DNA from: Campylobacteraceae bacterium
GTDB taxonomy: Bacteria > Campylobacterota > Campylobacteria > Campylobacterales > Sulfurovaceae
NCBI GenBank assembly: GCA_027080995.1
Contig: JALWNT010000021.1
Location: 1 to 64,000 of the forward strand
Length of the DNA stretch: 64,000 bases
Direction: 5' to 3'
Under the pieces are notes generated by a model that made no database searches, was not told the DNA's origin, and saw only the letters and a list, made by a program, of their open reading frames with translations. Shown in pieces: positions 1 to 64,000 of this stretch. Both the position numbers and the translations under genes were made by a program. Position 1 is the stretch's first letter. Every line of letters starts with the position of its first letter.

Positions 1-129
1 AAGCGCAGCCACGGCTTCGGACTGGGGCTCTATATCGTCGCCAACATTCTGGAGAAGCTCGGTTACGGCTTCCGTTACCGATACGACAAAGAGAAGGGGG
101 AGAATGTCTTTGAGGTGGTGATGGATTAG
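1..129 (+). CDS. C-terminal fragment of a sensor histidine kinase (5' end outside window)
   Basis: Frame 1 reads KRSHGFGLGLYIVANILEKLGYGFRYRYDKEKGENVFEVVMD*; GFGLGLYIV resembles the HATPase G2 box. Confidence 0.7.
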   Translation, partial: KRSHGFGLGLYIVANILEKLGYGFRYRYDKEKGENVFEVVMD

Positions 130-1421
130 GAAGGCTCTGCTTTCAGCGCTTCGGCGATGAGCTCCACCGGATTTTTGAAGACCACATCCACGTCGGCCTG
201 ATGCAGCGAATTGGAGATCTGCATCCGGCAGGCGCTGCACTCGGCACTGACGATTTGGGCGCCGCTCTCGTCGATCATGGCGGCTTTGGGTTTGCCGGCG
301 GCTTCGGCCAGGTGGTATTTTTCCGTCTGCATGGTCACGCCGCCGAAGCCGCAGCAGCGGTTGGGGTCGCTCATCTCTTTGATCTCGTAGTTCTGGCTCA
401 GGAGTGAGCGGGGCTGCTGCCAGATCCCCTGGACCTTTCGGGCGTGGCAGGCGTCGTGGTAGGTCACACTCTGGGGCATGGTGATCCCTTTGGCGGCCAG
501 ACGCTCGGCCAGATCGGTCTGCTCTGCGAGCCATTCGGTGGCCATGAAGATCTTTTCATTGAGTTTGCGAGCCCTCTCGGCCCACTCATCCATCCCCCGG
601 TTGCGGAAGAAGACCTCCCAGTCGTGCTTGATCATGGCCGAGCAGGTGGCTTCGGGGATGATGATCGCCTCCACCTCGTCGATGAAGCTCTCGAAATATT
701 CGATGTTCTGTTTGCTGAGGGTTTCGACGGTATAGAAGTCTCCGGTGAAATAGGCGGGAGCGGAGCAGCATTTCTGCTCCTTGGGGATAAAGGCGTCGAT
801 CCCCAGCTCCTCCAGGATCTCCATGAGGCTGTCGCCGATGCCGGTGTAGTTGTAGTTGGCCAGGCAGCCGATGAAGATCGCTACGCGGCGTCTGCCGCCG
901 TGGGGTACATTTTCGGGGTATTTGTTGAGGAAGCTGGTCTTTCCCAGGCTGGGGAGCAGGCGGCCGCTTTTGATGATGGGGAGTTTGAAACGGGGGGTCA
1001 TCCCTCCCTTTTCGGGAAGATCCTGGAAACCGCAGGTGCGGAAGGTGTAGCCCAGCTTCATCATCCAGTCCATCAGCCAGCGGTGGCGCAGCAGCAGGAA
1101 AAAGGCCCGCTTGAACCAGGCGATACCGAACTTGTCGGCGATGTCCCGGCGGACCTCTTCGATCACCATGTCGGTCGGCAGCGAGTTGGGACAAACGTCG
1201 GTGCAGTGGGTGCAGAGAAAACAGCTCTCGAAGATATCCTTGGCGTTCTTGTCCAGCTCCAGCTCTCCGCGTTCATAGGCACCCAGCAGATCGATGAATC
1301 CCCGAGGTGAAGTGGTCTCGTCGGGGTTGATCAGGTGGATGGTGCAGCCGGGGATGCATTTGCCGCATTTGATGCACTCGTCACTGACGGAGGTGAAGTG
1401 AAATTTTCCGGAATTCTCCAT
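126..1421 (-). CDS. (Fe-S)-binding oxidoreductase, GlcF/HdrD-like (two 4Fe-4S motifs plus two CCG domains)
   Basis: CIKCGKCIPGC, CFLCTHCTDVCPN, CCSAPAYF, CCGFGG motifs; ATG at 1421 preferred over the TTG at 1427. Confidence 0.8.
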   Translation of the reverse strand: MENSGKFHFTSVSDECIKCGKCIPGCTIHLINPDETTSPRGFIDLLGAYERGELELDKNAKDIFESCFLCTHCTDVCPNSLPTDMVIEEVRRDIADKFGIAWFKRAFFLLLRHRWLMDWMMKLGYTFRTCGFQDLPEKGGMTPRFKLPIIKSGRLLPSLGKTSFLNKYPENVPHGGRRRVAIFIGCLANYNYTGIGDSLMEILEELGIDAFIPKEQKCCSAPAYFTGDFYTVETLSKQNIEYFESFIDEVEAIIIPEATCSAMIKHDWEVFFRNRGMDEWAERARKLNEKIFMATEWLAEQTDLAERLAAKGITMPQSVTYHDACHARKVQGIWQQPRSLLSQNYEIKEMSDPNRCCGFGGVTMQTEKYHLAEAAGKPKAAMIDESGAQIVSAECSACRMQISNSLHQADVDVVFKNPVELIAEALKAEPS

Positions 1422-1447
1422 TCTCAATTTTCCATTCTCAATTGGTT
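1413..1447 (+). repeat. Heptamer array (ATTCTCA) at the hemN / Fe-S protein junction
   Basis: ATTCTCC ATTCTCA ATTTTCC ATTCTCA ATTGGTT. Confidence 0.85.
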
Positions 1448-2816
1448 AAACTGTCTTGCTGAAGCTCTTTTTGTTGCCTTCGTACTTGTTCATGTAGGCA
1501 TCAAAGGGCATGGCGATGTTGCGGATTAGCAGGGTGCCGGTGGGAGCGACCTGGATTTTTTGGTCCGAGATGCTCAGGAGCCCGGCCTCTTCGAACTCCT
1601 TCAGTTTTTCCAGGGGCTCGGCGAAATAGTCGGCGAAGTCGATGTCGAATTCCGCTTCGACGCGGGGGATATCGACGCTGAAGTTGGCCATCAGCTCCAT
1701 GATGACGCTTTTGCGGATCACGTCGTCGTCGCTGAGTTCCACGCCCCGCTCGAAAGGAAGCCGTCCGGCGTCGATGGCGGCTTCGTACTCTTTCATGTTT
1801 TTGGTATTCTGGGCGTAGTAGCGCTCCCCCTCACCGATGCTGGTCAGACCGATGCCGATGAGGTTGGCGCCCCCTTTGGTGGTGTAGCCCTGGAAGTTCC
1901 GGTGGAGCTCCCCTTTGGCGATGGCACCGAAGAGTTCATCCTCGGGCTTGGCGAAGTGGTCCATGCCGATCATCTCGTACCCCTTGTCGGTGAGGTAGTC
2001 GATGGTATGCTGGAGGATCGCCAGTTTCACCTCGGGAGAGGGGAGGGTGGTCTCGTCGAATTTCCGCATGGTCTTTTTGAGCCAGGGGACGTGGGCGTAG
2101 TTGAAGACCGCCAGTCGGTCGGGATCGAGACTCCTGGCCAGCTCCAGTGTCTTTTTGAAGCTCTCCAATGTTTGGTAGGGCAGGCCGTAGATCAGATCGG
2201 TATTGATACTGCCGATGCCGTATTTACGGGCCAGCTCCACGGCGGCTTTGGTCGTCTCGTAGGGTTGGTGGCGATGGATCTCCTCCTGGACCTTCGGATC
2301 GAAATCCTGCACCCCGAAGCTGATCCGGTTGAAACCGTGGGATTTGAAAACCTTCATCTGCTCTTCGTTGAAGAACCTTGGATCGATCTCCACACTCACC
2401 TCGGCCTCTTCGCTCCAGTTGGGGAAAGCCTTTTTGAGATAGTTCATGATCTCGTCGAGTTCGAAGGCTTTGTAGTAGGTGGGGGTCCCGCCGCCGAAGT
2501 GGAACTGGATCACCTCCCGGTCGGTATCGAGATGCCGGGCCAGCAGATCGATCTCCCGCTTCAGGTAGTCGACATATTCGCTGAGTTTCTCCTCTTTGGA
2601 GGTGAAGACGACGTTACAGCCGCAGAAGTAGCAGGCGCTCCGGCAGAAGGGCAGGTGGACATAGAGTGACAGAGGCCCTTCGCCTTGTTCCAGGAAGCCA
2701 AGATAGCGGTCGTAACTGAAAGCGTCGCTGAACTCCAGGGCCGTCGGGTAGCTGGTATAGCGGGGACCGGGCCGGGAGTAGCGGCTGAATTTTTCCAGAT
2801 CGATGGTTTGATTCAA
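1446..2816 (-). CDS. hemN: Oxygen-independent coproporphyrinogen III oxidase
   Basis: Radical SAM motif CRSACYFCGC, RPGPRYTSYPTA N-terminus, FGGGTPT; 456 aa. Confidence 0.92.
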   Translation of the reverse strand: MNQTIDLEKFSRYSRPGPRYTSYPTALEFSDAFSYDRYLGFLEQGEGPLSLYVHLPFCRSACYFCGCNVVFTSKEEKLSEYVDYLKREIDLLARHLDTDREVIQFHFGGGTPTYYKAFELDEIMNYLKKAFPNWSEEAEVSVEIDPRFFNEEQMKVFKSHGFNRISFGVQDFDPKVQEEIHRHQPYETTKAAVELARKYGIGSINTDLIYGLPYQTLESFKKTLELARSLDPDRLAVFNYAHVPWLKKTMRKFDETTLPSPEVKLAILQHTIDYLTDKGYEMIGMDHFAKPEDELFGAIAKGELHRNFQGYTTKGGANLIGIGLTSIGEGERYYAQNTKNMKEYEAAIDAGRLPFERGVELSDDDVIRKSVIMELMANFSVDIPRVEAEFDIDFADYFAEPLEKLKEFEEAGLLSISDQKIQVAPTGTLLIRNIAMPFDAYMNKYEGNKKSFSKTV

Positions 2817-2906
2817 AAGGGGTCCTTTTGATGATGTTGGATTTTGTCCTCGTTCCTGCGGGGTTGTCGCTTCGCTCGGACGGATGTTGGATTTTGGATG
2901 CCGGGG

Positions 2907-2978
2907 CGTTGCTCGGCAACGCGTATTTTTGGAGGCGGGACTTCAGTCCCGCAATGCAGGGTTGAAGTCCTGCCTCTA
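2907..2978 (+). repeat. Hairpin cluster (REP-like) between argF and hemN
   Basis: gcgttg-ctcgg-caacgc, gcgggact-tc-agtcccgc, and outer pairing aggcgggacttc / gaagtcctgcct. Confidence 0.7.
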
Positions 2979-3027
2979 CTACCCAATAACAGCATTCCTG
3001 CCACGTATGATTTACGATTCGGTTCGG

Positions 3028-3055
3028 AGCACGTAGCACTTAGCACGTAGCACTC
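3028..3055 (+). repeat. Heptamer array (AGCACKT) covering the argF stop codon
   Basis: AGCACGT AGCACTT AGCACGT AGCACTC. Confidence 0.85.
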
Positions 3056-3984
3056 TCTCCATTGTCGTCCCGGTGCTCATCGAGCCAGACCATGATGCCC
3101 TTCTGGGCGTGGAGGCGGTTTTCGGCTTCGGTGAAGATTGCTTCGGCGTGCTCTTCGAAAACCTCTTCGCTCACTTCGTAGCCCCGGTAGGCAGGGAGGC
3201 AGTGGAGGAAAATGGCATCGGGTTTGGCGTGGCTCATGAGCTTTTTGTCCACCATGAAGCCGGCGAAATCCCGGATGCGCTTCTCTTTCTCCTCCTCCTG
3301 GCCCATGCTGACCCAGGTATCGGTGGTGACCACGTCGGCATTCTGTACCGCGCCGACAGGATCGTAGCCGAAGATCAGCTTGCCGCCGTATTTTTCGGCG
3401 AGGCGTTCCGCTTCCAGGACCACGGCGGGATCGCATTCGTACCCTTTGGGAGTGGCGAGCCGGAGTTCGAAGCCCATGATCGCCGCCAGGTAGAGCCAGG
3501 AGTGGGCCATGTTGTTGCCGTCGCCGACGTAGGCGACCACCGGATCGCTCTTGCCGAACTCCAGCATCGTTAGGTAGTCGGTCATGAGCTGGACCGGATG
3601 GTAGCTGTCGGTCAGGCCGTTGATGACGGGGACCCGGGAGTAACGGGCGAACTCCTCGAGTTTGCTCTGCTCGAAGGTGCGGATCATCACCATGTCCACC
3701 ATGCGGCTGATGACCCGGGCGGTATCTTTCATCGGTTCCCCCCGGCCCAGCTGGATGTCCCGGCTGGAGAGAAAAAGCCCCGTGCCTCCCAGCTGGTAGA
3801 TCCCGGTCTCGAAACTCACCCTAGTACGGGTGGAGCTCTTTTCGAAGATCATCGCCAGGGTCTGGTTTTTGAGGTAGGGGACGTATTCACCGGCCTTTGT
3901 CTGAGCTTTGATCTTGATCGCCAGATCGATCATCTCCCGCAGTTCGTCGCGGGTGAAATCCCTGAGGGTCAGAAAGTGCCGCAT
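3040..3984 (-). CDS. argF: Ornithine carbamoyltransferase
   Basis: [12 protein letters not shown] carbamoyl-phosphate motif, [11 protein letters not shown]; start at MRHFLTLRD preferred over the longer ORF. Confidence 0.93.
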
Positions 3985-4130
3985 ACTCTTCTCCTTGGCG
4001 CACTCCCCCTCTCGGGTGAAAACGCCTGAATTTGAAAGCGTACATTTTATCATAGAAAGGATTTTGAAAAGGGATCTTCTGCCGGATCGCAGATTCCGGG
4101 GTGGATGAGTGCGGTGATTTTTCGTTACAA

Positions 4131-4165
4131 TTTCGTGTTTTGTATTTTGTGCTTTATGTTTCTAT
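4131..4165 (+). repeat. Degenerate heptamer array (TTTYGTR)
   Basis: TTTCGTG TTTTGTA TTTTGTG CTTTATG TTTCTAT. Confidence 0.65.
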
Positions 4166-4190
4166 GGTGTACAAAAAAATTAAATAGTGC

Positions 4191-4331
4191 CGTAGGTTTG
4201 GCCGTGCCAAACGCCTCCGTCAAGGATGATTCGGCGAGGGAGGATCGTTCTTCTCCGCAGAGTATTTTCCAAAAATTTCATTCAAGCGTAAAAATACATT
4301 CCTTGTAACGTTTGGCATGGCCAAACCTACG
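4191..4331 (+). repeat. Small inverted-repeat element (23-bp arms, one mismatch; each arm is itself a hairpin)
   Basis: cgtaggtttggccgtgccaaacg at 4191-4213 versus cgtttggcatggccaaacctacg at 4309-4331. Confidence 0.8.
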
Positions 4332-4352
4332 CGTTTGGGGATGTTGGGGAAG

Positions 4353-4500
4353 TTTTGAATTTTGAGTTATGAGTTGTGAATGTAGGGGAGAGGGTGAATG
4401 TTGGAAGTTGGATGTTTGATTCGTGGTCCGGGTTCCGGGTTCGGTGTTGCGAAAAGCCGCTGTGCGGCGTTGCGAAAAACGAAAAACGAAAAACGAAATC
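4353..4500 (+). repeat. Composite of four unrelated heptamer arrays plus a hairpin, ending in the dnaX stop codon
   Basis: TTTTGAA TTTTGAG TTATGAG TTGTGAA; GTTGGAA GTTGGAT GTTTGAT; GGTCCGG GTTCCGG GTTCGGT; gccgc-tgt-gcggc; CGAAAAA x3 CGAAATC. Confidence 0.85.
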
Positions 4501-6334
4501 ACACTTTCCGTTTGATCCGCACTTTTTTGGGATCGAAGAGAGCGATGGCCTCTTTGATCATCGGCTCTTCGAGGAGTTTGGAGGGGTCGATCTCCCGGGA
4601 GGCTTCGCTCGTGCCCGTATCGGGGTTCATGCAGCTCGAGGGTAGCTCGATCGCTTCGATGCTGCCGGAGGTTTGGGCGTTTTCGGGAAGGTCGCACTCT
4701 TCGTTTTCGGGTTGTGTGGGGAGACTTTCATCCCTCTCCCGCGCCCTCGGAGGGGGCGTGCGGATCACTTTTTTTTTATCGCTCTCTTCGCTCTTCTCTT
4801 CGGAAGGGGGGAGGTTGACGATGCGGGTCTCGAGGCCGAAAATCTCTTGGACGAAGGTGCGGATCAGCGCCCAGTGGCGGATCAGGAGTTTTTTGTCCTC
4901 CCCTTCGGCGGCGGATTCCCAGCTGAGGGCTCGGCCGTCGAAGGCGTGATAGCGGATGTTGCGCTCGAAGCAGGCTCCCAGGTCATAATCCCGATCGTAG
5001 AGTTTCTCGACGAGCGTGCGGAAGCGCAGGAGACCGGAGTCGTCGGCGAGGGGTTTGTCGCCTTTTTCCCCGGAGGCGGGCTCTTTTGGGGCGGGTCTCT
5101 GCTCCGGCGCGGCGGCGGAACTTTCCGCGGAGGGGAGGGGAGCCTCGGCAGCCCGATCCGTCGCCGAAGTCTCTTCGGCGGAGGCGGGCCTTGCGTGAGC
5201 CGGAGCGGCTTGTTGTCTCGGAGGCTCCTGCGCGACGGGGGGTACGGCTGTCGATGAGGCGGGCGTGACTCCCGCCAGCTCTTTTTGGAGGGTGCGGATC
5301 ATTTCGTCGATCTCTTTGATGGAGAGGGCTTCCATCATTTTGAAAAGGGTCAGCGAGAGGACGAACTCCCCGTCGCTACCGAGAAAGAGCAACTCTTTGG
5401 CTTCGGCGAGGATCCGGAAAAAGCGGTCGAGGATCAGCGGAGGGAATCGGGGATCTTTGGCGAAGAGGAGCTCTTTGAGGTGCATCGTCAATTCGTCGAC
5501 AATCATCTCCGTCTCGTACTCGGCGCTCTCATGGACGAAAGTGAGGATCGCCGCTTCGTTCTTGCGGAGGATCGTATCGAGCAGGGCGTCGAGTCGGGCG
5601 GGTTCGATGATCCCCAGCATCGTCGTGACCGTGGGCAGATCCACAGCTCCTTTGGCATAGACGATGGCTTGATCGAGGAGAGTCAGCGAATCCCGCAGAC
5701 TTCCCGCCCCGCTGCGAGCGAGGATCTCGAGCGCTTCGGGCTCGTAGTCGATCCCTTCGAGGTTGAGGATGTGCTCCAGATGGCTTTTGACCAGGCGGGG
5801 AGAGATCTTTTTGAAACGGAAATGCTGGGTCCGGGAGAGGATCGTCGCCGGGAGTTTGAGCGGATCGGTCGTCGCAAGGATGAATTTGACGAAATCGGGC
5901 GGCTCTTCCAGAGTCTTGAGCAGCGCGTTGAAGGCCTGAGGGGTGAGCATGTGGACTTCGTCGATGATGAAAATTTTGAAGCGGCCGCTGCCGGGTTTGT
6001 ATTTGGTATGCTCGATCAACTCTTTGATGTCGTCGATCCCCCGGTTGGAGGCGGCGTCCATCTCGATGATGTCCATGTGACGATATTCGTTGGCCATGAC
6101 GCAGTGGGGGCACTCTTCGCAGGGGCGGGAGGTGGGGCCCTTTTCGCAGAGCAGGGCTTTGGCGAAGATCCGGGCGGTGGAAGTCTTGCCGCTGCCGCGA
6201 AGCCCCGAAAAGAGGTAGGCGTGGGAGAGCCGGTCGCCGTCGAGAGCCTGGGAGAGGGTCTGAGAGACGGCTTCTTGGCCCACCAGATCGGCGAAAGAAC
6301 GGGGACGGTATTTGCGAGCGAGCGCGAGCGCCAC
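4499..6334 (-). CDS. dnaX: DNA polymerase III subunits gamma/tau
   Basis: ALARKYRPRSFADLVGQE, Walker A GLRGSGKTSTAR, Zn-binding Cys cluster, IIDEVHML, SRTQHFRFK; 611 aa. Confidence 0.95.
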   Translation of the reverse strand: MALALARKYRPRSFADLVGQEAVSQTLSQALDGDRLSHAYLFSGLRGSGKTSTARIFAKALLCEKGPTSRPCEECPHCVMANEYRHMDIIEMDAASNRGIDDIKELIEHTKYKPGSGRFKIFIIDEVHMLTPQAFNALLKTLEEPPDFVKFILATTDPLKLPATILSRTQHFRFKKISPRLVKSHLEHILNLEGIDYEPEALEILARSGAGSLRDSLTLLDQAIVYAKGAVDLPTVTTMLGIIEPARLDALLDTILRKNEAAILTFVHESAEYETEMIVDELTMHLKELLFAKDPRFPPLILDRFFRILAEAKELLFLGSDGEFVLSLTLFKMMEALSIKEIDEMIRTLQKELAGVTPASSTAVPPVAQEPPRQQAAPAHARPASAEETSATDRAAEAPLPSAESSAAAPEQRPAPKEPASGEKGDKPLADDSGLLRFRTLVEKLYDRDYDLGACFERNIRYHAFDGRALSWESAAEGEDKKLLIRHWALIRTFVQEIFGLETRIVNLPPSEEKSEESDKKKVIRTPPPRARERDESLPTQPENEECDLPENAQTSGSIEAIELPSSCMNPDTGTSEASREIDPSKLLEEPMIKEAIALFDPKKVRIKRKV

Positions 6335-6482
6335 GGCATCTCCTTTGCGGGAATCTTTCGGATGAGGGGGTCTATTGTAGTGGAAATTTTCTTTCGGTGT
6401 TCTAAAAAATTTCTCTCTGCCTAATAGACTTTAAACGGCTCTTGGGATACAATTGACGGCATCAAAACAGAGGAGACGAACG

Positions 6483-6767
6483 ATGAGGCAATGCATCGAA
6501 GCCCACATACGGATGGAAGAGCGCTACGAAGGCTTGAGCTTGACCTACGGAGACAATCCCGAACTGAAAAAGCAGGTGATGGAAGCGATCGAAGCGGCAA
6601 AAAAAGAGACGGGTTTGGAGCCGGAAGTCTTCGGAAATCCCTCACCGGACAATCCCGAAAGAGAAGGAGTCTATCTCGAGTTCCATGAAGACGCGCAGCG
6701 CGACGCCGGCGACTTTTTCGAGCGGGTGCTGCACAAATTGAATGTCGTCTGCGAAAAGGATCTCTGA
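6483..6767 (+). CDS. Small conserved-type hypothetical protein
   Basis: 94-aa ORF (MRQCIEAHIRMEERYEGLSL...) with GGAG upstream; 1-nt overlap with downstream ppi. Confidence 0.65.
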   Translation: MRQCIEAHIRMEERYEGLSLTYGDNPELKKQVMEAIEAAKKETGLEPEVFGNPSPDNPEREGVYLEFHEDAQRDAGDFFERVLHKLNVVCEKDL

Positions 6768-7297
6768 TGCGCAGAGTCCTGCTCGCTTTTTCGCTTCTTG
6801 TCGGCGTACTCTGGGCCGGAGCGAAGGCCCCGATCGTCACGCTCAAGACCAACCAAGGCGATATCGTGCTTAAGCTTTTCCCCAAAGCGGCGCCGTTGGC
6901 GGTGGAGAATTTCCTCAAACTGGCGAAAAAAGGCTACTACGACGGTGTCACTTTCCATCGGGTGATCAAAGGCTTCATGATCCAAGGCGGTGACCCCACG
7001 GGAACCGGCCGCGGCGGAGAGTCGATCTGGGGCAAAGAGTTCAAAAACGAGTACGCTCCCAACCTGGTTTTTGATCGTCCCTACCTCCTGGCGATGGCCA
7101 ACCGCGGCCCCAACACCAACGGCAGCCAATTTTTCATCACCGTGGCTCCGGCGCCCTGGCTCAACGGCGGCTACACCATCTTCGGAGAGGTGATCCGCGG
7201 ACAAAAAGTCGTCGACAAAATCGACAACGTCCCCACCGGCCCCGGTGACAAACCCCTGAAAAAGCAGGTGATCCTCAAAGCGACCGTCCAGGAATGA
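6767..7297 (+). CDS. Cyclophilin-type peptidyl-prolyl cis-trans isomerase with N-terminal signal sequence
   Basis: YYDGVTFHRVIKGFMIQGGDPTGTGRGGESIWG...NTNGSQFFIT. Confidence 0.93.
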   Translation: MRRVLLAFSLLVGVLWAGAKAPIVTLKTNQGDIVLKLFPKAAPLAVENFLKLAKKGYYDGVTFHRVIKGFMIQGGDPTGTGRGGESIWGKEFKNEYAPNLVFDRPYLLAMANRGPNTNGSQFFITVAPAPWLNGGYTIFGEVIRGQKVVDKIDNVPTGPGDKPLKKQVILKATVQE

Positions 7298-8199
7298 TGG
7301 ATCTGGAGGCCCTGCGTAAGGAACGCCGTCGCTGGCTGAACTGGAAAAACATCGCCCCCCTGCAAGAGGCGATCGACGCGTTGGCCGAGCCGAAGGTGTC
7401 GCGTGTGGAGCTGGGCGATGCGGTGACGGCTCATCTGGATCCCGACTACGAGCGGCGCCACGGTGCACAGATCGAAGCGATCGCCCGGAGGCTGATGCCC
7501 TGGCGCAAGGGGCCCTTCCGACTGGGATCGCTCTTTATCGACAGCGAGTGGCGCAGTCAGCTCAAATACAACCTGCTCGAACCCCATTTCGACCTCCAGG
7601 GCAAAAGAGTCGGAGACATCGGCTGCAACAACGGCTACTATCTCTTTCGGATGCAAAGCCAAAAGCCGGCGAAGTTGATCGGTTTCGATCCCTCTGCGCT
7701 CTACTACAGCCAATTCCGTTTTCTCGATCGCTTTTTCCGCAGCGGGATCGAATACGAACTTCTCGGCGTCGAGCATGTCGAGCATTACGAAGAGCCTTTC
7801 GACACCCTCTTTTGCCTCGGGGTGCTCTATCACCGCAGCGATCCGGTCGCAACGCTCAAATCTCTGCGCAAAGGCCTCAAGCCCGGGGGAGAGCTTTTTC
7901 TCGATACCTTTATGATCGAAGGGGAGGGGGAGTATTGCCTCACCCCGAGAGGTCGTTACAGCAAGATTCCCAACATTTACTTCATCCCGACGGTTCGGGC
8001 CTTGGAAAATTGGTGTCTGCGGGCCGGGTTTTCCCGGATGGAGGTCCTGGCGAAGCGCAAGACGGATGCGACGGAACAGCGCAAAACCGACTGGATCGCC
8101 ACCCAAAGCCTGGAGGATTTCCTCGACCCGCACGACTCTTCGCGCACCGTCGAAGGGTATCCCGCTCCTTTGCGCCTCTATGTGCGGCTGGAGCGCTGA
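7294..8199 (+). CDS. cmoB: tRNA U34 carboxymethyltransferase
   Basis: SEWRSQLKYNLLEPH, VGDIGCNNGYYLFRM, FCLGVLYHRSDP. Confidence 0.88.
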   Translation: MMDLEALRKERRRWLNWKNIAPLQEAIDALAEPKVSRVELGDAVTAHLDPDYERRHGAQIEAIARRLMPWRKGPFRLGSLFIDSEWRSQLKYNLLEPHFDLQGKRVGDIGCNNGYYLFRMQSQKPAKLIGFDPSALYYSQFRFLDRFFRSGIEYELLGVEHVEHYEEPFDTLFCLGVLYHRSDPVATLKSLRKGLKPGGELFLDTFMIEGEGEYCLTPRGRYSKIPNIYFIPTVRALENWCLRAGFSRMEVLAKRKTDATEQRKTDWIATQSLEDFLDPHDSSRTVEGYPAPLRLYVRLER

Positions 8200-8359
8200 G
8201 AATCAAAAGTCATAGAAAATATCCAAAATTCCCTGAAAGGTCCTTTTATTTTTAAATAAGCATGCTTTGGATATAAATACGCTATGAAAAGCCGGGGTCC
8301 ATCCATGAAAATCGGTAAAATGGGCAGTGGCAGGATAAATTCGGGATAAACGGGACCAA

Positions 8360-9019
8360 ATGAGGATATTGACAGTAGGATTCGACGAAGAGTTCGCCGA
8401 AGAGGTCGAAGAGGAGATTGGAAAATATTTCATCTGCATTGTCGACAGTGCGAAAGATCTCTACGACGCCAGCAATTTTACCTATTTCAGGTATTACGAA
8501 CTGATCATCATCGTCGACGAGGGGGTTCAATTTTCCCTCGAACGCTATGTCAATGAGATCAAAAAGAAGAAAAAAGAGACAAAGATCATTCTCTTGACCG
8601 AAGAGGCGGAAAAACAACGGGATTTTTTCGCTCTGGGGGTTGATGATGTGGTGTTCAACCATATCTACGAACCGGATCTGATCGCGGCGCGGGTCTTGGC
8701 CAATATGCGCAACCTCTACGGCACCAAGATCGACATCGGCAAACTCTGCATCGACATCGCCAACAAAAAGATCGAATACGACGACAAAATCGTCTCGCTC
8801 AACGGCAAAACTTTCGATATCCTCGCCTATCTGGCACTGCGCAAGCAGCGGGTCTTCAGCAAAGACGAGATCATCAACGCCCTCTGGGAAGAGCCCGAAT
8901 ATGTCAGCGACAACACCGTCGAAGTGGCGATCAACCAGATCCGCAAAAGGCTCAAAAGCATCCTCGGTTTTCAGGTGATCCATACGGTCCGCCGTCGGGG
9001 GTATAAATTTTCCTATTGA
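8360..9019 (+). CDS. OmpR-family response regulator (receiver plus winged-helix DNA-binding domain)
   Basis: C-terminus LRKQRVFSKDEIINALWEEPEYVSDNTVEVAINQIRKRLKS...IHTVRRRGYKFSY. Confidence 0.85.
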   Translation: MRILTVGFDEEFAEEVEEEIGKYFICIVDSAKDLYDASNFTYFRYYELIIIVDEGVQFSLERYVNEIKKKKKETKIILLTEEAEKQRDFFALGVDDVVFNHIYEPDLIAARVLANMRNLYGTKIDIGKLCIDIANKKIEYDDKIVSLNGKTFDILAYLALRKQRVFSKDEIINALWEEPEYVSDNTVEVAINQIRKRLKSILGFQVIHTVRRRGYKFSY

Positions 9020-9073
9020 GTGTTCCGAAAAAGTTTTGGGATTGGATCTTCAGAGGGATTGGAGGGATCAGGA

Positions 9074-9457
9074 ATGCAGCTTCAGACGCATCTTGCGATC
9101 GATGAAAGCCTGAGCGGTCGAGTGGTCCATCTGAGAGAGGGCTACGCGCAAGTCGTCCTGCCGACACACCGGGCGATGCTGGCCGATCGGCAGGGTTTGA
9201 TCCACGGGGGATTCCTCTTTGGCGCCGCCGATTACGCCGCGATGGCCGCGGTCAACGACCCGAATGTCGTTTTGGGAGCCGCGGAGATTCGCTTTTTGGC
9301 TCCGGTGCGCAAAGGTGAGACGGTGATTTTCGAAGCCGAAGTTCAGAGTCGGAAGGGGAAGAAACGGATCGTGAAAGTCCAGGGAAAGGTCGAGGGTAAA
9401 AAAGTCTTTCAAGGAAATTTCACCGCCTTCGTCCCCGATCGCCACATCCTGGAGTGA
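9074..9457 (+). CDS. Hotdog-fold thioesterase (PaaI-like)
   Basis: LIHGGFLFGAADYAAMAAVND typical hotdog helix; start MQLQTHL. Confidence 0.75.
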   Translation: MQLQTHLAIDESLSGRVVHLREGYAQVVLPTHRAMLADRQGLIHGGFLFGAADYAAMAAVNDPNVVLGAAEIRFLAPVRKGETVIFEAEVQSRKGKKRIVKVQGKVEGKKVFQGNFTAFVPDRHILE

Positions 9458-9536
9458 TTCGCTGAACAATCCTTCAAAATCCCCGAAAAAAACTTGACAA
9501 AACAGATAACGATCATATTCTTAGCACTTAGCACAC

Positions 9537-10139
9537 TTATCTCCTCTTCACCTGCTCGATCCAAAAAGGGATGTTGCGCTGCTCACGTTTGAGCGTACTG
9601 GCGGGGCCGTGGCCGGGATAGAGAGTATAGTCTTTTTCGATCCGTTGCACCTTTTTCAGGCTTTGAAGCATCGCTTCGGCACTGGAGTAGGGGAAATCCC
9701 AGCGTCCGATGGAATCACGGAAGAGAAAATCGCCGCTGAACCAAACGTCGCCGATCTCGATGACGGAGCAGCCGGGAGTATGGCCGGGGAAATGGCGAAA
9801 TCGGACGGGAATCCCTCCGATCTTCATCGGGTTTTCGTCCCGGACGGCGACGTCGGCTTCGCTGGGGGGCATTCCCTGTCCCAGCGGATCGGCACTGAGC
9901 ATAAAGAGATCCCCTTCGGGGCAGTAGATCGGAATGCCGAGTTGCTCTTTGAGTTCGGCGTTGCTCCAGACATGATCGAAATGGCCGTGGGTGTTGAGGA
10001 TGGCGACGGGGTTTTCGACCTGCTGCAGGACCCATTCGCTCGCTCCCATTCCCGGATCGATGATGAGCTCTTTTTTGTTTTCGCGGACAATGTAGCAGTT
10101 GGTCTGATAAGCCCCCATGGGGTGGCTGAGGATCTCCAT
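9537..10139 (-). CDS. MBL-fold hydrolase (glyoxalase II-like)
   Basis: THGHFDH, FPGHTPGCSVIEI, SGDFLFRDSIGR, YPGHGP. Confidence 0.88.
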   Translation of the reverse strand: MEILSHPMGAYQTNCYIVRENKKELIIDPGMGASEWVLQQVENPVAILNTHGHFDHVWSNAELKEQLGIPIYCPEGDLFMLSADPLGQGMPPSEADVAVRDENPMKIGGIPVRFRHFPGHTPGCSVIEIGDVWFSGDFLFRDSIGRWDFPYSSAEAMLQSLKKVQRIEKDYTLYPGHGPASTLKREQRNIPFWIEQVKRR

Positions 10140-10143
10140 CGGT

Positions 10144-10149
10144 TATAAT
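10144..10149 (+). promoter_or_regulatory. Candidate -10 element directly upstream of the DUF455 start codon
   Basis: TATAAT, start codon ATG at 10156. Confidence 0.4.
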
Positions 10150-10155
10150 TCCTTT

Positions 10156-10974
10156 ATGAACTTTTATTCACAACTCGAAGCGATATTGACGACGGATACG
10201 ATCGAGCGCAAAGAGAGCCTCCTCGCGGAAGCGCTGAAGTATTGTAACACAGCGGAAGTGGCGCCGGGAGCGGGCTTCGTCCCTCGGAGTTTCGAGAGCC
10301 CTTCCTATGCCCGGCGTTGTCGGATCGTCGCTCCGAGGGATTTGCCCCGACGCCGGAAATTTGCAACAAGAGAGGGCTTGGCTTTGCAGGTGCACGCCAT
10401 CGCACACATCGAATACAGCGCCGTCGATCTGGCGGTCGATGCGGTTTACCGTTTTCCGCAGATGCCGCGGGAGTACAAGCGCGACTGGCTCGAAGTGGCG
10501 CAGGAGGAGATCCGCCATTTCAAGATGTTGGAGAGGATTCTGGAAATGCTGGGCCATCGCTACGGAGATTTTCCCGTGCATCGGGGACTTTTCGATGCGG
10601 CGAAACATACGCAAGGAGATGTGCTGGAGCGGATGGCGGTGATCCCCCGGCATTATGAAGCGACGGGTCTGGATGTCAATCCCCGCATCGTCGAGAAGCT
10701 CGCTCCTTTGAAGCGAAAACCGGAAGTCGCCGCACTGCTTGAAGCGTTGGAGGTCATTTACGAAGAGGAGATCGATCACGTCCGCAAAGGCGACCGTTGG
10801 TTCCGTTATGTCTGCCGGGAGCGGGGCTTGGATCCCGAGAGCACTTTTCTGGAGATTCTGACACGCTACCGCCTGCTGGGGGGGCGCTCCGCGCTGAATG
10901 TCGAAGCGCGGAAGGAGGCCGGATTCGCCTGCCCGGAGCTGCTTCGCCTGGGCGCGCAGGAGTGCGAAGAGTAA
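10156..10974 (+). CDS. DUF455 ferritin-like protein
   Basis: HAIAHIEYSAVDLAVDA...EEIRHFKML...EEEIDHVRKGDRWF carboxylate/His motifs. Confidence 0.8.
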   Translation: MNFYSQLEAILTTDTIERKESLLAEALKYCNTAEVAPGAGFVPRSFESPSYARRCRIVAPRDLPRRRKFATREGLALQVHAIAHIEYSAVDLAVDAVYRFPQMPREYKRDWLEVAQEEIRHFKMLERILEMLGHRYGDFPVHRGLFDAAKHTQGDVLERMAVIPRHYEATGLDVNPRIVEKLAPLKRKPEVAALLEALEVIYEEEIDHVRKGDRWFRYVCRERGLDPESTFLEILTRYRLLGGRSALNVEARKEAGFACPELLRLGAQECEE

Positions 10975-11110
10975 TTGAGCTCTCTGAAAAACCCAAGAGT
11001 TACATTTGTGTTATCCTGAACTTGATTCAGGATCCACAGTTTTATGGACATTCAAAGACCTGGATTCCGGGTCAAGCCCGGAATGACGGATATTTTTCAG
11101 AGCTCTCAAT
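10974..11110 (+). repeat. MITE/REP-like element, copy 1 (terminal inverted repeats plus two internal hairpins)
   Basis: Left end attgagctctctgaaaaa versus right end tttttcagagctctcaat (16/18 inverted match); internal perfect hairpins atcctgaa-cttga-ttcaggat and attccggg-tcaag-cccggaat. Confidence 0.75.
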
Positions 11111-11212
11111 TTGGAAAGAAAATATCGTCAAATAGAAAGAATTAACATAATTCAAACATAGCTTTCGTTAGACTATCGGGTAAATAACCGATCCGAAAAT
11201 TAGAGAGAACTT

Positions 11213-12406
11213 ATGAAAAACGAAGAGAAAGAGACTGAAGAGATTATTGAGACGACTGAAGCGGAAACAGAAGAGAAAGAAGCAAACGCAATGACCGTCA
11301 GCTATTTCGGACCGGCGCTTCTTCCCGAAACGCTGCTCGAACGTCTGGGAGAGCAACGAGAGATCGAAGGAGCGTTGGGGCGTTTCGAAAAGAAGATCGC
11401 GGATTACGTCGGAGCTCCGTATGCTCTGGGGCTTTCCAGCTCCACTTCGGCGCTGCACCTGGCGATGTGTGCTCTGGATCTCAAGCGGGGTGACAAGGTG
11501 CTCTGTCCGGTCAACGCATTCGTCGACGTTCCCGAAGTGGTGCGCCATTTCGATGCCGAACCGATCTTCGTCGATTGTGACGCCCACAGCTATCTGATCG
11601 ACCTCGATCGTCTCGAGGAGGCGCTGGAGCGCTACAACCACAAGAAGCTGCGGGCGGTGATCGTGCACCATATGGCCGGGCTGCCCGTCGATCTCGAGCG
11701 GTTGTGGGAGTTGGCGCGACGCTACGACGTCAAAATCATCGAAGACGCGACCCACGCTCTGGGAGCGACGTACGATGCCCGCAGGATCGGCTCTTTTCCC
11801 GAGAATCTTTTGACGGTCTTTTCTCTCGGGGACAAATGCGGGACCCATTTCAATGCGGGAATTCTGGTGACCCATGACGAGGAGTGTCACGAAAGGGCGG
11901 CGCTTCTGCGCAATCACGGGATGGTGGAGCAGGCGGGCGGGGTCGATTATCTCTACGACGTCGTAGACATCGGCTGCGAATATCGCCTCAACGACTACGA
12001 GGCTCTCTATGCGGAGATACTGCTTGAGGGGAATGAAGCCAAAAGGGCTCGACGTCGTGAAATCGCCGAATATTACTTTTTGGAGTTGGCGGGGTTGAAT
12101 CATGTCCGTCTGCCGGCGGGGCATCCCGAGCACGATTACACCCGTTTCATCGTCGAAGTGGATCGCAACCGTGACGCTTTTGCTCGGGCGCTCCAGCGTC
12201 GGGGGATCGAAATCAACCTGCACTACGTCCCTCTGCATGCGACGCGATACTACAAAGAGAAGTATCACTACAAGCTTTTCGATTTTCCTCAGGCGATGCA
12301 GGCGTATCAGCGGGTGATGTCTCTGCCCAACCGCCCGGAGATGAGCGAAGAGGAGCTCGCCTACGTTTGTGAGGCGATTCGGGAGATCGACGCGGTACAC
12401 GTCTGA
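11213..12406 (+). CDS. DegT/DnrJ/EryC1/StrS-family PLP aminotransferase
   Basis: SSTSALHLAMCALDLKRGDKVLCPVNAFVD, IEDATHALGATYD, LRNHGM; possible alternative start near MTVSYFGPA (11291). Confidence 0.8.
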   Translation: MKNEEKETEEIIETTEAETEEKEANAMTVSYFGPALLPETLLERLGEQREIEGALGRFEKKIADYVGAPYALGLSSSTSALHLAMCALDLKRGDKVLCPVNAFVDVPEVVRHFDAEPIFVDCDAHSYLIDLDRLEEALERYNHKKLRAVIVHHMAGLPVDLERLWELARRYDVKIIEDATHALGATYDARRIGSFPENLLTVFSLGDKCGTHFNAGILVTHDEECHERAALLRNHGMVEQAGGVDYLYDVVDIGCEYRLNDYEALYAEILLEGNEAKRARRREIAEYYFLELAGLNHVRLPAGHPEHDYTRFIVEVDRNRDAFARALQRRGIEINLHYVPLHATRYYKEKYHYKLFDFPQAMQAYQRVMSLPNRPEMSEEELAYVCEAIREIDAVHV

Positions 12407-12419
12407 TCCGAGGAATGCC

Positions 12420-13346
12420 ATGCGATGGGATCCGACAGCCTGGGTCGAGCGACTTTGGTTCGATCCGGGCCCGGGAGCGCGACTGCTGAGTTATGCCCTG
12501 CTTCCGTTGGCCGGGCTCTACGGGACGGGAATGGCGCTTCGGCGGAAGCTGGCGCGGCGGCGCTCTTTCGGGCTTCCCATCGTCAGCGTCGGCAACCTTC
12601 TCGTCGGAGGAACGGGCAAGACCCCCTTTCTCGCCGCGCTTGCCGGACGGTATGAAGGGGTTTGGATCGTATCGCGGGGATACGGGCGGCGCAGCCGGGG
12701 ATTGGTGACGGTCTCGAAACCCGGGAAGATCCTTGCCTCCGTTGCCGAAGCGGGAGACGAAGCGATGCTGCTGGCTCGGAAGCTGCCGCGAGCGGGGGTG
12801 ATCGTCGCAGAGAATCGTGCGGAGGGGATCGAAGCGGCGCGAAGGCAAGGAGCGCGTCTTCTCTTTCTCGACGACGGTTTCAACCGGGTGGAAATCGAAA
12901 AGTTCGAGATCCTTCTGGAGCCGGCGAAGCTCCCCAACCGTTTCGTGATCCCCGCCGGCCCCTTTCGTGAATTTCCCTCCACGGCCCGTCGGGCCGATCT
13001 GCAGCTGAAGGAGGGGCGGGATTTTCATCGGGAGGTGCACATCGAGGGGACGCGGAAGCGGATGCTCTTGGCGACGGCCATCGCCCGGCCGGAGCGCTTG
13101 GAGCCTTGGCTGCCCGAGGGGGTCGTGGATCGGCTCTTGCTTCCCGATCACGGATGGTTCGACGAAGAGCGGCTGCAAGAGGCGATGGAGCGCTGCGGAG
13201 CCGAGAGCCTTCTTGTGACCGAAAAGGATGCCGTGAAGATGGAGGGCTTTAAGCTCCCCCTCTCGCTGATGCGGTTAGAATTGTGTATTACCGATGCGGC
13301 GTTGGCCGCCGTCGATGCCTACGTGAAGGATGCCTATGCAACATAA
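12420..13346 (+). CDS. lpxK: Tetraacyldisaccharide 4'-kinase
   Basis: PIVSVGNLLVGGTGKTPF, SRGYGR, GDEAMLLAR, LLFLDDGF; start MRWDPTAW. Confidence 0.9.
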   Translation: MRWDPTAWVERLWFDPGPGARLLSYALLPLAGLYGTGMALRRKLARRRSFGLPIVSVGNLLVGGTGKTPFLAALAGRYEGVWIVSRGYGRRSRGLVTVSKPGKILASVAEAGDEAMLLARKLPRAGVIVAENRAEGIEAARRQGARLLFLDDGFNRVEIEKFEILLEPAKLPNRFVIPAGPFREFPSTARRADLQLKEGRDFHREVHIEGTRKRMLLATAIARPERLEPWLPEGVVDRLLLPDHGWFDEERLQEAMERCGAESLLVTEKDAVKMEGFKLPLSLMRLELCITDAALAAVDAYVKDAYAT

Positions 13347-14187
13347 GATCGAAATCGTACAGACCCTGCTGGAAGCGCTGCCCTATATTCGGAAGTTCCG
13401 TGATGAAATCGTCGTCGTCAAATACGGTGGATCCGCCCAGGAGAGCGACGAACTCAAGGCGAAATTCGCCCAGGATATCGTCTTGCTCCATACCGTGGGA
13501 ATGAAACCGGTCATTGTCCACGGGGGCGGCAAAAACATCACCCGGCTGCTGAGTGAGCTGGGGATCGAGACCCGCTTCATCGCCGGCCAGCGGGTGACGA
13601 CCCGGGAAGTGATGCGCATCGCCGAGATGGTTCTCAGCGGAGAGATCAACCGGGAGATCGTCGCGCTGCTCAATTCCCAAGGCGCCCGGGCCATCGGTCT
13701 TTCGGGCAAAGACGGTAACTTCATGGAGGCGCTGCCCAAAGACAGCGAAAACTACGGCTACACCGGCGTCATCGAGACGATCCGCCCCGAGATCGTCACC
13801 AACATTCTCGACGACGGCTTCGTCCCCGTCATCGCCCCCATCGCCAGCGGCGGCAGTCTGGGGCATCCGGGCTTCAACATCAACGCCGACCTGGCGGCCA
13901 GCCGCATCGCCGTGGCGCTGGGGGCGCGCAAGATTCTCTTCCTCACCGATACACCGGGTGTTCTGGATGCCGAAGGGGAATTGATCGGGCGCCTCAGCAT
14001 CGAGCAGACCCGCCGGCTCAAAGAGGAGGAGACGATCCACGGCGGGATGGTCCCCAAGGTCGACGCCTGCATCGAAGCGCTGCGCGGCGGGGTCAAAAAA
14101 GCCCACATCATTGACGGTCGCGTCGAACACTCCTTGCTGCTGGAGATCCTCACCAGCAGCGGAATCGGCACCTGCATCGAACTTTAA
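13336..14187 (+). CDS. argB: Acetylglutamate kinase
   Basis: VVKYGGSAQ, VIVHGGGKNI, ILFLTDTPGVLD, GGMVPKVDACIEAL; overlaps lpxK 3' end. Confidence 0.94.
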   Translation: MQHKIEIVQTLLEALPYIRKFRDEIVVVKYGGSAQESDELKAKFAQDIVLLHTVGMKPVIVHGGGKNITRLLSELGIETRFIAGQRVTTREVMRIAEMVLSGEINREIVALLNSQGARAIGLSGKDGNFMEALPKDSENYGYTGVIETIRPEIVTNILDDGFVPVIAPIASGGSLGHPGFNINADLAASRIAVALGARKILFLTDTPGVLDAEGELIGRLSIEQTRRLKEEETIHGGMVPKVDACIEALRGGVKKAHIIDGRVEHSLLLEILTSSGIGTCIEL

Positions 14188-14308
14188 GTTTTTTCCTTCA
14201 ATTTACGAATCACGGACGAATGGATGTGGATCGAAGTCTCTCTCCTACCGTTTGAGATAAAAGCACCTTCTGATACAATGCCGAAATATCCGAAAAAGAG
14301 GAGCGAAG

Positions 14309-16414
14309 ATGCCCCGGAATGCGGAACGTAAAGAGATCGAGAGTGTCTGCACCTATTGCGGGGTCGGATGCGACATCACCGGCGTAGTGGAAGCAAACCG
14401 CATCGTCAAAATCTACGCCCAGAAAGACGGAGTGGTCAGCCAGGGGAAACTCTGCATCAAAGGCAAATACGGTTTCGATTTCGTCGAAGCCTCGGACCGG
14501 ATCCGCACGCCCCGAGTCGCCCGGCGTTTTCTGGAGCGCAATCCGCAGCTGGCGGAACGATTTGCCGAGAAGTTCACGCCGCTGGACGAAGAGTGGGTGA
14601 CGACCGATCTGGAGACGGCCGCGGAGTTGGCCGCGCTGAAGCTGACGGCGATCAAAAACCAATACGGCGCCGAGAGTTTCTGCGCCATCGGCGGAGCACG
14701 AACCAGCTGCGAAAGCGCTTATCTGTTTCAAAAGTTTTGCCGTGAAAGCGTCGGATCTCCCCACGTGGACAACTGCGCCCGCGTCTGCCACTCCCCCAGC
14801 CTCAAAGGGATGCGCGAAACGATCGGAGAGGGGGCGGCGACCAATCCTTACGACGACATTTACGAGGCGGAGTTTATGATCGTCATCGGCTCCAACACCC
14901 TCGAAGCCCACCCCATCGTCGCCAACCGCATCGTCAATATGGCCCGCACCCACGACAATCTGGCGGTTATCGACGTGCGCCGGACCAAACTCTCGCGTTT
15001 TGCAAAACACGACTGCCTCATCCCCTTCGAATCCAACCTCCTGGTGCTCAATATGATGGCCCGGGTGATCCTCGAAGAGGAGCTCTACGACGAAGAGTTC
15101 GTCCGTACCCGCACCCGAGGCTTCGACGCTTATCGGGAGGCGGTCTTGAACGACCCCTATACCGATCCCTCCTTTTTCACCCGCATCCCGGGCTACGAAG
15201 AGTTGGCGCGGCAGATCCCCAAGATCGCCCGCGAATACGCCATCAAACGCTCGATGATCTTCTGGGGGCTGGGCATCACCGAACATCTCGACGGTTCGGC
15301 CGCGGTGATGGCCATCACCCACCTGGCGCTGCTGACGGGGAACGTCGGCAAAGTCGGGGCGGGGCTGATGCCTCTGCGGGGGCAAAACAACGTCCAGGGG
15401 GCCTGCGACATGGGCTGTCTGCCTTATTACCTTCCCGATTACCGTACGCCGGAGAGAGAAGGGATGATGACCCCGCAGCTCATCGAGGCGATGGGGGAGG
15501 GGCGGATCAAGGCGCTCTTCAATATGGGCGAAGACATTGCCCACATCCACCCCAATCTCAACAAAATCGACCGTGCGTTGGAAAATCTGGAGCTGCTGGT
15601 GGTTCAGGAGCTTTTTATGACGGAGATCGCCCAAAAGGCCGATATCGTTTTCGGGGTCAAATCGGCCTACGAAAAGACCGGGGTCTACGTCAACGCGATG
15701 CGGCGTCTGCATCTTTCGCAGCCGCTGGTGCAGAGCGATCTGCCTGACGATTGGGAAGTGCTTCAACTCATCGACCGCAAGATGGGAGGAGACTTCGACT
15801 ATGCCGACAGCGAAGCGGTCTGGGAAGAGGTGCGCCGCGTGGCGCCCGAACGTTTCAGAGGTGCGGCTTACTACCGGCTGAAGCGGCATAGGAAACGGGG
15901 GATGCAGTGGCCGATCTATCACGAGGATACACCGATTTTGCATCTGCTCGACTTCCGGACGGAAGACGGATTGGGGCGCTATCGGTACCATCCGTGGAGG
16001 CCGAGAGGGATGGTGGTCGAACTTCTTGAGGGAAGTTTCCGCCCCGAGGAGCATACCCGGCGCTACCTGACGACGGGTCGGACACTGGCGCAGTACAACA
16101 ATGCTGCCCAGACACAACGCAGCCGGAAGCTTGCTTCCCGTTATCCGGACGATCTGCTCTGGGCCCATCCCGACGACGAAGAGCGTTTCGGAGATCGGGT
16201 CATTCTGCGTACGGAACACGGTGAGAGTGACGCGCTCTCTTTGCGTTACAGTGAGGGAATCCTCCCCGGGACCCTCTATGCGACCTTCCATCACGCCCGC
16301 AGCGGCATCAACCGCCTCTTCGGGGACGAGGCCGACGCGATGATTTTGACGCCTCGTTTCAAATCCCTGAAGGTGGAGGTCCTGCCCGTGGGTGACGAGA
16401 TCGGATGCAGCTGA
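14309..16414 (+). CDS. Molybdopterin oxidoreductase, formate dehydrogenase alpha-like (Cys form, no Tat signal)
   Basis: N-terminal 4Fe-4S motif CTYCGVGCDI...GKLCIKGKYGFDFV; NCARVCHSPSLKGM (Cys where FdhF has Sec); C-terminal TTGRTLAQYNN. Confidence 0.82.
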   Translation: MPRNAERKEIESVCTYCGVGCDITGVVEANRIVKIYAQKDGVVSQGKLCIKGKYGFDFVEASDRIRTPRVARRFLERNPQLAERFAEKFTPLDEEWVTTDLETAAELAALKLTAIKNQYGAESFCAIGGARTSCESAYLFQKFCRESVGSPHVDNCARVCHSPSLKGMRETIGEGAATNPYDDIYEAEFMIVIGSNTLEAHPIVANRIVNMARTHDNLAVIDVRRTKLSRFAKHDCLIPFESNLLVLNMMARVILEEELYDEEFVRTRTRGFDAYREAVLNDPYTDPSFFTRIPGYEELARQIPKIAREYAIKRSMIFWGLGITEHLDGSAAVMAITHLALLTGNVGKVGAGLMPLRGQNNVQGACDMGCLPYYLPDYRTPEREGMMTPQLIEAMGEGRIKALFNMGEDIAHIHPNLNKIDRALENLELLVVQELFMTEIAQKADIVFGVKSAYEKTGVYVNAMRRLHLSQPLVQSDLPDDWEVLQLIDRKMGGDFDYADSEAVWEEVRRVAPERFRGAAYYRLKRHRKRGMQWPIYHEDTPILHLLDFRTEDGLGRYRYHPWRPRGMVVELLEGSFRPEEHTRRYLTTGRTLAQYNNAAQTQRSRKLASRYPDDLLWAHPDDEERFGDRVILRTEHGESDALSLRYSEGILPGTLYATFHHARSGINRLFGDEADAMILTPRFKSLKVEVLPVGDEIGCS

Positions 16415-16758
16415 TGCGGCGTGCGCGTTTGAGAGAGTTTGGACAAGAGAGCGAAGAGTTGGCGACCCGTTTTCTCGAAACAGCGGGATTCAAAATCCTC
16501 GAGCGCAACTTTTATGCCCGGAAAATGGGAGAGATCGATATCGTGGCGGAAAGAGGAGGCGTTTTGCATTTCATCGAAGTCAAAAGCGCCGGACGCGATT
16601 TCGATCCCATCTACAATCTGACCCCGGCGAAACTGCGTCGCGTCGTCAATTCCGCCCACTATTACTTGAAAGTCAAAAACCTGGATTTCCCCTACTGCAT
16701 CGATGCGCTTCTGATCCGTCGGGGGGAAGTGGAGTTGATCGAGAATATCACCGTTTGA
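16405..16758 (+). CDS. yraN: UPF0102 family YraN-like endonuclease-fold protein
   Basis: GQESEELATRFLETAGFKILERNFYARKMGEIDIVAERGGVLHFIEVKSA. Confidence 0.88.
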   Translation: MQLMRRARLREFGQESEELATRFLETAGFKILERNFYARKMGEIDIVAERGGVLHFIEVKSAGRDFDPIYNLTPAKLRRVVNSAHYYLKVKNLDFPYCIDALLIRRGEVELIENITV

Positions 16759-18547
16759 AAAGCGCCGCCGGGTGGGTGATGAAATACTGGAACTCCAGTT
16801 GGGAAACCGGTTTGGAGAAGAGATATCCCTGAAGATAATCGGCACCGAGACTGCTGAGGGTCTTAGCATCATCAACCGTTTCGATCCCCTCGGCGACGAT
16901 GGTCATTCCCAACGCGTGCCCGAGGCGAATCATACTGGTGACGATGTGGCGATTGTCAGGATTTTGGTTGATATCACTGACAAAACCACGGTCGATCTTC
17001 AACGTTTCGATGGGAAACTCGGCCAGATAGGCGAAGGAAGAGTATCCCGTACCAAAGTCGTCGAGTGCGATGGCAATGTCGAGTTTTTTGAGTTCCTGAA
17101 GTCTTTGGTGGGTGAGAGTAGGATTGCGCATCGAGGAGTGCTCCGTGATCTCGAGTTTAAGTTTTGAATCACCGATCTCGTAACGTGAGAGAAGGTTAGC
17201 GACGTTGGTGACAAAATCCGGATCCTCTAGCTCCCGAAGAGAGAGGTTGACATTGAGGGTGAGAGGAGGAAAACCGAATGAGTTCCAGCTGCTCATATGG
17301 CGTAGAGCCTCTTTCAATACATAGCGACCGATATCGAGGATAAGACCGCTGCGTTCGGCAATGGGAATGAAAAGGTCAGGAGAAATGATTCCCCGTTCGG
17401 GATGGTGCCAACGTATCAAGACCTCCGCACCGAAAAGCGTGTAACTTCCCCCCCGGATAATCGGCTGAAAATAGAGTTTGATCTCTTCATTTTCCAAAGC
17501 TCTCTTGATCTCCTCATTGAGGCGATGCTCCTTGTCTTTTGTGGCTTCATGGCTTTCGTCGGCGACGACAAGTTGTCCCTGGCCCGCCTCCTGAGCCTCC
17601 GCAAGGGCACTGTAGGCTCCGTCTAGCAGTTCATGGAGAGTCTTTTCTCGGGGATAGAAGCTGACACCGCCGGAAAAACTGAGATTGTCCTCTTCCCCTT
17701 TTTGAGTATACCGGGTGTGAAAACGCTGCTGAAAATTTTGAAAAAGGGCGTAAATCTCATCAAAATCGTTTGTTTCATTGATGAGAAGTAGAAACGTGAC
17801 GTAGTTAAGATGATAGATCGAGAGGCGGGGATTCTCTTCGGCGACTTCACGCAGTGTATGAGCGAAGGTGTCTATGATGCGTCCCATTTCGCTATAACCC
17901 AGAATGGATCGGAAATAGGAGGGATTATCCAATTCGACTACCATAACGGAAAAATGGCGATTTTTTGAGAGACTGCTTGTCATTCGCGTGATATCGCCGA
18001 ATGCCTGCATTTGATTGGGGAGACCGGTGAGCGGATTGAGATGGTGCATCTTCATCAATTTTTTTTCGCAGCTTCGGTCATGGAAAGAGAAAACAGTGTA
18101 TCGCTGAGGCGTAGTGCTAAAACGAACAGTTTTGAGTGAAAGGCCCAAGGTTCGGTCATCCTGTGCCGCCAATCTTACTTCATTGAAGAAGCTGGAGTCG
18201 TTTCGCTTGTTGACCCGATGGTATTCAATGAGTCCACTCATTGTGAAAGTCTGATTTTCATTCGGAAGAAAAAACTCTAGACGGGAATCAAGCGACTGAA
18301 GAGACTCATCTTCTGAGAGTGAAAGTAACTTTTTGGCAGAGAGGTTGGTAAAAACAACTTTTCCACTCCGATCTATTATGATTGTAGCGTCTTCCGACAA
18401 TTGACAGGCTTCACGAAATTTGGCAGTGAGTGTGGAGGGATCTTCTTTCTGGGAAATGATCTCTTTTTTCTCTTTTTTATAAAGGAAAAGAAGAAGGATA
18501 ACAAGCCCTCCCACTCCCGCTAATATTATTTGATACTCATTACTCAT
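16748..18547 (-). CDS. Membrane-anchored PAS-GGDEF(degenerate)-EAL protein
   Basis: N-terminal TM; NPLTGLPNQMQ; GGDEF site replaced (YHLNYVTFLLL); EAL signature AEVLIRWHHPERG, DDFGTGYSSFAYL, VAEGIET. Confidence 0.87.
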   Translation of the reverse strand: MSNEYQIILAGVGGLVILLLFLYKKEKKEIISQKEDPSTLTAKFREACQLSEDATIIIDRSGKVVFTNLSAKKLLSLSEDESLQSLDSRLEFFLPNENQTFTMSGLIEYHRVNKRNDSSFFNEVRLAAQDDRTLGLSLKTVRFSTTPQRYTVFSFHDRSCEKKLMKMHHLNPLTGLPNQMQAFGDITRMTSSLSKNRHFSVMVVELDNPSYFRSILGYSEMGRIIDTFAHTLREVAEENPRLSIYHLNYVTFLLLINETNDFDEIYALFQNFQQRFHTRYTQKGEEDNLSFSGGVSFYPREKTLHELLDGAYSALAEAQEAGQGQLVVADESHEATKDKEHRLNEEIKRALENEEIKLYFQPIIRGGSYTLFGAEVLIRWHHPERGIISPDLFIPIAERSGLILDIGRYVLKEALRHMSSWNSFGFPPLTLNVNLSLRELEDPDFVTNVANLLSRYEIGDSKLKLEITEHSSMRNPTLTHQRLQELKKLDIAIALDDFGTGYSSFAYLAEFPIETLKIDRGFVSDINQNPDNRHIVTSMIRLGHALGMTIVAEGIETVDDAKTLSSLGADYLQGYLFSKPVSQLEFQYFITHPAALFKR

Positions 18548-18666
18548 GATACAAACTGTTCATTCCTGTTTATTTTCCTTTATTTTGCTGTATTGTATCA
18601 ACAATACTATGAATATTTCCGGAAAGAATAAACAAAAATGGTTAATAAAGACTTTATCTTTTTGTG

Positions 18667-18672
18667 TATAAT
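18667..18672 (+). promoter_or_regulatory. Candidate -10 element (extended TGTGTATAAT) for trxA
   Basis: TATAAT about 34 nt upstream of the trxA ATG. Confidence 0.45.
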
Positions 18673-18705
18673 CACGAACCTAAAATCATACGAAAAGGAT
18701 TCTCA

Positions 18706-19026
18706 ATGGCAAAATACATTGAACTGAACAAGTCGAATTTCGACGAAACCATCAAAGAGGGCGTCGCTCTCGTCGACTTCTGGGCTCCCTGGTGCGGGCC
18801 CTGCCGGATGATCGCTCCCGTCATCGAAGAGTTGGCCGAAGAGTACGACGGCAAAGCCAAAATCTGCAAAGTCAACACCGACGAAGAGCAGGAGATTGCC
18901 GTCAAATACGGGATTCGTTCCATTCCTACGATCCTCTTCTTCAAAAACGGTGAGTTGGTCGATCAGATGGTCGGTGCCGCGGGCAAAGAGGTCTTCGCTC
19001 AGAAGCTCGACGCTCTGCTGGCCTAA
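18706..19026 (+). CDS. trxA: Thioredoxin
   Basis: VDFWAPWCGPCRMIAPVIEELAEEY. Confidence 0.96.
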   Translation: MAKYIELNKSNFDETIKEGVALVDFWAPWCGPCRMIAPVIEELAEEYDGKAKICKVNTDEEQEIAVKYGIRSIPTILFFKNGELVDQMVGAAGKEVFAQKLDALLA

Positions 19027-19130
19027 GCCCTGCAGCGGGAGGAGAGCCCTTCCCCCGTTTTTCGAAGGATTTCCCCAGAAAGTGAAGTGCGTTTTTGGGA
19101 AATCTTTCATCTCAGTGGAAAGGAGAGAGT

Positions 19131-20081
19131 ATGCTCGATTGTGCGATAGTCGGAGGGGGGCCGGCGGGATTGACCGCCGGACTCTATGCTACCCGTGGAG
19201 GCCTCAAAGAGGTCGTGATGTACGAGATGGGGATGCCCGGCGGACAGATCACCCAGAGCAGCGAGATCGAGAACTATCCGGGAGTCTTCCGCGAAGATCC
19301 CCCGTTGACGGGAATGGAGCTGATGGAACCCTGGCCGGCGCAGTGTATGCACTTCGGCCTCAAACATGAGATGAAAGAGGTGCGCCGCATCCGAAAATCG
19401 GGCGGGCGCTTCGTGATCGAACTGGCCGGGGACGAGGAGGTCGAAGCCAAAAGCGTCATTGTTTCTACCGGTAGCACGCCTAAGCGTGCGGGTTTCAAGG
19501 GCGAGGAGGAGTTTTTCGGTCGCGGGATCAGCACCTGCGCCACCTGCGACGGTTTCTTCTACAAGGACAAAGAGGTCGCCGTCCTGGGCGGCGGAGATAC
19601 CGCGCTGGAAGAGGCGCTCTATCTTGCCAACATCTGCTCCAAAGTCTACGTGATCCATCGCCGCGAAACGTTCCGTGCGGCCCCGCCGACCGTGGAGCGG
19701 GCTCAGAAAAACGAAAAGATTGAATTTATCCTCAACGCTTCCGTCGAGGAGGCCTTCGGGGATGCGACGGGTCTGCAGGGGGTGCGCATCGCTTTCAATG
19801 ACGGTCGCGAGCCGATGACACTGAACGTTCCGGGGCTTTTTGTCTTTGTGGGCAACAACGTCAACAACAAGGTGCTTCGGCAAGAGGACGGCAGCTTCCT
19901 CTGTGAAGTGAACGAGCAGGGTCAGGTGATCGTGGATCTCAATATGCACACGTCCGTCCCCGGCCTCTACGCCGCGGGCGATCTGAGGATCGAGGCGGCC
20001 AAGCAGGTCGTCTGCGCCGCCGCCGACGGAGCCGTCGCGGGCATGCAGGCCCTGCACTACGTACAGCAACAGGAGGCGTAA
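19131..20081 (+). CDS. trxB: Thioredoxin-disulfide reductase
   Basis: [52 protein letters not shown]. Confidence 0.95.
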
Positions 20082-20851
20082 TGGCGACAAAAGTAGGAAT
20101 CCTCGGAGCGACGGGACGGATGGGTACCCATCTGATTCGCAACACCGTCGACGATCCCGAGCTGGAACTGGCTGCCGTTCACGTTTACGACGAACTCAAA
20201 GAGCCTCTGCCCGAAGGGGTGCTGGCGACCAACAGCATCGCCGAGCTGCTCAAAGCCGTCGATGTTGTGGTCGACTTTTCGGCTCCGGGGGCGACGCAGG
20301 AGCTTTGCGAGTCGGCGATGGAGACCCCCCGCGCCCTCGTCATCGCCACGACGGGCCTGACGGAGCATCAGCAAAATCTCATCGTCGAAGCCTCCAAGGA
20401 GATGCCGGTCCTCTACTCCTCCAATATGTCGGCGGGAATCGCCCTGCTCAAACAGTTGGTGGAGCAGGTCTCCCGCACACTGAAGGACTTCGACATCGAA
20501 ATCGTCGAGATGCACCACCGCCACAAAGTCGACGCCCCCAGCGGGACGGCGCTGACTCTGGGCGAATTCGCCGCCAAGGGGCGGGGTCTCGACCTGGAGA
20601 AGGTCCGCGTCAGCGGCCGAGACGGGCAGATCGGCCCCCGCAGCAAGGACGAGATCGCCGTGATGGCGTTGCGCGGCGGGGACATCGTCGGGCGCCATAC
20701 CGTCGGCTTCTACAACGACGGTGAGTACCTCGAACTCAACCACACCGCCACGAGCCGCGAGACCTTCTCCAAAGGGGCGCTGCGTGCCGCCAAATGGCTT
20801 GTCGGCCAGAAGCCGGGCTTTTACACCATCAACGACTGCCTCGGTATCTGA
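20081..20851 (+). CDS. dapB: 4-hydroxy-tetrahydrodipicolinate reductase
   Basis: VGILGATGRMG, VDFSAPGAT, IVEMHHRHKVDAPSGTAL. Confidence 0.95.
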   Translation: MATKVGILGATGRMGTHLIRNTVDDPELELAAVHVYDELKEPLPEGVLATNSIAELLKAVDVVVDFSAPGATQELCESAMETPRALVIATTGLTEHQQNLIVEASKEMPVLYSSNMSAGIALLKQLVEQVSRTLKDFDIEIVEMHHRHKVDAPSGTALTLGEFAAKGRGLDLEKVRVSGRDGQIGPRSKDEIAVMALRGGDIVGRHTVGFYNDGEYLELNHTATSRETFSKGALRAAKWLVGQKPGFYTINDCLGI

Positions 20852-20968
20852 CCCTTTGATGAAATCTATGCGAAAAAGCTCGAAAATCGTCGAAGAGAGA
20901 CGTGGAAATCCGGTGTGTACTTCACGCCTCTTTCTTCCGTTTGTATCCGAACATAAAGGAGCCCTCTG

Positions 20969-22339
20969 ATGTGTGCCGTCGTCGGAGTCTTCGGCAGTGA
21001 AAACGCCGCGAAAATCGCCTACTACGCCCTCTTTGCCATGCAGCATCGCGGGCAGGAATCTTCGGGAATCAGCGCCGCCGACGGAGAGCGGATCCGCCTG
21101 ATCAAAGACCGGGGGCTCGTGACCGAAGTTTTCGATGAATCGAGCTTCGAGCTCCTCTCCGGTCCCTGCGCCATCGGACACAACCGCTACTCCACCGCGG
21201 GGAAGGATTCGGTCCTGGATGCCCAGCCGGTCTTCGCCCGCTATCTGCTGGGGGAGATCTCCGTCGCGCACAACGGCAACCTCGTGAACAAAGAGGAGGT
21301 TCGCCGGCGGCTCATCAAACGCGGAGCGATCTTCCAGACCGATATGGATACCGAAAACATCGTACACCTGATCGCCAAAAGTCAGGAAGAGCACTTGGTC
21401 GATCGGATCAAAGATATGCTGGCCAAGATCGAGGGGGCTTATTGCCTGATCATCCAGAGCCGCTCCAAAATGTTCGTCATCCGTGACCGCTTCGGCATTC
21501 GCCCCCTGAGTATGGGCCGCCTCCCCGACGGGGGATGGGTCGTCGCCAGCGAAACCTGTGCGCTGGATCTGGTCGATGCGGAGTTCGTCCGCGATGTTCG
21601 CCCCGGAGAGATGCTGATCTTCGAAGAGGGCAAAGAGCCGCTCAGCGAGCAGATTTTCGAACCCGACTACCGCCCCTGCGCTTTCGAATACATCTATTTC
21701 GCCCGCCCCGATTCGATCATCGACGGCAAGAACGTCTACGAAAGACGGGTGCGGATGGGCCGCAGACTGGCCGAAGAGCAGCCGGCCGACGTCGATCTGG
21801 TCCTGCCCGTGCCCGACAGCGGGGTCGCTGCGGCGATGGGCTTCGCCGAGGGGCTGGGGATTCCTTTCGAGATGGGCATCGTCCGCAACCACTATGTCGG
21901 CCGGACCTTCATCGAACCGACCCAGCAGATCCGCGACCTGAAAGTCAAGCTCAAACTCTCCCCCATCCGTTATCTGATCGAAGGCAAACGCATCGCCATC
22001 GTCGATGACTCTTTGGTACGAGGGACCACCTCGCGGCAGATCGTACGGATGCTGCGGGAGGCGGGCGCCAAAGAGGTGCATATGCGTATCGCCGCCCCCG
22101 AGATCAAATTCCCCTGCCGTTACGGCATCGACACCCCCACGCAGGCGGAGCTGATCTCCACCCGCTACACCCCCGAAGAGATCGCCGAGTACATCGGAGC
22201 CGACAGCCTGGGCTTCCTCTCCGTCGAGGGCTTGGTCGATGCGCTGGGGCGCGATCGCAGCTATTCCCTGGTCAGTTTCGACGGCCAATATTTTGCCGGA
22301 GGTTGCGCCGAGTCCACCGATTGCCGGGGGCGCTCTTGA
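20969..22339 (+). CDS. purF: Amidophosphoribosyltransferase
   Basis: MCAVVGVFGSENAA...MQHRGQESSGI; PRPP motif IAIVDDSLVRGTTSRQIV. Confidence 0.95.
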   Translation: MCAVVGVFGSENAAKIAYYALFAMQHRGQESSGISAADGERIRLIKDRGLVTEVFDESSFELLSGPCAIGHNRYSTAGKDSVLDAQPVFARYLLGEISVAHNGNLVNKEEVRRRLIKRGAIFQTDMDTENIVHLIAKSQEEHLVDRIKDMLAKIEGAYCLIIQSRSKMFVIRDRFGIRPLSMGRLPDGGWVVASETCALDLVDAEFVRDVRPGEMLIFEEGKEPLSEQIFEPDYRPCAFEYIYFARPDSIIDGKNVYERRVRMGRRLAEEQPADVDLVLPVPDSGVAAAMGFAEGLGIPFEMGIVRNHYVGRTFIEPTQQIRDLKVKLKLSPIRYLIEGKRIAIVDDSLVRGTTSRQIVRMLREAGAKEVHMRIAAPEIKFPCRYGIDTPTQAELISTRYTPEEIAEYIGADSLGFLSVEGLVDALGRDRSYSLVSFDGQYFAGGCAESTDCRGRS

Positions 22340-23310
22340 GCCATCGCGAAGAGCTGAAGCCTCTGAACACTTTCGGCCGTTATCTTCGGCGGAAGTTCGG
22401 AGAGCGGGTCCGCAAAGTCCCGATAGGCCTCAGCGGATTTACCTGCCCCAACATCGACGGCACCGTCGCCCGCGGCGGCTGCACCTTCTGCCTCAACGAA
22501 TCCTTCAGCCCCAATCTCGCCAAAAACGCCGAAAAAGTTTTTCTGAATCTCCACAGCAGTGAAAATCCTCTTCTTCAAAAGCAGTTGCTGGAACTTCGAA
22601 CCCAGTTCACGACGACGAGCCAGCTCTTTCGGGAACGTGAAGGTGTGCGTCGTTACCTGGTCTATTTCCAGGCATTTACCAACACTTACGCGCCTTTCGA
22701 GACGCTCAAAGCCCTCTACGAAGAGGCGCTGAGCTACCCGGGAGTCGTAGGGCTCAGCATCGGGACCCGCAGCGACAGCGTCACCCCCGAGACCCTCGAC
22801 TATCTCGCCGAACTCTCCCAGAAGTACGAAATCTGGATCGAATACGGTATCCAGTCGATCTACGACGAGACGCTGGAGCGGATCAATCGGGGGCACGACG
22901 CCCTGAATGTCGAGCGCGCGATCAAAGAGGCCAAAGCGCGCGGGCTCAATGTCTGCGGACATTTGATCTTCGGCCTGCCGGGGGAAAACAGGGAGATGAT
23001 GCTCGACTCCGCCCGGGCCGCCTACGACTGGGGGATCGATTCGATCAAATACCACCCCCTCTACGTCGTCAAAAACACACTCCTGGCCAACGAATACCGG
23101 CGGGGGGAATTCACCCCTATTACTTTCGAAGATTACGCCGAAGTCCTCGCCGACGCTCTGGAGCTCAAACCCGAATCGATCACCGTCCAACGTCTTACCG
23201 CCGGGATCGACGATGATACGCTCCTGGCTCCCCAATGGTGCGGCTGGAGCAAAAACCGGATGATGGCCGGCCTGCGTGAAAAACTCGCGAAGAGGAATAT
23301 CCTCATTTAG
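22336..23310 (+). CDS. TIGR01212/YhcC-family radical SAM protein
   Basis: RKVPIGLSGFTCPNIDGTVARGGCTFCLNESFSP; likely TTG start overlapping the purF stop (TTGA). Confidence 0.85.
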   Translation: MSHREELKPLNTFGRYLRRKFGERVRKVPIGLSGFTCPNIDGTVARGGCTFCLNESFSPNLAKNAEKVFLNLHSSENPLLQKQLLELRTQFTTTSQLFREREGVRRYLVYFQAFTNTYAPFETLKALYEEALSYPGVVGLSIGTRSDSVTPETLDYLAELSQKYEIWIEYGIQSIYDETLERINRGHDALNVERAIKEAKARGLNVCGHLIFGLPGENREMMLDSARAAYDWGIDSIKYHPLYVVKNTLLANEYRRGEFTPITFEDYAEVLADALELKPESITVQRLTAGIDDDTLLAPQWCGWSKNRMMAGLREKLAKRNILI

Positions 23311-24208
23311 CAGAGATTCCGGAAATCGGCCGAAGTCTCGGAATTTTCCCCTCCTTTAAAAGTTTCAAAAAGATCGTTACCCCTTTGGGTTCGTTTCCGT
23401 TACCGTGGACCAGGATGATGGAGCCCTCTTTGGGCCACTGCCCTTTGGCGAGCCAGGTGTCGGTGCCGATGGGGATCAGGCCGAGGCCTGTTACTGTCTG
23501 CACGGCCTTTTCATCCGAGACCAGGCCGGGGAAGCGGAAGAAGATCGAGGGGGTGACACCGCGTTCCAGCAGGGTTTTTTCCAGTGTCAGGATGTCGTCG
23601 GTGAGGTTCTCTTCGGGGGAGAGAACGAAATTCTCTTGCAGAGGTTTCCCAGGATGGTAATGGTGCCAGGCGGTGTGGTTGCCCCAAGTGACGGCCAGGG
23701 AGCCGATTCTGTCCCACAGCCGGAGGGTTTCGAAAGCCGTGGGATGTCGCTCGATCCACCGTTTGGTGATAAAGAGCGTGACGGGGACCGGATGGGGGAA
23801 GCGGCGGATGATCGCTTCGTAGAGGCGCTTTTCGAAGCCCTTTTTGGAGGAGGGGCACAGATCGGTCGTCAGATAGAGCCCCTCTTTTCCGTGGGTGATC
23901 CCGTCATCTTGCAGTGGGTAGGGGGGTGAGCCGGCCCGGCGCAGAAGCCGGCGGTAGCGGGAGTCTTTGCAGCAGGAGGTTGTTCGCTTGGGAAGCGGGA
24001 GGATTTTTGTCTGGAGGGTACGGGTATCGACGGCGAGGGTACGGGTTTTCCCCTCCATGTCGAAGCGGCGCAGCATAGCCCACTCCCCGTTATCGATTCG
24101 AAGACACCGATCGTTCCCGTCGTTCCCGATCGGTCGGTAGTCTCGGACCGTTCCTGCCGGAGCCGTACCTATTCCAAGCAGGAGGAGCGAGAGGAGATAT
24201 CTCCGCAT
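23303..24208 (-). CDS. Exported polysaccharide-deacetylase (NodB)-like protein
   Basis: Signal peptide MRRYLLSLLLLGIGTAPAG; LTTDLCPSS, WGNHTAWHHYHP, FFRFPG, IILVHGNGN. Confidence 0.7.
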   Translation of the reverse strand: MRRYLLSLLLLGIGTAPAGTVRDYRPIGNDGNDRCLRIDNGEWAMLRRFDMEGKTRTLAVDTRTLQTKILPLPKRTTSCCKDSRYRRLLRRAGSPPYPLQDDGITHGKEGLYLTTDLCPSSKKGFEKRLYEAIIRRFPHPVPVTLFITKRWIERHPTAFETLRLWDRIGSLAVTWGNHTAWHHYHPGKPLQENFVLSPEENLTDDILTLEKTLLERGVTPSIFFRFPGLVSDEKAVQTVTGLGLIPIGTDTWLAKGQWPKEGSIILVHGNGNEPKGVTIFLKLLKEGKIPRLRPISGISAK

Positions 24209-24288
24209 TCTTTCGCCTTTTTCCCGTATTGTAGTAAAATACGGAAATTTCTTCAGCAGCACTGAATATTCCATTCAAAAAGAGCCCA

Positions 24289-25635
24289 ATGAAAAAAGTC
24301 GAACTGTTAGCCCCCGCCGGTAACCTGGAAAAACTCAAAATCGCCGTCAACTACGGTGCCGATGCCGTCTACGGCGGTACCAGCACCTTCAGCCTCCGGA
24401 TCCGCAGCGGCAAGGAGTTCGATCTGGACTCCTTCAAAGCCGGAATCGACTATGCCCATGAGCGGGGCAAGAAGGTCTATGTCACCATCAACGGCTTCCC
24501 CTTCAACTCCCAACTCAAGCTCTACGAAAACCACATCGCCAAAATGCGGGAGCTGAACCCCGACGCGTTCATCGTCTCCAGCCCCGGGGTGATTCGTATG
24601 GCCCGCAAAATTGCCCCCGAGATTCCCATCCACCTTTCTACTCAGGCCAACGTGATGAACGCCATGGATGCGGCGGTCTATTACGACATGGGGGTACGGC
24701 GGATCATCGCGGCCCGGGAGATCAGCCTCAAAGACTGTGAAGCGATCAAAAAAGAGCTCCCCGATCTGGAACTGGAGATCTTCGTGCATGGCTCCATGTG
24801 CTTCGCCTACAGCGGACGCTGTCTCATTAGCGCCCTGCAGACGGGGCGGGTCCCCAACCGGGGCAGTTGCGCCAATGACTGCCGTTTTCCCTACGAAATC
24901 TACGCCCACAATCCCGAGAGCGGCACCACCTTCAAGCTCGAGGAGGAGACCGAGATCGGCACCTACATCATGAACGCCAAGGATATGAACCTGGCCGACC
25001 ACGTCGACGAGATCCTCGCCAGCGGGGTCATCGACTCCCTCAAGATCGAAGGACGGACCAAATCCCCCTACTACGTGGCGACGGTGACCCGGGCCTACCG
25101 GCAGGCGATCGATGACTGGTACGGAGGGGTCTTCGAGGCGGAGCGCTACCAGAAGGAGCTGCACACGACACAGAACCGGGGTTTCACCGACGCCTATCTC
25201 ATCAGCCGCCCCTTCGAGCGCACCGATACCCAGTCCCAGGGCTTCACGATCCGGGAGGGGACGCATCAGGTGGCCGCGCTGGTGGGAGAGGACGGCACCA
25301 CCTGGCGCTGCAAAGACAAGACCTGCGTCGGCGACCGTCTGGAGATTGTCCTGCCCATCGGAGCGACGCTCGAAGAGATCGACAACGAATACGGCAAAGT
25401 GGAGCTGGGTGAGGAGGGCAAATGGTGGCTGACGATCAAAAAGATCCTCTCCACAGGCGGCAAGGAGTTTACCTGCATCCACAGCGGCGATCTAAATGAT
25501 ATAATTCTGCCTACGAAATTTCCGGGCTACACGATCCTGCGCCGCGATATCCGGGAAGCCCGGGCCAAAAAAGGCCTCGCTCCCGAACGGCAGGCGATCC
25601 AGCGGCGGGAAGAAAAAAGCAAGGAATCAGAATGA
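24289..25635 (+). CDS. Peptidase U32 family protein (TrhP/YegQ-like)
   Basis: ELLAPAGNLEKLKIAVNYGADAVYGG, HGSMCFAYSGRCLIS, NRGSCANDCRFPY, SLKIEGRTKSPYYVA. Confidence 0.9.
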   Translation: MKKVELLAPAGNLEKLKIAVNYGADAVYGGTSTFSLRIRSGKEFDLDSFKAGIDYAHERGKKVYVTINGFPFNSQLKLYENHIAKMRELNPDAFIVSSPGVIRMARKIAPEIPIHLSTQANVMNAMDAAVYYDMGVRRIIAAREISLKDCEAIKKELPDLELEIFVHGSMCFAYSGRCLISALQTGRVPNRGSCANDCRFPYEIYAHNPESGTTFKLEEETEIGTYIMNAKDMNLADHVDEILASGVIDSLKIEGRTKSPYYVATVTRAYRQAIDDWYGGVFEAERYQKELHTTQNRGFTDAYLISRPFERTDTQSQGFTIREGTHQVAALVGEDGTTWRCKDKTCVGDRLEIVLPIGATLEEIDNEYGKVELGEEGKWWLTIKKILSTGGKEFTCIHSGDLNDIILPTKFPGYTILRRDIREARAKKGLAPERQAIQRREEKSKESE

Positions 25636-26126
25636 AATTCATTTCGATCATTATCGGAAGCAAGAGCGACTATGAAGTGATGAAAGAGTGCGCCGAAACC
25701 TTCAAGAAATTCGGCGTCCCCTATGAACTGATCATCTCCTCGGCCCACCGCAGCCCCGAACGGACCAAAAAGTACATCGCCGAAGCGGAAGAGAAGGGAG
25801 CTCAGTGCTTCATCGCCGCCGCGGGGATGGCCGCCCATCTCGCCGGGGCCGTCGCCGCTGCGACCACCAAGCCGGTGATAGGAGTCCCCATGGCCAGCGG
25901 AGAGCTCCGGGGAGAGGATGCGCTGCTCAGTACCGTGATGATGCCCGCCGGGATGCCCGTAGGCACCGTCGCCATCGGCAAAGCCGGCGCCGTCAACGCC
26001 GCCTACATGGCGATCCAGATCCTCGCCCTCAGTGATGATGAGCTGCGGGTCAAGCTCCAGGAGGATCGGGTGAGCAAGGCGAAGAAGGTGGAACTCGACA
26101 GCAAGGAGATCGAAGTCATTTTATGA
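25632..26126 (+). CDS. purE: 5-(carboxyamino)imidazole ribonucleotide mutase
   Basis: [38 protein letters not shown]. Confidence 0.95.
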
Positions 26127-26141
26127 CTTCGATCTCCTTGC
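26101..26141 (+). repeat. Perfect 17-bp inverted repeat spanning the purE stop codon
   Basis: gcaaggagatcgaagtc-attttat-gacttcgatctccttgc; stop TGA at 26124-26126. Confidence 0.9.
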
Positions 26142-26207
26142 AAACCAAAACTTTCATCATTAACTATTCACTATTAACTCTTATCCGACTGAAAGGAGGA
26201 TACAACC

Positions 26208-26462
26208 GTGGAAGAGAAGAAAAAACCGACCAAAACCGTCGTGCTGTTCACCTCGCCAAACTGTATCTGGTGTACGCGAGCGAAAAACCATTTCCGTCAG
26301 CACAAGATCCGCTTCAAGGAGATTGACATCACCAAGGACCGCAAAGCGGCCAAGGATTGTGAACGCCACGGCTGCCGCGGGGTGCCGGTGGTGCTCATCG
26401 GCAGTCAGTGGATCTGCGGATTTGACCAGAAAAAAATCGACAAACTTTTAGGAATCGCCTGA
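26208..26462 (+). CDS. Glutaredoxin-like protein
   Basis: [34 protein letters not shown]; CxxC and GVPVVLIG cis-Pro. Confidence 0.85.
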
Positions 26463-26463
26463 T

Positions 26464-27360
26464 ATGAACGACAACTCCATCACCTTCTCCGACCTCCTTT
26501 TGAAACTTCAGCAGTACTGGGCGGCTCAGGGCTGCACCATCGTCCAGCCCTATGATCTGCCTGCCGGGGCTGGGACCTTTCACCCCGCGACCCTGCTGCG
26601 CTCGCTGGATTCCACCCCCTGGGCCACCGCTTACGTGGCTCCCAGCCGCCGTCCCACCGACGGACGCTACGGGGAGAACCCCAACCGCCTTGGGGCCTAT
26701 TATCAGTTTCAGGTGCTGATCAAGCCTTCGCCCGACAATATCCAGGATCTCTACCTCAAATCTCTGGAGTTTCTGGGGCTCAAGCTGCAGGATCACGACA
26801 TCCGCTTCGTCGAGGACAACTGGGAGTCGCCCACTCTCGGGGCCTGGGGGCTGGGCTGGGAGGTCTGGCTGGACGGGATGGAGGTGACCCAATTCACCTA
26901 TTTCCAGCAAGTCGGAGGCCTCCCCTGCGATCCGGTGGCTGTGGAGATCACCTACGGGACCGAGCGGCTGGCGATGTATCTGCAAGGCGTCGAATCGGTC
27001 TTCGATATCGTCTGGAACCGCAACGGCGATCAGGTGGTCACCTACGCCGACGTCCACAAGGAGAGCGAATACGAGTTCTCCAAATACCACTTCGAGGTGG
27101 CCGATACCGAGATGCTCTTTCGCCACTTTGACGACGCCGGCAATGAGTGTCGCCGCTGCCTGGAGGCGGGGCTGCCCCTGCCCGCCTACGATCAGTGCAT
27201 GATCGCTTCGCATACCTTCAACGTCCTCGATGCCCGCAAAGCCATCAGTCAGGCACAGCGACAGAACTACATCCTCAAAATCCGGGACCTGGCCAAAGGG
27301 TGTGCCGAGCTCTACAAAGCTCAGGAGCCCGAAAGGCTCAAGAGAGTCGCTAGTCGATAG
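26464..27360 (+). CDS. glyQ: Glycyl-tRNA synthetase alpha chain
   Basis: [53 protein letters not shown]. Confidence 0.96.
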
Positions 27361-27385
27361 TCACTAGTCGTTAGTTTCTAGTGAT
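27344..27385 (+). repeat. Degenerate heptamer array (TAGTCRN)n across the glyQ stop codon
   Basis: GAGTCGC TAGTCGA TAGTCAC TAGTCGT TAGTTTC TAGTGAT. Confidence 0.85.
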
Positions 27386-27437
27386 GGTATTGTTTTTTTG
27401 ACTTAAAAAATTTTTCAAAATCTTTCCAAAAACTGTC

Positions 27438-27472
27438 GACTAGCGACTAGAGACTAGAGACTAAGGACAAAA
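27438..27472 (+). repeat. Degenerate heptamer array (GACTAGN)n, inverted relative to 27344-27385
   Basis: GACTAGC GACTAGA GACTAGA GACTAAG GACAAAA, ending at the start codon of the Nif3-like gene. Confidence 0.8.
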
Positions 27473-27473
27473 A

Positions 27474-28196
27474 ATGAAACTCCGCGACATCTACGACTAC
27501 CTGAACGAACTGAGTCCCTTGGAACTGCAGGAGAGCTGGGACAACAGCGGCTTGATCGTGGGGCATCCCGAGCGGGAGGTGGAGAAGATCGTCGTCTCGC
27601 TGGATCTCGATTCCGAGATGATCGAGGAGGCGGAGGAGGGGGTGCTTTTCGTCGTGCATCACCCGCTGATCTTCGGCAAGCTCACGGAGCTCGATTTTCG
27701 CCGTTATCCCGCCAATCTGATCGAGCGGCTGATCCGGAAGCGCCAGTCGCTCATTGCCATGCACACCAATTTCGACCGGACGCACCTCAATCGCTATGTC
27801 TTCAGCCACGTCCTGGGATTGGAGCCGGAGCGGGAGGAGCCCTTCTTATGTGAAGCTTCGGTGGATTGGAGCCTGGAAGAGTTGCAGGCACGGGTAAAAG
27901 AAGCCTTCGGCCTGGAGCGCTTGCGGATGGTGGCTCCCAAAGAGCGCATTCGTTCCGTAGCGCTCTGCACCGGAGCCGGGGCTTCGATGATGGACCGGGT
28001 CGAGGCGGAGTGTTTCCTCACCGGAGATATCAAGTACCACGACGCGATGAAGGCGATGAGCCAGGGGTTGATGATGGTGGACATCGGCCATTTCGAAAGC
28101 GAGCGTTTTTTCCCCGAGGCCCTGATGCCCCAATTGAAAAATTTACCGATTTCGGCTATAATCGCGCCATCAAAAAACCCGTTCACCTCGTTGTAG
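27474..28196 (+). CDS. Nif3-like dinuclear metal centre protein
   Basis: LQESWDNSGLIVGHPEREV, VVHHPLIF, AMHTNFD, GDIKYHDAM, VDIGHFESE. Confidence 0.9.
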   Translation: MKLRDIYDYLNELSPLELQESWDNSGLIVGHPEREVEKIVVSLDLDSEMIEEAEEGVLFVVHHPLIFGKLTELDFRRYPANLIERLIRKRQSLIAMHTNFDRTHLNRYVFSHVLGLEPEREEPFLCEASVDWSLEELQARVKEAFGLERLRMVAPKERIRSVALCTGAGASMMDRVEAECFLTGDIKYHDAMKAMSQGLMMVDIGHFESERFFPEALMPQLKNLPISAIIAPSKNPFTSL

Positions 28197-28244
28197 TAAT
28201 TGAAACGGCACTCTCCGGAACTCTCCAAAACAAAAGGATTTTAT

Positions 28245-28970
28245 TTGAATCAGCATCTCAAAGAGCTCGTAACTCTCTCGAAAATTGACAAAGAACTCGA
28301 CAGCTTTTCTCCACAGATCGAAGCGGCTACTCAAAAGGTAGAAAAAGAGAAAAAGAAAGTCGAAGCTGCCCAGGAACGTCTCGATACATTAAAAAAGCAG
28401 ATCGAAGAGAACGAAAACAAAATTGCTACGTATGAAGAGCAGATAGGAACGCTCAGCGAGCAGCTCGACTCCATCCAGAAAAAGGGCAAAGAGGTCTCCA
28501 CCGAAAAGGAGATGAAAGCGCTCTCCATCGAGGAGGAGATCGCCCGAGAGAAGCTCACCTTCGCCAACGAAGAGATCGAACGACTCAACAAAGCCAACGA
28601 AACGAAAAAAGAGCTTCTCGAAGAGCAGAACAAAGAGCTCGAAGAGCTCCGGGCCGCGCTGGAGCAGGCTCAGGCCGATGCCGCCAATGAGCTCGAAGCG
28701 ATCGAAAAAGAGAAAGCCCATCTCTACAAAGAGCGCGACGAAATCATCCGCAAGATGGATCAAAAAGTCCTCTCCTTCTACGAAAAGATCCGCAAATGGG
28801 CGGGCAACAGCGCCGTCGTCCCCGTGCGCAAACAGGCATGCTACGGCTGCTTCCTCAAGATCAGCGACAAGACCTATTCCGACGTGATCCGGGGCGAAGA
28901 GATTGTCACCTGCCCCCACTGCGGCCGGATCCTCTACCTCGAAGAGGTCGAAGAGCCCGTCGAAGCTTGA
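28245..28970 (+). CDS. Coiled-coil protein with C4 zinc ribbon (CT398-like)
   Basis: Long coiled coil then CYGCFLKISDKTYSDVIRGEEIVTCPHCGRILY; likely TTG start (LNQHLKEL). Confidence 0.82.
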   Translation: MNQHLKELVTLSKIDKELDSFSPQIEAATQKVEKEKKKVEAAQERLDTLKKQIEENENKIATYEEQIGTLSEQLDSIQKKGKEVSTEKEMKALSIEEEIAREKLTFANEEIERLNKANETKKELLEEQNKELEELRAALEQAQADAANELEAIEKEKAHLYKERDEIIRKMDQKVLSFYEKIRKWAGNSAVVPVRKQACYGCFLKISDKTYSDVIRGEEIVTCPHCGRILYLEEVEEPVEA

Positions 28971-28988
28971 CGAGAGAGCCTCTCCCCT

Positions 28989-30158
28989 TTGTTCCTCTGC
29001 TGCTATACGCTGCTGAGTACCGCCGTCTGGTTGCTCGCGCTGCCGTTTCTTGCTCTCCTCTCCTTTCGGAGCAAGTACCGCCGTTCCCTCCCCGCCCGTT
29101 TTTTTCTCTGGAGAAACCCTCCGCTGGAGGAGGACGGCCTCTGGTTTCATGTCTGCAGTTTCGGTGAGGCGAGGGCGGTGGCACCGCTGGTGGAGCGTTT
29201 CGATCCGGCTCTGCGCCGGATGACCGCGACCACACAGACCGGCCACAGTACCATCGAAGCCCTGGCTCCCGGACAGAGCCGCTATCTGCCTTTCGAGCCG
29301 CTGCTTTGGCTCTGGGCCCACCCCCAAAAAGCGTTGATCGTGATGGAGGCGGAGCTGTGGTATCTGCTCTTTGCCGTCGCCGGGCGCCGGGGGGCTGCGA
29401 CCTTTCTGATCAATGCACGCCTGAGTGACCGATCCTGGCCGAGGTATCGGCGCTTCGCCTGGTTTTATCGCCGGCTTTTTGCGCAGATAGACTACGTCTT
29501 CGCCCAGAGCGAAAAAGACCGCAGCCGCCTGGAGGAGCTGGGAGCTCGCAGCGTCACCGTCACCGGCAACCTCAAACTGGGAGCCGTCGCTCATCCCGAC
29601 CGCAAGCTCCCCAAACCGGCGCGGGGGCTGCTGATCTGCGCGGCGAGTACCCATGAAGGGGAAGAGGCTCCTATCCTCGAAGCGTTTCGGGCACTCAAAG
29701 AGTATCATTCCGACGCCCGGATGGTACTGGTGCCCCGTCACCCGGAGCGCTTCGAGAGGGTCTGGCGGATGATGCAGAGCTTCGCCCGTCTGCAGGGGTG
29801 GGAGGCGGCCCGTTTCTCCGAGACGGAGAATTTGGAGGCGGACTTGACCCTGATGGATAGGATGGGGGAGTTGGTCAACTGCTATGCGATCAGCGATGCC
29901 GTGGTGCTGGGGGGAGCTTTCGAGCCGATCGGGGGCCACAACGCCGCCGAGGCGGCCCAGTTCGGGATTCCGATCTTCAGCGGGCCCCATTTTTTCAACC
30001 AAAGAGATCTCTTCGAAGGGATCGAAGGGATCGAAATCGTGGACGAAAAAAACCTGGCCGAAAAGCTACGGTACCCCGGCCTCTGGAAGCCGACCCGCCT
30101 GAAGACCGTGGGCGACCCGCTGGAACGTATCGAAAAGGAGATCAGAAATGTTCTATGA
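28989..30158 (+). CDS. waaA: 3-deoxy-D-manno-octulosonic acid transferase
   Basis: WFHVCSFGEARAVAPLVE, VMEAELWY, AASTHEGEEAPIL, VLGGAFEPIGGHNAAEAAQFGIP. Confidence 0.9.
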   Translation: MFLCCYTLLSTAVWLLALPFLALLSFRSKYRRSLPARFFLWRNPPLEEDGLWFHVCSFGEARAVAPLVERFDPALRRMTATTQTGHSTIEALAPGQSRYLPFEPLLWLWAHPQKALIVMEAELWYLLFAVAGRRGAATFLINARLSDRSWPRYRRFAWFYRRLFAQIDYVFAQSEKDRSRLEELGARSVTVTGNLKLGAVAHPDRKLPKPARGLLICAASTHEGEEAPILEAFRALKEYHSDARMVLVPRHPERFERVWRMMQSFARLQGWEAARFSETENLEADLTLMDRMGELVNCYAISDAVVLGGAFEPIGGHNAAEAAQFGIPIFSGPHFFNQRDLFEGIEGIEIVDEKNLAEKLRYPGLWKPTRLKTVGDPLERIEKEIRNVL

Positions 30159-30444
30159 AAGCGACGGCGAGAGTGTCTCTCTCAAGATCAAAGCCCAGCC
30201 GGGAGCCAGCCGCAGCGAATTTGCTGGGCTTTACGGCGAGGAGGCGATCAAGATCCGCATCGCCGCCGCTGCAGTGGAGGGGGCGGCCAACAAAGAGCTG
30301 GTCAAATTCCTCTCCAAAGCCTTCAAAGTCCCCAAAAGCTCCATCCGATTCAAGAGCGGAGAGACGGCGAAGATCAAGATTTTGCAATTCCCTTATACTG
30401 AGAAATTCGAGGAATTTCTTGGTGAATTAGAAAATAGAAAATAG
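30148..30444 (+). CDS. DUF167/YggU family protein
   Basis: LKIKAQPGASRSEFAG...IKIRIAAAAVEGAANKELVKFLSKAFKVPKSSI. Confidence 0.85.
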   Translation: MFYESDGESVSLKIKAQPGASRSEFAGLYGEEAIKIRIAAAAVEGAANKELVKFLSKAFKVPKSSIRFKSGETAKIKILQFPYTEKFEEFLGELENRK

Positions 30445-30456
30445 AAATGAGAAATT
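30429..30456 (+). repeat. Heptamer array (AGAAAWK) overlapping the stop codon of the DUF167 gene
   Basis: AGAAAAT AGAAAAT AGAAATG AGAAATT. Confidence 0.75.
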
Positions 30457-30488
30457 GTGGTGCGTTGCTTTGCAACGCGGATTTACTT

Positions 30489-30516
30489 AACACGTAGCAC
30501 CCAACACGTAACACAT
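30489..30516 (+). repeat. Heptamer array (ARCACNN)
   Basis: AACACGT AGCACCC AACACGT AACACAT; flanked by hairpins gcgttgc-ttt-gcaacgc (30462-30478) and ggccc-gta-gggcc (30531-30543). Confidence 0.75.
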
Positions 30517-30585
30517 TTCTTGCGACGTGAGGCCCGTAGGGCCGTGCTTGCGACTTTTTCGGGCGAAGCCCTCTGAAGGATATTT

Positions 30586-31317
30586 ATGGAAAAAGCGTAC
30601 AAACTCCTGGCCGAGCAGGAGGGAATCTCCAACAAGAAAGCCAAGGAGCTCATCGACCGGGGCCTGGTCTATGTGGGAGATCAAAAAGTCAAAATCGCCA
30701 GGGCCGAGCTCCCCGACGATACCCGTTTTCGTATCGAGGAGCCGGCGGAGATACGGATCATCTACCAAGACGATGAGGTCGTAGCGGTGGACAAGCCGGC
30801 TTTTATCGACAGTTACGAGATCGAAGAGGCGATCGAAGGGGCGCAGCTGCTGCACCGCCTCGACCGGGAGACCAGCGGTGTGCTGCTCCTGGCCCGGGAC
30901 GAAGCCTTCGCCAAAAAGGCGATCGAAGCCTTCCGACGGCGCCAGGTGCACAAAGAGTACGTCGCCTGGGTCGAGGGGGTGGTCGTCGAGCCGTTGGAGA
31001 TCGATTGGCCGATTCATACGATCCGCAAAGGCAAAGCCTTCTCCCGTATCGACAAAAAACGGGGCAAGCCGGCCCTGACACGGGTCTGGCCCGACGAAAT
31101 CCAGGGCAAAAAATCCAAAGTGCGTATCGAGATCGAGACGGGCCGCACCCACCAGATCCGGGTCCATCTGGCGCATGCGGGTCATCCGATCGTCGGCGAC
31201 GAGCAATACGGCAGCCCCACCCGGGCCAAGCGCCCGCTGCTGCATGCGAAGAAAATCACGCTGCTGGGACGCAGCTACGAAGCGCCGGAACCGAAGGATA
31301 TTCAGCGTTATAAATAA
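30586..31317 (+). CDS. RluA-family pseudouridine synthase with S4 domain
   Basis: LLHRLDRETSGVLLLARDE, ETGRTHQIRVHLAHAGHPIVGDEQYG. Confidence 0.9.
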   Translation: MEKAYKLLAEQEGISNKKAKELIDRGLVYVGDQKVKIARAELPDDTRFRIEEPAEIRIIYQDDEVVAVDKPAFIDSYEIEEAIEGAQLLHRLDRETSGVLLLARDEAFAKKAIEAFRRRQVHKEYVAWVEGVVVEPLEIDWPIHTIRKGKAFSRIDKKRGKPALTRVWPDEIQGKKSKVRIEIETGRTHQIRVHLAHAGHPIVGDEQYGSPTRAKRPLLHAKKITLLGRSYEAPEPKDIQRYK

Positions 31318-31329
31318 CGCTGAATATCC
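31296..31329 (+). repeat. Perfect 15-bp inverted repeat spanning the stop codon of the pseudouridine synthase gene
   Basis: ggatattcagcgtta-taaa-taacgctgaatatcc; stop TAA at 31315-31317. Confidence 0.9.
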
Positions 31330-31364
31330 GATTTTGGATTTTGGATGATGGATTTTGGATGGAG
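31330..31364 (+). repeat. Heptamer array (GATTTTG)
   Basis: GATTTTG GATTTTG GATGATG GATTTTG GATGGAG. Confidence 0.85.
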
Positions 31365-31418
31365 GGTAAAAAAATTGGATAGAATTTCCAAAATTTCCCT
31401 CCAAGAAAGGGTATTTCA

Positions 31419-32774
31419 ATGTTTGATACACTGACCGACAGTTTCAAAAACGCGATCGGAAAGATCCGTTTTCATGATGATGAAAAGGCGCTCAAAAAGG
31501 CGCTGACGGAGCTGCGCAAATCGCTGCTCAAAGCCGACGTGCATCACAAAGTGGTCAAAGAGCTGGTCACGACGGTCGAGAAAGAGACCAAAGCGGCGGG
31601 AATCGGGAAAGAGGCTTTCCTCGCGGCTTTGCAAAAAGAGCTGCTGCGCATCCTCACGGCCAAAGGCAACCAGGGCTTCGTCTTCGCCTCCCGCCCTCCG
31701 ACGGTGGTCCTGATGACCGGTCTGCAGGGATCGGGTAAGACCACCACCACCGGCAAGTTGGCCTATATGCTCAAGGAGCAAAAGAAAAAGAAAGTTCTCA
31801 TCGCAGCGGCGGACCTGCAGCGGCTGGCGGCGGTGGAGCAGCTGCGCCAGATCGCCGATCAGATCGGCGTGGACCTCGTGGCCGACGAAAACGCCACGCC
31901 CGATGAGGTGGTCAAGAGGGCGCTCAAAAAAGCGGAGGACGAGCTCTACGATGTGCTCCTCATCGACACCGCCGGGCGCCTGGCGATCGACGAGGAGTTG
32001 ATGGAGGAGCTGGCACGGATCCGGGATCTGGCCCGGCCTGACGAGATCTTCTACGTCGCCGACGCGATGACGGGGATGGATGCGGTGCGCACCGCCCAGA
32101 CCTTCAAGGACAAAATCGGCATCACCGGGGTCATCCTGAGCAAATTCGACGCCGACAGCAAAGGGGGCGTCGCCCTGGGTATCGCTCATCAGGTCGGGGT
32201 CCCTCTGCGCTTCATCGGTAGCGGAGAGAAGATGCCCGATCTCGAACCCTTCATCCCCGAGCGGATCACCGGACGGCTGATGGGCGCGGGCGACATCGAA
32301 GGCCTCGCGGAAAAAACCGCCGCCGTCATCGACGAAAAGACCGCCAAGCGGGTGACACAGAAGATCAAAAAGGGGCAGTTCAACTTCAACGACTTCCTCG
32401 AACAGATGGAGCAGATGAAAAAACTGGGCTCGATGAAGTCGATCCTGGGGATGATCCCGGGAATGGGCAATATGGCCAAACAGCTCGGCGACCTCGATCT
32501 GGAAAACTCCGAAGAGGTCAAGCACATCAAGGCGATGATCAGCTCCATGACCCCCAAAGAGCGGGAAAACCCCGATCTGCTCAACAACAGCCGCAAACGC
32601 CGCATCGCCCAGGGCTCCGGCCTCAGTCAGATGGAGGTCAACCGCGTCCTTAAGCAATTCAAAAACGCCGCCAAAATGGCCAAGAAGCTCTCGGGCAAAG
32701 GCGGAATGAAGCAGATGCAGCAGATGATGCAGCAGATGCAGGGCGGGGGAGGATTCCCCGGTATTCCGCGATAA
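31419..32774 (+). CDS. ffh: Signal recognition particle protein
   Basis: MTGLQGSGKTTTTGKLA, DTAGRLAIDEELM, Met-rich M domain ending GGMKQMQQMMQQMQ. Confidence 0.96.
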   Translation: MFDTLTDSFKNAIGKIRFHDDEKALKKALTELRKSLLKADVHHKVVKELVTTVEKETKAAGIGKEAFLAALQKELLRILTAKGNQGFVFASRPPTVVLMTGLQGSGKTTTTGKLAYMLKEQKKKKVLIAAADLQRLAAVEQLRQIADQIGVDLVADENATPDEVVKRALKKAEDELYDVLLIDTAGRLAIDEELMEELARIRDLARPDEIFYVADAMTGMDAVRTAQTFKDKIGITGVILSKFDADSKGGVALGIAHQVGVPLRFIGSGEKMPDLEPFIPERITGRLMGAGDIEGLAEKTAAVIDEKTAKRVTQKIKKGQFNFNDFLEQMEQMKKLGSMKSILGMIPGMGNMAKQLGDLDLENSEEVKHIKAMISSMTPKERENPDLLNNSRKRRIAQGSGLSQMEVNRVLKQFKNAAKMAKKLSGKGGMKQMQQMMQQMQGGGGFPGIPR

Positions 32775-32804
32775 CATTAGAGGTGCCCATAAGGCAAACT
32801 GCGT

Positions 32805-32810
32805 TATAAT
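32805..32810 (+). promoter_or_regulatory. Candidate -10 element upstream of atpB
   Basis: TATAAT in gcgttataatcacg, about 35 nt upstream of the atpB start. Confidence 0.4.
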
Positions 32811-32843
32811 CACGATTGAATTTTCTCGGAAAAAGGGGTAGTA

Positions 32844-33566
32844 ATGGAAGGTGTCTTTACCTTTATCGGTGCGATCACAGGTCACGGGGTGGGGATGGTC
32901 GTCGGCCATCTGCTGCTGGCGACGATCATCATTATGTGGCTGGCGGTCAAGGCGACAAGCAATCTCAAAGCGGTTCCCTACGGAACACAGAACGTTATGG
33001 AGGCTTACCTCGGCGGTGTCATCGCGATGGGCCGCGACGTCATCGGAGAGGAGCTCGCCCGCAAATACCTGCCGCTGGTCGCGAGCATCGGGCTTTTTGT
33101 CCTGATCAACAACATTTTGGGGATCATCCCCGGTTTCGAATCTCCCACCAACAACATCAACGTCACTCTGCCGTTGGCGCTGGTGGTCTTCTTCTACTAC
33201 AACTACGAGGGGATCAAAAAGCAGGGTGTCGTCCACTACTTCGCCCACTTCGCCGGTCCGGTCAAGGCGCTGGCCCCTCTGATGTTCCCCATCGAGATCG
33301 TTTCGCATCTCTCCCGGATCGTTTCCCTCTCTTTCCGACTCTTCGGAAACATCAAGGGTGACGACCTCTTCCTTTGGGTCCTGCTGATGTTGGTGCCCTG
33401 GCTGGTGCCTCTGCCCGGCTTCTTGCTGCTCACCTTCTCGGCATTGCTTCAGACCTTTGTCTTTATGATCCTGACCTACGTCTATCTCGCCGGAGCCGTC
33501 GCTCTCGAAGAGGAGCATCCCGAGAAAGCCCCCGAGCCTGTCGTCGACACGCTGGGCGCCGTCTAA
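32844..33566 (+). CDS. atpB: ATP synthase F0 subunit a
   Basis: [26 protein letters not shown]...[18 protein letters not shown]. Confidence 0.93.
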
Positions 33567-33591
33567 GACCTTCGCGGCTTTCGCCGATCTC

Positions 33592-33876
33592 ATGCGGCTT
33601 CGTTCCCGTTTTCTCTCCGCACTTGTCAATTTCCTGCTCGGAGTCGCCTGGGCTCTTGCTCTCATCGGAGCACTCTCGGCGATTTTGACCTATGCTTCCT
33701 TCAGTCTGTTGGCCGCGGCGCTTCACGGCGTGATCTGGGCCACCCCCGGTCTTTTTCTCGTGCTGTGCATCGAATATCTGCTTGCCGGCTTCCAACGGAC
33801 CGAAGAGTTGCAGCGCCAGGGCAGAATCCTCGATGAGCTCCTCGAAACGATCAAAAAAGACGCCTCTTCCCGATGA
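33592..33876 (+). CDS. Small hypothetical membrane protein
   Basis: 94 aa with two predicted hydrophobic helices; 4-nt overlap with the downstream gene. Confidence 0.65.
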   Translation: MRLRSRFLSALVNFLLGVAWALALIGALSAILTYASFSLLAAALHGVIWATPGLFLVLCIEYLLAGFQRTEELQRQGRILDELLETIKKDASSR

Positions 33877-34415
33877 TCCGCTACGCGATCAGCGATCCGA
33901 GTACCCTCCGTTTCGATCGTCTGGAAAGCGATTTGCTCCGTTTCGTCCGGCGGGGGGCGACGATGATCCTCTACCGCGACAAAGCCAATCCCTCCTACGC
34001 ACAGAATGCGGAGCGTTTCATTGCCGAGCTGCGTCGCCGGACTTCCGCGCAGGCCCTTTTGCACACGGATGAAGTCCTTGCGGCCCGTCTCGGCGCCGAT
34101 GGCGTTCATTTCCCCTCCGCAGAGCTTGAGCGAATCCCCCGGGCCAAAGCGCTCGGCCTCTACACCGTCGCCAGCACGCACACTCTGGACGAAGCCCTCC
34201 GGGCCCAGAGTCTGGGCGTCGATGCCGTGACCCTCAGCCCCCTTTTTCCCAGCCCAGGCAAAGGCCCCGCACTGGGCGTCGAACGTTTTCGCGGGATCGT
34301 CGAAAAGCTGGAGATTCCGGTAATCGCCCTGGGAGGAATCTTGGATAAGAAGAACGTTACCTGCGCATTGACAACAGGGGCGGCCGGTTTTGCTTCTATA
34401 CGTTATTTCGGATGA
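33873..34415 (+). CDS. Thiamine phosphate synthase/TenI-like protein
   Basis: LLHTDEVLAARLGADGVHFPSAEL, LSPLFPSPGKGPALGVERFRGIVEKLEIPVIALGGI. Confidence 0.8.
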   Translation: MIRYAISDPSTLRFDRLESDLLRFVRRGATMILYRDKANPSYAQNAERFIAELRRRTSAQALLHTDEVLAARLGADGVHFPSAELERIPRAKALGLYTVASTHTLDEALRAQSLGVDAVTLSPLFPSPGKGPALGVERFRGIVEKLEIPVIALGGILDKKNVTCALTTGAAGFASIRYFG

Positions 34416-34421
34416 TCTGGC

Positions 34422-36566
34422 TTAATTAAAAGGAAGCTGTGGCTTCGTGGGAATTTCTTTGATGGGTGCTCCAAGGTAATACCCTTGTAGATCATCGAAG
34501 CCGAGGGAGGACACTTTTTCATAGACACTGCGAGAATGTACAAATTCAGCGACGGTACGCCATCCTGCCAAGCGAGCGAAGTCAAGGATGGTTTTAACAA
34601 TCAGTTCAGAGTGGGAGTCATAGTCGATGCGGCGGATTAGACTGCCGTCTACTTTGAGAATATCGATATCAAGCTTGAGAAGTTTTTCGAAATTTGAATA
34701 GCCGCTTCCGAAATCATCGATGGCGATTCGACATCCTCGACGTTTGACCGAATCGATAAAATCGGAGACAATTTCATAATCTTTGATTTTCTCGGTTTCG
34801 AGTAGCTCAAAAATAATCCGCTTTCCCAGTGCAGGGTTGCGGTCAAGAAGTGAGAGGATACGCTCTCGATCTTCAGAATTGTCAATATCGTCTGCTTCCA
34901 GATTGATACTGAAGAAATAAGGGTATTTTGCGGCATTTTCCAGAGTTTTTTCTAAAATTCTTACGGTGATTTCGCCACTGAGTTTTGCTTCTTTAGCGAC
35001 AGGAATAAACTGGGAAGGTTGCATGATCTCTTTTCCACTTCTTTGTTCGATACGGGCCAGCGCTTCAAATTTGTCTATGCGTCTTTCCTTCAGGTTGTAA
35101 ATGGGTTGGAAATAGGGGAGGAGAGTATCTCTCTCCAATGCATTGCGTACGCTGCGTAGTATCTGTATGTTGTTGGCAATCTCTTCCCTGTTGTCCATGC
35201 TGTCTCGATAAAGTACATAGCGTCTTCTTTGTGAATTTTTTGCAAATTTCAAAGCCATGTCAGCCGTTTCAAAAAGCCAACTTTTTCTCTCGCTTGCTCC
35301 CAAAACAAAATTCAGATCGATTTGTAGATCCTCGATGACAACCTGAAGATTTTCCAATGCATCGTGAAATTCCTGAAGCAGAGTCTCTAGTGCTTGGGAA
35401 AGGTTCTCTTTTTCGAAGAGAATACCGAAATCGTCCCCTCCAAGACGGTAGTGATTGGCTTGAAGCGAGGAGGGAGTAAATTCGATGAGTTTGCGGGCGA
35501 CACTCTCGAGGACTTTATCCCCTATACGGGTTCCATAGAATTCGTTGATGTGCTTGAAGCGTTCGATGTTCGTCAGAATCAATACTGGATGTCTCATTTT
35601 ATGTTTTTGCTGCTGATAGGCGAGCCTATTGCCTAGACCGGTCAGTGAATCGGTGATAAGAGAAGTTTCAAGTTCTCTCTTCATGCGTTTGAGTCGACGG
35701 TTTTCCCTATCAATCCAGAAAATGAAAATAAGTACGATGAAGAGTGAAAAAAGGTAAAGCAGTAGCAGAAGTTGATTGGTACGATTGATCTCTATAAGTT
35801 CGCGGGCGGATTCGCGTTGAAACTCTTCATTGAGAGTAATGAGATCTTTTTGTAGCCGATTGTGTAGAAGACGACGTAAAAGCCGAACGTATTGTGGAAA
35901 AGTTTTGACATAATTCTTCAAATGTTCCTCGAGTATTTGAAGAAGATGTTTGCGTGGACCTTTAAAACTGTTGTCAAAACGCTGTAAGCGGTCGAGGTAG
36001 GTACGAATATCGGGAAGGAAGTCCGTATCTTTGGCGTTGCTTGCCAAGAAAATAGTTGCATTGATCTGTGAAAGCAGGAGGAGAGTCTTGCGTTCGATCG
36101 GTTTGCCGGTGTCGAAAAGCTTGTGAGCTTTTAGTTGAAGAGTGGGGATGTAGATTATGCTGTTTTTCAGTGAGGCGTTGAGTGTGAGATAGTGTTCAAT
36201 GTTCTGACTGTAACTCTCGAAATGCTCTGAGAAAGCTTGCAGTTTTTTTCGGGTTCCTAGATGAATGTGACTTAGAAGATAGTCGGAATGTTCAAGGTTC
36301 TGTATCTGTTTTCTCATTTGTGCAATCAGATGGTGGACACTATCATAGTTGTAATAAAGAAATGAGGAATTGCTGAGAATTTCACTTTCCAAAGCGTAAA
36401 AATCGGTCTGAAGCTGTTGAAGAGTGTTCTGAGTGTTCAAATTGCTGCTGAAATAGTTTTTGAGAGAATGGTCACTGTAAAGGAAAAGGCTGACTCCTGT
36501 AGCGGCTGCCAAAAGTGTTAGAATAATTCGAACTATTGTCATCCCCATCTCAATTCTTTTTCCCAT
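34422..36566 (-). CDS. Membrane GGDEF/EAL protein (GGDDF site, intact EAL motif)
   Basis: Two TM segments around an extracytoplasmic helical region; TDSLTGLGNRLAY, LGGDDFGILF, FEALARIEQ, DDFGSGYSNFEKL. Confidence 0.88.
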   Translation of the reverse strand: MGKRIEMGMTIVRIILTLLAAATGVSLFLYSDHSLKNYFSSNLNTQNTLQQLQTDFYALESEILSNSSFLYYNYDSVHHLIAQMRKQIQNLEHSDYLLSHIHLGTRKKLQAFSEHFESYSQNIEHYLTLNASLKNSIIYIPTLQLKAHKLFDTGKPIERKTLLLLSQINATIFLASNAKDTDFLPDIRTYLDRLQRFDNSFKGPRKHLLQILEEHLKNYVKTFPQYVRLLRRLLHNRLQKDLITLNEEFQRESARELIEINRTNQLLLLLYLFSLFIVLIFIFWIDRENRRLKRMKRELETSLITDSLTGLGNRLAYQQQKHKMRHPVLILTNIERFKHINEFYGTRIGDKVLESVARKLIEFTPSSLQANHYRLGGDDFGILFEKENLSQALETLLQEFHDALENLQVVIEDLQIDLNFVLGASERKSWLFETADMALKFAKNSQRRRYVLYRDSMDNREEIANNIQILRSVRNALERDTLLPYFQPIYNLKERRIDKFEALARIEQRSGKEIMQPSQFIPVAKEAKLSGEITVRILEKTLENAAKYPYFFSINLEADDIDNSEDRERILSLLDRNPALGKRIIFELLETEKIKDYEIVSDFIDSVKRRGCRIAIDDFGSGYSNFEKLLKLDIDILKVDGSLIRRIDYDSHSELIVKTILDFARLAGWRTVAEFVHSRSVYEKVSSLGFDDLQGYYLGAPIKEIPTKPQLPFN

Positions 36567-37500
36567 GCAGAATTTGGGGAGTTTCTCCGGTTAGGGTTTT
36601 CAAAAAAGCGATGAGGGAGCGGATCTCTTCGTCATTGGGTACGAATCCGAGATTATGATAGGCGATTTTTCTCAGAGCTTCCCGAAGAGTCGGAACACTT
36701 CCGTCGTGGAAATAGGGTGCAGTCAGGGCTATGTTTCTCAGGGTGGGGACTTTGTAGACATTTTTGTCATTTTCCCGGTGAGTTAGTGCATAGAGATCGG
36801 GGTTATAAGGACGCCAGGGATAAGGATTGATAAGTCCCATTTTTTGAAAACTGTTTCCTCCCAGATTTACGCCGTTATGGCAGGTGATGCATCCGATTTT
36901 TTTGAAAAGTTTGTATCCCCGGAGTTCGAGAGGGGTGAGTGTGGTTTCATGGCGGAGATAACGGTCGAAACGACTGTTGGGTGTAGTGAGAGCTTTCTCG
37001 AATTCGGCGATCGCATCGCTCATGTCCTCAAAGGTGGCAGGACGATGATAAAGAGTGAGAAAAAGTTTGGAGTAGGAAGGGTCCCTCCGAAGATATCGGA
37101 CGATCCGGGAAGAATCCATTGCCATCTCATTGGGGTTATGGATCGGTAGAGGGACTTGATCTTTCAGATTTTTTGCTTCCCCATTCCACATTTGTCGAAA
37201 ATTGAAAACACTGTTAAATACTGTTTGGGCGTTGGTGTGGCCTTCCCGTCCCCGAATACCAATAGAAACAGATCGGTTTTCAGCTCCATTCTGCGGTTGA
37301 TGGCATTGGACACAGGCAACGGTCCCATCGTCCGAGAGTTTCGGATCAAAAAAAAGTTGTTTACCTAGTTTGGCTTTGGCATAATTGTAATCGATGTGCA
37401 GAGGGATCGGTCGCAGAACGTTCTGTGCTTCCACCGACAAGAAAGCCCCTGCCATCCATACTATTATTAATGATTTCAGTAAATATCCGATTTTATTCAT
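36550..37500 (-). CDS. Di-haem cytochrome c peroxidase family protein, exported
   Basis: Signal peptide; two haem sites CVQCH and CITCH; LGKQLFFDPKLSDDGTVACVQCH, VPTLRNIALTAPYFHDGSVPTLREAL. Confidence 0.92.
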   Translation of the reverse strand: MNKIGYLLKSLIIVWMAGAFLSVEAQNVLRPIPLHIDYNYAKAKLGKQLFFDPKLSDDGTVACVQCHQPQNGAENRSVSIGIRGREGHTNAQTVFNSVFNFRQMWNGEAKNLKDQVPLPIHNPNEMAMDSSRIVRYLRRDPSYSKLFLTLYHRPATFEDMSDAIAEFEKALTTPNSRFDRYLRHETTLTPLELRGYKLFKKIGCITCHNGVNLGGNSFQKMGLINPYPWRPYNPDLYALTHRENDKNVYKVPTLRNIALTAPYFHDGSVPTLREALRKIAYHNLGFVPNDEEIRSLIAFLKTLTGETPQILHGKKN

Positions 37501-37709
37501 GATATTATCCTATCGAAAAGAGTTGTGGTTTCTGATGAGTTTGAATTTGCTTCAAATCGAGTTGTATTCTTTGGAAGGAAGAAAACGGTAAAGCAACCTG
37601 GAGGCAGATAGGATAATTTGGTTCAAATGAGTGAAAAGGTATAATCAATATTCATGTTCGAGAAGGGATATTCCGACCTTTCCAAAAATTTGTCATCAGG
37701 AAGTTCACA

Positions 37710-39143
37710 ATGTTCGAAACCGTCATCGGACTCGAAGTCCATGTCCAGCTCAATACCCGCTCCAAGATCTTCTGCTCATGTCCGACCAGTTTCGCGGAAC
37801 ATCAGAACAAAAACACCTGTCCCGTCTGCCTGGGCTTACCCGGTGCGTTACCGGTGCTCAATGTCGAAGCGGTCAAAAAGGCGATGAGTTTCGGCTACGC
37901 CGTCAACGCCACCGTCAACCGCCGCTCCATTTTCAACCGCAAAAGCTACTTCTATCCCGACAGTCCCAAGGCGTATCAGATTTCGCAGTTTGACGTTCCC
38001 ATCGTTCAGGACGGAGAGCTTTTTGTCGTCAAGGAAAACGGCGAAGAGAAGCGCGTCGGGATCACCCGGGCGCATCTGGAGGCCGATGCGGGCAAAAACA
38101 TCCACGACGGGGAGATCTCCAAAGTCGATCTCAACCGTGCCGATACCCCGCTGCTGGAGATCGTCAGCGAGCCCGACATGCGCTCCAGCGAAGAGGCGGT
38201 CCTCTATCTGCGCAAACTGCACGCCATCGTCCGCTATCTCGACATCAGCGACGCCAATATGCAGGAGGGGTCTTTCCGGTGCGACGTCAACGTCTCCATT
38301 CGACCCAAAGGGCAGGAGGAGTACGGGACCCGGGTCGAGATCAAAAACCTCAACTCTTTCCGCTTCGTCAAACAGGCGATCGACTACGAAGTGGAGCGTC
38401 AGATCGAAGCGTGGGAGGACGGCGTCTACGTGCAGGAGGTTTGGCAGGAGACCCGGCTCTACGATACGGCGAAGGGAGAGACCCGTTCGATGCGCGGCAA
38501 AGAGGAGAGTGCGGACTATCGCTATTTCCCCGATCCGGATCTGCGTCCCGTCATCGTCACCGACGCGATGATCGAAGAGGCGAAGAAGATCCCCGAATTG
38601 CCCGACGAAAAGGTGGCACGCTATGTCGAGGATCTCGGGATCAAGCGCGAAGACGCGCTGGTGATCACCGCGCAAAAGGAGCTCGCCGCCTATTTCGAAG
38701 CGACGATCGCGGCAGGCGCTCCGGCCCGTTCGGCCGTCACCTGGTTGACCAGCGAACTTCTGGGCCGGCTCAACAAGGCGGGGGTCGATATCTCGAACTC
38801 TCCGGTTGATGCCGAGACGCTGGGTCGGCTCATCACCCGGATCGAGGATGGGACCATCTCCGGCAAAGGCGGCAAGGAGCTCCTGGACCATTTGATGGAA
38901 AACGACGAACGGGATCTCGATCTCCTCATCGAGAAGCTGTGTCTCAAACAGCTCAGCGACGACGGGGCGATCCTGGCGATCATCGATGAAGTCCTGGCGG
39001 CCAACGCTGACAAGGTCGAAGAGTATCGGGGCGGCAAAGAGAAGCTGCTGGGCTTTTTCGTCGGGCAGGTGATGAAAGCCAGCCGCGGCACGGCCAATCC
39101 CGGCAAAGTCAACCAGCTCCTCAAAGAGCGTCTGCACTCCTGA
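37710..39143 (+). CDS. gatB: Asp-tRNA(Asn)/Glu-tRNA(Gln) amidotransferase subunit B
   Basis: [23 protein letters not shown]...[29 protein letters not shown]. Confidence 0.96.
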
Positions 39144-39147
39144 TCCG

Positions 39148-40728
39148 ATGGGCAAAGGTTTTCGCAAACGGCTCGAGTCGGGGATCATCCACTGGGCGAT
39201 CCGCCTCAACCGGTCGTCCCGCTATCGGCATATCCGTAAAACGGTGCGGGATCTTCTGGAAAACCCCAAAAATCCCTACAAACGATTTTTTGACTCCTTT
39301 ATCATCTTTCTGATCCTCAGTTCGGTCTTTATCCTGATCTGGGAAGTCAAGCACCCCGTCCCTCTTTGGCTCGACTACTACGACATCTATTTCGTCTCTC
39401 TCGTTTTTTTGGTCGAATACATTCTAAGGCTTTGGATCTCCAGCGACCTGACGGGTGAATTGGTCGAAGAGTACGAAAAAGCGGTGGCGGTGGGCCGGGA
39501 TTTCCGGGTGGGGCCCGCACTGCTGCGCGGGATCAAAAAGAAGCTTGCCTATATGGTGACACCCGCGGCGATCGTGGACCTGTTGGCGATCCTGCCGGCT
39601 TACCGTCCTTTGCGGGTTTTGCGGATCTTCGTCCTCTTTAGATTTTTGAAACTCCTGCGCTATACCCGCAGTATCAACCAATTCGTCGAAGTGTTGGCGA
39701 CCAAGCGCTTCGAACTGCTCACCTTGTTGGGATTGCTCTTTTTCGTTACGCTGACGGGGGCGATTGCCATCTACATCCTCGAAGATATGCACAATCCCAA
39801 CATCAACAACCTTTTTGAAGCGATCTACTGGTCGCTCGTGACGATCACGACGGTGGGCTACGGGGACATCGCTCCGGTTTCGGAGATGGGGCGCTTGATC
39901 GCGATGATCATCATCCTGCTCGGGGTGGCGATGATCTCCTTTGCCACCTCGGTGATCGTTTCGGCCTTTTCCGAGAAGCTGCACGAGCTCAAAGAGGAGC
40001 GGATCGTCGAGAGCATCAACCGCACGGCGGAGTTTCTGATCATCTGCGGCTACGGGCAGATGACTAAAATGTTCTTTCGCCAGGCGGAAGCCAAGCGCTA
40101 CAACTACATCATCCTCGACAAGGACCCCGAACGGGTCCAGGAGGCGATCCACGACGGCTACGACGCGATCGTCGACGACGCCAGCCGCCACACGACCCTC
40201 TCGCGTTTCAACGTCAAAAATTCGAAAGTCACGGTGCTCTGTATGTCGCACGACGATGTGGAGAACATTTACATCACGCTCAACGCCAAAAGCATCGATC
40301 CGAGGATCCGGGTCATCGCCCGAGCGAGTTCCCCGAGAATCGTCAGCAAATACGAGAGGGCGGGGGCCGATCACGTTCTGCTGCCCAACCAGGCCGCCAG
40401 CACGATGATGGTCTTTGCGATTCTCAAGCCGATCATCTACAAAGCGATCCACGCGATTTTCACGGGACAGAATGTGGCGCTTTTGGATGAGATCCGCGTG
40501 CACGAACACAGCTCACTCATCGGAGCCACGGTGGGCAGCATCAATTTTCGGGCGTACAAACTGATTCTTATCGGCGTACAGAAAGTTCGTGAAGATCGTT
40601 TCATTTTCAACCCCGAAGATACCCTCGTTCTCGAAGAGGGAGATGTTTTGCTCGTGATGGGACACAAGGCCAGCACGGCCTATTTCCGTGAGAGCAGTTG
40701 CCTGGATGAAAAGGGATGTTTGCGATGA
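39148..40728 (+). CDS. Six-TM potassium channel with C-terminal RCK (TrkA-N) domain
   Basis: S4-like RPLRVLRIFVLFRFLKLLRYTRS, selectivity filter TITTVGYGD, RCK FLIICGYGQMTKMFFRQ. Confidence 0.9.
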   Translation: MGKGFRKRLESGIIHWAIRLNRSSRYRHIRKTVRDLLENPKNPYKRFFDSFIIFLILSSVFILIWEVKHPVPLWLDYYDIYFVSLVFLVEYILRLWISSDLTGELVEEYEKAVAVGRDFRVGPALLRGIKKKLAYMVTPAAIVDLLAILPAYRPLRVLRIFVLFRFLKLLRYTRSINQFVEVLATKRFELLTLLGLLFFVTLTGAIAIYILEDMHNPNINNLFEAIYWSLVTITTVGYGDIAPVSEMGRLIAMIIILLGVAMISFATSVIVSAFSEKLHELKEERIVESINRTAEFLIICGYGQMTKMFFRQAEAKRYNYIILDKDPERVQEAIHDGYDAIVDDASRHTTLSRFNVKNSKVTVLCMSHDDVENIYITLNAKSIDPRIRVIARASSPRIVSKYERAGADHVLLPNQAASTMMVFAILKPIIYKAIHAIFTGQNVALLDEIRVHEHSSLIGATVGSINFRAYKLILIGVQKVREDRFIFNPEDTLVLEEGDVLLVMGHKASTAYFRESSCLDEKGCLR

Positions 40729-41438
40729 GTAAAGAGCAGATTTTTCTCTTCGGTTACGGGAAGTTCGGGCGAAGCATCGCCGACGATCTGGTGGAGCACG
40801 ATGCGGAGGTGGTCTTGATCGAATCGGACGAGGAACGCTACCACGAAGCGCTAAAGACCCACCGTTTCGAGCGCTGTATCCTGATGGATGTCACCGACGA
40901 TGCGGCGCTCGAGGAGTTGCCGGTGCGGGTAAATGAGCAGTTGGTCTGCGTGATGGACGACGACCATCTCAACGTCTTTTTGGTGCTCTCCCTGCGGGCG
41001 ATCTTTCCCCAAAGCCAGATTTTGGCGATCTCCGACTCGATCCACGCCACCCGCAAACTCAAAATGGCGGGGGCCAACAAAGTGATCGATCTCTACGCCA
41101 TCAGCGCCAACCGGATCCACAACATTCTCAACAAACCCATCGCCACCCGTTTCCTCGAAGGCTTTCTCAACGCGGATCACGAGTACAGTTTCCGGGAGAT
41201 CGTCATTCCCGAAGGCTCTTTTCTCCACGGACGGACCCTGGAGGAGATCGATTTTCGCCGTTACGGGGTGATCTTCGTCGGAATGATCGACGTGGAATTG
41301 GGCAACAGTTTCATCTTCGTTACGACGGGGCTGGAACACAAACTGGATGCGGGGGACATCATCGTCTGCATCGGCCACGACGAAGATCTGGACCGTTTCG
41401 AAAAGATAATACATAACGCGGAGGAGGAGGCGGAATGA
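40716..41438 (+). CDS. Stand-alone TrkA-N/TrkA-C (RCK) protein
   Basis: [30 protein letters not shown]...; TrkA-C tail; overlaps the channel gene by 13 nt. Confidence 0.87.
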
Positions 41439-42328
41439 AATTGGCGATTGTCGGAGCGGGAAAATGGGGACGGGCGCTGAACCACGCCTACGGGATGAAA
41501 AACGAGGTGGTGATCACCTCCCGCCGGCGGCATCCGGATCTGGAGAATTTCGTCTCCGTGGACGAAGCGCTGCGCCGGGAGTATCTGATCTTGGCGATTC
41601 CCGCCCAGTTCGTCCGGCACTGGATGCAGGAGCATTTCGTCGATCGGGGGCAGAAGATCCTCGTGGCCGCCAAGGGGATCGAAGTGAGCAGCGGTGCACT
41701 GCTCAACGAGATTTTCGAAAGTTTCCTTCCTCTCGATCGGCTCGCCTATCTCTCGGGGCCTTCTTTTGCTGCGGAGGTGATGCGCTCCTTGCCGACGGCA
41801 CTCGTGGTCAGCTCCCTCTCCCCGAGTCTGGCGGAGGCCTTCGCCGGGGCGCTGCCCGATTTCATCAAAGGCTATACCGATGACGATGTCACCGGCGCGG
41901 AGGTGGGCGGAGCCTACAAGAACGTCATCGCCATCGCCGGAGGGGTTTGCGACGGATTGAAACTGGGCAACAACGCCCGCGCGGCGCTTATCTCTCGGGG
42001 GCTGGTGGAGATGGCGCGTTTCGGGGCACATTACGGAGCCCGAGAACGCACATTCCTCTCTCTAGGCGGTGCGGGAGACCTCTTTTTGACGGCCAGCAGC
42101 ACGCTTTCGCGCAACTACCGGGTGGGACTGGGCCTGACACAGGGAAAGAGGATCGACGCCATTCTCGAGGAGCTGGGCGAAGTGGCCGAAGGGGTCGGCA
42201 CCGCTGAAGCGCTGCAACGTATCGCCGAGCGGGAGGAGCTCTACCTTCCCATTGCCGCCGAAGTCTACCGGATGCTCCGAGAGGGAAAGTCACCGCGGGA
42301 GAGCCTGCACGACCTGCTCGGATCCTGA
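41435..42328 (+). CDS. gpsA: Glycerol-3-phosphate dehydrogenase [NAD(P)+]
   Basis: [56 protein letters not shown]. Confidence 0.94.
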
Positions 42329-42396
42329 ACGTCTCTTCCATTCTTTTATCCCCTTTTGGGTAATATCTTAATAATTTGTCAACAAGGAAAAAGCCG

Positions 42397-44448
42397 ATGA
42401 ACGCACCGTTGCTGATCGAAGTGGGCGTCGAAGAGCTGCCTGCTCTTCCGCTCCTGAAAACTCTTCCTTCCATCGAAAATTCGTGGAAAGAGATTCAAAA
42501 ATCCCGGCATCTGGAGAGCGATTTTCGTTTTCTCTACACTCCTCGGCGTCTAGTCATCGAGGCGGAGGCTTTTCCTCTGCGTCAATCCGACAGCGTCGAA
42601 GAACTCTTCGGCCCGCCGGCAGAGATCGCGATCCGCGACGGCAAACCGACGCCGGCGGGGGAGGGGTTTGCCCGAAAGTGCGGTGTGGCTTTCGAGGAGC
42701 TTCAGCGCCTGAAAAAGGGGGATCGGGAAGTGCTCTACTACCGCCGGGAAGTGCCGGGCCGGGAGACGGAGGCGTTGCTGCCGGAGATGGTCCGTGAGTG
42801 GATCGCTTCGATGAACTTCGGCAAGATGATGCGCTGGGGCGATCGGCACGACGAATTTATTCGCCCCGTGCGCTGGCTCCAGGTCCGCCTGGGAGATCGC
42901 AGCGTCCCCGCGGAGCTCTTCGGCGTCTCCTCCGACACACGAACCTATCTGCACCGCATGGTGAGCTTCGAACCGGTGGAAGTTCCCGAGATCAGGAGCT
43001 TTGATAAGATTCTGGAGGAGGGGAAAGTCGTTCTCGATCCTGCCGGACGCCGGGAGATGATTCGCACAGATTTTGCCGCCATCGAATCCGAAAGCGGCCT
43101 GAGGATCGAAGAGGACGAAGCGCTGCTCAATGAGGTGGTGGCCATCACCGAATATCCCAGAGCCCTGATGGGGAGCTTCGACGAGAAATTCCTGGAGTTG
43201 CCTCCGGAGGTGATCGTCACCTCGATGAAAGAGCATCAGCGTTATTTCCCGGTCTTCGATGCGGAAGGAAATCTCTCCAACCGTTTCGTCGTGGTCAGCA
43301 ACGCCGTGACCGACGATTACAGCCAAGTCATCGCCGGCAATGAGCGCGTCCTGCGCCCCCGGCTGGAGGATGCCCTCTTCTTCTATCGCAACGACCTGAA
43401 GCGGGGACTCACGATCGAAGGGTTGGAAAAGATCCAGTTCATCGACGGCTTGGGGACTCTGCTGGACAAAGTGAATCGCGAACGCAACATCGCGCTGCGT
43501 CTGACGGGCATCTATATGGATCGACTCGAAGAGGAGACGGGCCGCAGCCCCCTTGACATCGAAGAGCTGATGGATCGGGCCGTCACGTTGGCCAAAGCGG
43601 ATCTGTTGACGGAGATGGTCTACGAATTTACGGAACTGCAGGGGCTGATGGGATACTACTATGCCCAGGCTCTCGGGGAGGATCCCCTGGTCTGCACCGC
43701 CATCAAAGAGCAGTACCGGCCCGAAGGAGAGGGGGCGGAGTTGCCGACGACCGTCTTTTCGTCGATTCTGGCGATGGCGATCAAACTCGATACTCTGCTG
43801 GGGCTTTTCAGTGTCGGGAAGATTCCCACAGGATCGAGAGATCCTTTCGCCCTGCGCCGGGCGGTCAACGGGATCATCCGCATCGTGACCCGTTTCGACC
43901 TGAGTTTCGATATTCCCGCGATTCTCGACCTCCTGGCCGATCAGTACGCACCTTTCGATCGGAAACGGCTGGAGGAGTTCATTTTGGAGAGGATCTACAA
44001 ATCCCTGCGTGCCAATCCCTCCCTTATCGCCGCGGTCCTTGCGACGGGAGAGCGGGACATCGACGAAATCGCCAAAAAAGTCGAAGCGCTCAAAACGATT
44101 CTGGAGCGGCCGGAGGCCCGGGAACTCTTTACGACATTCAAACGGGTAGCCAACATATCGACGGAAGTGGATCTCTCCGGTGAACTTCCCGTCGATCCGA
44201 CGCTTTTTCAAGCCGAGGAGGAGCGCGCACTCTGGGAAGCCTATCGTGAAGTGGCCGCCGGCAAATACCGCGACTACAAAGAGGAGCTTGAAGCTCTCTT
44301 CTCTCTCAAGCCCCGTCTTGATGCCTTCTTCGACGCGGTGCTGGTCAATGCCGAAGAGGAAGAGCTCCGACGCAATCGGCGGCACTTGGTGGCGTCGATC
44401 TATCGCAGTTTCCTGACGATCGCGGATCTGAAAGAGATCTCCGTATGA
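42397..44448 (+). CDS. glyS: Glycyl-tRNA synthetase beta chain
   Basis: LLIEVGVEELPA, SMKEHQRYFPVFD, RLEDALFFYRND; start MNAPLLIEV. Confidence 0.95.
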   Translation: MNAPLLIEVGVEELPALPLLKTLPSIENSWKEIQKSRHLESDFRFLYTPRRLVIEAEAFPLRQSDSVEELFGPPAEIAIRDGKPTPAGEGFARKCGVAFEELQRLKKGDREVLYYRREVPGRETEALLPEMVREWIASMNFGKMMRWGDRHDEFIRPVRWLQVRLGDRSVPAELFGVSSDTRTYLHRMVSFEPVEVPEIRSFDKILEEGKVVLDPAGRREMIRTDFAAIESESGLRIEEDEALLNEVVAITEYPRALMGSFDEKFLELPPEVIVTSMKEHQRYFPVFDAEGNLSNRFVVVSNAVTDDYSQVIAGNERVLRPRLEDALFFYRNDLKRGLTIEGLEKIQFIDGLGTLLDKVNRERNIALRLTGIYMDRLEEETGRSPLDIEELMDRAVTLAKADLLTEMVYEFTELQGLMGYYYAQALGEDPLVCTAIKEQYRPEGEGAELPTTVFSSILAMAIKLDTLLGLFSVGKIPTGSRDPFALRRAVNGIIRIVTRFDLSFDIPAILDLLADQYAPFDRKRLEEFILERIYKSLRANPSLIAAVLATGERDIDEIAKKVEALKTILERPEARELFTTFKRVANISTEVDLSGELPVDPTLFQAEEERALWEAYREVAAGKYRDYKEELEALFSLKPRLDAFFDAVLVNAEEEELRRNRRHLVASIYRSFLTIADLKEISV

Positions 44449-45338
44449 GTCGGCAGGCGCAGCGGGCGGGTTTCGTCGCCGTCGTGGGACGGCCCAACGC
44501 CGGGAAAAGTACGCTGCTGAACCATCTCGCGGGCGAAAAACTGGCGATGGTCTCCAAAAAAGCCCAGGCGACGCGCAAGCGGATGAACATCATCGTCATG
44601 CACGACAACGCGCAGATCATCTTCGTCGATACGCCGGGCTTGCACGAGAAAGAGAAACTTCTCAACCAATTCATGCTGGAAGAGGCGCTCAAAGCCGTCG
44701 GAGACGCCGATTTGATCCTCTTCCTCGCTCCGGCTTCCGATTCGATCGAAGCCTACGAAGAGTTTCTCGAAAAGATCGCCCGCAAAGAGACGCCCCATCT
44801 CGTCGTTTTGACCAAAACCGATCGGATCAGCAACGAAAAGCTTCTCAAAAAGATCGGAGAGTATCAGAAGTACCAGGATCGTTTCGAAGCGCTGATCCCT
44901 TATTCGGTCAAGCGGGAAGGGGACAAAAAACAGTTGCTCGACGCGGTCGCTTCCCGCCTCCCGGAACACCCCTGGCTTTTCGATCCCGAGCTGTTGACCA
45001 CGGAGACGATCCGTGACATTTACAGAGAGTTAATCCGCGAAGCCCTCTTCGAAAAACTGAGCGAAGAGATCCCCTACGAAAGCGACGTCGTCATCGACCG
45101 GGTGGAAGAGGGGGAAACGATCGATCGGGTCTACGCGACGATCATCACCGAGAAAGAGACCCAAAAGCGGATGATCATCGGAAACGGCGGAGAGTCGATC
45201 CGCCGGGTGGGCTCCTACGCCCGGAAACTGATGGAGACTTTTTCCGGAAAAAAAATTTATCTCGATCTGCATGTCGTAGTGCGCAAGGGTTGGAGTCGGG
45301 ACAAAAAGGCTTTGGAAAAGATCGGGTATTATTTTTAA
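44445..45338 (+). CDS. era: GTPase Era
   Basis: VGRPNAGKSTLLNHLAGEKLAMVSKKAQATRKR, DTPGLHEK, C-terminal KH domain IIGNGGESIRRVG. Confidence 0.95.
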   Translation: MSRQAQRAGFVAVVGRPNAGKSTLLNHLAGEKLAMVSKKAQATRKRMNIIVMHDNAQIIFVDTPGLHEKEKLLNQFMLEEALKAVGDADLILFLAPASDSIEAYEEFLEKIARKETPHLVVLTKTDRISNEKLLKKIGEYQKYQDRFEALIPYSVKREGDKKQLLDAVASRLPEHPWLFDPELLTTETIRDIYRELIREALFEKLSEEIPYESDVVIDRVEEGETIDRVYATIITEKETQKRMIIGNGGESIRRVGSYARKLMETFSGKKIYLDLHVVVRKGWSRDKKALEKIGYYF

Positions 45339-45383
45339 GCAGAAAAATTTTATCGATTAAGCGTGGATTTATATTATAACATA

Positions 45384-45389
45384 TATAAT
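45384..45389 (+). promoter_or_regulatory. Candidate -10 element for the T4P/T2SS-like operon
   Basis: TATAAT in an AT-rich era-45425 intergenic tract. Confidence 0.4.
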
Positions 45390-45424
45390 CAATTAGGTAA
45401 ACGAAGTATAAATAGGGGCTCGGT

Positions 45425-46945
45425 ATGAAAAATGGGGAGCGACGTTTTCAGAGTATCGTCTCGATCGACGAATACAACGCAAGGTATTATAAATATGAAG
45501 ACGGCGAGCTGAAGAGCCTGAACAAACTTCAGTTCAAAAAACGCAATTACTATACAAGTTTCATCGCAAACAAAGATTTGATTATCGCTCCGGTCTCGAT
45601 CAGCCGGAATATCGAGGACGAAGATATTGCGGGAGCGCTCGAAGATAAAGCCTATGACGAATTGGGTCTTGATCCCGCCGTTGATTATATCATTCATTAT
45701 CAGGAGACTCAGGGTGAGGGAGAGGGGCGCAATTTTCAGCTTTTCATCCTCGAAAAAGATCGGTATACCGAACTCTTTTCCTCCATTCGTCAGAGTCTCC
45801 GGTATGTGGATCTTATTCTTCCCGCACCATTGCTTTACCGGGCACTTTACGACTATGAGCTCGTTGAGAGTCGTAAAGTTCATTGTTTTCTCTATTTCAC
45901 GAATTACGATGCCACTATTACCTTCTACCGTAACGGTAGCTATCTCTATTCCAAATCAATCAATTATTCATTGAGCCAGCTCTACGATCGATACTGTGAA
46001 ATTGCCGGAAAAACAGTCGATGAAAAGCAGTTTTTCAGAATTTTTCAGAAAGAGGGTGTCAAAACGACGCACTTGGAATTTCAACAGAATCTGATCAAAC
46101 TCTTTAACGAAATATTCATCACGATCAATGATGTTGTCATCTATACCAAGCGGGCTTACAAGGTCGATGTAATCGACCAAATGTACATTGGGAGTGAATT
46201 AGGCCCGATCAGTGGTGCCGACGAATATGCCCAGAATTATCTAGGGCTCTACTCCAGCTCCATGTTTTTTGATTTCGGGATTAAGAGTGATGAGTGGTAT
46301 GTTGATCAGCTGCACTATATGATGGTCCTTAGTGCACAAAAGTATTGGGAAGAGCCTGAAACGTTCATAAACTTTACCCGCTATCCCCGTCCGCCGGCCT
46401 TTCCGAAACGGGCAAGCGGGCAATTCATTCTCGCGTTGTTAGCGGCGATACTTCTTGCTTCCTCCTACCCACTCTATTTCCTCGTCTCCTCCTATCTGCT
46501 TGATTTTAATAATCTGAGATTGAAGAAACAGGAGAGAGCTCTAAGTGCCGAAGTGAGAAAATACAAATCTATTCTTGGGAAAAAACGAGCCGAAATCAAA
46601 AAATTGAAAGTAGAGATATCCAAGCTTAAAAAGGTTTATACAGGCAAAGAGAAAACACTTCAGTCTGTTTATGAAAAGAAGGTCAATTATCGATTGAAAT
46701 CCAATCAATTCGCTCTTTTTGCAAAGGATTTGGCTCGTTTCAACGTCAACAGCGACCGCTTCAGAAATTTGGATAATCTTTATAGCATTTCATTGATTTC
46801 CCCCAGTGATCGAAACATCACAAGTCTTGTCAAATACATAACGAGAAACTATAAAAATGAAATAAAGACCATCGACATCGACCGCATAGAGAAAGATGAA
46901 AATAACTCCATGTATCGAGGAACTTTGAAGGTGAATATAAAATGA
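45425..46945 (+). CDS. PilM/PilN-like fusion protein (GspL-like), Cts-type DNA uptake component
   Basis: N-terminal actin-like-sized cytoplasmic domain, one TM (FILALLAAILLASSYPLYFLVSSYLL), coiled coil and C-terminal periplasmic domain; operon context. Confidence 0.6.
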   Translation: MKNGERRFQSIVSIDEYNARYYKYEDGELKSLNKLQFKKRNYYTSFIANKDLIIAPVSISRNIEDEDIAGALEDKAYDELGLDPAVDYIIHYQETQGEGEGRNFQLFILEKDRYTELFSSIRQSLRYVDLILPAPLLYRALYDYELVESRKVHCFLYFTNYDATITFYRNGSYLYSKSINYSLSQLYDRYCEIAGKTVDEKQFFRIFQKEGVKTTHLEFQQNLIKLFNEIFITINDVVIYTKRAYKVDVIDQMYIGSELGPISGADEYAQNYLGLYSSSMFFDFGIKSDEWYVDQLHYMMVLSAQKYWEEPETFINFTRYPRPPAFPKRASGQFILALLAAILLASSYPLYFLVSSYLLDFNNLRLKKQERALSAEVRKYKSILGKKRAEIKKLKVEISKLKKVYTGKEKTLQSVYEKKVNYRLKSNQFALFAKDLARFNVNSDRFRNLDNLYSISLISPSDRNITSLVKYITRNYKNEIKTIDIDRIEKDENNSMYRGTLKVNIK

Positions 46946-47595
46946 AAAATGATGTTCATATTCTTGAGGACTTAGACAATTACTTTGCGAAAAAGAGCGA
47001 GACAGAACGGTGGATGATCATTCTGGGAATCGCTGCAATGGTAGGATACATCCTCTATCTCTACCTCTATCCATATGCAGAGAGCCGCTATAAAAGCAGT
47101 CTGAGAGAGAAAACAACGCTTGAGAGGAAAATCAAGAGTGACACTCTCTATTTACGGTCAATCACAGTCAATGGAAAACGAAACTACTACATAAACAAAT
47201 ATAATGACGATATTCACAAATTGAAGGCTCAGATACTTGATTATAGACAACGTATCGCAATGCTTGATAAAAGCTTTAAAAAGCTCTCCGAAGTTTTGTT
47301 CAATCAACAGAACTGGTCCAAGTTTCTTGATTCTATTTCAAAACGCGCACAGCAAAATGATGTGAAGTTGCTTCGCCTGGATAACCAGTATGTTCATGAC
47401 AAAAACAGTTTCGGACATGTTCTGGAAGTCGGAATTCGTTGTGAAGGGAAATTTCAGGGAATTCTGTCATTCCTAAACGATCTGGAACAAAACAAGCTCG
47501 TTACGGATGTCACGGCGAGTGACATCAAGGTTGCTCCGGATCAAAAAAATATTCTGGCCGATATCAATATTTCCGTCTGGGGGGTCAATCGATGA
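46942..47595 (+). CDS. PilO-like inner-membrane protein
   Basis: One N-terminal TM, coiled coil, C-terminal domain ending in beta-rich region; position between PilN-like and secretin genes. Confidence 0.6.
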   Translation: MKNDVHILEDLDNYFAKKSETERWMIILGIAAMVGYILYLYLYPYAESRYKSSLREKTTLERKIKSDTLYLRSITVNGKRNYYINKYNDDIHKLKAQILDYRQRIAMLDKSFKKLSEVLFNQQNWSKFLDSISKRAQQNDVKLLRLDNQYVHDKNSFGHVLEVGIRCEGKFQGILSFLNDLEQNKLVTDVTASDIKVAPDQKNILADINISVWGVNR

Positions 47596-48011
47596 AATCT
47601 GTTACTTCTGCCGCTCTCCTGCTCACATTCTGTCTCCCGATCCAGGCAGAACTTAGTGTGAAAAAGATTGGGATGATGGTCGAGAAAATCCAGAGCAAAC
47701 GGATAGGGAAACACTCCATTGATTTCATCAAAGTTCCCTCCGTATTTGTAGTACTCTCTACGGAAGAGAATCGGACAAAACATCCTATTGTTCGTGCACA
47801 TGAGAAGGCGGAGAAGCTTGTTCTCAAAGCTATCGTGAATGATCGGGCTTTTATCAACGGTAAGTGGGTTGGTCTTGGAGACAAAATACTCGGGTACAGG
47901 GTGGAAAGAATCGAAGGAAATGAAGTACTTCTGAAAAAAGAGCACAAAAGCGTACGTCTCTACTTTCAGGAGAGAAACCAAAGCAAAGCAATACAAATCA
48001 GCAAGGGGTAA
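47592..48011 (+). CDS. PilP-like exported protein
   Basis: Signal peptide; FINGKWVGLGDKILGYRVERIEGNEVLLKKEHKSVRLYF resembles the pilot/PilP C-terminal fold. Confidence 0.6.
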   Translation: MKSVTSAALLLTFCLPIQAELSVKKIGMMVEKIQSKRIGKHSIDFIKVPSVFVVLSTEENRTKHPIVRAHEKAEKLVLKAIVNDRAFINGKWVGLGDKILGYRVERIEGNEVLLKKEHKSVRLYFQERNQSKAIQISKG

Positions 48012-49525
48012 TGGAAATGAAATTGTTCAAAAGAGTATTATTTGGCTTTTTGATGGCCGGGAGCATCTTTCTGCAATATGCAAGTGCGGAAACGAATTGT
48101 GTCAACCGCCTTTTTAATGTCACAATTAGTGACAGTCTGACGATCGAAGATGCCATCGATAACCTGGCAGAGACCTGCGGTCTGACGGTTGTTGTGAAAG
48201 ATTCCGGTGCCCGTCACAAACTTAAGAAAAAACTCTATTACGTCAAGCTGAAAAATGCAACTTTAAAAAGTTTCCTGGATACAATCCTTAAAGATAACGA
48301 TCTTAACTATTCACTTCGAGGAAATAAACTGTCGATATCCTATCTTGTAACCAGGACCTACAAAGTGCATTACGTTACCGGACAGAGGTCCGGACAGAGC
48401 AGTGCCAATGTTCAGGTGGCGGGAGGTGCCAGCAGTTCAAGCAGCACCGCCGCCGGAACGGGGAAAGGGTCGACGATTACGATTAAGAGTGATCAGGAAT
48501 TCCAGTTCTGGGGGACCATCAAAGATGAAATTCACCGGATTCTTAATACAGCCGGTGACGGCAGCATCCACTTTACGAAAGTAGGCAACGCATGGATCGG
48601 TCCTGACGGTCAAAAATGGGAGTACAATCCGCTTGAACCTGTTATCAATCCCGAAGCAGGTCTTGTAACCGTCACAGGAACTTCTAGACAATTGGAGAGG
48701 GTTGATCGTTACATTGCGACGTTGATGAAACAGGTGAAGACTGAAGTAATGATCGATGTCAAAATTCTCGATGTACGTCTTGACAAAAGTAAAAGTCTAG
48801 GAATCGACTGGGGAAAAATTTACGATACTTCGATTACCTTTACGGGCAACTATCAAGGAAAACTTGGGAAGGGAGATAGTGGAAACCCCAGTGGGGGAGG
48901 AGGCGGAGCTTTCTCCTTTGCGATGGCGGGAGATTTGACCGGCGTCTTTAAATTTCTCAACACTCAAGGAGATGTCACGGTTGTCTCCAGCCCCCGGGTC
49001 ATGACACTAAATAATCAACCCGCGATGATCAGCGTCGGACAAGAGATTTTCTACAAACTCAAAACAACTAACAAAGTAGGCGGATCGGATACGGCAACAT
49101 CGGAAAATGAAACGGTAGAATCTGTCTTTGCGGGTATTTTACTTGATATTACTCCCGAAGTGGATTCTCGGGGAATGATTACTTTGAAGATAAATCCGTC
49201 AATTACTTCCTTGGCAGACGAAGAGCAAAAGAAACATTTGACAAATTTGACCATGCCTCCGAATATCAAACGTCGGCAAATCTCTTCAGTGATTAAAGTA
49301 CACGACGGGAATCATGCAATTTTGGGAGGGCTTATAACCCGAAGCAAGGGAACAACCACAGACAAAATTCCCTTGTTGGGAGAAATCCCTATTCTCGGAT
49401 ATGCATTCAAACGAGAAGAAATTCTCGATTATACGGATGAACTTGTTATCATAATCACACCGCATATCGTACGGAATCACCGTAACGTAACGTTGAGAGA
49501 CCTGGGTTACAAAAGTCTAAAATGA
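48011..49525 (+). CDS. Secretin (PilQ/MshL/CtsD-like)
   Basis: Signal peptide, N0-like domain, secretin core VVSSPRVMTLNNQPAMISVGQEIFYK...NPSITSL...ISSVIKVHDGNHAILGGLITRSK. Confidence 0.88.
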   Translation: MEMKLFKRVLFGFLMAGSIFLQYASAETNCVNRLFNVTISDSLTIEDAIDNLAETCGLTVVVKDSGARHKLKKKLYYVKLKNATLKSFLDTILKDNDLNYSLRGNKLSISYLVTRTYKVHYVTGQRSGQSSANVQVAGGASSSSSTAAGTGKGSTITIKSDQEFQFWGTIKDEIHRILNTAGDGSIHFTKVGNAWIGPDGQKWEYNPLEPVINPEAGLVTVTGTSRQLERVDRYIATLMKQVKTEVMIDVKILDVRLDKSKSLGIDWGKIYDTSITFTGNYQGKLGKGDSGNPSGGGGGAFSFAMAGDLTGVFKFLNTQGDVTVVSSPRVMTLNNQPAMISVGQEIFYKLKTTNKVGGSDTATSENETVESVFAGILLDITPEVDSRGMITLKINPSITSLADEEQKKHLTNLTMPPNIKRRQISSVIKVHDGNHAILGGLITRSKGTTTDKIPLLGEIPILGYAFKREEILDYTDELVIIITPHIVRNHRNVTLRDLGYKSLK

Positions 49526-50334
49526 GTTATCGCTACACGGATGCGAAACAGGCTTTTGTCGATGAAGTAAAGACTGATGAGTATATTGAACTGGAAGGGA
49601 GTAGACGGGCTTTTCGGCAGTTGGGGCACAGTCTTAGTAAATCAACAAAGATGGTTTTGATTTACGGGAAACCAGGAACAGGGAAAACCCTCCTTCTTCA
49701 TCGCCTCTATGAAAAGAAGCGGGAAAAGATGGAAATTCATCTTCTTGATATTCCAAGTGGAACGCGGCGTGAATTCTATCGAAAACTTTTTCGTATTTTT
49801 ACAGGCAAAGAGATGCCTTTGAAAACCAAGGTTGATTTCGAAACCTTCGTGGCGTTTGCTCGAAGTATCAAAGGAAAACGAAACATAGTCGTGCTTTTGG
49901 ATGAAGCACAAATGTACCCCAAAGAGATGTTGGAAGAGATCCGTGTGCTCTCCGATACCGGAAGTATCAAATTCGTCATTGCCCTGCACAAAACCGAGGA
50001 CGAGGATCTTGTCGCCAAAAAACATTTTCAATCCCGCATTTGGGAAACGATAGAATTACGCAACGCGACTCCTCTTGAACTCAACGCTTATATCCACAAA
50101 CGACTTATACAGCATGGTCATAATGAATTGGCCTCTTTGTTTAAGGACCGACACATCAGATTGATCCATCGATGGACTGAAGGGAATTTCAGAGAGTGCA
50201 ATAAACTTCTCTATACGCTCTTCGAAATTTACGAGTATTATGGTAAACATGATCCCCAAAAGATCGATTACAATAAAATTTCCATCAAATACCTGGAAAT
50301 GGCAGCGATCAAAACAGGATTTATCCATGTATGA
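49522..50334 (+). CDS. ExeA/MshM/CtsP-like AAA ATPase
   Basis: Walker A YGKPGTGKTLLLHRL, Walker B IVVLLDEAQ. Confidence 0.8.
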   Translation: MSYRYTDAKQAFVDEVKTDEYIELEGSRRAFRQLGHSLSKSTKMVLIYGKPGTGKTLLLHRLYEKKREKMEIHLLDIPSGTRREFYRKLFRIFTGKEMPLKTKVDFETFVAFARSIKGKRNIVVLLDEAQMYPKEMLEEIRVLSDTGSIKFVIALHKTEDEDLVAKKHFQSRIWETIELRNATPLELNAYIHKRLIQHGHNELASLFKDRHIRLIHRWTEGNFRECNKLLYTLFEIYEYYGKHDPQKIDYNKISIKYLEMAAIKTGFIHV

Positions 50335-51055
50335 TATTGAGGAACTGGAAGAGCAATGGAAACGTTATCGACGAAAAAAATTGTTGCGTCGATTGGCGTG
50401 GGCGCTGTCGCTTGTCATTGTCCTGATGCTCCCTCTTCTTTATGTCGAAGTCTATCAGGGAAAGAGAAAATCACTTGATAGAAAAAACGTACATACAGCC
50501 ATAAAGTCTGAAGACAGCACATCAAAACAGAATCTTAGCGTTTCGACAAAGCAAAAAACAGGGAAGATCCAAAGAGAGATAAAAGCCGTTCCTTTGCTTC
50601 AGACAATCCCCCCCTCAATGAAGGAAGAGAGGCATCCGAAGGAAAAACCTGTTCGCCCGAAAATGAAAATCACATTTACGGATGAATCCTCAAAAGAGAT
50701 GACTCCGGTAAGAAAAGGGGGAACGGTCGAACTCAGTATGGTGAAACGTAACGACACGGCTGTGATTCGATCGATCGAAAAACGTTTTCCTTTGAGTCAT
50801 GATTATGATGATGCTATGTATCTCGCCAAATACTACTACAGTAAACATCGCTACAAAAAAGCCGAATATTGGTCGATGCAGGCCAATGTCGTCGACAGTT
50901 CAAAAGTGGAGAGTTGGATTCTCTTTGCTAAGTCGAAAGCGAAACGGGGACATCGAACGGAAGCGATTCGTATCTTGCAGCGCTATTACGACAATACAGG
51001 AGATCCTCAAGTCAAACTCTTAATTGACGCGATGAGAAAAGGAAGAAAATTCTAA
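50327..51055 (+). CDS. TM plus TPR-like protein of the T4P/T2SS-like operon
   Basis: N-terminal TM LAWALSLVIVLMLPLLYVEVY; C-terminal helical repeat YDDAMYLAKYYYSKHRYKKAEYWSMQAN. Confidence 0.65.
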   Translation: MYDIEELEEQWKRYRRKKLLRRLAWALSLVIVLMLPLLYVEVYQGKRKSLDRKNVHTAIKSEDSTSKQNLSVSTKQKTGKIQREIKAVPLLQTIPPSMKEERHPKEKPVRPKMKITFTDESSKEMTPVRKGGTVELSMVKRNDTAVIRSIEKRFPLSHDYDDAMYLAKYYYSKHRYKKAEYWSMQANVVDSSKVESWILFAKSKAKRGHRTEAIRILQRYYDNTGDPQVKLLIDAMRKGRKF

Positions 51056-51112
51056 ATCTCTGAAAAAGCACTATAATAATATATCAATTCAGAAATTTTG
51101 TGAGAGGATGAT

Positions 51113-52858
51113 ATGGCCGGATTGATAGAACAGATGATTCGTGACGGTGTGGTGACGAAAGAGCAGGTCGGACAGCTGGTACGTAGACGTCCTCCACTGA
51201 AAATAAATCTGAGCAATATGATTCGGGAAAAAATCCTGGATATTAAAACGATCCAGGAGTATGTCAGTCGCAAGATTCGACAAGGAGGCCTCAGCCTGGA
51301 CAAATTGTCTGACTTGGAGCGTGAGGGAATTCCGATCGAGCCCATTATGGAAAAGGTCGCCAAAGAGTTGCATATCCGTTACGTTGATCTCGACGATGTC
51401 GAGGTGGATATGCAACTTTTCAGCCGCGTGCCTTATGCTCAGCTGATGCGTTACCGAGCTATTCCGGTCGAGGAGACTGATCTGAATGTGCTGGTGGTTT
51501 TCGAGGATCCGTTGGACATGGGGGCGCAGGATGCCCTGCAGCGACTTTTCCCTCGCAAACCGCTTCAGGTGGCTATGTCCCATCCGAAAAAGATTCGTGA
51601 GTTTCTTCAACGGATGGAGATTTCCGAAAGCCTCAAAGAGTACGTCGATAATATTCGAAAAGATTTGCGTGAAGGGGGGAATGAAAGAGAAGAGGGAGAA
51701 TCCCCCGCCGTTTTGAAATTGATCGAATTGATCTTTAAAAATGCCATTGTTAACCGAGCAAGTGATATCCATATCGAAGCGACAGAGAAAAACTGCATTG
51801 TCCGAGATCGTATCGACGGAATGTTACAGCAGAGTTTTATTTTCGACAAGGATATTTTCAGTCCTCTGGCTTCCCGGATCAAACTCTTGGCGAACCTGGA
51901 TATTGCAGAAAAACGCAAACCCCAGGATGGTCGGATCACAACCAAGGTAATGGATAAAGAGTTCGATTTTCGGGTTTCGACCTTGCCGACACTTTTGGGA
52001 GAATCGATTGTCCTGAGGATACTTGACAAAAGTAAGGTTCTGGTTCGACTGGAAGATGCGGGTATGAGTGAATTTTGTTATGAACGTTTCACGCAGGCGA
52101 TCAAAGTACCGTACGGAATTGTTCTGGTTACCGGGCCGACCGGAAGCGGTAAAACCACCACGCTTTACGGAGCCCTTAATGCCATCAAAGATGTCAAAGA
52201 CAAAATCATCACGGTTGAAGATCCGGTGGAGTATCAAATGGCGGGCATCCAACAGGTTCAGGTGAATGCTCATGCCGGATTGACCTTTGCGGCGGCGCTG
52301 CGTTCTATCCTGCGTCAGGATCCCGACAAGATCATGATCGGTGAAATTCGGGATACGGAGACGTTACGTATTGCGATCCAGGCTGCTTTGACAGGACACT
52401 TGGTTCTCTCCACCCTCCATACCAACGATGCGATCAGTGCGGTGACGCGGATCATTGATATGGGGATCGAGAGTTATCTTGTCAGCGGTGCACTGGTTGC
52501 CATCCAAGCTCAGCGGCTTGTTCGGAAGATATGCCCCTATTGCAAAACCACCGAAACACTGACACCAAACGTTCTCGAAGAGATCCGACCCTATCTTGGA
52601 GAGAAGGTTCCTACGTTTTATCATGGAGAAGGGTGTAAAGAGTGCAACAATACAGGGTATATCGGTCGGGAGATGATTTCAGAAGTGCTTCCTATCAGTG
52701 ATACACTTTCACGTATGATCGCCGCGAATGCTTCCAAAGAAAAATTGACGGAGCAAGCCATGAAAGAGGGATTTATCACCATGTTCGAAGACGGTATTCA
52801 CAAAGCGGTTGCAGGAGAAACAACCGTCGAAGAGATCTTCCGGGTAGCGAGGCTTTGA
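51113..52858 (+). CDS. GspE/PilB/CtsE-type secretion ATPase
   Basis: VTGPTGSGKTTTLYGAL, RSILRQDPDKIMIGEIRDTET, GHLVLSTLHTNDA, Cys4 motif CPYCKTTE...CKECNNTGYIGR. Confidence 0.95.
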   Translation: MAGLIEQMIRDGVVTKEQVGQLVRRRPPLKINLSNMIREKILDIKTIQEYVSRKIRQGGLSLDKLSDLEREGIPIEPIMEKVAKELHIRYVDLDDVEVDMQLFSRVPYAQLMRYRAIPVEETDLNVLVVFEDPLDMGAQDALQRLFPRKPLQVAMSHPKKIREFLQRMEISESLKEYVDNIRKDLREGGNEREEGESPAVLKLIELIFKNAIVNRASDIHIEATEKNCIVRDRIDGMLQQSFIFDKDIFSPLASRIKLLANLDIAEKRKPQDGRITTKVMDKEFDFRVSTLPTLLGESIVLRILDKSKVLVRLEDAGMSEFCYERFTQAIKVPYGIVLVTGPTGSGKTTTLYGALNAIKDVKDKIITVEDPVEYQMAGIQQVQVNAHAGLTFAAALRSILRQDPDKIMIGEIRDTETLRIAIQAALTGHLVLSTLHTNDAISAVTRIIDMGIESYLVSGALVAIQAQRLVRKICPYCKTTETLTPNVLEEIRPYLGEKVPTFYHGEGCKECNNTGYIGREMISEVLPISDTLSRMIAANASKEKLTEQAMKEGFITMFEDGIHKAVAGETTVEEIFRVARL

Positions 52859-52861
52859 TCC

Positions 52862-54112
52862 ATGCATTATGAAGTAACTGTGATTGAACGGGGAAAACGA
52901 TATACGAAGGTAGTGGAAGCACCCAATAAACGGGCTGCTTCGGCAAAAATAAAACGGGAGTCTCCAAAGGCTGTTGTGGTCAAAACGGTCGAAACCGCGA
53001 TGCCCGTGGACGATATCATCAAAAAAGTCCTGAAAGATTTGGGACGTTTTACGAAAGGCAAGATTAAAGAAGAGGACAAAATCGCAACCATTCGCCAAAT
53101 CGCTGTTATGACCGATGCGGGGATTCCGATTCACGATACATTGGAAGATGTGGCACAGAATACCACAAACAAGCAACTTAAAGAGATTTATCATAAGCTA
53201 GCAGCTGATATCAATGCTGGGAAAAGTATGTCCCAGGCAATCGCTCCTTATACGGAAGAGTTCGGGCACATAGCCATTGCAATGACCAATCTAGGTGAGA
53301 AGACCGGTAATTTTCCGGAGTCTTATCATAAATTAGCGGATATCCTTGAAAACATACGGGAGAATAGAGCGAAATTCAAGAAAGCTCTACGTTATCCGTT
53401 GATCACCCTGACAGCGATGGCGATTGCTTTTGTCATTCTCATTATGGTTGTGGTACCGAAGTTTCGCTCGATTTTCGAGGAGTTTCATGCACAACTTCCG
53501 CTTCCTACCCGTATATTGATGGGAGCGGAGTATGCTTTCAGCCATTACGGCCTCTATCTTCTGTTCGGCCTTATAATTTTTATCTATACCCTTATTTTTC
53601 TTTACAAGAACAATAAAAAATTCAAATACAGGATGGATGAGTTGATGGTCCATCCGAGATTCTATCTGATCAATCGGATCATTTTTCTCTCTTCGATGTA
53701 CAACTATACTCTTGTTTTCGGTGAGTTGGTTCGTGCCGGAATTCCTGTTTCCGAAGCTCTGGACACCGCAGTTGGGATGGTGAGCAACGATTTCATCCGC
53801 GAAAAGCTCGAAATTGTTAATGCCAATATTGGAAGAGGTATGAGTTTGACCGAAGCGTTCGAACAGACGGGGCTTTTCGAAAATATGTTGCTGCAGATGA
53901 TCAAAGCGGGAGAGGCAAGCGGACAACTCGACAAAATGCTCCAGAAAGTTACCGATTATTACGATATGCGCTTTCAGGATATTATCGACAATCTTTCAAG
54001 TTATATCGAACCGATTATGCTTTTTTTCATCGCCGGACTGGTGTTGCTGATGGCTCTGGGAATTTTCCTGCCGATGTGGGATCTCGGCCAGGTTGTCCAC
54101 AATAGCGGATGA
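52862..54112 (+). CDS. GspF/PilC/CtsF-type inner-membrane protein
   Basis: Two repeated GspF domains; VMTDAGIPIHDTLEDVA, LVRAGIPVSEALDTAVG, FENMLLQMIKAGEASGQLDKML. Confidence 0.93.
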   Translation: MHYEVTVIERGKRYTKVVEAPNKRAASAKIKRESPKAVVVKTVETAMPVDDIIKKVLKDLGRFTKGKIKEEDKIATIRQIAVMTDAGIPIHDTLEDVAQNTTNKQLKEIYHKLAADINAGKSMSQAIAPYTEEFGHIAIAMTNLGEKTGNFPESYHKLADILENIRENRAKFKKALRYPLITLTAMAIAFVILIMVVVPKFRSIFEEFHAQLPLPTRILMGAEYAFSHYGLYLLFGLIIFIYTLIFLYKNNKKFKYRMDELMVHPRFYLINRIIFLSSMYNYTLVFGELVRAGIPVSEALDTAVGMVSNDFIREKLEIVNANIGRGMSLTEAFEQTGLFENMLLQMIKAGEASGQLDKMLQKVTDYYDMRFQDIIDNLSSYIEPIMLFFIAGLVLLMALGIFLPMWDLGQVVHNSG

Positions 54113-54140
54113 TTTCAAAAAGGGATGAAAAAGAGATCTG

Positions 54141-55382
54141 ATGCATGAATATTTGATTATTCTGGGTATCTCTTTGGTAGTTCTGGGATATGGCTACTTT
54201 TCCCGTCTTTTGAGTCTTTGGAATATTTCAGGCCCGATGGTCTTTACCACGGTGGGGGTTCTTCTTTCGCCGCTAGGATTTGGGGGAGAGGCGGTGACCC
54301 CCAAAGCCGAAGCGGTACAGGTAGTGGCCGAGATCGCTTTGATTGTCGTGCTTTTCAGTGACGCAGCCGGAATTGATCTGATGAAGTTGAAACCCTACTG
54401 GCGTCTTCCGGGCCGGCTGCTCTTTATCGCGCTGCCGTTGAGTATCGTTCTGACCTGGATGACGGCAAAGTTTTTGTTTCCCGAAGAGTCTTCAAATCTT
54501 TACTTGCTTTTGCTCGCGTTGATCCTTGCCCCCACTGACGCCGCATTGGGTAAGGCGGTGGTCAGCGATCCCAGGATCCCGGAAATTGTACGCAATACGA
54601 TCAATGTCGAGAGCGGTCTCAATGACGGGATTGTTTTTCCGATGTTGTTGATGGTCCTCGCTCTGATTTCTGGAGAGGGAAACGCTCAGGGAGGGGAGAG
54701 TATGCAGGGGCCTCTGCTTTACATCGCACAACAGATTCTCTTCGGTGCTTTGGCCGGAGCGGCGGTGGGTTGGTCGGGAGCGAAACTGGGACGTTTCAGT
54801 ATGCGACGGGGTTGGATGGAGCATCAATACTACAATCTCGTCCCTCTTGCTTTGGCGATTTTTGCATTTTACCTAGCGGAGTTGGTTGGCGGAAACGGAT
54901 ACATTGCTGCCTTTTTCGGAGGTTTGTTGCTCGGAAACAGTGATGTGACTCTACGTAAACACGTCGAAGAGTTTGCCGAAAGTGAAGGGGAATTGCTTGT
55001 AATGATCAGTTTTCTGGTCTTTGGACTGGTCTTTGTCCCTTTGAGTCTTCCACATTGGGATTTCAAAGCATTTCTTTTTGCACTTTTGAGTCTGACACTA
55101 TTACGAATACTGCCGGTGCTTCTTGGGTTCGGACGTTTTCCTTTGGATTTGTCGACACGACTCTTCATCGGTTGGTTCGGACCACGAGGAATCGCCTCCA
55201 TCCTCTATATTCTGGTAGCCGTGCATCAGCTTGGAGGTTTTAAGGGGCATGAGCGTATCTTTTCCATTGCGGCCTTGACGATTCTTCTCAGTATTCTTTT
55301 ACATGGTCTAAGTGCCCGTCCTTTGGCGATTCTCTATGCGAGAAGAGAAGCGGGAGAGGTTTTGACCAATACTCCGGATTGA
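54141..55382 (+). CDS. CPA1-type cation:proton antiporter
   Basis: Multi-TM; ILAPTDAALGKAVVSD, VESGLNDGIVFPML, FIGWFGPRGIASILY. Confidence 0.9.
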   Translation: MHEYLIILGISLVVLGYGYFSRLLSLWNISGPMVFTTVGVLLSPLGFGGEAVTPKAEAVQVVAEIALIVVLFSDAAGIDLMKLKPYWRLPGRLLFIALPLSIVLTWMTAKFLFPEESSNLYLLLLALILAPTDAALGKAVVSDPRIPEIVRNTINVESGLNDGIVFPMLLMVLALISGEGNAQGGESMQGPLLYIAQQILFGALAGAAVGWSGAKLGRFSMRRGWMEHQYYNLVPLALAIFAFYLAELVGGNGYIAAFFGGLLLGNSDVTLRKHVEEFAESEGELLVMISFLVFGLVFVPLSLPHWDFKAFLFALLSLTLLRILPVLLGFGRFPLDLSTRLFIGWFGPRGIASILYILVAVHQLGGFKGHERIFSIAALTILLSILLHGLSARPLAILYARREAGEVLTNTPD

Positions 55383-55496
55383 GTGTTTTGAAATAGTTTC
55401 GAATGTATCGATCATCGGAGGGATGAGCGATTCGCCCAAAAGGTTCGAGGGATCTGACGTACGTTTGTGAGTATAGTAGACAAAAGAAACAATAGA

Positions 55497-55621
55497 GTGC
55501 TCTGAAAAACCTTTGTCATTCCGGGCTTGACCCGGAATCCAGGGTTTGCAATACCCATCGTACCGTGGATCCCGAATCAAGTTCGGGATGACGGAAAAAG
55601 ATCGTTTCGGTTTTTCAAAAC
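55497..55621 (-). repeat. MITE/REP-like element, copy 2 (inverted relative to copy 1)
   Basis: gtcattccgggcttgacccggaatccagg...gtggatcccgaatcaagttcgggatgacgg flanked by tgaaaaacc / ggtttttca; matches reverse complement of 10974-11110. Confidence 0.75.
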
Positions 55622-55634
55622 TTCCGATTCGGAC

Positions 55635-56549
55635 TCACTCGTCGGTGCATTCAAGGAGACGGTATTCTCCCTCTGCGTAGACTCCCCGCCGCACAGTCAT
55701 CCCTTTCCGATCTACGTTGAAAAGCCAGAAACACTCCCGGCCCTCCATGGTGATGCTGCCGGCGCAATAGAGATCGATCCTCAAGCCGTCCGGGGTGAGA
55801 TCGGTCCGGTAACAGCGGTGGATGTGGCCGTTGAGGATGGCGCCGCGCCGGATGGGGCGGCAGGTGCGCAGGAAGTCGTCGGCGTTGCGCAGGCCGTGCT
55901 GTTTGCGGTCGGGGCGTCCGTCGGCGAGGCGCGCGGCGTAGTGGGTCATGACGAAGATCCAGCGATCGGCGAGGCGGGGGTCGGCGAGGATCCGTCCCAA
56001 CGCTTCGAGCTGTTCGGGAGGGATGTGCCCGTCGGAGCGCCAGGGCAGGGGGTTGGGTTTGGCGCTGTTGACGCCGATGACGGCGATCTCGTCGAAGAGG
56101 CGCACGAAGGGCCAGATCCCGTCGACGCTGTACTGGGGCCAGTCGCTGTGCATGTAGCGGCCGAAGTAGCGGAAGAAAGCGTCGCTGTGGATTACGTCTT
56201 TGGCGTAAATGTCGTGATTGCCCGGCAGGGTGATGAAGCGCTCGGGAGGCTGCGCGAGCGGGGCGATGAGCTCGGCGGCGTTTTCGAGCTCGGCTTCGAG
56301 ACCCAATGCGGTGTAATCGCCGGTGCAGAGCACCAGATCCACGGCATGGGTCTCTTTGAAACGGACGAGCGCATCGATTTTTTCGTCGGCATTGTCAAAA
56401 TAGTGTCCACGCCCTCCCATCAGATTCATGGCGCCGATGGCCCGTTTGCCGAACCATTTGCGCAGAGGGATGCTGCGCAAGGAGAGGTCGAAATGGGGAT
56501 CGCTGCAGTGGAGGATTCTCACGGAGTATTCTCCCTCAGCATCGGGCAA
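55635..56549 (-). CDS. Metallophosphoesterase (calcineurin-like)
   Basis: RILHCSDPHFDLSL, CTGDYTALG, LPGNHDIYA, MTHYAARL, NGHIHRCY. Confidence 0.9.
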   Translation of the reverse strand: MPDAEGEYSVRILHCSDPHFDLSLRSIPLRKWFGKRAIGAMNLMGGRGHYFDNADEKIDALVRFKETHAVDLVLCTGDYTALGLEAELENAAELIAPLAQPPERFITLPGNHDIYAKDVIHSDAFFRYFGRYMHSDWPQYSVDGIWPFVRLFDEIAVIGVNSAKPNPLPWRSDGHIPPEQLEALGRILADPRLADRWIFVMTHYAARLADGRPDRKQHGLRNADDFLRTCRPIRRGAILNGHIHRCYRTDLTPDGLRIDLYCAGSITMEGRECFWLFNVDRKGMTVRRGVYAEGEYRLLECTDE

Positions 56550-57433
56550 GTGTCCGGGAGGACGAGCCGCAGCGTGCCCGAGAGGATCCGAAAAAGGAAG
56601 GAGAACGCTTCGTAGGGTTCCCCATCGAGATTGATGCGGCGCATCTGCTCCTCTTCGGGGGTGAACTCCACTTCCGAAGCCCGCAGGATCTTACGAAAGG
56701 GCATCCCGCCGAAGAGCGTCTCGGAGGGTGGAGAGAGTTCGCTGGGAATCGGTAGGGGATCGAGCGTGAAAAGGACAATGTCCAAAAGGCCGTCGTCGAT
56801 GCACGCTTCGGGAGAGAGCAGCATCCCGCCGCCGGCTTGGCGTCCGTTGCAGACGGCGGTAGCAAAGGAGCTTCCCTCGAAGCGGTACTCTCCGATACGC
56901 ATCGTCCCGCGTACGGGGGTGAAGCTGAAAAGCTTGAGAATTCCTGTCAGAGCGTAGGCGCCGCCGCCGAGGAAGCTTTTGAGTCCCGGCGGGGTTTCGG
57001 TGGTCACCTGTGCGCCGAAACCGCCGCTGGCGACGTTGAGAAAATAGCGGTCGTTGACGCAGCCGACGTCGATCGGGCGGCTCTCTCCGTTGACAGCCAT
57101 CAGGAGCGCTTCGTAGGGGTCGAGCGGGATCTCCGCGGCGGTGGCGAAATCGTTGGCGGTTCCCAGAGGGAGGATCGCCAGTTCGGGGCGTTTTGCCTCC
57201 TCGAGGAGCATCATCGCATTGAGGACGCCGTTGATCGTCCCGTCTCCCCCTCCGGCGACGATCCGGTCGATCCCATCCGCGGCGCACTCTTCGACCAGCG
57301 TGGAGAGATCCTCAGGCAGATAGGCGATGCGGACATCCAGGGCGAAGAAATGGTGTTGTCTGACGGTTGCGATCGCTTCGTGTAGCAGTGGATTGCCCGC
57401 CTTCTGGCCGTTGAGGATCGTTCGTATCTTCAT
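56519..57433 (-). CDS. Diacylglycerol kinase catalytic domain (YegS/LCB5-like lipid kinase)
   Basis: GIDRIVAGGGDGTINGVLNAMM, LGTANDFATA, CNGRQAGGGMLLSPEACIDDGLLDIV. Confidence 0.9.
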   Translation of the reverse strand: MKIRTILNGQKAGNPLLHEAIATVRQHHFFALDVRIAYLPEDLSTLVEECAADGIDRIVAGGGDGTINGVLNAMMLLEEAKRPELAILPLGTANDFATAAEIPLDPYEALLMAVNGESRPIDVGCVNDRYFLNVASGGFGAQVTTETPPGLKSFLGGGAYALTGILKLFSFTPVRGTMRIGEYRFEGSSFATAVCNGRQAGGGMLLSPEACIDDGLLDIVLFTLDPLPIPSELSPPSETLFGGMPFRKILRASEVEFTPEEEQMRRINLDGEPYEAFSFLFRILSGTLRLVLPDTCPMLRENTP

Positions 57434-57455
57434 CGTCGTTTTCCGTCATCGATTT

Positions 57456-58496
57456 TCATATTTTTTCCTTGTAATCGCTCAGCAGAAAGCCGAGCCATCG
57501 GGTTTCATCGTATTGCATTAGTAGGAATTGTACCCCCATTGTCAGCGGGACCGAGAGGATCATCCCCGTCGGACCGAAGAACCACCCCCAAAAAACCATC
57601 GACCAGAAGACAGTAAACGAGGAGAGGCCCAGGCCGCGGCCCATCATCGCAGGCTGGAGGATGTTGCCCACGATGCTGTTGAGAAGCAGGTAGCCTAGAG
57701 CGATCCACATCGCCGTACTCCAGGAGTGTTCCACGAGCCCGAGGATCACGGGAGGGACGGCGGCGATGATGGAGCCGATGACGGGGATAAAGTTGAGAAA
57801 AAAGGTCAGCACCGCCCAGAGGAGGGCGTACTGGACGTCGAAAAACCAAAGTAGCAGCAAGGCCCCCGCTGCCGTGATGAGGCTGACTTTGGCCATGATG
57901 ATGAAATAGGTATAAATTTTGTCAAAAACCTTTTCGACGGCCTGTTCGCGCTCCGGGTTTTCTCGGAGGATGTGGCGCAGGCGGCTGCGGAAATTGACGC
58001 TGTCGAGAATCAGGAAAGAGGAGGTAAAAAGAATCAGCAGGGTGTTGGAAAACTGGTTGCCCATCTGCAGGAGCATCCGTTTGAAGAAGCTGACGATTCC
58101 CTCGGGACGAATGAAGGCGCTGAGTTGCTGTTTTTCGATAGGAATCCCCTGCTGCATCAAGAAAAGATCGAAACGATCGAGTATTCCCCGCAGTTGTGCG
58201 CCGATTTCGCTGAGGTGGCCGACGAAAGCGTTGATTTCGGCGGCGACGAAAACGCCGAAGAGGATCAGCAGCGCGATCATCGCGGCAATGACCAGGAAGA
58301 GAGAGAGGGCCCGCGGAAGTCCCCGCTGCTGCAGCCAATGCATCATCGGCTGCAGCAGCAGAGCGATCATCGCGGAGATCATCAAAGGGATTAAAAGCTC
58401 AGCTGTCCATTTAGCAAGCGCCATAATCACGCCGAAGCTCATAAAGAAGAAAAGCAGTTGATTGATCCGCCAAATAACAGGTTTTTCCGAGATCAT
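57456..58496 (-). CDS. AI-2E transporter family (PerM-like) membrane protein
   Basis: NFIPVIGSIIAAVPPVILGLVEHS, PAMMGRGLGLSSFTVFWSMVFWGWFFGPTGMILSVPLT; start MISEKPVIW chosen over the longer ORF. Confidence 0.88.
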   Translation of the reverse strand: MISEKPVIWRINQLLFFFMSFGVIMALAKWTAELLIPLMISAMIALLLQPMMHWLQQRGLPRALSLFLVIAAMIALLILFGVFVAAEINAFVGHLSEIGAQLRGILDRFDLFLMQQGIPIEKQQLSAFIRPEGIVSFFKRMLLQMGNQFSNTLLILFTSSFLILDSVNFRSRLRHILRENPEREQAVEKVFDKIYTYFIIMAKVSLITAAGALLLLWFFDVQYALLWAVLTFFLNFIPVIGSIIAAVPPVILGLVEHSWSTAMWIALGYLLLNSIVGNILQPAMMGRGLGLSSFTVFWSMVFWGWFFGPTGMILSVPLTMGVQFLLMQYDETRWLGFLLSDYKEKI

Positions 58497-59007
58497 GACA
58501 TTTCTTCTCCTTCCAATCTTCCATCCGAGATATCGATTGTATCCGACTTTCTTTAAGCCAAAACTTGCATAGAGTTCTCTGCAAAACCGGCTGTTGAAAA
58601 TTCGAGAAATATGAAGAAAGAAAGGAGGAATGATTGCGTGTTGCTTGAAGCGAAGTGATGCTCTGAGGGCCGGAGCCATGCCTTGGTCTTGAGTGCTCTT
58701 TTGTCTTTCATTCAGAGGTACGATGATCGCGATAGAGATAAGGTATTTACTTGGTGCGGTAAAAATATGTAGACGAAGAATAAAATCCCGGAGTACCGGG
58801 AATCTTCGAAAAAGGAAAAAACCATTCAAAAAGGAGGGAGGAATGAATGCGACGTTTCCGTTCGATAAGGAGGAGATGTCGGTCTCATTTCCGACATTCG
58901 CATCATAAAAAAAGAAGTTTAATCGTAAGTAAATACATATGAAATCCAAAGGATAATGTCCGATGCCGTAATATGATAAAATCCTACAAAAAAGTGAGAA
59001 GAGAAAA

Positions 59008-59262
59008 ATGGAAGCCAAAGAACGACTGAAAAACCTACTTTCCAACGAACTGATGCCCGACTTGGAAGAGGCGATCGACGAAATTTTTCAAATGGTGGAA
59101 AAAGAGAAGATGATATCGCTGGCTGATCGGGAGGAGCTGGAGGAGATGCAGGCAATGCACGCCGAATGCCGAGAGATTCTCATCGAGATCGAGAGTGGGG
59201 AGATGGAAGAAGAGGAGGCGCAGGAGCTTCTGGACGAATTGGTGGAGATCAAAAGCGAGTAA
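59008..59262 (+). CDS. Small acidic hypothetical protein
   Basis: 84-aa highly charged ORF (MEAKERLKNLLSNELMPDLEEAIDEIF...); convergent overlap with glnD 3' end. Confidence 0.6.
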   Translation: MEAKERLKNLLSNELMPDLEEAIDEIFQMVEKEKMISLADREELEEMQAMHAECREILIEIESGEMEEEEAQELLDELVEIKSE

Positions 59263-61744
59263 TCGCTTCATCCTCGGAAGAATCTCGTGTCAGGCGTATG
59301 ACGATTGCTTCGATATTTTGGCAGAAGTTTCCGTTTTTCTCGATGAGAAAAAGGTCGTTTGTTTTGCCTTTGAGTGTGTGGATTTTGGCGGAGGCTATGT
59401 CGACACCCAAGGCATCAAACAAAGCGATGAGATAGGCTAAAAGTCCCGGCTGATCGGCCGTTCGGAGTTTGAGCATCCCATATTCACGGGAGTGGTCGCA
59501 GTCTACCTCCAAATCATTGTGTTGAACGTCGGGTCGGCGAAGCTTCAACTCGGGATGGGGGGTAAAAGAGGCTTTGATAAACTCCTCCAGCTGCGGGATT
59601 TCGCTTGGATCGAGACGTTCGTTGAAATCGATCTTGAAGTATTTTAGGCCGTCGAAGAGTTTGGTGATTTCCATGCTGACAACCTGCAAACGGGAGAGGC
59701 GGGAGAGCAGATAGGAGAGATTGAAGTCGTGGCGTCGGATGATTTCGATCGTCAGGTAACGGCTGTTGCTGATCCGGTAACGATACTCTTCGGTCTTCCA
59801 TGCCTCCTGGGCGATGCTGACGATCCGTTTGGTGCTGTGGCGGATGAAAAAAGCATCGGAATTGATGGCGAGGATTTTTGTCCGCAGGGCACGGGGCAGG
59901 GCATTGAAAGCCCGGCTTCTTTTGAGGCGATCGACTGCCGCCATCCGTTTGGAGGTCTCATCCAGACGGCTCTCGTGCCGCAGACTCTCGACGGCTTCTT
60001 TGTAGAGGGTGCGTAGCAGTTTGGCGCTGTAGTCGTTGTAGACGTCGGTACCGACCCCTTTCATGTCGGCGTAGGTGAGCAGATAGATCATATCGAGCAT
60101 CGTTTTGCTGCCGAATCGGGAGGCGAAGCGCATCACCACCTTTTCGCTGTAGATATCCTCCCGTTGGGCGGTGGTACTCATCAATGTATGGTAAAGAATA
60201 AGCCGTTCTCCCCGGGCGATCGCTTTGTCGCTGAGTCCGAGTTTTTGCGCGAAGATCCGAAAGAGTGAAGCGCCGACCTGGTGGTGGTCGCGTTTGCGTC
60301 CCTTGCCGGCATCGTGAAGCAGGGCGGCGATCTTCAGCGTCCGCCGATCCTCATCGTCGAGGGCTTCATAAAGTTCCCGGATGAGGGGGTCGTCGATGTT
60401 TTCGAGATGACGAAGCGTCTCAAGTGAGTGTCGATCGACAGCGTAACGATGGTATCCGTCGAACTGCGGCAGGTCGATCACTTTTTTCATCGGAGGGATC
60501 AGATACCCCAGCAGTCTCGCCTCCGAGAGCGTCGTCAGCACCGCATGCGATTGGGCTCGGTCGAAGAGTCTGCGCAGCTCTCGGTAGAGCGACGTGTCGG
60601 GCCGTTCGGGCCGTTCGGCATGGATCAGAGAATCGAGCAGCCGGGGGTGGGGCGAGAAAGCGCGCTGTGCATGTCGGCTCATCGTCTTGAGATGGGCCTG
60701 AAGTTTGCGATGGCGGGTTTCGGGGAGCAGGCGGTCGGCATAGAGTTCGGGCAAGAGGGGGCCGATCATCTTCTCCAGCCAGATTTCACTGTAGAGATGA
60801 ATTGTTTTGAGGTGTCCGGTGACCCGCCGGGCGAGGCGGAGCTGCCCGCGGTAACTGCTTTCGAATTTGAGCAGGCGGGCCAGATCCGGGAGGAGCTCCA
60901 GACGGATTCGATCGGTTTTTTTGCCGGTGACGATGTGCAAAGCGCTGCGCAGACGAAAGAGAAACTCCAGTGCCTGATGAAACTCCCGATAGTCGTCGGG
61001 ATCGACGATCGAGCTGTCTAACTCCCGGATTCGGGGAACGTTATAGAGGAGTTTGCCGATCCAGTAGACCATGTTGGCGTCGCGAAATCCTCCGACTCCC
61101 TCTTTGATATTGGGCTCCATCGTCAGGGGATACTGCCGATGGTGGCTCCTGCGCTCTTCGACCTTTTGCCGGATAAAAATCTCGGGATCTTCGAAGCGGA
61201 TCTCTTTGATCCGGTTTTCGATTCCTGTCCAAAGAAAGCGGGAGCCCTCGAGAAAGCGGGATTCGAGAATGGCGCTTTTGATGGTGATGTCGCTACGGGC
61301 CACTTCGGGGAGTTCCGAGACTTCATGGACTCGATGGCCGAGCTTGAGTCCCGTATCCCAAAGCAGATAGAGGATCTTTTCGATCAACTCCTTGGTACGG
61401 TAACCGGGGGTCTCTTCGTAGACCATCATCAGATCGATGTCGGAGTAGGGGCAGAGTTGCTCCCGGCCGTAGCTTCCGAGTGCAACCAGCGTCAAAGGGA
61501 TGTGGTTTTTGAGAGGAAGGTACTGACCGAAACTCTCGCGAAGTGCAACCTTGTAGATTAGTTTGATCACCGCATCCATGGTGCGGGTATGGCGAAAAAG
61601 GAAATCTCTCCCGCCTGTCTGGCCAAAGAGTTCGGGAAGGGTTGAAAAATACTCCTTGAGAAAGCCTTTGATCGCTTTGGCGATTTCGATATCCGGGGCG
61701 TTTTCATAGAGAAGTTCTTCAACTTTTGCGGTAAGGGTGCGCAT
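59249..61744 (-). CDS. glnD: GlnD-like [protein-PII] uridylyltransferase/HD/ACT protein
   Basis: Nucleotidyltransferase GSYGREQLCPYSDIDLMMVY, HD AALLHDAGKGRKRDHHQVG, C-terminal ACT domain; start MRTLTAKVEELL. Confidence 0.87.
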   Translation of the reverse strand: MRTLTAKVEELLYENAPDIEIAKAIKGFLKEYFSTLPELFGQTGGRDFLFRHTRTMDAVIKLIYKVALRESFGQYLPLKNHIPLTLVALGSYGREQLCPYSDIDLMMVYEETPGYRTKELIEKILYLLWDTGLKLGHRVHEVSELPEVARSDITIKSAILESRFLEGSRFLWTGIENRIKEIRFEDPEIFIRQKVEERRSHHRQYPLTMEPNIKEGVGGFRDANMVYWIGKLLYNVPRIRELDSSIVDPDDYREFHQALEFLFRLRSALHIVTGKKTDRIRLELLPDLARLLKFESSYRGQLRLARRVTGHLKTIHLYSEIWLEKMIGPLLPELYADRLLPETRHRKLQAHLKTMSRHAQRAFSPHPRLLDSLIHAERPERPDTSLYRELRRLFDRAQSHAVLTTLSEARLLGYLIPPMKKVIDLPQFDGYHRYAVDRHSLETLRHLENIDDPLIRELYEALDDEDRRTLKIAALLHDAGKGRKRDHHQVGASLFRIFAQKLGLSDKAIARGERLILYHTLMSTTAQREDIYSEKVVMRFASRFGSKTMLDMIYLLTYADMKGVGTDVYNDYSAKLLRTLYKEAVESLRHESRLDETSKRMAAVDRLKRSRAFNALPRALRTKILAINSDAFFIRHSTKRIVSIAQEAWKTEEYRYRISNSRYLTIEIIRRHDFNLSYLLSRLSRLQVVSMEITKLFDGLKYFKIDFNERLDPSEIPQLEEFIKASFTPHPELKLRRPDVQHNDLEVDCDHSREYGMLKLRTADQPGLLAYLIALFDALGVDIASAKIHTLKGKTNDLFLIEKNGNFCQNIEAIVIRLTRDSSEDEAITRF

Positions 61745-61815
61745 CCGTTCTCCTTGGTGACGGCTCGAAGGACCGAGGCTTGGACCCGAGACGATCCACA
61801 GAAAAATAATTGGGT

Positions 61816-61821
61816 TATAAT
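61816..61821 (+). promoter_or_regulatory. Candidate -10 element for mqnE
   Basis: TATAAT in tgggttataatacc, 34 nt upstream of the probable GTG start. Confidence 0.45.
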
Positions 61822-61854
61822 ACCGCAAACTTGAGGACAGGATGGAATGGGAAC

Positions 61855-62931
61855 GTGCATGAATGCAACGAATTGATCGCCAAGATCGAGGCGGGTGAGC
61901 GGCTGGGACAGAAAGAGGGGGAAACCCTTTACGCATTGGATCTTTTGACGTTGGGGCGTCTTGCTTCCCGAATTCGGGAGACGAAGTATGGCCGCAAGAG
62001 TTACTTCAACGTCAACCGTCATATCAATCCGACAAACGTTTGCAAAGATATTTGCAAATTCTGTGCCTACAGCGCCAGCCGGAAAAATCCGAATCAATAC
62101 ACGCTGAGTCACGAGGAGATCCTGGCCATCGCCGACGAAGCCGTCGCCAAGGGAGCAAGGGAGGTGCACATCGTCTCGGCACACAATCCCGACGCCGGTC
62201 TCGACTGGTATCTCGGGGCCTTTCGCAGGATCAAAGAGCTTCACCCCGAGCTGCATGTCAAAGCACTTACCGCTGCGGAGGTGAATTTCCTTGCCGAGAG
62301 CAACGGATTGAGTTACGACGAAATGATCGATTTGATGATCGACAGCGGTGTCGACTCCATGCCCGGAGGCGGAGCGGAGATTTTCGACGAAGAGGTCCGT
62401 GACTACATCTGCAAAGGCAAAGTCAGCTCCCGGCAGTGGCTGGATATCCACCGCAAATGGCACGAACGGGGTCGGCAGAGCAACGCCACAATGCTCTTCG
62501 GTCATGTCGAATCCCGGGCCCATCGAATCGATCACATGCTCCGCCTTCGAGATCTTCAGGACGAAACGGGCGGCTTCAACGCGTTTATTCCTTTGGTCTA
62601 TCAAAGGGAGAACAACTTTCTCCGAGTCGAGGAGTTCCCCACCGCCCAGGAGATCCTCAAGACGTACGCCATCGCCCGCATTCTGTTGGATAACATCCCG
62701 CATATCAAAGCCTACTGGGCCACCTCCACGATCGGTCTGGCGCTTTTGGCCCAGGAGTTCGGAGCCGACGACTTGGATGGGACAATCCAAAAAGAGTCGA
62801 TCCAGTCTGCCGCCGGCGCCGCCAGCGCCCAGGGAATGGAGCTCGATGAATTTGTCTCCCTGATCAAAAACAGCGGTTTCATTCCGGTGGAACGCGACAG
62901 CCTTTATAACGAACTCGTTGTGTATGAGTAG
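61855..62931 (+). CDS. mqnE: Aminofutalosine synthase (radical SAM; futalosine menaquinone pathway)
   Basis: NVNRHINPTNVCKDICKFCAYSAS; SMPGGGAEIFDEEVRDYIC; SNATMLFGHVES; GTG start preferred. Confidence 0.85.
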   Translation: MHECNELIAKIEAGERLGQKEGETLYALDLLTLGRLASRIRETKYGRKSYFNVNRHINPTNVCKDICKFCAYSASRKNPNQYTLSHEEILAIADEAVAKGAREVHIVSAHNPDAGLDWYLGAFRRIKELHPELHVKALTAAEVNFLAESNGLSYDEMIDLMIDSGVDSMPGGGAEIFDEEVRDYICKGKVSSRQWLDIHRKWHERGRQSNATMLFGHVESRAHRIDHMLRLRDLQDETGGFNAFIPLVYQRENNFLRVEEFPTAQEILKTYAIARILLDNIPHIKAYWATSTIGLALLAQEFGADDLDGTIQKESIQSAAGAASAQGMELDEFVSLIKNSGFIPVERDSLYNELVVYE

Positions 62932-63032
62932 CTTATTACCGCACCAATTCGCTTTGTAAGTTGCGCCCCATCAATCCTCTCTTGTTCCGAGATGGGAAAA
63001 AATGTAGGTTTTGTATCTGGCGCTTTCACTTT

Positions 63033-63060
63033 CGAACAACGGATCACGAAAAACGAACAG
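63033..63060 (+). repeat. Heptamer array (CGAAMAA) near the 3' end of the GH57 gene
   Basis: CGAACAA CGGATCA CGAAAAA CGAACAG. Confidence 0.75.
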
Positions 63061-63064
63061 CGTT

Positions 63065-64000
63065 TCAAACAAACCAATTTTCCGAGAAGTCGTCTTTGAG
63101 ATCGAGAGTGAGTTCGCCGGAGGCGGGGAGGGTCTGTATGATTCGGTCGTCGTTCTCCAACTCGAGACGTAGATGCAGCGTGCGGAGTTTGCCGAAGAGT
63201 GTTTTGTCGAGTGCGACTTCGAGGATTTCATCTTTAGCGAGTCGTACGCCCTGGGGCAGTGAATGGCCGTCGAGGGGAAGCGTCAAAGGCGCACTGTTTT
63301 CGTCGGGATAGAGGAGGAGGCGGGAGTCGTCGTCCAGGCGCTCCATATCGCCGTCAAAGCGCAGGTAGACGGTGGAGTCGTCTTCGCCCCAGTAGAGGGT
63401 TTTGACGGGGCCGCGCAGACCCTCCATCGTGGAGTAGAGGCGGCTTTCGTCGCTGCGGCCGGCTCCCAGCCATTCGAAGAAGGAGCTCACCCGCCCGTCG
63501 ATGACGGGGCTGATGGGGAACTTGGGAGCGTCGATGAGGGCGCGGTGGTCCTGGTGGCCGATGATGGGAAGGTAGAGAGCGGAGGGAACGGCCAAGCCGG
63601 CGAGCCGATAAGTGTCGATGAGATGGCGGCGAAAGAGCGCGTCGAACTCTTTGGCGTAGTCGGTGTGGTGGTCGTCGCCGTACCACCAGAACCAATCGGA
63701 ACACTCGGCGGCGAGAAAGTGATAGCGGATCCGTTCACGGGTGGCTTCGTCGAGCTCTTTTTCGTGGTGTTTCAGATCCCGGCGGGCTTGGTAGATCATC
63801 TCCCACGCGGCGTTTTTCTGCGGATGGCCGACCCAGGTGTCGAAGGTACCGTTGATCCAGGAGCCCGGATGCAGGCGGGGTAACTCTTGGGCATCGTCCT
63901 CGGCGTCTTCGTCCATCGTGACGGTACGGCACTTCTCGTCGTTGTCGAGTCGGCGGTAGAGCGCCTCGAAAAAGGGGCGGCCGTTTTCGGGGAAAAATTC
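63065..64000 (-). CDS. Glycoside hydrolase family 57-like protein, C-terminal part (5' end outside window)
   Basis: GSWINGTFDTWVGHPQKNAAWEMIYQAR, AAECSDWFWWYGDDHHTDYAKEFDALFRRHL; frame open to window end. Confidence 0.85.
   Translation of the reverse strand, partial: EFFPENGRPFFEALYRRLDNDEKCRTVTMDEDAEDDAQELPRLHPGSWINGTFDTWVGHPQKNAAWEMIYQARRDLKHHEKELDEATRERIRYHFLAAECSDWFWWYGDDHHTDYAKEFDALFRRHLIDTYRLAGLAVPSALYLPIIGHQDHRALIDAPKFPISPVIDGRVSSFFEWLGAGRSDESRLYSTMEGLRGPVKTLYWGEDDSTVYLRFDGDMERLDDDSRLLLYPDENSAPLTLPLDGHSLPQGVRLAKDEILEVALDKTLFGKLRTLHLRLELENDDRIIQTLPASGELTLDLKDDFSENWFV

Follow-up and report, generated by a model that had tools for sequence, protein, structure and literature searches.

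The gene dnaX, encoding the tau/gamma subunit of DNA polymerase III (clamp loader ATPase), occupies positions 4499-6334 on the minus strand of the window, by which we mean the whole 64-kb stretch of DNA that was analyzed. This open reading frame of 611 codons starts with GTG and matches the NCBIfam profile PRK08451 (NF006280; DnaX) with an E value of 1.4e-216. Its codons 520-522, placed 85% along the gene, form an uninterrupted run of nine A's (A9; 4769-4777, minus strand) and are read as GAT AAA AAA AAA GTG ATC, as an earlier note on this DNA had described. The interval 4765-4777 given there does contain the run, together with a few flanking bases. No other A9 occurs in the window, and by raw count this is unremarkable (1 seen; dinucleotide shuffles predict 1.4). 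Downstream of dnaX, the intergenic region holds a 23-nt inverted repeat (96%; window positions 4191-4213 and 4309-4331; CGTAGGTTTGGCC...) with a 95-nt spacer.

The earlier note had also placed stops nearby in both other frames, and both are present. Deletion of one A gives AAA AAA AAG TGA, with the TGA (4765-4767, minus strand) directly 3' of the run, and a predicted product of 522 residues ending in ...ESDKKK. Addition of one A, or a -1 shift, gives AAA AAA AAA, SDPHAPSEGAGEG and TGA, with 13 codons before the stop and a predicted product of 535 residues ending in ...KKKSDPHAPSEGAGEG. Measured from the run, the stops in the two shifted frames lie 0 and 12 codons on.

Domain layout around the run

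The run lies in a hypervariable, disordered linker (4670-4819, minus strand; AlphaFold pLDDT below 55) that joins two conserved parts of the protein. On its 5' side is a folded tau C-terminal (domain V-like) core (4811-5041, minus strand), which AlphaFold models confidently over about residues 432-501 (block means of pLDDT about 93-97). On its 3' side is a conserved C-terminal tail, S556-V611 (4502-4669, minus strand; conservation 0.66 to 0.72), which is modeled with two short helices and would be absent from a slippage product. The mean majority fraction is 0.72 in the ATPase, 0.65 in the folded C-terminal core and 0.66 in the tail (about the last 55 residues), compared to 0.18 in the linker, such that the tail is conserved on a par with the ATPase.

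In E. coli tau, the folded part of domain V ends at residue 617, and the residues beyond it bind the alpha subunit (PMC11470591). Like gamma, the E. coli tau I618X truncation, cut before the last 25 residues, fails to bind alpha, and attempts to isolate it as the sole dnaX allele were unsuccessful (PMC11470591). From its position and conservation, we infer that the C-terminal tail is the counterpart of these alpha-binding residues. A sequence search of the PDB gave no match to tau domain V, and a Foldseek search with the C-terminal region gave no match at E≤0.001. Relatives matched Pfam DUF3646, the tau C-terminal family, below the cut-off only, with one match at the beginning of the core and another at the tail. 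In the model of window positions 4502-5041 (minus strand), the best PDB matches to the core domain are weak and include DnaA domain I and DciA, themselves replication proteins.

Conservation and turnover of the run

The genome that carries the window belongs to the genus Nitratifractor, and dnaX genes from 60 relatives were collected and aligned. The run is present in 10 of the 12 sampled Nitratifractor species, always in the form GAT AAA AAA AAA, in linkers that are otherwise unalignable and in genes that are often GC-rich. The earlier note had named interruption of the run by AAG in close relatives as the observation that would speak against it, and had proposed conservation in relatives as a check. 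No AAG was found at the site in any Nitratifractor dnaX with lysines there; AAG makes up 17-69% of the lysine codons elsewhere in the same genes. In the two species without the run, dnaX is AT-rich and the site lysines are lost altogether. As controls, we followed two further A9 runs that lie in frame in genes of this genome. The run in mnmH is conserved in 0 of 12 relatives and that in an AsmA-like gene in 0 of 9, being interrupted in all of them. The contigs of five Nitratifractor metagenome-assembled genomes (MAGs; G001, G002, G006, G008 and G009) end inside dnaX at codons of about 354-441, in the first linker or close to it, which marks a recurrent assembly break.

Conservation of the run extends to the family that comprises Nitratifractor, Sulfurovum and their relatives. 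We read the region 3' of the core domain in 151 family dnaX copies and found an A9 or A10 in 91 of 143 linkers, compared to 5.4 expected when codon order is shuffled inside each linker with the AAA codons of the run retained, a comparison in which related linkers are not independent. Runs of at least nine A's in family linkers have lengths of 9 and 10 only. In complete genes, they number 21 in 3,990 nt of linker and 3 in the remaining 50,220 nt of dnaX. Outside the family, a run occurs in 5 of 49 cases versus 1.9 expected, which is near chance. Although many of the genomes are MAGs, length errors seem unlikely, as the run is in frame in all 97 family genes that have one.

Most genera carry a run of 9 or 10 in most or all members (g1, 10/12; g2, 11/11; g4, 60/69; g10, 5/5; g6, 3/3; g7, 1/1), and in others it is scarcer (g5, 4/9; g3, 1/7; g11, 1/5; g9, 1/26; g8, 0/1). 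One complete genome of genus g4 is, we presume, that of Sulfurovum sp. NBC37-1. Members of g9 mostly have no run of A8 or longer anywhere in dnaX. That the run is missing from two Nitratifractor species, from most members of g3 and g11 and from almost the whole of g9 implies that its function is dispensable or is met otherwise there. Three AT-rich g9 members (G197, G020 and G029; loci L237, L240 and L242) have an A9 upstream of the core domain, at codons of about 376-379, which is closer to the position of the E. coli gamma site. In dnaX of G169 (L236), the reading frame stops at ISKDLPS* once past the core domain, the tail is encoded in a different frame, and an A-run is lacking; this break could be either an indel error or decay.

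The place of the run in the linker is not fixed. Most runs lie within about 85 nt 3' of the core domain, and all three codon frames occur. In a Sulfurovum clade (G103, G108, G152 and G165), the run is missing from its usual place and an A10 lies further on, in a different frame. The minimum number of changes on a tree built from the core and tail is 18 for presence and 27 for position or frame class; because this tree is poorly resolved, both counts are rough. The repeated change of position and codon frame implies that the run is kept while the residues that it encodes vary.

Stops follow the runs closely. At least one shifted frame closes within one codon in 80% of the 97 family genes, compared to 28% of background positions. 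For whichever of the two stops is more distant, the median distance is 4 codons after runs and 15 at background positions. The background consists of other positions of the same region in the same sequences, and related species are again not independent. The turnover of position and frame, the constant length of 9 or 10 and the close stops in shifted frames together suggest that the run itself is what selection acts on. These comparisons show that exactly 9 or 10 A's have evidently been kept by selection in the DnaX linker of most genera of the family.

Proposed mode of slippage and alternative readings

Two modes of slippage could underlie this selection. The one that competes most seriously with slippage of RNA polymerase is -1 ribosomal frameshifting on A_AAA_AAA, which would make the same short protein, as E. 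coli dnaX does on A_AAA_AAG. The A_AAA_AAA heptamer is available within A9 and A10 runs in each codon frame used, a -1 shift in the window's dnaX leads to the 535-residue product, and the frame opened by a -1 shift, or equally by an extra base, reaches a stop within one codon in 61% of the 97 relatives. However, the frame opened by loss of one A is likewise closed early (within one codon in 52%), and a length of at least 9 exceeds what the heptamer needs and equals the length of known runs for transcriptional slippage. Moreover, the stronger E. coli heptamer is unused; an in-frame A_AAA_AAG is absent from the site, where the run reads AAA AAA AAA G.

Stimulators of frameshifting also failed to appear. 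The earlier note had drawn attention to a GC-rich inverted repeat downstream of the run, and the repeat itself exists (CGCCC-CCTCCGA-GGGCG, beginning 10 nt after the A9), but a hairpin is not supported, as shuffled versions of the stretch downstream of the A9 in the window's dnaX have an equal folding energy (z = -0.09) and this hairpin was not seen in the nearest relative. Nor was a downstream structure conserved across the family (z averaging -0.60; 19% below -2). The hairpin was rejected as a stimulator because it is no better than shuffles here or across the family. An upstream Shine-Dalgarno stimulator is not conserved either, with SD-like motifs in just 7 of 31 testable family members. 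The lack of a conserved structure or Shine-Dalgarno motif, the absence of A_AAA_AAG, a run length at the slippage threshold and the early closing of both frames favor transcriptional slippage. In our judgement, transcriptional slippage of the Thermus kind would clearly be the preferred mode, and ribosomal frameshifting is an unlikely, if serious, contender.

The run might instead be kept for its lysines, which would form a basic patch in the linker. No run encodes fewer than two lysines, and DKKK recurs in Nitratifractor. By contrast, codon choice is hard to reconcile with selection on the peptide: KKK in linkers is coded as AAA AAA AAA in 92 cases and otherwise in 3, and Lys-Lys pairs are AAA-AAA in 46 of 47 linker cases, compared to 56 of 113 elsewhere in dnaX. 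The peptides encoded also vary with the frame (KKK, SKKK, QKKT and EKKI), KKK is not kept in members that lack the run, and stops cluster 3' of it, all of which makes selection for lysines very improbable. Homopolymer runs serve phase variation in Campylobacterota, and replication slippage in dnaX could in principle toggle the gene on and off in a population. This reading is highly improbable, since the runs are short, at 9 or 10 A's without exception, every family gene that has one carries it in frame, and the lost tail is probably essential, as the failure to isolate tau I618X as a sole allele in E. coli suggests (PMC11470591). A run without function, due to chance or base composition, is just as hard to credit; about one A9 per 64 kb is expected from dinucleotide shuffles and about 18 A9-type runs occur in the 1.97 Mb of this genome (G000), but the excess of runs in family linkers and the lack of conservation of the control runs stand against it.

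Predicted short DnaX and relation to known systems

We conclude that the A9 in dnaX is probably a programmed slippage site at which slippage of RNA polymerase would give a short, gamma-like DnaX. The earlier note had called it a likely site of this kind, and that reading is supported by the family conservation, the fixed length of 9 or 10, the turnover of position and frame and the close stops. RNA polymerase would slip on the A run, as in Thermus thermophilus dnaX, part of the dnaX mRNA would then carry fewer or more A's, and translation of these altered mRNAs would yield a DnaX shortened from 611 to about 522 or 535 residues. Such a product would keep the ATPase, the collar and the folded C-terminal core and would be without the putative alpha-binding tail; it may thus act as a gamma-like subunit that loads clamps without tethering the polymerase. 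Because the site is 3' of the folded tau C-terminal domain and 5' of the conserved tail, the short product would lose the tail only, which is what would make it gamma-like. That it would not bind alpha is suggested by loss of the conserved tail, taken with the E. coli tau I618X phenotype. For Campylobacterota, we lean toward the wider view that slippage is family-wide and yields a gamma-like DnaX that keeps the tau C-terminal domain. Repeated loss of the run and its re-creation elsewhere in the linker, in other frames, imply that selection would maintain slippage, not a site.

The analogy to Thermus and E. coli gamma drawn in the earlier note applies in part. In T. thermophilus, the A9 comes seven-eighths of the way through dnaX (PMC1088944) and is followed by stops after 2 and 16 codons (PMC4320859). 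The layout here is shared with it: a late A9, stops close in both other frames and tau as the 0-frame product (PMC1088944, PMC4320859). In contrast, Thermus belongs to a distant phylum, and slippage was shown there, whereas here it is proposed. The likeness to E. coli is that a single gene would supply two clamp-loader subunits, with and, as predicted here, without alpha binding. E. coli differs in that its A_AAA_AAG is accompanied by a stem-loop and by a Shine-Dalgarno stimulator, and its gamma of 431 residues is cut after domain III, whereas the family dnaX genes have no conserved stimulators and are cut after the domain V-like core. The predicted short form is therefore not an E. coli-type gamma lacking domains IV and V. 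Two-ORF dnaX genes with an A10, collected by GeneTack from Chlorobi and others, are alike in that poly-A of 7-10 is used for a second form (PMC3711429); they differ in that their long form needs the slip, whereas the long form is the 0-frame product in this family. The layout of G046 (L058/L348), an order-level MAG, resembles these two-ORF genes (PMC3711429). Its 0-frame DnaX ends in KKK* immediately 3' of an A10, and the -1 frame encodes an intact tail; this is the only dnaX found split in this way among 137 order genomes with a match, and a sequencing or assembly indel is possible.

Slippage in dnaX is known from Thermus and E. coli and is unreported for this sulfur-oxidizing family in the literature searched. 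That search found no report of dnaX slippage or frameshifting in Epsilonproteobacteria or in Sulfurovum, the latter as covered by titles and abstracts. A review notes that dnaX frameshift signatures are missing in most bacteria (PMC3290774), and the run bears on whether a short DnaX is needed outside enterics and Thermus. In this large family of marine and vent bacteria, selection on the run is clear, and sister genera are without it, which offers a natural experiment on the purpose of gamma in a group with cultivable members, such as N. salsuginis and Sulfurovum.
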